Below are positions 1 through 64,000 of a stretch of DNA of 64,000 nucleotides, piece after piece. Under the pieces are notes generated by a model that was not told the origin of the DNA, did no database searches, and saw only the letters and a list, made by a program, of their open reading frames with translations. The first letter of the stretch is position 1. Every line of letters starts with the position of its first letter. The translations under genes were made by a program, and so were the position numbers. Source of the DNA: Pisaster brevispinus (taxonomy: Eukaryota > Echinodermata > Asteroidea > Forcipulatida > Asteriidae); the NCBI GenBank assembly GCA_023634235.1, contig JAMKCF010000008.1, positions 1,121,001-1,185,000 of the forward strand. Direction: 5' to 3'.

Positions 1-654
1 TTCCTACGTTGAATCTTAAACAGCTAAAGGGATAGCCATTTTAAAGTTCATGCATAATGAAGTACTCACTTATGTTGCAAAACCAAATCTGGCACACAAT
101 TTCAATCTTAAATGGCAAGGACATTTACTTAAGAAATTTGCAAACAGTTAAAAAAGACAAATTTGGTTGATCAAAGTTAATTTTGTTTATTTTGCTGTAA
201 CAATTAAGCATTACAAAGTAAAATGTGAAATTTAAGGGAAAATAATTTTTAATTAAGGTCTTACTAATTGTATTCTGAACAATGCATTGAGAAAATCTGG
301 GTCCAATTTCATGGAGATGATCTGGAAGCACATTTGCTTTGAAGCATAGAAAACTGCTTAATTTCTAAAAAGCAAAATGCTAACAGATTCTCTTTTTTTT
401 TGGCATCTCAATAAAATTGAGCCTTTCACTTTATGCAGCCCTTTTGTATGGTTCTCTATATGCCAGTAAAATTATAGCACTGTCAAGCTATACATAAATA
501 AAACTTGACTTTCACCACAATAAAAAACAAAGCATTCAAAGACTACATCTACAAAAACTGTCTTCAGTTTGGCTTATGCTAATAACAGTTCTGGGAGGTC
601 TTGTGTGAAATAAAAACCTTCATTCAGAAACTGAATCCAAAACATACGAGGCTA

Positions 655-1015
655 GAAGACAAAGATGGTGACAGCTTGATGTCATAGTTGGGCAGTCTAG
701 AGCACCAGACTCAAGTTCTGCTGGCAAAATTGTCAGTGTGTAAATCCTGGTCATGACACTTGTGTCCTTGAGCAAGACATTGAACTCATAATTGATTCTC
801 TTCATCCAGGAGTGAATGTATTGTAAGCGAGGGCAGACATGGTTCTTGTGACTGATTTAGTTTGAAGAACTACGTACTTGGCAACACAGCCTGCAACCTT
901 CCTTGGGAGCTTATATAGTTTAAGGAATTAAGTAAGTGGCCCATTGATCAACTTTTATGTGCATTGAGCGTCGAAACTGGTGCATGCTGGTGCCATATAA
1001 ATGTTCATTATTAAT
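655..1015 (+). repeat. tRNA-derived SINE-like element (tentative)
   Basis: The stretch has the layout of a tRNA-derived SINE. A head carries tRNA-like text and the phrase about a lost reading of 'gagcaagacattgaact', and the tail contains 'tgccatataaatg', which resembles the tails of the copies at 11.4-11.7 and 15.8-15.95 kb. No target-site duplication was identified and the boundaries are approximate. It lies downstream of the ddx27 stop codon; nothing coding is seen in positions 1-1223. Confidence 0.4.
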
Positions 1016-1109
1016 ACTTGCTATGGTCAGCTTTCCCAATTAACTTGTTGGTAAAGAGATCCAGAGGTCAAACAGTGGTCTAAGGCTCAACACCTACCAA
1101 AGATGACTT

Positions 1110-1115
1110 TTTATT
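1110..1115 (-). terminator. Probable ddx27 polyadenylation signal
   Basis: The canonical hexamer AATAAA is read on the minus strand about 109 nt beyond the ddx27 stop codon, which would give a short 3' UTR. Position and strand fit; no transcript evidence is available here. Confidence 0.5.
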
Positions 1116-1223
1116 CAATTGGTGTTCATATCAAAGAGGCTTAAAGGAATCTGGTAAAATGAGAAATTAACGCAAACAAAAGAATGTTCAAGACAACTCT
1201 TTAAAAACACATGAAGGAACTCT

Positions 1224-4200
1224 TCATTTCCTTCTCTTGTTGAACTTATTCTTAGGCTTATTTTGTTGTCCATTTTTAGATGACATCTTCTGGGCCTGTT
1301 TCTGCTCTTTCCTTGCTTCATGAGTTCTAAAAACAATGAAGAAACATAAATTTAAAAAAGTGAAAATCTCACAAAAGAACATGGATAAACAGGTGTTCAA
1401 ACCTACAGTCTAGTCGATAAACAGGTGTTAAAACCTACAGTCTAGTCAGGTTCGTTTTGACTACTCACTTGCTGCGGAACTGTTTGACTGATCTTTTATT
1501 TGTGCTTGTCAACTCTCTCTCAAATGATGACTTCTGATGTCCACTCTGCTTCTTCCCTTTTTTACTGAAAGCTTTTGTGTCTCCTGAAAAATGACCAAGT
1601 TCACAAAACATTCAAGTGTACAACATATTTTAGATCCGAAATTACTACATTCAAATGTGGACAACTACAACATGCAGACTGATCATTATCACTGCGCTTC
1701 CCAACAGGAACTACTTTTTTTCAAATATAGATCCAACAAATAATGATGGACATCAGAAAGAAAGAAAGCAACAGCATAAGGAATACAAAATGTACACTTG
1801 GCATATCAGATCATGCGACCAAAATATGCGACCAAACCTATTTTCTATAATCATTTTCAATATAAAAAAGAAAATGAAAATTCCACAAAAATACACTTTT
1901 AATTAAAAAGGTTCAAAGTATATAATCTGGACCACCTGCCCTAATTTGTTCTTGACCTGTTACACAAAATGTACCGTTCTAAACAAATGAATATTTTAAT
2001 ACATGTTTGTACCTGTGATTTTCTCTCGTGTGTTGATCCCTTTCATCAGGTTACTTTTCCTGGACCTCTTGGCTTCCCTCGCTGCAAACAACTGAGATTT
2101 CTCAATCTCACGCTTCATACGTCGATTAATCTTTGAAAGACAAAAATCAACATCACAGCAAGTTGGTTATGGACAATATACCATAGTTAACTAGTAAATT
2201 TGGAATACAATGATGAGACTTATAACAATGTTATCTTAAAAATTAAATGTGTACTTACTGGATCTTCATCTTCCTCCTGTTTCTTTGCCTTTTTCTTGGA
2301 TTTCTTAATACTGGCAGGATTTAGAGTCAGGTTCTCTGGAAAGTTAACATCCATAAAACATTTTAAAGTGAGTATCAACCACTTGGTACTTATCAATGAA
2401 TATGATGGTATCTCTGTATTGAGGTACAACACATGGACTGACCTAAAAAGGTATGTTTGGATGATGACGATAAACGATCACTATGAGTAGCTATGGATAT
2501 CTTTAGGGCAACTTTTCTCTCTTTCGAAGCTGTCAACGTATTCAGAAATAAACTCTTATACGACTTCAGATCCTTCCATCCCATTCTGACTGTAGGCTCT
2601 CATTTTAAATTAAAATCAATGAAACCAAATGGAGGCTGGAAAGGGAGATAGACTGGCTCTTTTTCGTTAAAGCGATAATCTGCATTCATGATTGCTATTG
2701 CATACAGGGGACGTGACAAATGCGGTGGTAGTGAGATAAAGGTAAATAACAGGGTTCCTTATTAGCATGACTTACCCCGTTCAATCGTGCGTTCCTTGTG
2801 CGTCTGGAACCATGTCCGTTTTGGCCGACTAAAGATCTCCCTCTGATGCTCCAGCATGGCGTTTGCTTTGTGCATCTGAAGCTCAGTTATTCTCATCTCC
2901 TTCTCCTCCTCTTCAAGACGCATCACTTCCTCAATATCCTCCTCCATGCTGATAATCTTGTCTCGATACTTTTGAATAACATCTTTAAAGATAAAACGGT
3001 CATGTGAAGATTTTAAAACTAACAATAATACTATCATATAAAAAGGAATTGATTTGGTAAGTTTGCAAAACATAAGTTACTGGCAGGTCTTCCCTTGATA
3101 ACAGATGCTGTACCTCATCTTGATTCAAAGACACTCAATTTTGAACCAGGATGAGGTACAGTATTTGTTATTATGCCTTTGTTGCATTTAATAAAAAAGC
3201 GCAGTGTTGGAAATGATGGCAAATCTTAGTCTTTGAATAAAAAACGAGATACTGAATTATCAATGTTATCAAAACATTCTACTTCTAACATTCTTAATCT
3301 CTTTGGCCCATTTAATCTAAAGTAGTATGGTTACAACAGTGAAGATGGGAAATACATCTCACCTTGGGGAACTATACGACTTTTCACAGGGTTATTAGCC
3401 TTCTTCACGATGTCCTTCAGTAGCTTTCTCTCACGTTCTCCAACAAGACTCACAGCTCTGTAGAATAAAATATAAATAAATGGAACAAATGAAAACTTAT
3501 AAAGACAAAAAATAATTAATTAAGCTCTCCAATAGAATCAGACGTTCTTGATTTAACAGGTCAATAAACATGTGTGTGTGTGTTTTTGTGTGTTAGTTGA
3601 TGACTGATTCAAGATCTTTCGACTTACCGTCCACTTTTGCCTGCTCTAGCAGTTCTTCCCACTCTGTGTACGTAGTGTTTAAGAGTATTAGGCAGAGTGA
3701 AGTTGATAATCTACAGGACAAAAACAAAACCAACAGAAATTTTCTTTTTTTTTAAATGCCATTTTGTTTGCCCTCAGAGATGAAATTCTGTACCAACTAC
3801 ATTTAAAAGACACATTAATATTAATCTTAGGTGATCTTACCGTTTTAACTCCTTCAATATCAAGACCTCTGGCAGCAAGATCTGTAGCGACCAGAACATC
3901 AACATTTTCTTCCTTGAATCGTCGAAGAGCTTCCAAACGCTGAAAGAGAATAATAGCATCGATCAGATACACTGCCCAACAAGTTATACTTAAGTGTCAT
4001 CCTTGTAAAACTAACATAGAAGAAGTAGGTACACTTACCCCAAACAACCCATTAATATACAGTTCTGTTTGATCTCTTTTGTTTCCTTTTATTTGCTTCC
4101 TGTATTTGTTTAACTTTTGTTTGAAATAAAAGTTTCATAGCTTGATTCTTACTGATACCTTTATTAAAAACCGAACATGAATTGAATGAAACCATAGAAA

Positions 4201-7200
4201 TAAAAACTTAGAGAAAGCTGAGCTCAATTGTCGTCTGTGTCTGCTGTGCACGCCCTCTATATGTCAGCTGTGGACATAGAGTATCAATACCATGTGATAT
4301 GCCTGGATCGCAAAATTTACCAGATCAACCAATGGGAAAGCTGAAATTTGCCATACAGCCAAAATGGCAGTGTGCATTGAGTAGACTCAAAGCTGATACA
4401 CACAGATTAATTCTATACACTCAGCATTCTCCAGGTTCTACTTTAACAGAATAATCATACATTTCCAAGACTAATGTTGTCGATGACAGTGAAGAGAAAC
4501 GTTTCTTACCTGTGCCTGAGAGAGATTGCCATGAAGTTCCCCTACATTGAGTCCAAATAGACCCAGGATGATATGAAGACGATGAGCTTGAATCTTAGTC
4601 TGTACAAACATGATGCAGTGATCGTGGAATGTTCGACAACACAATGCTGCAACACAAAAAGAAATAAAACTATACAAATCTCTCTAAAAGTAATGGTTTA
4701 AACTAATACTCAGTGTTTTCTCAAGAAGGACACATTTTTAAGTAGGATTTGAAATTTTTCATGGAAATAGAATGTAGTGTAGTAAGGTTCACGCCAACAA
4801 AAAACAAAATTAATCTTAGTTTCTCATTATATCACTTCTTCAAAGACTGAAATACAACTAAATGCACAACTCAAGAAATGACAATGTGCTTGCACTGGCT
4901 TTACAAGACCGAGTTGGCGGCTACGACTACAACTATGGCTGTTGCTAAGGACGTCCTATATTTTGACGCATGATGACGCAGTGATCACGCTGTAGCCGTA
5001 GCCACCAATTCGGACACAGCTGCATATGAAGCAGAAATCATTCAGTTTGATTCTTCAGCTGCCTGGTCTTACCAGCAGCAATGGCTTCTCTATCACTATC
5101 TCTGTTTGGTCTGATACGGATGAACTCCTGGCGGAGATTGTATGCTACATCGGTGTTCTCGTTAACAAAGAGCTTCACTGGATTTCTCAGGGACACAGCT
5201 GCAAGATCTTTCACCTTCAAGGATGGAGGAAGAAGATTCAAATGATTAGAATATACTGAATGACATAAAGCCAAATTGACATAGCAATCAAGTCAACATT
5301 GAGTGTGTTCTAAGAGACTCTTAGCCACTGGATTCTTTTTGGTTGGAATGAGATGTGATTCAGATGAGATGCGACAGATTAGTCAAAGTTCATGCTTTTA
5401 TTATTGAGAAAAACAACAAAATTGTTTTACAATACTGGTTTCCAAGGACATAAAGAGAGCAAGGAGCAGTTCAGGTAATAGTAGAATGATGAATATCACT
5501 TGTATGTAATATATGGCTGTTGTGTTCCTTATAGAACAAATGACTGTACCAGATAAGCACAAAAGGAGCCAGATTTTACCATCAGTTTGAATTGTAAAAA
5601 AATACAAGATGGTTGAACCATGAAAATGGCTCTATTTTCACAATGAATTAATTACCTCATCTGTCATGGTAGCTGAGAATAACATAGTCTGGCGACTGTG
5701 GGAACACAACCTGATGATCTCCTTCATCTGCTCAGCAAAATACTCATCCAACATCCTGAACAAAAATTACATTCATAATTACTATCAAACAGGACCTCTA
5801 TTCTTGTGCAGATTTGTTGTGCTTCATTTTAATTCAATAAATTGTTAAGAGGCTGTCCACAGTCAAGCTTCAACATTTCACAGCCATACAAAGAGTCTGA
5901 CGTGGGAGCGAGTCAGAGGCTATGTACATCTATCAAATCTGTTGCTATATCTGCAGTAGAATCAACAGAGGGAAACACAATCATTGAGGGAAAATTTCTG
6001 AAAAATCCAGCAGGCACTCAGGTTGGTTAGAGAGACCGTGACACACAGTACTAGTTGGGGAGGGAAGGTACAGCTCTCTATCATTTTTCACAGAGGAATT
6101 TGGGCGTTAATACCTGTCAGCTTCATCAAGGATGAGGATCTCTACATCCTTCAAGTCAAAGGTCGGAGCATTATGTAAATGATCAATCAGACGACCTGGT
6201 GTTGCTATGACGATATCAGGACCTTTCCTCAGCGCAGATTCCTGGAGTTTGACATCCAACCCACCTATGAAGATGAAATAAAGGGCAAATTTCTTAACAA
6301 TGTTGATATCTGTAAAGTAACTCCATCTACATCGATTTCAATTTGACAAATTTAAAGGATGTTTTAATAAAATGCATCGAGCACATTTTAAGGAACTACA
6401 TGATGAAGAGCCAAAGAAATTAGCAGACAAAATTTACTTTATTGGAAATGTTTCACAGATTTAACATACCGACAGCGAGACAGCAATCTACATTGCTAAA
6501 CTGTGCTAATTCTCTTGTAACAGTATGTACTTGTACACCGAGCTCCCTAGTCGGCACCAGAACCAGAACACGAGTAGCTGTTATGTGCTTGGGTTTGTAC
6601 AGAAGGCGCTCCAGAACTGGTAGCATAAAGGCTGCCGTTTTACCTGTTGTAGGTTAGAGAAAGAAACAAACTGTACCTTGTTGTTCACACAGAAACGGAA
6701 GACCTTTGATTGAGTGAAAGAAATCTGGAAACAATACATTTTGATTTCTTTTAGATTTCTTTTCAGTGTTCCTTGTTGACACACAATACAAATGGGTATT
6801 TCACACATTGGCAAATTGACTTACCAGTTCCAGTAGCAGAGCAAGCACATATGTCTTTTCCAAGTAGAGCCATGGGGATGGTTTTGCCTTGGATTGGAGT
6901 CGGCATCACAAAGTTCATTGCACTAATTGCCTGTAGAGGGAATTCGAGCATAAAGCATTACCATTCAAGTTGGAATGGACTGTCTGATAATGAATGTGGG
7001 GACAGCATCTTAACTTTATGTAGCGAAATGGGGCATTTTATGACAGTCAACAAATTAATGTCAATCTACTTTTTGTATTTGGAGTTATTTGGTCAGAGTT
7101 ACATCACTATATAGCCTCTGATTTAACAAATGATGCAGTTCATACCCTGAGTAGTGGCCTGGACAGATTCATCTCTTGGAAACTGCTATAGCCAGTTAGC

Positions 7201-8992
7201 TCAGGGACATCAGCAAAGAACTTGGCTTTCTGCGTCTCAGAATCATCAGAATCATCATCATCCCCCGCTGAAATTAGAAAATTTTAAACAATTTCTAAAA
7301 AGTTTATTTATATATTTTATGTAATTTGTGCGTCATACAGATTGCAGCTTCTGGTAACACTTGCAGCTTCTTGGATTGCACTTGTTTGATCGTTCAAAAT
7401 TATGCCATCAGTATTAACCTGCCTAAAATATGGATGGATAAGGAATGCGCAAATGGCAGAAAATTAGAGTGGACTATCAACAATTAATTGAATTACTGAC
7501 TGACTTCTTACCTTGTTTTTGTTTTCGTTTCAGTCTTTTTTCACTGGTTGATTTGACTTTGATCTGATCCCATTGCAATTCTTCTAACCCGTTCTCATCA
7601 TCATCATCAGCGTCGTCATCATCATCAATGCCATCAGCATTGTCGACTTTCTGCAATGTGTTTTCTGCTCCATCCTTCTCATCTGTTACCTCTGACACTT
7701 TCTCAGATTCTTTCTCCTTTTAGGTGAATTGTCAAGTGTTTGAGTCAATGATTAAGTAATATAAAGCTTAATTTCTTTATTATCTACTGATTTTTATTTT
7801 AAAAAATAGAAACATGTTTTTACACTCAGGAATTTCCTCATGAAGTATTGCTATAGTATTTGTAAGGCAAGTTGCAATTAATTTATACTTCCTTTTGTGC
7901 ATGTGCAACACTAAACATAATCGATTACATGTAAACAAACAAGACAAACAATCATCACAGAACAACTTAATGTCTCACTTTTCTTCGGTCATCTCTAATC
8001 TTGGCAATCTTTTGTTCCAGGGATGTAGTAGTGCCAATCAAGGTGTGGCCTCTTGGCTTTAACGTCTTCATAATGTTGGGACTCCATATACTTTCTTCAA
8101 TTAATGCTCGCTCTGAGAAGAAGAAATCCTGTGAAAAATCCTCTTGGCCCTTTCTCTGCCGCTTTACTTTAGATAACTTCTTGGGCTTAATGGCCTATTG
8201 TTTGAATAAAATAAAAAGCCAAAGGTTGCAAAGTTAAATTCTCTTTCAAAAAATAATAAGTTAAGCAGTTTGGTTTCTACCTAAAAACGAAAGGGAGAGG
8301 GTGAAGTTTATAATTATATAATCAGCATGATCAGAGACAGAGTGAAAGAGTAATTCAGAAATTCAGTATATTTTAATAATTTTGTTAAAGGTATTTAGTA
8401 GATCTATACTGCAAACCAAAGTGTACTATAAATTATGACTATGAGTGACTTGAGTTTTGTTAAGAAACAAAATTAATTACCATATTTTTAGTAAGTAAAT
8501 TTACTAGTCTGTTTTATAGTCAGGATTTAGTTTGTCATGTTTGTACAACAAATCTAACCAGTAACTGTCATGACTGTCTAAGCAAGGTCAATAATTGAAA
8601 AGTGAAACAATTTTTAGGTAATTAATAACAACTATAATTAACACCATATTTTCAATAAGTAAGTTGACACATTTTATTGTTACTTCAACCTCAAGTTTAA
8701 GTTAAAATTTCGTTTTGATTTCTCATATGTGTCGGAAATAGAACTCTTCACATGTGTGATGTGCACGTAGCCAAGCCACGTGATAAAACTTTACAACACT
8801 CTTCATTTCAAGTGTTAAAAATAATTGCTTTCCTCTTCCAAAATAAACCGTAACGAACTGAAAAAAACAATACAATCAACTTTATATTTGCGTAATTAAC
8901 ATCACCTCTTCGTCGCTACTTGAATCTTCTGAGGCAACCGATATTTCATCGTCATCTCCGATCGTTCCGATGAAGTCACTGGGCAGCGCCAT
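1224..8992 (-). CDS. ddx27: DEAD-box ATP-dependent RNA helicase DDX27 (Drs1 family)
   Basis: Nucleolar DEAD-box helicase; the family (yeast Drs1, human DDX27) works in large-subunit rRNA processing. Eighteen coding exons on the minus strand: 8906-8992, 7979-8194, 7512-7716, 7146-7267, 6825-6930, 6470-6643, 6114-6264, 5656-5755, 5073-5214, 4510-4646, 3841-3939, 3628-3710, 3363-3457, 2776-2982, 2259-2335, 2013-2130, 1469-1583, 1224-1326. They sum to 2337 nt (778 aa), close to the human length, and all phases agree. The acidic N-terminus starts [16 protein letters not shown]. The Q motif ([11 protein letters not shown]...PTPIQ) is followed by ATGTGKT (GKT about residues 246-248), PTRELG, ATPGR, DEAD (about 350-353), SAT (about 381-383), ARGLD and [10 protein letters not shown] (about 528). 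All catalytic motifs are intact. The lysine-rich tail ends NKFNKRRK, matching the vertebrate basic end. The start is the first ATG, in a YY1-like AAAGATGGCGC context. Exon 15 (2259-2335) rests on phase and basic composition only. Confidence 0.95.
1384..1447. repeat. 32-bp direct tandem duplication in a ddx27 intron
   Basis: Two adjacent 32-bp copies (1384-1415 and 1416-1447) differ at one base. They lie in the last ddx27 intron (between 1326 and 1469), close to the donor site of exon 17. Confidence 0.9.
3097..3171. repeat. Imperfect inverted repeat in a ddx27 intron
   Basis: Arms of about 33 nt (3097-3130 and 3139-3171) pair imperfectly around a short loop; the core arm is 'gatgaggtacag'. 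It would fold as a hairpin in the pre-mRNA. It lies between exons 13 and 14 and is probably a remnant of a foldback or MITE element. Confidence 0.7.
4909..5013. mobile_element. Short MITE-like element with 25-bp terminal inverted repeats
   Basis: Terminal inverted repeats lie at 4909-4933 (ccgagttggcggctacgac...) and 4989-5013 (...gtagccaccaattcgg), with about 55 bp between. It has no coding capacity. It sits in the ddx27 intron between exons 9 and 10. A small non-autonomous DNA transposon is the simplest reading. Confidence 0.6.
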
Positions 8993-9164
8993 CTTTAAAA
9001 TGATTCACTCAAAATGTCACTTCTGCGCATGTTCACAAAATTAGTGCGCAGAGCTTAGTTTGGTACCCTTTTTATTGCATAGCTGTATATATGATTTCCG
9101 TATTTGGTTACTGTCTAATTTTTATTACTACACTTTCTCATGACATTGACGGCTGTGTGAAAAA
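8993..9164. promoter_or_regulatory. Shared divergent promoter of ddx27 and itfg1
   Basis: Only 172 bp separate the ddx27 start codon (minus, 8992) from the itfg1 start codon (plus, 9165), so both promoters and 5' UTRs must fit here or overlap the genes. The interval contains 'tgcgcatg' and 'gtgcgcag', which resemble NRF1 half-sites. There is no clear TATA box. The ddx27 start codon overlaps a YY1-like AAAGATGGCGC. Motif assignments are inference from sequence. Confidence 0.6.
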
Positions 9165-20391
<11,227 letters not shown>

Positions 20392-22895
20392 AACCCTTTC
20401 CTATACTAAGAAGGATAACCATTCCATTAGATGTCGTTCATGTGTCAATGAGTGACGTATATCAGCTGCAAGTTCCTGGAGATGATACTCTGTTGTTAAC
20501 GTGCTTCTTAGAAAACCACCGAAGCATGAGAACATTTCACTTAGCTGTATTTTCTTCAGTTCTCCCCTCAATTGGTATTCACAAATGCATGTCATTTTCT
20601 TTCGTCCCAGTCAGTGTCATTGGAACTCCATTCTCCCTCCGTATTATCGGCTGTAGTCTTGTTTAGTGCTGTTATTTGTCTGTTCGTTTGTATGTCCCTC
20701 TCGCTTGTTTTGTACTGGTAGTTTATTTAATTTATTTTATGTTTAAGGCCCTGCCTTTATAAGCTTCGGCTTTTTGCGAATAGCCCCCGGTTGTTGTAAT
20801 TTTCTGTTAGTATCTGTATTATTCTGTGCTTGTGAAATATGGAAATAAACATTTATAAAATGAAATGAAAATAAAATTGCTAACATGCCACTCTTTCGGT
20901 CACATTGACTCGGGAACAAATCATATCAACGGTGGCCATTTTCTTTAGTTCCAAAACCAGTAACTGCGAAGTCAACACTGAATGTTATATCAAAGAATTG
21001 ACCAGACTATTTTTCTGTCACTTTAGTTCCTGTTGTTATTACAATTTTCGAAACATAAAACATTTCTCTTGTCTAAAACTGTAACAGTTTGGAGTTCATT
21101 ATTTATATAATGTGAATATTTGTATATCATTTGCTTGACCTTTTTTAATCATTAGTAGTTAATCAGCCTTTAACGTGATCGGCTTAATAATAATATAACA
21201 AATATAAAAAAAATTCTAGTACATTTCACTTTCCTAAGCATTAAGAGCTGTATGATAATTGTTACTACTATTGTTATTTATCAGGCCTTAGGCCTCTAAT
21301 TTCGTTTTATTTCTGCAAGGTTTTTTTCCCCAGGATGTGTGGATTTCTAAGCAGGTTTTTTTTTTTTTTTTTTGTGGAGAAGATTAAGTTAAAAGCTCCT
21401 CGTGAGCATAGATAAATTATTGAGTGGTTGTTAAAGGGTTTGACCCAATAATACATGAAAATATATTTATTTCACAGTTTTGAGTAGTTAAAATTGTAAC
21501 ATGTAAGGTATGGAAGTTATTTATTTATGTATCGACGATGCAAACGTGTAACAATGAGAAGACACGACCCGGATATATCACCTTAAAGTTCCATTTTGAA
21601 TACTCACTGGTGGAAACCAGACTGCATCTTGTTAAATGGTAATTTTATTGATTCTTGGAACATTGTAAGTGAATATTGAAAAAATAATTAAATTTAGACT
21701 GAAAAATACCTCGGTGTCTTAATGGATTATCAGTGTTTACATGTGCATGACTTCATTTGAAATTAATGAAATAAGTTTGATGATTTCGCGTAGACATTCT
21801 GATGAATAATAACGAACATATTTGCCAATTCCAGGATTATAGTACACACCTTATTACTGCTTTGTCAACAGTCTGCATTATGCCCCTTTCACGTTGCCGT
21901 AATATATTTTATCAGATGGTGGCAAGAAACACACACCCCCATTTATCCAATGGAACACCCCCATTTTTTTCGTTACGGCGGGCGGACAGATGAAATGTTC
22001 AAAGGGCGCCCACACCCGATAACATCTGGACGCCATTTTTGCTGTTTCTGTGCAGATTAAGAACGACTTCAGTGGAGGTAAAACTTAGTTCCATCACTAG
22101 TTTCCACCCATTTAAAAGGTGAACATTATAGGAGATTTTTCCTCAATGCTTGTAGACTCGGTTACGTAGATTTTTTGAGCTGAAACTACTAAACAAACTT
22201 GAATATTTTGAGAGTGTGAATGAAATGGTTAGCCCGTTTTGTTTTGGTAACGGTTTCCCCCTGGCGTATATGGATGACGGGCTAAGAGGGGTGCCTGGCC
22301 CGTGTTGAGACGACTCGCTTGACAAAAAGGTTTTCCATCACTGCCCTAAGTGTAATAGTATTTACATTAGTCAGTAAAATTGAATGTGTTCCCACCCTAA
22401 CAATTATTATTTAAACAAATCAAAGCAACAATAAATAAACATGTTTTTTTCCCTTTTCCTCCCTGATTAAACTAGAGGGAGAGTCAAACAGTTAAATATG
22501 ACTGAGTAAAGTCTGGTAAACAATTACTTGCATTATGTTTGATCATACAAATATTTTTAAGGATGTGCCTAAAAAGGCAAAAACAATGTTTAAAACAAGA
22601 GAAGCAAAGAAATTGTTCTGAATAGTAAAATGATCAATACAATTTGTAAAATATTAAGGATCATAACTTCTATTGTATTGAGACCATATGTTATTTAGCT
22701 TTCTTTAACAATGGACAAATGGCTTTCAATCATCGTATAGAAATACTAAAGTAAGATGAAAACAATGATTTAAGAATTTTTCGCCACAACATTGTGTAAA
22801 AATGTAATGAATGGTTGTGATCATTATATCATTTGGTATTATTCATAGATATAAATCAGACCACGACACACCAGACTGACAGAAGAGTTAAAACC
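20392..22895. other. itfg1 3' UTR and intergenic spacer
   Basis: A likely polyadenylation hexamer AATAAA for itfg1 lies at 20844-20849, about 450 nt after the stop. The rest is AT-rich with a poly-T run at about 21357-21375. No convincing exon, RNA gene or repeat array is seen. The 5' UTR of the downstream zinc-finger gene may begin near its right end, where 'attattcatag' before 22850 could be a splice acceptor. Confidence 0.6.
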
Positions 22896-25800
22896 ATGGA
22901 GCATCATTCTTCAGGTAAATTCAAACCCCTAAATCATGCCCCCTTGCAATGCTCTTAATGAGCTTTTAAAATCACATCAGGTATTTTGTTCAAACCTTGG
23001 ATTATAAAACAAAACTTGCTTCTGGCATTTTAAACTCAATAGTGTTATATATTTTTTTCTTTGCTTCTTTTTAAAAAATTATGTGAAACAAAAAATGACA
23101 GATGTTTGTTGATTCCATAATAAGTTATTATTTAGTTGAAAAAAAGTACTTCAAATCAAAATAAAAATGATCACAAATGAAAACTTCTTGAACTAACTAT
23201 TAATGAGAGTCTTTTAATTCAATAATCATTTGTAATAAGTTTCCAATTGACATATGGTATCAATTTTTATGTCACCAGATGATGAAGAGGATGTATTTTC
23301 CTGTGGTCGCTGCAAGCAGCACTTTTCCAGCATGGACATTTTCATGGTACACAAGGCAAGCGGAGTTTGCCATAAGATCAAGCAGCGACATAAAAACCAG
23401 CAACAGTTATCTCCTGAAATCACTGCAGATTTACCAGGTAAGGTAGATTTTTATTGCAGGTTGGCTCTGTAAATTTAGTTCAATCTGTCGGTTGTGATGT
23501 TTTTTATGATTTAAAAGAAATAAACTTAATACCAATCAATTGAAAACAGTGGCATAACCAGCGGGGGTGCATGGGTCATGAGTCATCCTACTTAGAACCT
23601 TTGCCTCCCTTCAAGTCCCCCCCCCCCCCCCCCCCCGCATCCTCACTCAAAATGAGATCAAAGAAAATGACCTATGAATATTGATTTGTACTGTAAATTC
23701 ATCCTTTGCCTGAAAAGAACGATATTTTTCAAACTGTTTAACTGTTTAAACTGGTTTTTTCTACATTTTCATCTTTGATTTTGTTTTTTTGTATGGGATC
23801 AAGTTTTTTGATACCACTTTATACTATTTTTCATATTATCCTCTACAACAGACTTGGAGCAGATACCAGAAAGCATTCGAGGAACTTTTCAAAAAGTGCC
23901 ATCATTAAGTGCCTCGCCATCCAGCCTCCAGATCTCATCTGCCACATCTGATTTCAATCTTCAGTCTTCCGTCAACAGAATTCAACATGATTTTGAAGTG
24001 TTCCAAGAAGGGCAACAGGTAGATTTCTCTTCAAGTGAGTCTCAGGGTGGCATAGCAATGATACCACTTACCTCAGATGTCTTTGAGGAACTTCTGGGTT
24101 CTCCGGGTGAGGAGCTACCCACCACTTCTGTTGGAAAAGCGCCACTGAGTCGTGGTAGCTATATAGACAAAATGTCCAGTCATGACATACAAAGTGCTTA
24201 TTCGGACTGCTTGGCAACATCCAAGGCACCTGAGAATGATGAGGTGGCGAGTGGAGCCACATTTGAGCAAATTGGCTCTAAAGCTGAAAGCCTAGCTAGT
24301 GATGAACTCACTCAAAGACAAACAGTAAAACAAAAACCTGAGACATTTGTTTTAAGTAGTGAGAACTGCTTGAGACAAGAGGACCAAAATCAAGCACCAA
24401 AGGCAGATGTGGGGCCAGAATCATCTCAAACTCAGAAAGTATCCAAAGTTGCGAGAAAGACTAATGAAGCTCAAAAGGAAACAACATCTAAAACCATTCA
24501 TCTGAAAATTCCAGAAGCGTGCAGAAGCAGCAAGCCAGTGGTTTGTAAATTTTGCTCGGAGACCTTAAAGAATGCAGACAGTCTCTTCCGTCACTACATA
24601 GATATCCACAAGATGAAAAATAGTGCTGCCATGGAGTTTCTTCGACAAGTTGCTTTCAAGAGAGGAAGGGGACGACCACCAAAAGGACTGACTTTGAGAA
24701 CACCTAAAAATGTAGCATGTCCTCATTGCAGTGAAGCATTCAATAATAAAAATCTCTGTGCTGCTCATATAAAAAAGCATCACCCAAAACATCGGACTTC
24801 AGAGTCGGCATCCCCATCTTCACCACCACAGAATCTTCCACCTGGCAGACTGAGAAAATGCTCACGTTGCAGCTTCCAAACTACTACAACCAAAGATTTT
24901 ACTGCTCATATACACGGTTGTCAATGCAATGAAAGAGACGATGAGGCAGTTGGTGAAAAATCTGAGGAGAACACTGATTCTTCAAGTGCACAACCCAAAG
25001 ACAAACCCAAATCCAAGCAAAGAAGAAAGAGCAGTAGAAGTATTCACAACGATGCAGTAAGTATGATACCAGATAATGAAGTTGAGATTGATGATGAAGA
25101 GGAGCAAGAGAAAGATGAGATGGAAGAAGGAGATGAAGAGAATAGCTCAACATCCAAAGGGCTTGTAAAGTGTCCAGAATGCAATAAAAAGATGAGTTCT
25201 CGTGGGCTTAAACGCCACCAAATACGCTGCACAAATAAAAACCGATTTGTATGCCCACTATGTCAGCATAAATCTCGGGAGTCCTATGATCATACTGTTC
25301 ATGTGGATAACCACCGGACGTGGGTGAGGGCTCAGCCAAACTGGCTGAATGGATCTGATTTGAAGCAGTTACAACCAGGAACTTCCTCAGTAACACCTGT
25401 CTCATCCACTATGACCTCTTCTAATGGTACACCACCTTTAATTTCCATTGACTCAAACCAAGTGTCAGTTGACATAGACAAAGAGTTTGCTTCCACTGTG
25501 GATCTTGAGGAACTGGCACTTATCACACAAATCCAAGGTGATGGTGATCTCCTTAGGCCACCTCATAACCTTCTTGGGGATGGAGACGCAGGGCAAGATT
25601 TGCAAGCATCACTCATTGTTGATTCTTCATTGCTTCCCAAGGGTTCTCATGATGAAAGCAGAGTGGGTAACACCCCACTCTTGACACAGGAAGAGCAAAA
25701 AGCAATTGATGGAGGGGATAAGAAGACAAATCCACGTGATCTGAAATGCAAGATCTGTTACACATGGTTTGGGCGCACAAGTCTCCCTAAACACATGCTG

Positions 25801-26898
25801 CAAGCCCACAATAGGGTGAAGCGGTTTCAGTGTCGTAACCTTACATGTCAGAACATTTTTGGCAAATTGGAGGAATTCAAAGCCCACATTGCAACCCATG
25901 ACAAGCAGGACATGTTTCATTGCGGCTGTCGTAGCTGCATGAATCGTCGCTTGGTCAATACTGAAACTATTGACAACATGAGGAAGGAAAAGATGAGAGA
26001 ATACTACAAGCACATGAGCCATAAGTGTAGCAAGTGCTGGGTCAAATTTCCAAGCATGGGAAGTCTGGACAGGCACATGAAGACTGAAAGCCACCATCAT
26101 CCTTGCAGCAAATGTGGAAAAATCCAAGTCAGTAAAAGGCAGCTGCGCATGCACATGGTCACCCATCAAAACGAGCGCTGCTTTCTGTGTGAGGTCTGTG
26201 GACGAAACTTTAAGACAAAACGTGACCTCAACAAGCATACTTATTCCCATAATAATATCCGACCTTTCCAGTGCCCAGAGTGCATAAAGTGCTTCAGTTT
26301 CAAGAATAAAATGACTAGACACATGGTTACTGTTCATTCTGCTAAGAAGCCTTTTGTCTGTGAGTGGCCAGGATGTGAAAGAGGTTTTTCTCGTAAAGAT
26401 AAGCTCCATGATCATGCCAAGACCCATCTGGTCTCACAACAGCTCAAGTGCCAGCACTGTGGCAAAGGTTTCTGCCGTAAGGACAATCTCAAAGACCATG
26501 AAATACTTCACACTCGTGATTTTCGTTTCCGTTGTGAAATTTGCAACCGGGGATTCATGCGACCAAAAATCCTGGAGCGACACTGTATGACAGAACATCC
26601 TTCAATGACCCCCCAAGTCACCCTTCAAGCCACCATATCCCAGGATGGGCCGACGGACTCTCCCAGCCAACATATCAGTTATGTTCTCTGTGAGCCTAAT
26701 TATGTTTATGCCAATATTGAACAGCTGACGTCGTTTCATGATAATGTCCAAGATGCTGATGTCCACTTGATGCAGGGTCAACGTGCTGCCATAGAGGCAT
26801 TTCAGCATAATCCAGCTGGGGTCATTGGGAATGGACCTAACCAATTTCAAATGGATGGAACAGATGGATTCCCAGTGAATATTACACTGGGTACGTAG
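22896..26898 (+). CDS. C2H2 zinc-finger protein, divergent ZNF341-like
   Basis: Probable nuclear DNA-binding protein of 1074 aa in three coding exons: 22896-22914, 23279-23437, 23852-26898; phases agree. The start MEHHSS follows 'aaaaccATGG', a good context, but an upstream coding exon cannot be excluded. The second exon carries a lone N-terminal finger, DEEDVFSCGRCKQHFSS, very like the first finger of ZNF341 ([14 protein letters not shown] in the gene at 36.25 kb). Both genes also place a phase-1 intron just before it. The large exon has three degenerate fingers, an AT-hook-like KRGRGRPPKG near residue 330, an acidic stretch near 410-430, and about nine C-terminal C2H2 fingers (for example CEVCGRNFKTKRDLNKH, CQHCGKGFCRKDNLKDH). 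No linker of the TGEKP type is seen. It is best called a ZNF341-related paralogue; its function and targets are unknown. Confidence 0.85.
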
Positions 26899-28938
26899 CT
26901 CCTCATTTTCTTCAAAATCACTTTCAAAGATCTATATAAAATATGATGTTTTTATCAGCATTGTTTGGAAAAAGATAACAATAATTTTATTAGTTATCAT
27001 ACCAGCGCAAGTGGAATTTTTGAAAAATGTAGCGCTTCTGCATCCAATATTCAATGAGGTCAAAGGCCAAGTTACATATGGGATGCAGACATGCTTCATT
27101 TTGCCGTATTGCACAAGCGTGCATGTGATAATAAATTGATCCTCAAGCCGACCTGATGCATAGCTTAAAATAGCGTTATAAGCGGAGTAAGAACAGTGTG
27201 TAAGATTAAGAACAGGGTTTGGTTAATATGGACCAATCAGAATCAAGGATTAAAGTTTGCTTGAAGATAATCATATATATATCAATCATTTACTAACAGT
27301 ATTGCTCTGAATGTAAAAATGTTTTGTTCCATGTGGCATTGAAAAAGAACCAATTAATCAGTTCTTGTTATCGTTTTTTATTTTTTATTTCAGTGTATAG
27401 TTTCAGGCTAAAGTAGACATTGCTCACAATGCAATTTTCTTGATTTGTTTGAGCACAATTCAAAAAGCTGAATCATTTTCCACAGGTTGGATTTAAGCAG
27501 TAAGCACATGGTGAAAACTCCTCTGCAATCATATGCATGCATATGAAAAGCCTAGCCAGAAACGGCCCTGGCAGGTCTTAAGACAGTTCAGAATTTAATT
27601 TGTCAAAAATTCTTTTTCTGGGAAATATGAATTGAAATAAATTACCAGTAATTACTAGTTAAAAATGAATGAGGAACCTATCTTTGTTTCGTACTCCACT
27701 TTCGTGGACAAACTTTATTTGAGTAATTCATGAAGGTTAACAAAATAATCTCATTATGTTTTGTACAAATGTACAGTTTATTTGCATAATAGTAAAGTAA
27801 ATCTTATTTGCCAAAGTTGTACTTAACAGAAGTGGTTAATGAAAAAAACAATTAAATGTAATTTAAATGTTAACACAACATTTACATTTAAATACTAGTT
27901 TTATGCATTTTTAACTCCATACTAGTAATTGTAATATTGAACAAGAAAGAGAAAGAAAGTTAACAAATTAAATAAAAACAGTGATAAAAGCAGTAATACT
28001 GTAAAACTTTTATTTAAGGTTATTAGTTATAATAAATAGAGAAAGTAAGGAATGCAAAAATATAAATGGACATGCAAGGCTGGTTGTATTGTCTATAAAC
28101 AGGCTGATATTTGGTCCCCAGAAAAAAAAGTAAGAATATTTTGTTTGGTATGGGGGCTGACCAACATGTACATTTGGTAACTTTTATAGAATTTTTGGGT
28201 AAACAAAAAGCAATTTTGCTCCTTTTTCTGAGGGGGAAAAAAAAAAGAAAAAAAAAAAAGAAGAAAGAAAAAAAATCTGAAGTAGGAAGAAAATCATCCC
28301 TGTCTAAAGAAAACAAAAACCATTTTGATTACTTATTTACATGTTTCTACTTTGACCACCTTAATAGCAGTGTCCAAAAAAGCAACTAGCTACTATTCAA
28401 CTTTATTGTGGATCCATACGGTACCCCCCCCCCCCACCCCGAAAAAATATAAAATAGTAGGAATAAATAAATAACTAAAAAAATAAGCAAATAAAAAATA
28501 ATGTGTTTCATTTGACTGTTAATTGGTTTGCAACTTAAGTATAAAGATAACAATGAAATGACAACTTGAAAGCATCAACAAAAGGGAGAAATTAAGAAGT
28601 TAAAGTTGTTGGTGAAGGCCACAATATTTTTCTCACCAGCAAGTGACACTGCATAGATCCATTTATGGAATGCCATTATCCATCAAACTGTATGGATTTT
28701 TGTTATTACATTATTATTATGATTATTATTTTTGGGGGTGTTTGGAAGTACTGTGTTTGAAAATGTGTCCATTCCTCTTTGTGACCCCACCACCTTGGAA
28801 ATGCCTTTTACTTCATCTGATAGCAAGTTACTCTTTCTTCAAGCATTATCAGTCACTACTAAAGGTTCAAAAATAGACTGCCACTACCTGAGGTTTAATC
28901 ACTACTTCTTCTGCCCTAATGACATGTGTCTTGATTCT
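26899..28938. other. Convergent intergenic region between the zinc-finger gene and banp
   Basis: The two genes end toward each other here. It holds a dispersed repeat (27.0-27.29 kb), a purine/poly-A tract near 28220-28275 and a poly-C run near 28425. A minus-strand AATAAA (TTTATT at about 28402-28407) could end banp. No supported coding exon is seen; the apparent ORFs around 28.0-28.9 kb are low-complexity. Confidence 0.55.
27000..27290 (+). repeat. Dispersed repeat, copy A (downstream of ZNF341-like gene)
   Basis: It shares ordered blocks with 38.2-38.57 kb: 'tagcgcttctg', 'gcatagcttaaaa', 'accaatcagaat' and 'gcttgaagataat', with unrelated spacers between. This looks like two diverged copies of one element. 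Boundaries are approximate. Confidence 0.6.
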
Positions 28939-31900
28939 CTATGAGTCCCCCCTCTGCTGCTGTAAGACTAAGGTTGTAGCTCCCTCCAATTCCTCCATGA
29001 CTGCTATTTGAATTTCTCCTGATTGGGTGATGTTGATCTGGCCCTCATGGAGTGGTACGCCATCTTGTTCAATCCTCACCTATGGTACATGTAAGTGGAC
29101 AACAAGGCATAAATGTCATTACACCATGATTCTCTTTAGTTACATCAGGCCACTTTTGTTTTGCATTTATACCATGTCCTTTTGGTTGGTAAGCAGTTTG
29201 CAACAGCTAATTCTATTTTGTTGTATATTTGTTTTGTGACCTATCATACCACAGTTGAGGATTTCTGTACTTTTAAGAACATAAATCTCATCCTGTAATT
29301 ATTGTTTATCTTCCAAGCTGTCCATCAAAGAAGCGTGAGAATAGCTTTCGGTATGTATAACCTCACCTTCTTGATGACAGTGTTGCTTTCTTGCTGATGA
29401 TGCTCCTCGTCCTCCTGAGCTATATCAGATATATTAGAATCGACAGGTAGTTGAATATGAACCCCTTGCGTATGACTTCCATCCTCTGAGCTGTGAGAAT
29501 CAGTTGTATGGTCGTCTTGTTCTCCAAACTGCTTAAAGAAATAAAGACCTCTTCAAACTTGATACTCAAGAAGTTACGTAAAATTTGCAATGACGCCATG
29601 TAAACATCCCACTGATGAGCTGTGGTGGTCCGAAAAGTAATTGTGGCGTAACGACTTGTTTTTTGATCCGTTAGCTCTGATCGTTTTCAGAAGAATCTTC
29701 AGAAGAAAAGCCGAAGTATAGTTAAACTTGATACCCTCAGTTCTTACTTTTGCAACTCAAATGATGTAATTATAATAATCTGACAGAAGATCAACATCTC
29801 CTTGCAGCTCAAATGATGTGATTATAATAATCTTACAGAAGATCAACACATCCTTGTCCAACTCACCCTTTCTTTTAGAAATTGATCTGCATCACTGTTG
29901 CCTGACTTATACCCAAATGCTTTAACAGTCATGGGAAGGCCACGCTGCTTACGGCGGAATGCTGTGCGACACTTTGAGTCAATGTTCATTCTGATGCGGT
30001 GCCATTCACCATCGATGATCCCAAAATGCTTGATAAGGTGACCTTTTAAAGGGAACAAAATGTAGTACATACCATATCCATTCTTGAAACAAATCCTTTT
30101 TAGTTTTCCTACATGCTCTTAGGAAAATACCATAAAAATCACTGTTGAATATTTCCCATAAATGTTGATTATTCTGGAATACTCACATCTAAGTCCGTAG
30201 ATCATGAGTGGGTTTAATTGTTTCTTGCCATGCTTTCCAGTGCCAGACAGGTTTGAAGAAGCTTGTGTCTCTCTATCAAAAAGGTAGTCCAACAACTTGA
30301 GGGCACATTTCTCTGGTGTTTTGGATGTTTGCATGACATGCAACATATCACTGTGTGTAATGATAGAAAGGAACAATGTATTAGAAGGCCAACCGCTTTT
30401 TATAATTAAATAAATACATTTGCTTAGAGGTGTTTTTGAATGAGAGTTTGGCACATAATTGCGTAACATCTGGTAGTTTGTGGAAATCCTACAGCAGTAT
30501 TAAAATGATCAGACACTTACGACTGTGAGATGCCACATCGGACTCTGCATTCCACGTTTGCTTCATCTCCAAGCCAAGAACCATTTGGAAAGTCATCTAA
30601 GTATTAAAAAGAAAGTAAACCATGGTTTTGTTTTATTGTTATTCAAATCATGTAGTTTTTAAGTTGCAAACCTAATGTTTTGATTTGTTTTACCTTCCGT
30701 GTTTAGAGTTATTAGAGTGACATTCCGACTGATGCTCTGTGAAATTGGTGACTGGGGGGTGGCAGGAACCTGGTTGTGGTCTCCTATGAATGTCAACAAT
30801 CGGAAAAAAACATCAACAAATTAACAACTTTTAAGTAGAAAACTTTTGTGGAAACCACTACTTTACATAAATTTCAGTTAAACTAATGGCATTATTTAGG
30901 CATATTTTACCTTCTGGAGGAAAACCAATGACCACTGTATTACCAGGCGAAGCAGAACCATTTTCACTGAAAAGATAAATAATTTGACTTCTTATAATTC
31001 CTTTAATAGACTGGCGTAACAGTTCGTTTACTGCACTATTTAAGTGCCATAACTGGGTACAGCATTTGACAGTTGAGCAGGGACAAGAATGGTTTCCCAT
31101 TCTTCTGCGAAGTGGTAAACAAACTGTGACATCATCAGTACCAATGTCTATTACCGGTCTCCTCTACAAATTGTGTTTATCTGGCCACTGATCACTGGCT
31201 TGAGTTAGGTGCCGGCAGCAGATTTCCTGAAACGCTAGGATTAATCCTATCTCGAGTTAAGACAAGTAACTAGTCCTAACTTAGGATTAATCTTAAGGTT
31301 TACATGTTACAGTGCAAGGCTGGGACTCGTCCTAAGTCCTAAGATTAATCCTAAGTTAGGAAGAGTTTGGTGAAATCGACGGCAGGACAGTAAAGGAGAG
31401 CTGCAATGAAGCTGTCTTTCATTTATATTTTTTTGTTCAAATAAAACAGAGCACCCACTGCTTCAGTTTATACATTGATAAAAGGCAAAAGTATTTTGCA
31501 AGATCAGTCATATTTTCTCCAGAAAGGATACAATTATTCATTTGGACATCAATGTGAAGGTGATTTAACATTTTATGCCAATTCTTTGGAAACACTTACG
31601 GCGATTTCTCTAGTTCTTTGATTCTTGATAGAGTTCTTATGACAGATAAGTTAAGGTTGTCCATCTTGCGCCCCATCTTATAGCAGGTGTTGTGTAGATT
31701 AGTTAACTTACGCTCCATGCTGTCCAGCCGAAAAGATATTGCTTTGTTTATGTTGAAAAGAATTGTCTAGGAGGATAAGAATTTGAACAAAACAAGCAAA
31801 GATAAAAATTATAGACAGCAAATTAAGCAACCTTTGTTTCATCTTGTTTTATTTATTATTTTTTGGGTTGGGGTGGTACAAAAGGGGAACCAATTTTTAA

Positions 31901-32544
31901 CAAACTATAAATCACTTAATTAACTAAATACCTCACAAAACTGATAAGAATAAGTTTGATGGTGGTTGCTACAGTGACCAACCTTAACACTGTCGTCCAT
32001 TGTTATTGTTTCAGCATCATCTGTTCTCTGTCTCTTTGCTATCGGTTCTTCATCTTCAAACTGTGCTACTTCAATAAATAATATACCAAACAAAATATTA
32101 CCCCAAAACAGGTCCTATTGATTTTTAAGAATAATATTTGAATAAATACATTCAGGTATTTTTTTACTTGATGCTCACTTTGTAAACATAACAACTGTCT
32201 AATCTAGTTGGGCAATATCTGTCATCTAGTGCTAATGACTTTCAATCATGACAAGAGATTGAGCAATTTTTTCTTTAAAAGCTTGGTCTTTTTTAGGGCC
32301 AAATTGTTGAAGGAGTAGACTTTAAAGGCCTGGCATTTAGACTGAAATAGACGGTGAAAGTGTATTAGAATATTTTTTTGTCTGCTTGAATACAAACGAG
32401 GTTGGAAATGCCTATTGGATCAATTGAGCCATTCATACCTGCTTCTGTAAGGATGGTTGGTACAACAGGTATCTGTTCTACATCCATTTGTAACATTGCT
32501 TCATCACTTGTCTCCTCGTCATTCTTCAGTTTCATCGTTGTCAT
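28939..32544 (-). CDS. banp: BANP (SMAR1) BEN-domain transcription factor
   Basis: Nuclear BEN-domain protein; vertebrate BANP binds an unmethylated TCTCGCGAGA palindrome and activates CpG-island promoters. Ten coding exons (minus): 32439-32544, 31983-32068, 31600-31766, 30911-30966, 30694-30783, 30521-30596, 30187-30350, 29867-30042, 29367-29531, 28939-29079. They total 1227 nt (408 aa), somewhat shorter than human. An in-frame TGA sits just upstream of the chosen ATG. The N-terminal part has EPIAKRQR, then a coiled coil about 66-118 (ISFRLDSMERKLTNLHN). Next come NVTLITLN and DFPNGSWLGDE, then the BEN domain about 190-290, with LSGTGKHGKKQLNPLMIYG and NIDSKCRTAFRRKQRG nearly identical to vertebrate BANP. 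The tail is Gln/acid-rich, ending LVLQQQRGDS. Exon 2 could start three bases later (tandem AG). It lies between the two ZNF341-type genes. Confidence 0.94.
29158..29222 (+). repeat. Dispersed repeat, copy 2 (short segment)
   Basis: It matches the right half of the element at 15.1 kb: 'tttgcatttataccatg', then 'cttttggttggtaagcag' and 'cagctaattctatttt'. The hairpin half is absent. It lies in the last banp intron. Confidence 0.6.
29751..29853. repeat. 52-bp tandem duplication next to a banp exon
   Basis: Two copies (about 29751-29801 and 29803-29853) with a 52-bp period and a few differences contain 'attataataatct' and 'acagaagatcaaca'. The second copy lies within 15 bp of the exon end at 29867, so the duplication reaches the intronic side of that donor site. 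Confidence 0.85.
31211..31386. mobile_element. MITE-like element with degenerate terminal inverted repeats
   Basis: The ends 'gccggcagcagatttcc' and 'gtgaaatcgacggcagg' are inverted relatives. Internal palindromic 'aggattaatcct' blocks occur on both sides. It lies in banp intron 3 and is related in its ends to the element at 16300-16457. Confidence 0.6.
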
Positions 32545-33493
32545 CCTTGAGGTGCTTCAACACTTTACCACTATGAAAAAACAAATAATCAAGAAGTATA
32601 CAAACATTATGTAGACAAAAATACAGTGACAGATAATTGTTTGTGGATGCCAGCCCAAGCAATATTTGTTTGTTACCCATATTCCTGCCTTCGTCTACAA
32701 AAACCCTAAAATACTTTTCATCATGACTTAACTAGTTGAGAATCGTATAACCCCCTCCATCCTCCTGACGGTCTGGGACCATTGGAAGGATGGAGGGTTG
32801 GAGGGTTACGTTTATCGAGACTTCTCATCATCATACCACTCATAGTTGAACTGTCCTTGTGACCAATACATTCAGCTCAGTCATTGATTGAGTCAAACCA
32901 ACTACGAGGACCCACCAAAGCTTACATTTACAAAGCCCTAATTTAAATCATAAAAAACAATTTTTGTTACTTCCAACTTCTTAACTTAATCATACGGTAC
33001 TTTTGAATTGTTCTATTATGTTTTGAAAAAGGCTGCTTTTTAGGTTTTTTAAATTAATTAAATAGGTTAGGTGCCTAAATAAAACTAAACCTTGAAAAAA
33101 ACACCCCTTTTAAAAAAGTGGGGAAAAGGAAAAGTATGGGATATGTCAACCTAAAGTGTAATTTAAAAATCCAACCCCCAAAAACTAACATGAGCAGTGA
33201 GTGAGTTCAAAAATAAATTGTCAATACTAAATATAATTTAATTATACACAAAATCATAGAATATGAATTTATACCAACCCACGGCCAACAATTAGTTACC
33301 CGCCTAACCTAGGATCGTAACCCGTGGTTATAAGCGCAAGGGTAAAGCATTATAATTTTTGTACTGACTGAGTGTAGAACAGAATTCGGAAATTGCAAAA
33401 AACGTGTTGGTTCTATCATTCCATTTGGTTTGTGTTCAAACCAAACGCAGACTGTCAAGGTTACCAATACATCATCGTTTTCTGGATACTTAC

Positions 33494-33660
33494 GCTCAAT
33501 TGTGAGACACGATGTCACGATAATTCACTTGGATCGTATGTAAATAAAAGTTTCAAAAGTTTTCGCCAAGTTTTCTCAAAACTTCCCGTAATTTCTCGAC
33601 GAAATCCCGTTTCAAGACGAAACCCCGGAAAACACGATAGACGGCGATAATGGCGCTCCT
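33494..33660 (-). other. Probable 5' noncoding first exon of banp
   Basis: A strong donor GAGC|GTAAGTATCC on the minus strand marks an exon end at 33494. The acceptor 'ttcatag' about 32.57 kb fits as the next exon's start, placing the ATG in exon 2. The left limit (transcription start) is uncertain, roughly 33.64-33.66 kb. The region is CpG-richer than its surroundings. Confidence 0.5.
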
Positions 33661-33670
33661 TCTCGCGAGA
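33661..33670. promoter_or_regulatory. Perfect BANP-type palindrome in the banp promoter
   Basis: The sequence is exactly TCTCGCGAGA, the motif recognised by vertebrate BANP. It lies at the expected banp transcription start region, about 167 bp upstream of the exon 1 donor and about 610 bp upstream of the znf341 start codon. A YY1-like AATGGCGC occurs at 33649-33656 beside it. Presence is seen directly; function is inferred. Confidence 0.8.
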
Positions 33671-33970
33671 AATAAGGCGGTTTAACATACGGCGCATGAG
33701 CACTACATTTTGAAATGTGCAGTTGTATTTCCAGTGGGTAACTTTTGTATTAACTTGGGGGGGGGGGGGGGTTCCACGTTTACTATTAAAAGTCCATTTG
33801 TGGTTTTAATTTCTTTCTAAATATCACCGAGTTATTTATCATTATATCGCTGTATTTTTTGCTCAACTTTATTCTATGAATTATAGTATGATTTAAAAGT
33901 AGGTTGGTTTAATGGCGTTTGTTGTCTTCTGTGTTCAATTTTTAATGATAATACTGCTGTTTAAAATATC

Positions 33971-34078
33971 ATTTTCTATCACTATATTATAGTGATAGAA
34001 AATTAAATATAGGGTTGCATACTGTACACAATGATATATTGTATCACCGTGCACCAGTATGCAACCCTATATATTTTA
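33971..34078. repeat. Two adjacent palindromes upstream of znf341
   Basis: 33971-34003 is a nearly perfect palindrome built on 'ttctatcactata'. 34005-34078 is a second inverted repeat with arms 'tatagggttgcatactg' and 'cagtatgcaaccctata' around a 30-bp loop. They lie between banp and znf341, about 200 bp before the znf341 start codon, and probably are a MITE. Confidence 0.75.
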
Positions 34079-34277
34079 TTTTATTTTTTATTTCCAGGTT
34101 TTAGTTTGGGAGTTCCGGTTAAGTACGAGTACTTATCTGGAACTGTAACAGCAACATGTATTGCGTGACAGATGTGTGGACTGTAGATGACCGCGTCCCC
34201 TCTGCGTGTGTGCTGTTTCTGCTCTGCCGGTTGTTTTATGTGATCAGGATTTTTATGTGGTTTGCAATACAGACAAA

Positions 34278-37200
34278 ATGGCGCAAGCACTTTTCGACGC
34301 GTTGACTGGTAAGTTTGATTTTGAAACTCTGTTTATTCGAGCATTTGTTATAACTTAAGATAGAAATACTTAAAGAACCCATAGGGATCTCTAATTTGAT
34401 AAATTTTATGACAGGTTTGTAAGCTGTGTACTTTAGTTCATGAAGTAAGCACCAGCATTTGTCCAGAGTTTTGACTGTCGAGCAAGGAGCAAATTGCAAA
34501 TCACGAACAGCAGTGTTAAAAAAGCCTCCTCACATAAAATACAAGCGATGAATTTGTATTTCTAAAAGACATTTCTAGCGAAGTATACTCCAATAATTCA
34601 GTTAGGGTTAATTGAAGAGTTTAGTGCACAGAAATAGAAAGAAAGGACGAAAACTAAAGTTACTTTTTGAGGATGAAAAAATGTGTGATTTATTGTTGGA
34701 AGAGCGGGCATTCCTGATCTAGCGGGTGTGGAGCCATTCTTGGAAAAGCGATAACATTTAGGGAATAGCCAACTGGCTCACCGGCTGTTCCATCAAAACG
34801 CACCCATCAACTTGAATTCAACAGCATTGAATCACATTGATGTGTTTAGTAAAACAAATTCAGAGGGGGTGTGGGGAGGTTATCAATATTCATCAAACTT
34901 TTAATGACGGTGGTAAACTTAAAGGAAATTACTGATATTGATTTTCTTCTTTTCGTTCATAGTTCAGCTTTAAAAAAATCATCACTTACATGTAAATTGT
35001 TTTGGGCAGTAAAAGCATTCCCAAACTTTTATGGATTAATTTTAAAGTAGTTTTAAATTTACTCCTTTAACTACCTGCCCCCCCCAAAAAAAAAAACACG
35101 GGCCAAATTATAACAACATGAACATGTATTTACTTTATTTTGGGTTAAAGAAAGAAAAATTGACAACAGCAGGAATTCACTTTTTATTCCAGATATAAAA
35201 AAAAAAATAAACCAAAACAAGGGAAACTGATTGGGTAAATGTTAAATGATTTGGGGTTACCCAGTCAGTTTCCCTTGTGGTTTATTATTTGATTTGTATT
35301 TATTTGGGCTCTTTTCAAGAAAGATGGGCCTCTCTAACTTTTAAGTGCCTTACATTAACTAAATACGGCCTCTAAGTGTTCCTGAAAGCATCTCAACTCC
35401 TTAGGAGTATGCAGCACCGGCAGCCAAATGAATGCACAGGTTGCTAATCATTCACATGAAGGGCCCCTACCCTCACAAAGTCAGAGGTGTACATCTTGCT
35501 CCTAGGATACTCCCGGATGAGGAGAACTGCAATCAAGTGCAAAAAACGATAGCTATTTGTTTTAGTTGCTCACAAATATGGTTACAAGTATCGTAGCTGG
35601 GACTCAAACCCACATACTGGTGACTCGGCCACAAGAACTTGGGATCTATGTGCTAGACCAGAACCCACTTGCTCATCAATTTTACTGGCTGAACAAACAC
35701 TGACCTATTTTAAAGCAGACAAATAAAAAGAAATTTAAGCTTTTAATTAAAAGTACTAAAATATTTTCACAACCAAATTTTCATAATTTATTGTTCCTTT
35801 TATATAATATCCTGAAAACTATTCAGGAGATAAATTTAGACTAGTTCATCCAGCCTTAACTTGTTTTTCTCTCATTGACATAAGTGCACACCTCTTTTAT
35901 TATTGTTATTATTATTTGTTTACTTTATTTGTAGGTATGGACAACCAGACAGCCGTTCTGGCTGTTCAGTCTCTTGGATTGCTGGAGGGACAGACTGGTG
36001 CCATGCAAGATCCAAATCCAACAGGTATAGTATAAATCAGGGAATATGTATCTATTCCTAAACCTCTTGGCTTGTGTTTTTTGGCTGGGTGAATTAATCG
36101 GAGCTCGAAATCATGCTTATTATGTCTGATTCTGTTGTTGAATGATAAGGGACTAAGACAATTTAACAAAGCAGTAGAAGAGATTAATTAAGTGTATTAA
36201 TAAAAAAATAACTTTGTTTTCAAATTATCCCATTGTTTTTCTTAATTTAGGAATAGAAGAGGATGAGTTCAAGTGTGGAAGATGCAAGAAGAACTTCTCC
36301 TCTTTGACTAACTTCATGAATCACAAGCGAGAGCAGTGCATGCCTCCAAATCTCACCATCAACATCGCTCGCTCCCAGCCTAGTAACAGTGCCTTCACAG
36401 CAACCTTACAACCCAACCGAGGTTTGACATTCGGTAACATGTCTTCCTCCTCCCTATCGCAAGTTTCGCCGGGTGTAGTCCTGAATGAGGAGGTCCTGAT
36501 TTCCTCTTTCCACAATGTAGACCAGTTCTCTAATTCCATGCTGCAGACCACTCCAATCCAGTCTCTGACAGGATCCTACATGTCACCTCAATCACAGATT
36601 CTCTCCACAAACTCTAACACTCAGCAGACCTACAGCCTGTCAAATACAACTGTTCACAATAACAATCTGGCAGGCATCACTCTGCAATCCCATAATCAGG
36701 TAGGCAACAATATGATGCGATCTGGTCTGAGCACTCAGTCTACAATATCCCTCTCTGATGCCGGACTGACACAAGATTTGCTGACTGGCAGTGCGACATC
36801 CAATCTACAAGCACAGACGCAGCCACAGACCATCAACATCATATCACCCCCAGCTATCATATCACCTCAACCACAGCAGGGAACTCGCCGTCGTAGATCC
36901 ACTGCTTCAGGAGGTGAACCAGTCAAGAAAGAACAGCAACGTAAGAAGTGCAGCTACTGTGACAAAACATTCACCAAGAACTTTGACCTACAGCAGCACA
37001 TCAGAAGTCATACTGGGGAGAAGCCTTTTCAGTGTATAGTTTGTGGTAGAGCCTTCGCCCAGAAGTCTAATGTTAAGAAGCACATGCAGACCCACAAAGT
37101 GTGGCCTGGAGGTAGAGGTGCAACTCTTCCCAAGCAGGTAGGAAGGAATTTATTGTAAAATGCTTACATTGGTTTTTCCCAGGTGTAGCTAGTTGCACCA

Positions 37201-40059
37201 TTGATTAAAAAAACAAGCTATATTGCATTGGCCTATTGCCTATAGGCAAACATTTGTCAAGACAGTTTACAAGTTGTACCCAGTCTAGGCAATCGAGTGT
37301 AACAAAACAATGACAATATTAAACTTATAATGCAATCTCATTAACTTGCAGCCTATTACAAAACTTCCAGGACGACAGGATGAAGATGGAGATCAAAGCA
37401 AGGAGCAAGAACCCACATCAAATGAGGAAGGTAATATATCTACGCCAAACTGTGATTGATTGATTGATTGATCGATTGATTGAAATGTTCTTAGATATGT
37501 GTACTTGTTTAGTTTACACAGATGTATTTTCTGAACAATGAAAACATATTTTACGAAGCTAAAGTTTAATAATTGACTTTTTCACATCCAGAAGGAGGTA
37601 ATACTCGCATTGCAACCACAGAAGATGGGCAGGAATTATTGATTGATAGCTCCTATGTGTGCCAATACTGTGGGAAGAAATTGAAGACATATTACCAACT
37701 CAAGACACACATGACCATCCATAAGAATGAGCAGGTAAGAACAGGGGTGGAAGCAGACACTTTCGTATCTTATAAGGAGGAGAGTCGGCATTTTCCTGAT
37801 TGAAAGAGCTTTCAAATATGATACCTCTGAGAATTAAAATTGTCTGTTATGACTGCCAATTTAAGGGGTCTGATTGTGAAGATTTTAAATCAAATTCTCT
37901 TCTAATGCCAGTAAGTGTCATTATCATTGTTACAGGTGTACAAGTGCGTTCTGAAATCCTGCAATACAACCTATAAGGATCTGGATTCTTTCTTGGAGCA
38001 TACTAAAGCTCATGAGAGTGAGATGTCATACCGCTGTCATCTATGCAGTAAGCACTTCCCATCTCTGTATGAGCTCGGTGTTCATCAGTACTCACATAGT
38101 CTATATCCCAACCAAGGACCAAGGCAACATCAGAAGTAAGGATACTGCTCTATTTGTAAAATGTCTGGAATGTTCTAAGAATCTAGATATAACCCTCTTG
38201 CACTGATGTCACACATGGCTACTGTTTGTTATCACACAAGTGCGAGTGGTACATGAAAAGATTTAGCGCTTCTGTGTCCCTTTGGCCTTCTTGGATATGC
38301 AGACGTGCTATATTTTTCCATATTCCACGAGCATGCAAGTGATTATGAATTTATCTTCAAGCAATCTTGATGCGCAGCTAAATGCAATACAAGGTGTTGG
38401 AACAGCTGTACATTTTGTGTATAGCTTAAAAAAGCGCAATACTCGGAGTTACAACAGCGCAAAACGCAGGGTGGTGATATGTGCAGTGTAATATAGGTTT
38501 ATATCACACCTTTTGTTGCTAGGGGTTGACCAATCAGAATAGAAGATTCAAGTATGCTTGAAGATAATATCTGCTGCCAATACAGACACAAATTTATTCA
38601 CACAGAAGAAGATGGTGTCTTTCCAAGAAAGCAACAAATCTGTTTCAGCCGTATCAGTTGACAAAATGTTTCCATTTACACCATACAAGTCACCGTTTCA
38701 AAAACTTTCTAATAAAATTATACTTGATTGGAAAAGTTCTTAGGATACTTTATAGGTGTTGGTACTGCATATTTATAAAATTGTTTCTTCCGAGTAGATA
38801 TTAATATTGAGTGTTACATTTTGTTCTTCAGGGAGTATCGCTGCAATAAATGCATGAACCGTTATTCAACTCCAGAGGCCTTAGAACACCACTTGGCAAC
38901 AACCACCCATCACTACGGCTGCCCACACTGTAAGAAGGTTTTCCCATGTGAACGCTATCTCCGTCGCCATCTCCCAACCCACAGTGCTCATGGGCAGTTC
39001 ACATGCCATGTTTGTCGGAAATCCTTCAAGACTGATCACTATCTCAAGTCTCATTTACTCATACACAGCGGGGATAAACCTTATAAGTGTGATGCTTGTG
39101 AGAAGACGTTCAACCGCCCGGATAAGCTAAAGAGACATCAACTCACTCACGACCCTGTCAAGAAACTCAAATGCCCATTCCGCTCCTTGACTGGATGCGA
39201 GAAGATGTTCAATCGTCCTGATAAACTCAAAGCACATATCATATCACATAGCGGCATCAAACCCTTTAAGTGTCCTCAGTGTTTCAAGTGTTTCAGCCGA
39301 CGCCCCAATTTGGCAGAGCATATGCGAATTCATACGGATGACTATACCATTCGCTGTAAAGTATGTAATAAAGGTTTCGCCCGAGAGAAATACAAGAATG
39401 CTCATAATTGTCCCAGATGGGCACAAACAAGGGAAGCACTAAAATCTAATATTGATGGTGACATGAATGAGTCTGTCCTTGGTGATTTGTCAAATGAAGC
39501 TTTGAAGCAAAACACTGAATCCAGTGTCGATACCAATCCTACATCCCACAATATCTCCAAACAAAATGAGAAAGCTGAAGAACAACTACATCCAGTTCTC
39601 TTAACCAAAACGAGGCAAGTCAGACTCAGGCACTCTGGTTTCACTAAAAAAGTTCATATGCTTGATGACACCGTCACAAAGGAGGCTCCAAGGAGTAGAA
39701 GAGGGCGTGGTGGAACCAGAGGCAGGCCAAGACGTGTTCCTCAAAAGAGAAAAATCCCAAATCGCTCTACAGAGGATATTGAGAGAGACTTGGAGGCTAT
39801 CAGGACTGGTTTGGAGGAGCAGCAACGGCAGGAGATGGAGAGACAGAAAGCAAACCAGGAATCTTCAGAGCATCAGCAAGAGCAAGATGATGACGCATTG
39901 ATGCCCGGAAGCTCACGCATGATAACAATCATGGTGACCCCTGACCAGGAGGTGGTTAGTGTCACATCAGGAGAGGCTGTCACTTTGAAACAGCAACAGC
40001 AGCCAACTATTAACTCAACTGCCATTGCACTTCTTAATATGGGACAGATGTCAGCATAA
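34278..40059 (+). CDS. znf341: ZNF341 C2H2 zinc-finger transcription factor
   Basis: Nuclear C2H2 factor; human ZNF341 activates STAT1 and STAT3 transcription. Seven coding exons: 34278-34308, 35935-36024, 36251-37137, 37352-37430, 37592-37734, 37936-38135, 38832-40059. They total 2658 nt (885 aa; human about 850). The N-terminus [16 protein letters not shown] matches the human protein closely. One isolated finger ([17 protein letters not shown], about 46-65) is followed by a Gln/Ser/Thr-rich region. Then come [17 protein letters not shown] and [17 protein letters not shown], almost identical to human, and about ten more fingers to about residue 690. The tail has an AT-hook-like [13 protein letters not shown] and a Glu/Gln-rich segment. 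The start codon lies in a YY1-like AAAATGGCGC. A likely polyadenylation signal, AATAAA, is at 40432-40437. The last intron carries a dispersed repeat. Confidence 0.95.
35206..35286. repeat. Long imperfect inverted repeat in znf341 intron 1
   Basis: Arms of about 30 bp (35206-35238 and 35257-35286) share 'caagggaaactgattgggt' and its complement around an 18-bp loop. This is a probable foldback or MITE remnant. Confidence 0.75.
35290..35690 (-). repeat. tRNA-derived SINE, reverse orientation
   Basis: On the minus strand it contains 'gggtttgagtccc', a good RNA polymerase III B-box match, next to tRNA-like text near 35600-35660. The distal part includes 'caactccttaggagtatgc', also found at 47.99-48.01 kb. 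Boundaries are approximate. It lies in znf341 intron 1. Confidence 0.6.
38200..38570 (+). repeat. Dispersed repeat, copy B (last znf341 intron)
   Basis: It shares ordered blocks with the element at 27.0-27.29 kb, including 'tagcgcttctg' and 'accaatcagaat', then 'gcttgaagataat'. It also has a local inverted pair around 'gtgatat' and 'atatcacacc' near 38475-38510. It is probably a non-autonomous element of one family. Confidence 0.6.
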
Positions 40060-41590
40060 ATTTCTTAATGTTTGAAAGCCCTCAAAGGACAACTTGGTCC
40101 CAGTTAATGAGAAGCTTGAGAGGTTGCTGAGCTTTAGCATTAGGGTCTTTTTTGTAAAAGGGACAACTTTTGCTTTTGAAAGTATTTTGATTATCTGTTT
40201 TTGTTTGAGCAGTATCCCAAAGTTAACATTCAAAAGAAAGTTGCCACAACTTGTCCAATCTCCAGTAAAAAACAAAAACATTTTAGTTAAAAGTGAAACA
40301 TTAGAACAGATGTCTTTGTAATTTCTTGGCTTAGTAATTGCCCCATTTTCTAATAGGAAAGTATCTAGCCAGTTGGGTGTAATATTGACCTGCATTTATT
40401 CTGTTCACTCAATGTATTACTGTTGTTCAGGAATAAAGGATTTCGTTTTTCAGAAATATAATAAAAATAATGAACATAATCAGCATTTTTTATGGATTCT
40501 GATCACACACTGTCAAAGTCAGCCGGTATATGAATAATGATAGATCATGGTTTCCTAAAAAAATGTAATGCTTTAATATATCTTTCAAGCAAATGTTTGT
40601 ATTTGTATGTGCACATAATTCCTGATCCATTATTGGCATACCTGTGATAGACCATATGATATGGGTAATTTCAAAAACTAACCATGAGGTTATTCAAACT
40701 TGTGAAATTTAGATGTGTTTGTTAGAACTGTATTAGGACAAATGCTTGCAGAAGTGAGATTTATTTTTTACAAAGGTTCAGTGGAAGAAATTTTGTCTTC
40801 TTTAGTTGTACACCTGTTTTAAAGAGAAAGCGAATCATTGCTCAGAAGATTAGATTCGTTCCCACTCCTATCCTTTAGCTTTCAATCATCACACCATCCA
40901 ACCAACCAGTGATCACAGTTAAAATAAAAAAGGCTTTCTTTTTGTTAAGGAGTTTGAGCTTGTATATTTTAGGCTTATTTGATAGCAACAATTGAAACAA
41001 GCAGCAGCGTTATTTGCAAGGTTTAAAAATCTATTATACTCAAGCTTTGATGGTGTTTCAAATGGAAATATTTCTCTGGGGATTGGTACTGGTATTACTT
41101 TTAGAATCAAGTAAGCTTTCACATTGAAAGTAACTTTTCTTTTTTCCTGAAAACATTGTGTTCTAGAAAGTTTGTTTCATTTATTGAATAATGTATTCAT
41201 ATATGTATGCCAATTGAAGTGTTTGAAGTTATTAAATCAAAATTGAAAGTCCAGAATGTTGTATTTAGAAGCAAGCTGTTGTGTCGTGTTATTTTGTGTG
41301 TAATTTGAAGGCAAGACAAGATTACTAAAAAGTATAGCAACAACAAATGTGTTAAGTGATGTTGGAATCTTTAATTTTAAATATTGTTTCATTATTTTTT
41401 ACACATTATTTAGATTACACATTAGATTACACATTAGATTTTATAAGAAAATTGTTTCAGAAATATACCGGATTAAAGCTTGGGTAATTAGATGCATTAT
41501 CTGAAAAATTAAACACAGAAAGTTACTTTAAAGGGATTTATGACAAGCGCCCTCTATTTTGTCATCAACGCGATGTTATCAACTTCCAAC
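40060..41590. other. znf341 3' UTR and spacer before tango6
   Basis: It holds the znf341 AATAAA at 40432-40437 and otherwise AT-rich sequence. There is a short direct repeat 'gattacacattaga' near 41412-41437. The final 70 bp contain 'gcgccctct' and the YY1-like CAACATGGCTGCC that overlaps the tango6 start. No exon is seen. Confidence 0.5.
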
Positions 41591-44500
41591 ATGGCTGCCC
41601 CCACAGAGTTTCTTGAAGCGATTCAAGTTTTGGTTTCACCACCTTCGAAACCTCCGGGTATGTGACAAAAACACATTACAGAAGCTGAATTATTGTTCTT
41701 ATGAATAGGATGCTTTGCCGACTAACCTGACAGTAATTCAGATTCAGATGCTGAATGTTTAAATTGATTATTGTAACTTGAAAACGTACACATGTGTACA
41801 AACATGGTGGTGTACATTGGCTTGGGTGTCAAACACCTACCAATCCAATGGGAATGTCAATGTTTGTTATAACAAGTGTGTTGTTGGTTGTTGCATGCAT
41901 GGTGTTATTCCTCCAGCACCATATAGTTAGGCCTTTGTCATGTTTGTAGTTGTGATAATGTAACCCTCAATCCTCATGATTGATGGGCTTGGAGTTTGAG
42001 TAAAAAGACTGGATGGAATGACGGATGATCAATTCAATGGTTACGGTTGTATGTATTTAACAAATACCAAGACAAGAATAAGAATTTTTTTTAACTTAGT
42101 AAGTTTAACAGACATTTGATACTTAGTGGTCCTTGCTCTATCTATGGTGTCAATCACTGAATATAATTGTTTTTCCCTTGGTTATTGTAAATAAGAATTG
42201 CCACCTCTTGGCTCTTTGCAATGATTTCAACCCTATGACCATGATGATGATGTGTGAGATAATCTACAGGGTTACATGACAATATTTGACAGTGATACTC
42301 TTTTTAAGAATTTTATTTTAGGCAATTCTTGTTTAAAATTAACTGTATAACCATTATTATTTTCACAATCTGTTCATGTGTTTAGTTGCTTGATGTTCTT
42401 CAAAATTTGGTATACGTTTTTGTTGAAACCCATACTGCTTGACTTTAGAAGTCATTCCATGAAGGCTGTAATATTAATATTCTTTTACATCTGATGAAAA
42501 TGAAAAACCTTTTCAATTCTACTACAGATTGTACAACTAAAGGCACAGAGAACCCCTGTAATGATGCAGCAAGGTTTGACCTTTCACTCAGGTCAACTCT
42601 TGGCAAACTACACCAACAAGTGCTTGTGAGTGATAAGAGATGTTGTAACCTCTCCATTGCCCTTGAGTCGGTCATCACAGATTGGAGGGGAAGACTAGCC
42701 AGTTGCAAAGACATACGCTGGTTGTATACAGAGCACTGTATGGCACTGTTACATGGCCTCAAAGATTCTGTTGCCATTCAGATGATGGAGTTTAATAAGG
42801 AACAGGGAAAGAAGAAACTTGAAAAGCCAGGTCCTCATACAGCTCCCGTTCTTTCCCCAGACACATTCAGCGTAGGGCAGCAGAAAAATCTCATGACGCT
42901 CTTGCAGTTTATAGTTTGTCTTGGGCTGGTACCAAACTTGCAGAAGGGCATCGGAATTCCAATGGAGAAGAGGTCAGGGTTTGGGCAAATATTAATGGGC
43001 AGGGAGTCTGTGTCAAATCCCAAGAGACTGAAGCAGGTAGTGAAGGTTCTCTTAGAATGTGTTGAACAGCCTTCTATTGGAGGTTTGATTTTAACGAGAC
43101 ATTTAGGAGATCTGCTCGCATCTCTTCTTCAGATCTCTTATTCTGAAAAATTATCTCAAAAGAAAGATAACAATACAATGGACCAGAATGTTACTTCTGC
43201 ATCACCTGACAAAGATTTAGCAGAACCGACTCAACAAAGGGAAAACAAAGATTCACTTGTTTTCTCTGAAAACTCAAAGGATGTTGAGTTCTTTCAAACT
43301 CAGTTGAAGCGACTTCTGCAGAGAGCCTATCAGCCTCTAGTTATCAGAGAGCTTCTGTTCTTACAAGGAGGTCCAGGAGGTGAGAGAACAGGCACATCAA
43401 AGACAAACCCAAAGAGTGCCTCTCAAAGAGGCCAAAACCCACTCCCTCGGGCACCGCAGTGGCTGAAAAAGGAGTGTGGAAGGCTTTTGACAGAACGCCT
43501 GATAAAGCCTAAAGGAATACAGTGGGTGCTACGAGGACTCCTTGATGTTGGAGGTAGGATGAAACATAGGATGTTGCTGTGAATTGAATGTGTAGCTTTT
43601 ATATTAGTAAGGCCATCAAATACTTCCCATAGAATGAATAAATACAGAATTTATCTCTAAAATTGCCTGTATTGAAACAAGAGCTTCTGCTTCTCCTCTA
43701 TTGTCACCACAGACGTACTGTTTTTCAAAAAATTCAAAGAAATACTAAACTACTCTTACCCCTGGAAGAGTTTCAAAGTTCAAACCCAAAAGGAAGAACA
43801 ACAAACAAACAAACAAATTGAACAATCACAAACAAACCCCAAATAACACATTAACAAAATCATCTAGACTTACCCAATCAGTCCCCATATATCGATGCAC
43901 TGAGGTACATTAGAGGTATTAATATTATTTCCCTGGGTTGATTTCTGATTCTTCTGTTCTTGACCTTCATATATTTTTTGCTAGGAGGAATGGCAGATGC
44001 ATCATCTTCCACAGATGATTGGAGGAAATGTGATGCAGTGTCTCATCTCATAACCAACTGTCCGCTTCAAGAAACTACAGTGGATAAATACTACAAGCTT
44101 GTCTGTCCACAGGTAAGATTTAAAACCACTCAGTTAATCAGTACAACTTATTGGAGTCTCAATGTTTTAGAATGGCTTTCAAATTCCAGATAAATTCTGT
44201 TTTAAGGATCGCGCTCCTTAAAGGTGAACGAAACTGTTGATTTGAAAAATGCTTGGGTTTTGTTTGTTTTTTAAAACTATTTTTAAAATAGCTGTGGTTG
44301 TACAAGTAAAAATTACAAAGGTAATAAGTTACCTCGAAGAGTAGTTGTAGGTACTGTAAACTTAAACAAGTAATTTTATAAGTCAATAATGTACTAAAAC
44401 TTGACACGGATAACATATTTAAACTCTTAATTTGATTGATGAATTTTGAATCTTGTAAACAAATTATAATTGATTATTTGATTAGATCCTGGAGCTTCTT

Positions 44501-47500
44501 CACTTCAAAGATCAGATGCTTCTGAAACAGGTTCTCCGTGTTGCCAGGAGCTGCATCGTTACCATGACAACTAGGCATCCTTGGCTTGCAAAAACTTACC
44601 TAATTGGTCCCTTACTGGAGCCCCTGCTTGCCACACTGCATGAAAGAGGTTGGTCTTGAAAAATAGATTAAAGTACTGTATATTAAAGACCCGCTTATCA
44701 CAAATCGGTGCAGGGTTTTATAAAAGTTGTTTTACTAAAGGATAAAACAAAATATCAGAAATTGGCCACCACATTTACAACTTGTATTGATAGAAGTTTC
44801 AGCCACCAACTTGACTAAATAAACCAAATCCGATTTTTGTCATGGATTGGAATGATTGTTAGAAACAATCCTGTTGTAATCAAGCTTGGATTTATATCAG
44901 CAGAGTATAATGCATAAAACAAAATGGAGATTGTATACATATATCTGCTTTTTGATCAATGCCAATTAAATCCTGTGTTTATTTCAGCACCGGAATCAAA
45001 AGAAGAGGGCAGTCCTTTAGTTCTTGTGGATGAACCAACCCTGACTCAATGCATTGAAGATGTTTATCATGTCTTCATTGGATTACCAGATCCAAGTCCT
45101 TGTCTCCTTAAGATGTTGCAACCGGTCATTCACCCCATGTTCAAACTTCTTTGCTTTGCAAAGCAAGGAGTCTGCAATCTCAGGTACGTTGATTCAAGAA
45201 GTCTCTTAAGATGGACTTGAGAAGATTTGTAGGATGTGTTATAAGACAAACATTGACTGCTTTTACTCATGCTCCGGTTAAACCTATGACTCCCTCAGTG
45301 ATCCCCAAAGCATTCTAGTTTCTCTTGGCTTCACAACTCGGGGGGAAAAAACAGAATGCTTTTGGGCTCTGAGGGACTCTTAGTTTTAACCATAGCACTC
45401 GAAGCAGTCAATGTTTGTATACTGTTTTTTCATCGTCAGTTTTGTGAGTTAATGCAGGTGAATTTATTTGATCTCTGTTTAGGTCCAAGATTGAAGAAAT
45501 TCTCCTCTATTTTTTCTGCAACTCTGAGCATCTCACCACTCTGGAGTATCTAAGACACATATCCTTCCTACAGTGTGATGCCATGACTGAGAGTGTGCAT
45601 CGTGGCATTGCATTCACACCTGGTTCTGAGGGTGGTGCTGTTGTCATGTTCAGGCAAAATATCAGGTTTGTCACTATCAACTTTCCCCTTCCCTCCACCC
45701 CCTTTTTCTCCTTCTTCATTATTCATCCCTTGCCTTTCTTGTATTTGCTTTCTTTCTCTCTTTTACTTTATTTCCACTTGACTGCTTCAGTTACACTAGT
45801 GTGTGTTGTGTTGTCATATAGCCTTCAAGAAAGACTCTGCTAGGTTCGAAACATCAGAACAATTTTTTGTTTGCATTTATAGGTCCTTTTGGTTTTTAAG
45901 CAGTTCGCCACAGCTAATTCTATTTTCTCATAAACTTTCCATACACAAAAGCAATTTATAAATTGGGTCCATAATAATATACAGTCTGGTATACAATGTT
46001 TGATTTAATACCGTTCAAGTTTTTGTTCTTGCAAAAGGCCAGATTGGGGTATTTTCACTCAAAACAATAGTGACTCAATATTTGTGATGGTCATCTGCAA
46101 GGATCACATCATGAGAATTCAAGTATTGTCACTTTTACATCTGTTAGTTCGTATTTTAATGTTTGTTTGGATTTATTAACAACTTCAGAGCTGAAGAACA
46201 GTTTGCAGACAGTTTGATGTCCCAGGAACTTACTGCCGCCACTGTGTTTGATCTACTCCAGAAACTGAAGATTGAGGGACTTGCTGGAGATTTCTTTATC
46301 CTAGTCTTGAAAGTAAGTAATCCTCTTCAGCTAACAATCCTTGTAGACCATATTTGACTGTCCACCCCCAATAAATTATCTTCAAAATACTTTTCATTGC
46401 CCTTCATGTGTTTGTATATGTACTAGTAAATACTCAAGTGTAAGTGGCCAAGTTGTATTGCTCATGGAAGAGACATTAATGTTTTAAGTAAACAATTTAT
46501 TCATTTTGTATTGTTTTTAAGGAGTTAACTTCAATTACTTCAAAACCACCATCCCAAGATCCCAAAGATCCAAGCCCAGACCCATCTCACATCCTCCTCA
46601 ACATAGAAGAGAATCAAGACAATCAAGTCACCCATATACAGCACTCTCTACAAGTCCTTGCCATCTTGTCTAAGCTCTGTGAGGATCTTGGGCCTGCTGT
46701 CTTAGAGAATACTTCACAGATGTTGGAGTTTGCTCGTGCAACGTTGGATCGTGCCGCATCGTCGTTGGATTCCCAGGGGGAAACATACGATGTGTTTGAA
46801 ACTGAGACATTGACACTTGCCCTTGGATTAGTATCAGCAATACTTCGTGGAGACTTAGAGGTATGTATCATTTAAATAATAGTCTCACTTAGTTTTGTCC
46901 CCTGTTTTAGTGCCAAGTATATTAAGCAAAACTTTTTTGTGTTTGAGAACATATTAAAGAACAACATTGTGATCAGGCCTGGAATTACACAGAGGCCACG
47001 AAGGCCATGAACTCTGTTGCCCCAGGTCTTGGCCTTGGTACCCCTTCAAGAGTTTCTTATAGACTTTAAGTTTTCCAGTTGCAGTACCCTTTGCTAACAT
47101 AAAGATGGCCATGCCCTCTCAAAGATGAAAATCCAGGCCTGTATTATGGTTAGGAAACCAGAGTCAAAGTAAAACGGTATTTTAAAGTTGTCAAATTTTT
47201 TTATGAACAGAAAAAGGTTACTTCAGAAAATCGTGAATCCCTCATGAACCTTCTGCCATCACTGGAGAAAATATCACATGACCACCCAGTGGAGCCTCTT
47301 CAGAGAACGGCAACTGACCTTCGCATCGCCATAGCAACCCATGGAGCTGTGTGGTCAGAATCTATGAAGGAAGCCACAGAAGATTTGAAATCCAAGCTAA
47401 CAATGGACCAAGAAAAACTCGCCAAGATGGAAGTCCAGACTAAGAAAAATGCTGGAGACAATTTGCTAAGCAAAGAAAGCACTGAATTCACTGTAGAAGA

Positions 47501-50330
47501 AAGGAATGCCCCGATGGATAGAAATCTTATTCCTGAGGATAGTGCTTCACATCCTGGAATTCAATCTAAGACAATGGTGTCCAGAACAGCAAAGAGTGAA
47601 AAGAGACCAAACTCATCGATTGCACAGCACAACGATGACGAGCCAGCTGTCAGTAAGGATTTTGATGAGGCTTTTCAAGAACTCTTTGATCCACTTTTGC
47701 CGACGAGAGGTCATGCCCTGAGGGTCCTTGGTAAACTCCTGCTGGCCAGAGATCCCAAGGCTATGCAGAAGAAAGACATGCTGGTGGGAATATTTCAAGA
47801 GAATCTTAGTCATGAAGATTCTTATATCTACCTCTCTGCCATTCAGGTAAACAACATTATCTCTGATCGTTCAAGTATTTAATAGGCAATTATAATTAAA
47901 GGCACTTATGAGGCTCTTTCTGACAAACATATCAAAGGGCCTTTACTCTACTGCTATCCCATGTTAATTGGGCCAAAGCACTTCTGAAACAATCTCAACT
48001 CCTTAGGAGTATGCAGCCCCACTATCGTCTTGTCTTGTAGGTACCCATATTTACTTCTAAGTAATGAGAAGCAATGAAAGTCAAGTGTCTTGCTCAATGA
48101 AGCAAGTGCAGGGACTTGGATTTGAACCCAATTTTTGAGTCTTGTTGTGCACCGGGATAAAGTCCCAGGACCAATTTTGTAGAGCTGCTTAAGAACACAC
48201 TCTTACTTAAACAGTTTCCTGCTAAGCAAAATTTATCATTATACCATTAACAGATGGTACATGTGACATTGTGTTTTGGTTGGTAAGCATAATTTAGTTA
48301 CTTCCTAAGCAGAACTATGAAATTGGGGCTTGGTAGTTGAGTCATCAAAGTGTTTAGCCACATCCTGCCACCAGTGCATCATTACTTCTTATTTTAATGC
48401 ATCTTACAAGGTGTCTGTGAAGTACGTATTTTAGGCCGGGGGTATTTTCTGCTCAGATTATCACTACCATTTTGAAACTGTTTTTAATAGCAAATCCAAA
48501 TTTTTATGACAAAGCAGAAGACTAATAGTCTATAATGTCTTTCTTTTCTTTTCTTTTTACAGGCACTGTCATGTGTAGCAGACGTGTTCCCAGAGAGAGT
48601 CATTCCACATCTTTGTGAGGAGTTTGTCGGTGGCAAGAAGACAGTGAAAAGAGCAGTAGAGACAAGAGTCAAACTTGGAGAAGCTCTAGTCAGAGCCACA
48701 AGATCTCTTGGTTAGTCCTTTAACTCATTTGGGACATCAAATTTAAAGTCTTTTTCTCAAATTTCTTAGAAATTTGTTCAATGTTGCTTTCTGTTACTTG
48801 GATTTTATCTTTTATTACCGTTGTGTCAAATGTCACATTGGAAGCATAAAATGTAGACTGAAATTCTGATTGGCAAGTCTATTCTAAATTTACTCTTTGC
48901 TCAATTCTACCAAAATAGTTTGATGTAAAAAATAAATTAATTCTGGAAAACTCTTGGTTTCCAAGAAGGTATAATTTTAGATATCGGCCTGATTTAAAAA
49001 GACACTGTTGTTATTTTATTATGATAGGTGAACTGGTACCCCGCTATGCAAACACGTTACTGGGTACATTTTTACAAGGAGCACAGAACACCGATGCTGT
49101 AATAAGAGCGAGCAGTTTGTCCAACATGGCTGATGTCTGTAAACTGTTACGATTCTCACTTGGTCCAAATCTTCATGAGGTACGAAAAAAGTAGTATTCA
49201 AACTGAAATAAACCTGAACAAATTTCCAACACAACTGCAAGAGAATAGTCATTTTAGATATAACCATTTTTGTTGTTGTTATTTTATTTTTATTTATATT
49301 TTTACAATTTGCAAATCACTTGTAATAATCTGTTCTGAAATAAACCAGAAGTGAGATAAGTAATGATGTTTTGAAAAGTGTTGTCTTTAATGCCATGCAA
49401 GGCTTCAGATCTTACTTTGCAAATCATTTTTTACAATTTTTTTTTAACCCAACGAATCAGGTAGCTTAGACATTAAGAACCCTTCACATCAAAATCTTTC
49501 TGCTGTTTGTTGTCAAAATCAATAAAACAAACGCTTGGGATCGATACTGAAAAATGAAGGCAAATCATAATGTGTAAGTTTTAATTGTCTGCTTTTCTTT
49601 AAATGAACAGGTTCTTAACTGCCTGATGACTGTCTTAAAGAGTGATCCCCAGGTTGAGGTCAGAAGGTCATGTGTTCTTGTACTCACCCTCCTCCTCAGG
49701 GGGCTTGGGAAGGATGCATTGAAGGTATGAGGGTTTGAGCTGATAGATGCACACTTTTTTTTACTATGGAATAATATGGAGTCTTGAATTACATCTTTGA
49801 GAGGGATAGGCCAAGTTGTTTTTTAGCAAAAAGTCAATTCCATCAGAAAAAGTACAAGTCTGTGAGAATACTTTGAATGGGCACCAAGGTTAGGGGCAAC
49901 AGGTCATGGTCTCCAGGCCCTCCATGTAATTTGATGTCCTTTCAAGATGATCATTGACATTCAAATTGTTCAGTTGTTATACAAGAACTCATTTTGTACT
50001 AATTTCATTTAATTAGTCTTAAGAATTTAAAAAGTGCTCTCAGAATAGAAGTAAAAGAAACATGTCAACTTTCAAAATGAAAATGTAATGTTGTTTTTTT
50101 TAAATGTTGTCCTTTGTTTGTTTTGATATTGATTTGTTTGATTTTGATTTAAGGTTCTTGAAGATGTTATGAGGGACATCTACCGCAGTCTAAAGTTGGC
50201 ACTAAGCATCGAGAAAGATGACATAATCCGTTTACATTGCCAGCTAGCTCTGGAAGAAATTGATATCATTATGAGAGGTTTCATGTTCCCGAAACAAACG
50301 CTCACCAAGAAGATCACTGTGTTGCCATGA
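41591..50330 (+). CDS. tango6: TANGO6 (Rtp1-like HEAT-repeat protein)
   Basis: Member of the TANGO6/TMCO7 family, related at its C-terminus to yeast Rtp1, a factor for RNA polymerase assembly or import. The family was also recovered in a secretory-pathway screen. Thirteen exons: 41591-41657, 42528-43553, 43985-44112, 44486-44648, 44988-45183, 45483-45665, 46189-46312, 46522-46860, 47211-47846, 48563-48710, 49028-49179, 49611-49724, 50154-50330. They total 3453 nt (1150 aa; human about 1094). The protein is largely helical, HEAT-like. Conserved C-terminal blocks include HALRVLGKLLLARDP, YIYLSAIQALSCVADVFPE, VIRASSLSNMADVCKLL, LVLTLLLRGLGKDALKV and the end KKITVLP, which matches the vertebrate C-terminus. 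A Ser/Lys-rich linker near 820-880 is poorly conserved. A likely polyadenylation signal lies at 50727-50732. Confidence 0.92.
45825..45932 (+). repeat. Dispersed repeat, copy 3 with half hairpin
   Basis: It contains 'agaaagactctgctaggttcg' in shortened form (AAGACTCTGCTAGGTTCG), then 'tttgcatttatagg' and 'cagctaattctatttt', matching the element at 15027-15167 but with only one arm of its hairpin. It lies in tango6 intron 6. Confidence 0.6.
47905..48163 (-). repeat. tRNA-derived SINE, second copy in reverse orientation
   Basis: It shares 'caactccttaggagtatgc' with the element at 35.3-35.7 kb. The minus strand has 'gggttcaaatcc', a B-box match, near 48120. It lies in tango6 intron 9, directly followed by a MITE-like element. 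Confidence 0.6.
48164..48333. mobile_element. MITE-like element adjoining the SINE
   Basis: The ends 'ccaattttgtagagctgctt' and 'agcagaactatgaaattggg' are inverted relatives about 150 bp apart, with no coding capacity. A similar 'gccatgaaattgg' end occurs at about 55890 and at about 10700. Confidence 0.6.
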
Positions 50331-51690
50331 CAACAACAAACTTTGATGTCTTTGTTAATGGAATCCTGATTATAAAACAAAAGTAAGAGGATTCTAGGTA
50401 AGGCAAAAGGGAAGGGCGAGGGGGATTTATCACCTAAAATTGACATCATCAACAATAAGATGGAACTTTCATAAGGAGAAAAGGGTATAACTGCAAGAGC
50501 AACAGTTGTGTGTAAACATGGTATACAGGGTATTTGGGGGGAAACAAACAACTGAAACCTGTATTCAGAACTATAGTTGAAGACTCATTGAGGTAGAAAC
50601 GAAAGGAAATAAGAGAGAGGACAAACTGTCAGTCATCTCAGCTTGACCTTGACAATCCTTTTAGACGCAGTCATTATTAGAATGTTTTCTTCTTTTGACC
50701 CAAAACCTTTTTAATGGAGTAAAATGAATAAATGGTTCTTATGTCAGCTTCTAGGTGCTAGAAGCTGACTTGTGGTGTCAAACACTAACAGTCTGCATTA
50801 TTGCCAAAATGCCCTTTAATATTCAATTTTGTGCTTGGGAAACAAATTTTGATGAATAAATTTGAGCAATTTCTCTAAAATTGTTGCCAAAACTTATTGC
50901 TATTTTTTTATGTAGGATCAATGAAATATAAGTTAGAAGTTGTTTCCCTGAGAGGCAGAATTTATAAAGTTGGTTTAAATGTGGATAAAGAAAATAAATT
51001 ATGCTTTCAGATACACATCAATGCTTTACAAACGAACCTAAGGAATTAAAACAATTGATTACTCAAAACAACAAGTTTGTTGTCGACATATTTGAATTAT
51101 TTGTAACTGATGCACAATTAAATCGTTTAGATGTTTCTGAATAAAACATCCAGGCCAACAAATGTTTGATGATTACTTTCTTGTCCATTATTTAAGATTG
51201 TATGATAGAAAAATAATAAATGACATTAAACAGTTTAAAGACGATATTAGAGAAAACAAAAGCAGGTGTTTACCTACAAATAGGTATGTTGATTATGTTG
51301 AAGTTGGATCATCAATTTGTTAAAGTTTCTTTCATTGGAAAGTTTACCCGAAAAACTAAACAAATGAAAAAACAAAATCCCCCAATTGAGTCTTGAGATC
51401 GGTACATTTCATTGAATGTTGAAGGCTCGTGAATGCCCTAGTTAAACAGTCGCTGGTTCATTGTTGTTTGAGTCATCAAACAGCCGTCGTGCTTTGTTGT
51501 GCTATGTAACTTGAGACTCGGCAATGTGTGAATGTGATGTCCGGGGGCGCGACATGACTTTTCCTAAATAACTTCTTGAAACATCGTAAGTTAAGATTTT
51601 ATTGTTAAAAACAACAGGAAACCTTTAATTGACCTCATACTACTACTACACTAGCTGCGGAGAAGCTCCAAACCTCCAAACAACAACATA
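50331..51690. other. tango6 3' region and spacer before sdr39u1
   Basis: AATAAA hexamers occur at 50727-50732 and near 51141. There is no array or exon. The sequence becomes slightly GC-richer around 51480-51560 ('gtccgggggcgcgac'), which may belong to the sdr39u1 promoter. Confidence 0.5.
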
Positions 51691-54600
51691 ATGTTGGTTT
51701 TGTTGGGTAAGTAAAATCAAAACTAAAAAGAATGTTGCATCAATTTCGTGAAGAAAACGTTGTCTCAATGTTCTATATTGTTCATTTATCAGTGCCACTA
51801 AATGCCAGTAATAAATCATATAAACAGAAGCAGTATGGGTCTGTAGGGCTGTCTGTCTCATCTGACCGGTTGCCCGAGACTGACTGTACTAAAACCAAAC
51901 AATGAATTCTGTCTATAATTCTGTACATGTCAGATTAGTCCAACCATGGAGGTCCATGGTCCAACTGACTAGCTGAAGTTCTTCTTCAACCCAACAACGC
52001 TTTTTTAACATTTGGACATTACCTAGCGAGCATATGTAGGGGTGAATGCTCATGTGTTTGTTGGTACTGCTGTACAAATGTCCTACCTGCCTGCCTACCA
52101 AGATTCACAACCCTCAAACAGGGAGTGAACTAATCTGATCCAAAATCTGTCAAAAACCTTGATAAACTCACCTGGTACACAGGAGATGTTGCTGTTAAAT
52201 ATGGTAGTACGGATGTGTCAGGTACATTTCTCGAAAAATTTTAAATTTTTGTCCAAAAATCTGAACCGATGGTGGAATTGGATAATGTGTATTTCTGTCA
52301 TGCATCGTTGCTGGTGTGGAGTACATTCTTGGGAGCTGCACAATCTGCAGATTGCACTCTGAACTGAAGATTAACAGCTCAATCTTTAAATGGTGCGCAT
52401 CCAGTATAATATTTTTTTGCGCATTGCCCGCAATTTGTGCATATCGGCATGCAATTTGCGCGTATCGGCTTGCAATTCCTGCATATTGGCCGGATACTCA
52501 AGCTTGTGCATTGGGAGAACACTGGTAGTAGTGGTACCGGTATGTATTTATTTTCAGAATTTCTGAATACTTTATTTATTTATGTATTTATTTATTTATT
52601 TATTACAGGAGGAGGGAGTGGCTTTATAGGAACAGCCATTAAGAGGTTACTTACCCAGAGGGGGCACAGTGTCTTACTCGTTTCTCGCACACCAGGGAAG
52701 GATAAAATATCATGGGTTAGTCTCAGCTTTTGATAGACCATGCAAGTCTTGCACACTGTTTGAACATATTTGGGAACCTCTGTGCAAAAGAAACAGAATC
52801 ATGCACTGTTCAAATATACTTGAGTTTAGACTTGCACAATCAATAGCAGAATATCACTGCAAATGTATTTGAAGGAACAATATTGCTTTCAAGAACAAAT
52901 ATATTTTTGTGATTTATTATAGTCTCTAAACAGATATTAGTGTTGAAAATATATGTTTTTATTGTCAGATTTCAGAGAGGAAATAACTTTTTCATATATT
53001 CCTAAAGTGACCTACTTTTAAATGCATCATAAGCAGGCTTGATCATAAGGCAATGAAGACTTTTGATAAGCTTTTGGGGGATATGGTTTTATGTGAACTT
53101 TTGTTCTCTCAAAACCAGGATCGTTTGAAGTCCAAAGGGTTACCAGATTGTGATGCAGTGGTCAGCCTGTCAGGAGAGAACATCCTTAACCCCCTGAAAA
53201 GGTAAATCAGTAAAATATCAAGTAAGACTAAAGGTTCCTTCAGATGACCCTGCAAGGCATTGTGGTTGACCTCTATGGGCCAAATTTTAAGAGACATTGA
53301 AAATGTTTCATCAGTGTTGACACATAAAATAAGACACTGTTTTCTACATCTGCTCATCTACTCCAACCTGTTTAATTGCCTGGAGGTAGTGATTAGATCA
53401 AAATGATGATTTCTTTGTCTCATTCTATCTTCAGATGGACTGAAGAGTTTCAGAGAGAGGTAAAAGACAGCCGTGTGAAGACAACTGCAACACTTGTCAA
53501 GGCTATTACTGAGGCTAACAAACCGCCCAAGGTTTTTGTGTCTTCATCTGCTGTAGGTAGGTCAAGCCCTTTGGAGTTTCTCCCCTCCCCTCATTGGGAT
53601 ATAAAGATACCTTGATTGGGACTCTTTTCCTCCAATAAGGATATCAATCAACGGACAGTGGACCCACATTGGGAGAGGCTAACAGGGCTGATAAGGTCAG
53701 CTTGTTTTATGTTTTAAAGGAGACCATCATGGATTTACTGAAAGAGACAGAAAAGGATCGTGGGAACCACAATGAAGATTGAAATGAAGTGACCACCCAC
53801 CATCTCTCAAACCCATCCTTGGGTTTGTCCTGATTTTATGGATTTGGCACCTCACATTCACAGTATTTTACAGCCAAAACTAACCAGGTCAGGTTTTGCT
53901 AATGTTTGGATGGGTTTATTTCAGGTTACTACGCCCCAAGCCTAACAGATGAGTACACAGAGGACAGCCTTGGGGGGCATGCTGATGAACTGGCAAGGTT
54001 ATGTGCTGCTTGGGAGGAGAGCTCCATTCTTCCTGAGACTCACAATCTTGTCAGACATGTTACTGTAAGGATAGGTAAGCTTACAGACTTGTGGCATAAA
54101 AATCCACAATTGTTTAGATTGTGTAAGACATCAATCAAGATTTAAATGTTGCAAACATCTTAAGAAGTTGATTTTATAAAGAGTTTTGAAATGACTGTGA
54201 AGTGATTATGGCCTGGGAGTCGGTTTGATCCAACTGATTTAATCAAATTTTTTAAATGAAATTGTTTATTGAAATGATCTTAAATAGTCTTTATCCCCTT
54301 AGTTTCGTTGCCTAGAGACCCTCCTGTACCCTGTAAAATACTTCACTACGGTAAACTCAACATCCAGTCGGTAACCTTTTTTTCTATAATATGGCCCTAC
54401 ATTTTTCTACAGACAACTTCCTGAATTACATTTTGGAGGATTTAAGACCGCTTATTTCTGTTGATTTTTACTTGCTGTGAGAGAGAAAATCATGTGTTGC
54501 TGTTTTCTTTTCTAGGTTTGGTTCTTGGACGAGGCGGTGGTGCTATCGAGCAGATGATCTGGCCATTTAGGCTGGGCGTTGGGGGTGTCCTTGGTTCAGG

Positions 54601-54928
54601 CAATCAGTACTTCCCATGGATACACATTGAGGACATTGCTGGTATATTCGTCCATGCTATTGAGAATCCCACCACCCCATCAATCCTTAATGGGGTAGCA
54701 CCATCACCCATAACAAACAGAGAGTTCACCAAGGCATTTGCTTCAGCACTCTGGAGACCTGCAATTATCCCAGCACCAGGTTTTGCTATAAAGACAGTGT
54801 TTGGCTCAGAGAGAGCTGTGATGCTTCTTGAAGGACAGAAAGTAATTCCTAAAAGGACAATTGAGAGTGGATATGAGTTTAAATACCCGGATATTGAGGG
54901 AGCTGTGAAGAACATTGTAGCGTGCTGA
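51691..54928 (+). CDS. sdr39u1: SDR39U1 epimerase-family protein
   Basis: Atypical extended short-chain dehydrogenase/reductase, predicted to bind NADP(H); its substrate is unknown in any animal. Six exons: 51691-51706 (only 16 nt), 52609-52715, 53119-53201, 53435-53556, 53925-54074, 54516-54928. They total 891 nt (296 aa; human 293). The tiny first exon gives MLVLLG and completes the Rossmann motif GGGSGFIG across the junction. Other conserved blocks are SLSGENILNPLKRW, VSSSAVGYYAP, VRIGLVLGRGGGA and YFPWIHIEDIAGI. A DUF1731-type C-terminal part contains MLLEGQKVIPKRT. The classical YxxxK active-site pair is not obvious, as is usual for this subfamily. A likely polyadenylation AATAAA lies near 55751. 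Confidence 0.94.
52430..52492. repeat. Three 21-bp tandem units in sdr39u1 intron 1
   Basis: Units at 52430-52450, 52451-52471 and 52472-52492 share 'gcaatttg' and 'gcatatcgg' with substitutions. A (TTTA)n tract follows at about 52568-52604, up to the exon 2 acceptor. Confidence 0.85.
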
Positions 54929-56819
54929 TAATTTTTTTTTTTGCTCTCAGCATTTTCCAAAGACAAAGTACAGGATTGTTTGTATATTTCATATTTAGAA
55001 AAAGTTGATTAATTTCAGTTTAAAAACTCACAGGTTAGTATTTGAAGACTGCATCACTGTTACTTACTTTGGTTTCCACAATGAAACTAATCATGTTTTG
55101 AAAGTACATAAAACCCCCGCCAAAAACATCAACCATTTTGAAATGTGAGCACCTTAATGATGACATGTTCACAGTTGTATGGTAAGTGTGTTTACTATAT
55201 CTTTAATATGCGGTTAATGTCGACAACCAGGAGTTTTTTCAATTTTCTGAAAGTTTCTGGCAGTTTTTTACACTATGCAGATTTCGGCTTTGCTTATCAT
55301 TACAAGACCGTATTTTTTTGTCCAAATCATCAAATGTTATTTTAAGGTTATGATTAACTCTTTTTGGGACAAACTAGTAAGTCTGAGTTGGGTTTTTAAC
55401 ATACTGTCCCATAGAGTGATTCCCAAAATGCTTGTCCACTTTTGCAATACCCAGACAGTGAATTTGTAAATAATTATCTTTACATTTTCAAAATTGCACA
55501 AAGGATTAGTGACGTTCAATTCTTTCATTTAGCACTGCATGAAAAGTTCAGTTTGTTTGTTCATGCTGGTGGACATATATATGCCTTAAAGCTAAGTACA
55601 ATTCAACTGTAAATGCAGAAAAGACAATTTTTGTCCAAATCCAAATATTTGTTTTACTTCTTAACATCATTTGTATATTTTCCAAAGAATGTGAGTGTTA
55701 AGTATGCAAATATAATAGAACAATGTTTGTATGTTTGTACACTTCTTATGAATAAAAATTATTTTACAAATGTCGTTTGTTTGTTTCTATTTTTTTTAAA
55801 TAAGTATTCTTTAAAGTGATATAATCATATTTCCTTTAGTGGGGATTTCACCATTTCTAACCAAACATTTTTTGTTACAGTAAGCAGCGCCATGAAATTG
55901 GAGCTCAGGCGTTTGTTCCCCTCCGTCTTATTGTTTTCAGTCATATATCATATAACCCATCGTGTAGGCGATTCCAATTAAAATAAACCATAAATTTTAA
56001 TACTTTTGAAACTGAGGATACTTTTGAAACTGAAGTATATCTGAGGATTACTAAAGATATAAAATATACACAGATGGGTGTTATGAGTGTTCAACTTAAT
56101 TAATATAAAGAGTTATAAATGAAACTTAAAAAGAAATTGAACATCTAGAAATTTAATAACCATGATAACGAAGTAAGGAGTAGGATAATTTGTCCTACAT
56201 TTTTGTAAAAACCTATATTATGGGAACCTCTTCTGATACTAGAAATGTCGTCTAAAAGCCTTAAGAGACTACATACATTAATCAAAGCTTTACAAAACAA
56301 GAAAAGTCGTGTTTGTTAAACACAAATGCCCCGCAAGCCAGTTCGTTTCACAACATTTGACCTATGTGGTCTAAAAATAGGAGGTGTCTGTATCTCGAGA
56401 CCAAGCCACACACCAGTTCATATGCCAAGTCCTTTTAAAATTATCACTGGACCACATTTTTTTTGTAGGCATAAAATAATTTAATTTTTGCCATAATACA
56501 TTGAACATACAATTGACCTTGGGAGGCGGAGGCGGAGGCAGGGGGGGGGAACAATATACTTCTAAGGGATTTGAAACAATTTACATGTGAAATGAAACAT
56601 AGAAAAGAATGCAATGCTGTAGTAAGTTGCACAAGAATAGTTGCATGTTAGATTGTTACTGGTTTGGATGAACTAGTGGTGCAGATGGAACATTTAAATT
56701 TAAACCTGCCAGAAAAGAAAACCATGAAAGAAAGTTGCAATTAGGGGAAGGGGTGGGTTGGGTTGGAACAGGAGGAGAAGATGCTGGGTGGGGAGGAGGG
56801 GTGGGGACGGCAGGGGTCC

Positions 56820-57190
56820 CCATACATGAAAGTGGCAACACACTAAGTTTGGAGATAATATGCCACGTCCTTCAAACAAAGTTTGGAGTTGATATGACAA
56901 GTCCTAGTCGAGGTATTGCTCAGACAGCATTTCTTTTGTTTTAGCCATAATGACCTTGACATTTGACTGGGGGGGGGGGTCCACAAACAATAGACTTTTG
57001 AGGGACCCAAAGACCAATCCACAAACCAAGTTTGCAGTTAATATGCAAAGTTCATCTCAAGTTATCAAGTGTTTTAGCCATAATGACCCCGACATTTGAC
57101 CTAAGGGGTATCAATAACAACAGGCTTCTGGGGGGAATCCCATGACCAATCCAAACACCAAGTTTTGAGTTGACATTTGAGTCCTCCTTG
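56820..57190. repeat. Degenerate tandem repeat, about 110-130-bp period
   Basis: Three diverged units share 'accaatccacaaacc'-like text, then 'aagtttggagttgatat' and 'gacatttgac'. Poly-G runs occur between them. A further diverged unit may lie at 56340-56460. Period and boundaries are approximate. Confidence 0.6.
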
Positions 57191-57212
57191 AGTTACAATT
57201 TGCATGCAAGCA

Positions 57213-57600
57213 CACACACACACAAGTGTGTAAACACCTCCAATCGGGGACCTCCTATTGTCCCTCTTTTGTTTGGACTTTAACTTTTTGGCAACAGCTC
57301 CCATTGGTTTTGTACACAATTTCCAACTGGGGACCTTTACCCAACCGGGGACCCTATTGTCCTCTTTTGTTATAGGTCCCCGGTTTGAATGTGAAAACAA
57401 ACTCACACACACCCAAGTGTGTAAACACCTCCAATCGGGGACCTCCTATTGTCCCTCTTTTGTTTGGACTTTAACTTTTTGGCAACAGCTCCCATTGGTT
57501 TTGTACACGATTTCCAACTGGGGACCTTTACCCAACCGGGGACCCTATTGTCCTCTTTTGTTATAGGTCCCCGGTTTGAATGTGAAAACAAACTCACACA
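57213..57600. repeat. 191-bp tandem duplication, nearly identical copies
   Basis: Copy 1 (about 57213-57403) and copy 2 (about 57404-57600) differ by only one or two substitutions apart from the CA-repeat edges. Each contains 'ccaatcggggacctcc', 'caacagctcccattgg' and 'ataggtccccggtttg', bounded by (CA)n. Each also contains the local inverted relation 'accggggacc' and 'ggtccccgg'. Confidence 0.92.
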
Positions 57601-58059
57601 CACACACGCACACAACCTTACGGATCCGGTTTGTGGGGTACTGCTATTGTTGTTCTATTGTTCCCTTTTCTAAAGAATTCCCTTGTGGGGCCCTATTGTT
57701 CCTATTGAAATTGCCTTGTGGGGTCCATTGTTCCATTGTTAAAAGTACCCCGTAAGTTGGCATGTGTAAGGGCACCCACACACACACACACACTCGGAAG
57801 GACATGTCGGAAACAGTATGCCCCTTCGGTGGCTTCGCCAACCGCGGGGCATAAAAAGGGGAAAAAAGCATCTCATGGAGCACAAATCTTGCACAGCTAA
57901 AATCCTAAAAGTTAAGATATGTTTGGGGTTTTTTCGTGATAAATGCAGAAAATTTACTGCAAGTTTTTACCCCTAAAAAACCTTATTTTATATTAGAAAA
58001 ACGCGAGTTTAGAATCCACGTAGTCCCCATACACTCTATGCAAAAAGCAAGGGGCACAG

Positions 58060-58800
58060 GAAAATGGCCATATCCCGCGTCCACAGAAGCGGAAGAAGCG
58101 TCTGCATCCCCAATACACTGCAGGGTACAGGAATATCGCCATATGCCAGATCCACAGCACCGAATGTTGCGGGCTGCATCCCCATACACTGTGCGCAAAG
58201 CAATGGTTACAGGAATATCGCCATATCCTGGGTTCACAATGGCCCATACGCTGTGCACAAAGCGTTGGGCTACAGGAATGTTGCCATATCCTGGGTTCAC
58301 AATGGCCCATACACTGTGCACAAAGCGTTGGGCTACAGGAATATTGCTATATCCCGGGTCCACAGCACCCCAATGTTGCGGGCTGCACCCCATACACTGT
58401 GCACAAGCGATTGGTGCAGGAAATATCGCCATATCCCGGATCCACCACGGCCCATACGCTGTGCACAAAGCTCGGGCTACAGGAATGTTGCCATATCCTG
58501 GGTTCACAATGGCCCATACACTGTGCACAAAGCGTTGGGCTACAGGAATATTGCTATATCCCGGGTCCACAGCACCCCAATGTTGCGGGCTGCACCCCAT
58601 ACACTGTGCACAAGCGATTGGTGCAGGAAATATCGCCATATCCCGGATCCACCACGGCCCATACGCTGTGCACAAAGCTCGGGCTACAGGAATGTTGCCA
58701 TATCCTGGGTTCACAATGGCCCATACACTGTGCACAAAGCATTGGGCTACAGGAATATCGGCCTATCCCGGGTCCACCACGGCCCGTTCACTGTGCACAA
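58060..58800. repeat. Satellite-like array with a 207-bp higher-order period
   Basis: Monomers of about 62-63 bp and 82 bp share 'cccatacactgtgcac' and 'ggctacaggaat', then 'gccatatcc'. The spacing of successive 'cccatac' blocks is 63, 82, 63 and 62 bp. The block 82+63+62 = 207 bp is repeated almost identically (the units beginning about 58324 and 58531). The period is a multiple of three, so long ORFs stay open in several frames on both strands. No gene is supported. Confidence 0.9.
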
Positions 58801-59890
58801 TTTGGGGGTCAATGTTGAGGTGAAAACTAATTTTGAGACGTTTTCCGCTTTAGGGACCATTTTTTAATAGGGTCTATGATTTTTAGGGTAATTTTTGGCA
58901 CGTCGTTGTTGCTTCATTGGAACTTTTTTTAAAGTGACTTCTAAAATGCTTAGATACGCATATTTTTTACTATGGAATCAAAATCCTGAGATTCAAGGGG
59001 CGTCAATATGTTGACGCGTTCCTCAACTTAAAACTGATTTCTTGTTAAATTTAGATATCAAGTTATAAAACAAAAAATGTATTTTTTATACTCTTTGTCT
59101 GGTTCCCTCCCTGCAATTTGGGGTTCTCTTCATCTCTTTAAAACTTTCTATTAAGACGAAAACAACACGTTTTATTGAAAAACATAATTGCCTTCTCCGT
59201 GGAGGTCTAATTATTGACTCAATGCACCATACGCGACTCGTAACTCACTTCCATACAATGCAAGCCAACCATGTACGCCATTTTGGAAGTCAATGTTATC
59301 TTGCGCTATCTTGGAGTGTTTCTTTCGCACGCAGCGAGGAGGGATCAAAGGGCCCATTTTACCAATAAAACACAAAATAAAGTATTCCTAACCGTAACAA
59401 CTTAACTGAATAACAATGTCTTTATTTTCTATCTGCGTATTAGAATAATGTTTTACAAAATAGTATACAATTTACAATTTGCTTTCAAAAATATATTTAT
59501 TTCATCCATCGTGCTTGAAAAACACGGAAGTGCATAATGGCCGGTGGATATGAAGACGGGCACAAGATAAGAACGCTAAGTTTGATTTGACTGTAATTGT
59601 ATTCACTAAATAAATAACAAAAGAAGTCAGAATAATAGGTAACAAGTAGTTACAACAACACGTTATTCAGTAATTAAATACAAAAAGTTCTAACAAAAAA
59701 ATAGTGCTTTTGCACAGGCCGGAAGTTGTTAAAAAAAATGTATACTTGGATTGATCACGTCGTTTACTTCAACAAACCCAGTTTGGGGTCAAAAACTCTT
59801 GGAACCAGCAGCAGTATGCAGAAGGCGGCTTTTATATTTAATACAGATTGAGAATCCTGTTTGCATGCCGACGATATTATTTTGTGGTTT

Positions 59891-62800
59891 TTAATCTCCA
59901 CGTCGGCGATTTTTCTGTTTGCGGCGCTGTCTTCGTTTCCGTTTGTTATTCGGCCGCCTTGCATTGGCACCTGATTGACATAATAACAAAAAGCATTTAA
60001 AAAATAAGTTTGAGTGTACATTACATTTTTGCCTTAACGTTTGGTTAGTTGACATTTTACTCGTTGAAACACTAAAAAGATCCGAAATAGAATAACACTC
60101 ATGTATGTTCAACATTTTTCGTACATCAGTAGACGCCCCTGAATTACACAACACACTTTTTGCTAAACAAAGATTACCGTTCCAACACATACACTACAAA
60201 CCTGGCGTTGATACGTGACAACACTGGCACGGTGAGTTTTACAAACAATGGTAATGGAGATAACTAACCATTGAGTCGAAATTGTACGTTTCATACCGGA
60301 AAAGAATAAACTAACTGCAGTTTTAAGCAGATACCATTGCCCATCGTTGTGCGTGTTTTTTTCAGGCGGTTTGCTTTAACGCAAACCAATACGTCATTTC
60401 GACCAAAGATTCAAACATTCTGAATCAATTACAATGATAATTTTGAAGAGGAAAAACAGCAACCTACCACCAGTTTGTTCCTCAGAATCATCATCATCAT
60501 CATCATCTCCACGACCACCGAGAGCTACTCCGCCTTCTCCATCTTCGCTGGATTCCGAGTCGTCTCCCGCCGTGGGTGGGGCCCTAGTGGGATTGGTTAC
60601 AGGGGCAGATGTGGTGACTGGAACTTCAACTACTGGGGTAATGTCGAAAGTAGTATAGAACAGTTACTTAAACAGAGTAATCTAAAATAACTGGAACAAA
60701 ATATGCGATATACTATTTCAAAAAAATGTTATTTGAAATATTGTATTGACTTATGAAATCAACTTTATTAGGTGAGAGTCTTTCCTAAGAATGAAACAGT
60801 TTAACTGTCTGTACTTGCGATCATTACCGTCAACAAGAATTTTACAATCGTCATAAACTACTCAGCTTTTGGTGACTTAGGGTGATCTTTACTTTCTGCC
60901 TTTTATACTATGGACAATTCTATACAGCAAGTTACTTAATTGTGTTTTTCTCTGCAGCAATTCAAATTTTTTTCAACAAGGTTTTTGCAACAAGCTTAAG
61001 TCTTTGTTTCTTCGAGACGAGTTTAGAGACACCGACATAACATTTTAGGAGTGAAACTTACCTTGGCAGGCAAAGGTGTATTCTAAATCAAGGCACTCCT
61101 CTCCGTTCGCACACGGGTTACTTAGGCACTCGTCACCATCTGTGGATGAAGTCATTTTGAAAATTATAAATCGAAAATAAAGTGGACGAGCGAAATCGCG
61201 GACGGGCATTTAGAAGAGGTCGTAAAGTCAAATGATATTCCACGGGAGACTCGAAAATGCACCCCGATAAAAACGTGTTTTTTCTCATTTGCCTGAGTGG
61301 TTTAAACAAAACATGCGTTTCTGTCACTTGATTCTTCCTGCTGCCATTTATTGAAAACAAAAGTGGGCTGTTTATAAGAGATATCAGTTCAGGTAATGTC
61401 TTAAATTTGACCATTAAACCTTACCTATCCGGTAGCTGACACTGAATCCTTCACGCGTTTTCAACACATCTGTGTACAGATTCAACCACGCCCTGTCCCC
61501 TGGGATCTCGATGGTAAACGGCATTCCCATGGATGCATCCAGACCCTCTGCTCCAAACGCAATGAGATTCTCTCGATAGTCAGCAACCGAACCATTGCCA
61601 AGAGACAATTCATCCACTCCCTCGAGACTCAATGCATGGATAGTAATCTCCACTTTCTTGGCGTCAGGGACCCCGACGAAGTAGCTGCAATTTTGGTTGT
61701 TTGGGTAGGGAGAGGGGAAACCAGGGGAGGTGATCAAACCTTCTCTCTCACCGTAGAAGTTCCTGTTGACGTCATTACAACTAGAAACTGAAACAGGAAA
61801 ACAAAATTAATCAGTCGCTGAAAAAGACAAATTACGTCCGTGTGTGGTTCTTTCTTCTTCGTTCAACTTTTCAAAATTGTTCATACTTATGTTTTAATTT
61901 GCTATAGTTTTGTAGAAGTATAACAGGTACCGGTATCAAGTTATTTGTGAAGTCTACATAGTATACAAGCTGTGATAATTTTTACTTATATTCCAGGATC
62001 ATTTGATGATTTGTATAAAACACTTACCGATTTCAGTCTGACAGAAATCGCCTTGGTAATTCACGGGGCACAGACAGTAAGGGCTGCCAGTGATGGGTTT
62101 GGATTCACACACTGCATTCTGCTTGCAGGGATTTGGATTGCATGACACTGAGGAAAGGGAGATAATTCAAGATAAATGGCTAAAATTATCAGAAAGGGTG
62201 TTTAAAATGTGATTTCGGAGTGGGTTTTTATGAAGTTTTAAATAGACTGTGTAATAGACTTACATAATACTTAATAATACTTACATCCGATTGGCTGTTC
62301 ACAAATATAGTCAAACTCGATGTCCATGCAAGTTTCTCCTGGCAAGCAAGGTTCTGGCAAACACTCGTCTCCGTCTAAAACAGATCATAAAAACAGGTTT
62401 AATACTACGTGACCGCACCAACTGTCCGTGTCTTTGTAGTGAATGAGTGATGCACTTTGATGGATTTTATTTGGTTCAAGTAATGTGGTGAGCGAAATCG
62501 CGGACGGGCATTTAGAAGAGGTCGTAAAGTCAAATGATATTCCATGGGAGACTCGGAAATGCACCCCGATAAAAACGTGTTTTTTTCCTCATTTGCCTGA
62601 GTGGTTTAAACAAAACATGCGTTTCTGTCACTTGTTTCTTCCTGCTGCCATTTATTGAAAACAAAAGTGGGCTGTTTATAAGAGATATCAGTTCAGGTAA
62701 TGTCTTAAATTTGACCATTAAACCTTACCTATCCGGTAGCTGACATTGAATCCTTCACGCGTGTTCAACACATCTGTGTACAGATTCAACCACGCCCTGT

Positions 62801-64000
62801 CCCCTGGGATCTCGATGGTAAACGGCATTCCCATGGATGCATTCAGACCCTCTGCTCCAAACGCAATGAGATTCTCTCGATAGTCAGCAACCGAACCACT
62901 GCCAAGAGTCAACTCATCCACTCCCTCAAGACTCAATGCATGGATAGTAATCTCCACTTTCTTGGCGTCAGGGACCCCGACGAAGTAGCTGCAATCTTGG
63001 TTGTTTGGGTAGGGAGAGGGGAAACCAGGGGAGGTGATCAAACCTTCTCTCTTACCGTAGAAGTTCCTGTTGACGTCATTACAACTAGAAACTGAAACAG
63101 GAAAACAAAATTAATCAGTCGCTGAAAAAGACAAATTACGTCCGTGTGTGGTTCTTTCTTCTTCGTTCAACTTTTCAAAATTGTTCATACTTATGTTTTA
63201 ATTTGCTATAGTTTTGTAGAAGTTTAAAGGTACCGGTATCAAGTTATTTGTTAAGTCCTAAGTATACAAGCTGTGATAATTTTTACTTATATTCCAGGAT
63301 CATTTGATGATTTGTATAAAACACTTACCGATTTCAGTCTGACAGAAATCGCCTTGGTAATTCACGGGGCACAGACAGTAAGGGCTGCCAGTGATGGGTT
63401 TGGGTTCACACACTGCACTCTGCTTGCAGGGATTTGGATTGCATGACACTGAGGAAAGGGAGATAATTCAAGATAAATGGCTAAAATTATCAGAAAGGGT
63501 GTTTAAAATGTGATTTCGGAGTGGGTTTTTATGAAGTTTTAAATAGACTGTGTAATAGACCTTATACTTACATGCGATTGGCTGTTCACAAATGAAGCCA
63601 AACTCGATGTCCATGCAAGTTTCTCCTGGCAAGCAAGGTTTTGGCAAACACTCGTCTCCGTCTAAAACAGATCATAAAAACAGGTTTAATACTACGTGAC
63701 CGCACCAACTGTCCGTGTCTTTGTAGTGAACGAGTGATGCACTTTGATGGATTTTATTTGGTTCAAGTAATGTAAAGGAAATCAAATTGCATTATCAGAG
63801 GGGAATCTTGCAAGCTTTCACTTTGAATATCAGTTGCTAATTAAACAACAACAAATGTAATCGGGTAAAACAAAAATAACAAACCTATTCTCCATGAGAG
63901 GTTAAATCCTGTGTTCTGGCCTGCAGAGTCTGTCTTCAGATTAATCCATGCCCTGTCCCCTATCACGTCAAGGGGACCCGGCAACGGCAAGACAGACGAC
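59891..64000 (-). CDS. Secreted CUB/EGF mosaic protein, 3' part (partial)
   Basis: Extracellular multidomain protein; the 5' part lies beyond the window. Exons in coding order: CUB-3 end 63885-64000; four-Cys module 63572-63661; EGF 63329-63448; CUB-2 62729-63091; four-Cys module 62285-62374; EGF 62028-62147; CUB-1 61425-61787; four-Cys module 61062-61139; linker 60468-60632; tail 59891-59970. All internal exons are phase 1-1. The CUB domains (about 118 aa: GLITSPGFPSPYPNNQNC ... GDRAWLNLYTD) keep only the first Cys pair. The EGF repeats have six Cys (SCNPNPCKQNAVC...). The DGDEC modules have four Cys. The linker is Pro/Thr-rich, then acidic (GGRGDDDDDDSEE). The tail is strongly basic and ends RRRGD. 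It resembles echinoderm fibropellin-type matrix proteins by domain content only; no exact orthologue is recognised. Confidence 0.85.
61188..62486. repeat. Tandem segmental duplication, copy 1 (about 1.3 kb)
   Basis: It matches 62490-63773 across exons and introns alike. It contains CUB-1, one six-Cys EGF exon and one four-Cys exon. The offset to copy 2 is 1302-1304 bp at one end and 1287 bp at the other, reflecting small intron indels. Confidence 0.95.
62490..63773. repeat. Tandem segmental duplication, copy 2
   Basis: This is the second copy of the three-exon cassette. The CUB exons differ at 9 of 363 bases. The EGF and four-Cys exons differ at 2 of 120 and 5 of 90 bases. Because every exon is phase 1-1, the cassette adds about 191 residues in frame. 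Confidence 0.95.

What the first reader, a model, noticed from the sequence alone, without database searches (positions are those of the whole stretch)
33649..33670. banp promoter carries a perfect BANP-binding palindrome: possible autoregulation
TCTCGCGAGA at 33661-33670 is exactly the site bound by vertebrate BANP, and it sits at the inferred start of the banp gene itself. A search by eye found no second perfect copy in the 64 kb. The DNA-binding BEN segment (NIDSKCRTAFRRKQRG) is almost unchanged from vertebrates, so the same specificity is likely. Together these suggest an old self-controlling loop. The site could also serve znf341, whose start is about 610 bp away on the other strand.
Basis: partly seen in the sequence, partly recalled or inferred. 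Interest (0 to 1): 0.75.

Follow-up and report, generated by a model that had tools for sequence, protein, structure and literature searches.

The report
BANP site at banp's own promoter
In a sea star, the likely shared start region of the regulator gene banp and its back-to-back neighbour znf341 holds one perfect copy of the DNA word that vertebrate BANP protein binds, so BANP may control its own gene; this fits known promoter biology but is unproven.

Summary
TCTCGCGAGA is at 33661-33670, the only copy in the window with up to one mismatch (0.005-0.009 perfect copies expected). It lies in the window's strongest CpG peak (rank 1 of 3,186 windows), between divergent banp (start codon 32544) and znf341 (start codon 34278). 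Sea star orthologues support both start codons. BANP's DNA-reading helix IDSKCRT is identical in the 10 animal sequences aligned, and only one banp gene was found in this genome. In vertebrates the same 10-mer drives bidirectional transcription (PMC6192621, passages). Best reading: one shared bidirectional banp/znf341 promoter with one BANP site; activating self-control is likely but inferred. Against an established BANP regulon here: 23 of 35 sampled motif loci fall in three multi-copy groups; CpG density around copies equals that around a control word; ncapg and wrnip1, direct targets in zebrafish, show no copy in the upstream DNA fetched. No start-site, binding or cross-species promoter data were available.

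The parts
33661..33670 (.). TCTCGCGAGA, perfect BANP motif / CGCG element (palindrome)
   Evidence: Motif identity from PMC9363121 (passages) and PMC6192621 (passages).
33281..33920 (.). CpG-rich peak, likely shared promoter of banp and znf341
   Evidence: Highest CpG o/e (1.75) and CpG count (23 per 300 bp) of 3,186 windows; still 1.70 in 33401-33700 without the motif. No TATAAA on either strand in 33300-34320. 33560-33760 is single-copy in the genome.
33650..33655 (+). ATGGCG, YY1-like core 5 bp from the motif (motif name recalled)
   Evidence: Genome-wide pairing of the motif with ATGGCG on one side within 30 bp is not enriched (4 against 3 for the reversed pattern); that pattern does not include this CGCCAT-side arrangement.
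32439..32570 (-). first coding exon of banp; start codon 32544-32542; 5' acceptor at 32570
   Evidence: protein start agrees with Asterias rubens BANP P0001.
29875..30596 (-). banp exons coding the BEN DNA-binding domain (three exons inside this span; boundaries fitted by eye)
   Evidence: Pfam BEN PF10523.
34098..34308 (+). znf341 exon with start codon 34278-34280 and a strong acceptor at 34098
   Evidence: N-terminus MAQALFDALTG agrees with Asterias rubens ZNF341 P0121.
33738..34097 (+). putative znf341 5'UTR intron (donor TGG|GTAACT at 33737, 4.6 bits; a better-scoring donor at 33898, 6.5 bits, is possible)
   Evidence: Prediction only.
33966..34084 (.). two adjacent inverted repeats (MITE-like) inside the putative znf341 intron
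   Evidence: DNA fold z -12.1. Its T-rich edge adjoins the 34098 acceptor, so that acceptor may be partly repeat-derived.

Best explanation
33.3-33.9 kb is a TATA-less, CpG-rich bidirectional promoter shared by banp (-) and znf341 (+), and TCTCGCGAGA is its central activating element. Oligomeric BANP binds the unmethylated palindrome as a pair of BEN domains, opens chromatin and supports transcription both ways, so that BANP contributes to its own expression (positive autoregulation) and co-drives znf341. Shown here: the exact site, the CpG peak, divergent gene order, orthologue-supported start codons, conserved DNA-contact residues, one banp gene. Shown elsewhere (vertebrates): BANP binding to the motif, bidirectional activity, methylation sensitivity, activation of targets. 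Inferred: both transcription starts, binding in this animal, the sign and strength of the loop.
For: Motif exact and unlikely by chance in place. Top CpG peak of 3,186 windows at the motif. Start codons 1,117 and 608 bp away on opposite strands, with acceptors just upstream of or near both start codons that allow untranslated first exons. Promoter region single-copy, so not itself a repeat. BANP here: 87% identical to Asterias rubens BANP; IDSKCRT invariant in 10 of 10 aligned animal sequences; base-contacting S313, R316 and T317 of human BANP kept, and 11 of 14 contact residues named in PMC10206803 section 4 and PMC11472053 section 16 kept (my count on the alignment; Q273, Y305 and S310 differ). 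PMC6192621 passages: one element is enough for divergent starts, e.g. POLR1C/YIPF3. PMC9363121 passages: Banp acts as activator at such sites; banp mRNA is not detected in banp mutants, which the authors ascribe to mRNA decay.
Against: No transcript, ChIP or reporter data for this animal. Genome-wide support is weak: of 35 motif loci read on contig C1, 23 are in three multi-copy groups; central CpG counts do not differ from 15 control loci (one-sided Mann-Whitney p 0.39); motif with ATGGCG within 30 bp 4 against 3 reversed. No copy within one mismatch in 30 kb at and above the ncapg exons fetched, or in about 5 kb above the wrnip1 N-terminal exon. The best-scoring donor for a banp 5'UTR exon (32926, 7.6 bits) lies outside the CpG peak; those inside it score 5.8-6.2. 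Contact residues Q273, Y305, S310 differ from human.
Confidence: 0.48

Rival explanations
1. The site is a neutral or chance CpG-rich 10-mer in an ordinary unmethylated promoter and does nothing special.
For: Copies occur 531 times in the genome, many in repeats, with no CpG-context difference from the control word.
Against: Local expectation is about 1e-4, and the site sits in the promoter of the very gene whose vertebrate product binds it, with an unchanged recognition helix.
Confidence: 0.27
2. The element is a working promoter element, but it mainly serves znf341 and banp starts elsewhere (for example near 32.6 kb, just above the 32570 acceptor region), so there is no loop.
For: banp ATG is 1,117 bp from the motif and its 5'UTR intron is only predicted. 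znf341 is nearer (608 bp) and has the stronger upstream acceptor.
Against: No CpG peak near 32.4-32.7 kb (best o/e 0.53) whereas 33.3-33.9 kb is the top peak; the element acts both ways in vertebrates.
Confidence: 0.12
3. The site is used, but by another protein: a Kaiso/ZBTB33-like zinc finger or one of the other BEN-domain proteins.
For: Kaiso is reported at TCTCGCGAGA in human cells (PMC3663758 and PMC12133338, search listing and abstract start only). Besides the banp exons, 15 Pfam BEN matches were found in this genome, several in broken frames.
Against: PMC9363121 reports the motif as the most enriched one in chromatin that closes in banp mutants (passages). The BANP domain query matched only banp itself in this genome.
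Confidence: 0.07
4. BANP binds its own promoter but represses it (negative feedback).
For: Repressor roles of BANP/SMAR1 are in the literature (recalled); negative loops are common among transcription factors (recalled).
Against: Zebrafish motif-bearing genes go down in mutants (31 of 81 down-regulated genes) and the motif was not found among 258 up-regulated genes (PMC9363121 passages).
Confidence: 0.06

Closest known systems
CGCG element / Banp motif promoters of vertebrates (PMC6192621; PMC9363121)
   Same: Same 10-mer, TATA-less CpG-rich setting, single element between divergent genes as at POLR1C/YIPF3.
   Different: Invertebrate deuterostome; low-GC genome with a local CpG peak, not a classical vertebrate CpG island; transcription starts unknown; genome-wide promoter enrichment not shown here.
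Human BANP BEN domain bound to CGCG DNA (PDB 7yuk, 8htx, 8yzt; PMC10206803, PMC11472053)
   Same: Recognition helix IDSKCRT and the base-contacting residues.
   Different: Q273 to T, Y305 to H, S310 to N; H at the 305 position is shared by the seven other invertebrate sequences aligned.
Autoregulated transcription-factor genes in general
   Same: Factor's own motif in its own promoter.
   Different: No functional evidence here. I saw no report of BANP self-regulation in the listings; Grand et al. 2021 is not held, so it could be reported there.

Membership tests
CGCG element / BANP-motif promoter | Exact TCTCGCGAGA | tested here: met
CGCG element / BANP-motif promoter | CpG-rich, TATA-less promoter context | tested here: met
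   Top CpG window of 3,186; no TATAAA in 33300-34320.
CGCG element / BANP-motif promoter | Within about 20-70 nt of a transcription start, often divergent starts | not testable with these tools
   No transcript data. Divergent start codons on both sides are shown.
CGCG element / BANP-motif promoter | Motif enriched at promoters across the genome of the species | tested here: inconclusive
   531 copies against 190 for AGACGCGTCT (inflated by an array on C8), 189 and 125 for reversed words; much of the excess is repeats; no CpG-context difference.
CGCG element / BANP-motif promoter | Bound by BANP in vivo, lost on methylation | not testable with these tools
   Needs ChIP or CUT&RUN and bisulphite data.
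BANP orthologue | BEN domain with BANP-type recognition helix | tested here: met
BANP orthologue | Best matches are named BANP; a single gene | tested here: met
   The listed hits that carry a gene-specific name are BANP (best 120 of 884 shown; some are unnamed or 'hypothetical'); in this genome only the three window exons match.
Autoregulatory transcription factor gene | Own binding site in own promoter | tested here: inconclusive
   Site present; that it is in the banp promoter depends on an untranslated first exon that is only predicted.
Autoregulatory transcription factor gene | Site kept in relatives; expression responds to the factor | not testable with these tools
   No animal genome other than the window's own was within reach; no expression data.

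The most novel reading that the evidence does not exclude
banp and znf341 form an old head-to-head pair whose shared promoter is switched by BANP itself, so that the CpG-promoter opener BANP is its own target in an invertebrate lineage without classical CpG islands, and it hard-wires znf341 to BANP levels. The two genes sit on contigs of identical length in Asterias rubens, the hemichordate Glandiceps and the snail Haliotis asinina (3 of the 6 invertebrate species with contig lengths in both lists), which would fit ancient linkage; Acanthaster, Patiria and Gigantopelta do not show it.
Probability: 0.1. Interest if true: 0.7.

Novelty: new member of a known kind. Interest (0 to 1): 0.42.

Why it matters
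If true, it extends the BANP/CGCG promoter logic from vertebrates to echinoderms, gives BANP a built-in self-sustaining loop, and makes it testable in sea star embryos whether opening of CpG-rich promoters by BANP predates vertebrate CpG islands. It also names a second, unexpected target, znf341.

Tried and rejected
Rejected: that the promoter is itself part of a repeat (33560-33760 has one match in the genome, itself). Rejected as proof: the raw genome excess of 531 copies against 190/189/125 for control words. 15 copies are one Polinton/Maverick-like element confined to C1, further groups of 5 and 3 loci exist, and the control word is itself inflated by an array on C8. The 12-mer TCTCGCGAGAAA has 39 matches (two of them are one palindromic site) against 31 for its reversal, far below the roughly 100 expected from 531 copies with random flanks (my arithmetic), which again points to repeats.

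Tried without use: codon-usage scan of 15 motif loci and 14 control loci for coding exons: no clear promoter pattern; at least one copy (L050) looks to lie inside a coding frame, and L005 next to a retroelement-like frame (my reading). Papers: PMC13317027 (echinoderm regulatory elements) has no match for CGCG, Kaiso, ZBTB33 or core promoter terms. Not tested: cenpt, the third zebrafish target named, and banp promoters of other animals.

Rows dropped or overlapping: L003 and L004 overlap and were both counted; L055 holds two copies, so 35 loci hold the first 36 of the 43 copies listed on C1. One search compared all loci, repeats included; the 11 ungrouped loci were not tested apart.

Full report
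What was checked. The palindrome TCTCGCGAGA is at 33661-33670. It is the only copy with at most one mismatch in the 64 kb. Shuffled windows hold 0.32 such copies on average; perfect copies are expected 0.005-0.009 times per window and about 1e-4 times in the local CpG-rich stretch.

Where it lies. It sits in the peak of CpG density of the window: 33281-33920, with the highest o/e and count of 3,186 sliding windows, still 1.70 o/e for 33401-33700 when the motif is cut out. No TATAAA is present in 33300-34320. The 201 bp around it occur once in the 549.7 Mb genome.

The two genes. On the minus strand banp starts coding at 32544; the protein start MTTMKLKNDEETSDEA agrees with Asterias rubens BANP (MTTIKLKSDEETSDET). 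On the plus strand znf341 starts at 34278, and its start MAQALFDALTG is identical in Asterias rubens. BANP is 87% and ZNF341 91% identical to Asterias rubens, so the animal is a sea star close to, but probably not, that species. The start codons lie 1,117 and 608 bp from the motif. Both genes have acceptors upstream of their start codons: 32570 for banp (10.1 bits) and 34098 for znf341 (16.1 bits; 3 of 7,419 AG sites are as good). Untranslated first exons reaching back to the CpG peak are therefore plausible on both sides, but donors are only moderate (banp: 33494 5.8 and 33300 6.2 bits inside the peak, 32926 7.6 bits outside; znf341: 33737 4.6, 33898 6.5 bits). The 34098 acceptor adjoins a MITE-like inverted repeat, which weakens it as evidence.

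The protein. The BEN domain matches human BANP structures (7yuk, 8htx, 8yzt, 7yug; best E 4.3e-54). By my count on that alignment 11 of the 14 DNA-contact residues named in PMC10206803 (section 4) and PMC11472053 (section 16) are kept, including base-contacting S313, R316 and T317; Q273, Y305 and S310 differ. IDSKCRT is invariant in the 10 sequences aligned: the window, eight BANP proteins picked from the 120 listed that range from brachiopod to whale, and Asterias. Only the banp exons in this window match the BANP BEN query in this genome; 15 other, more distant Pfam BEN matches exist.

How it would work. In vertebrates this 10-mer alone starts divergent transcription in CpG-island promoters, a flank-exchanged version (AGACGCGTCT) is dead, and methylation abolishes activity (PMC6192621, abstract and passages). 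BANP binds the unmethylated palindrome as an oligomer (PMC11472053 sections 16 and 18), and zebrafish genes with the motif fall when Banp is lost (PMC9363121, passages). Put together, the interval is best read as a bidirectional banp/znf341 promoter with one BANP element, which makes BANP an activator of its own gene. Binding, starts and sign are inferred.

Results against. Genome-wide support is thin. TCTCGCGAGA occurs 531 times, AGACGCGTCT 190, reversed words 189 and 125. Yet of 35 motif loci read on C1 (holding the first 36 of 43 copies there), 15 are one Polinton-like element and 8 more fall into two other multi-copy groups; 12 copies in 11 loci remain, against 13 listed copies of the control word on the whole of C1. 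CpG counts around motif and control loci do not differ (35 against 15 loci, p 0.39). The motif is not tied to ATGGCG within 30 bp (4 against 3). Two of the three zebrafish targets named in the abstract were looked at: ncapg (30 kb fetched at and above its N-terminal exons) and wrnip1 (about 5 kb above its N-terminal exon) have no copy within one mismatch there; one one-mismatch copy lies inside wrnip1. So either the BANP regulon has turned over, or the motif is used at few genes here, or the banp copy is incidental.

Literature. I saw no report of BANP self-regulation in the listings. Grand et al. 2021 (Nature) is not held, and supplementary target lists could not be opened, so a vertebrate precedent cannot be excluded. 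In zebrafish banp mutants banp mRNA is not detected; the authors suggest mRNA decay. That would also fit positive autoregulation, but does not show it.

Linkage. In the protein listings BANP and ZNF341 carry the same longest-contig length in Asterias rubens, Glandiceps talaboti and Haliotis asinina, and different ones in Patiria, Acanthaster and Gigantopelta. This shows at most a shared chromosome, not adjacency.

Verdict. It is a new member of a known kind with a simple set of tests.

Noticed in passing
G000 contig C1, e.g. L010 1-3010 (and 14 further loci): A Polinton/Maverick-like element (packaging-ATPase-like, integrase and chromodomain-like frames by my reading) carries a perfect TCTCGCGAGA; all 15 exact copies of its 19-mer are on contig C1, a striking confinement to one chromosome.
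   Followed up: partly
G000 contig C8, 21.16-22.47 Mb: AGACGCGTCT occurs 17 times at mostly 66-98 kb steps in the listed part, suggesting a very long-period repeat array.
   Followed up: no
window 33966-34084: Two adjacent inverted repeats forming a strong hairpin (z -12.1), MITE-like, next to the znf341 acceptor.
   Followed up: partly
window 61414-61806 and 62718-63110 (- strand): Two CUB-domain copies, 384 of 393 bases identical: a recent tandem duplication about 1.3 kb apart.
   Followed up: partly
window 58126-58777: 207-bp tandem repeat, 3.1 copies, open in several frames on both strands.
   Followed up: no
G000 genome, 15 places: 15 Pfam BEN-domain matches outside banp, 7 with in-frame stops, suggesting repeat-borne or decaying BEN genes.
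   Followed up: no
listings: BANP and ZNF341 lie on contigs of identical length in Asterias rubens, Glandiceps talaboti and Haliotis asinina, hinting at old linkage.
   Followed up: partly
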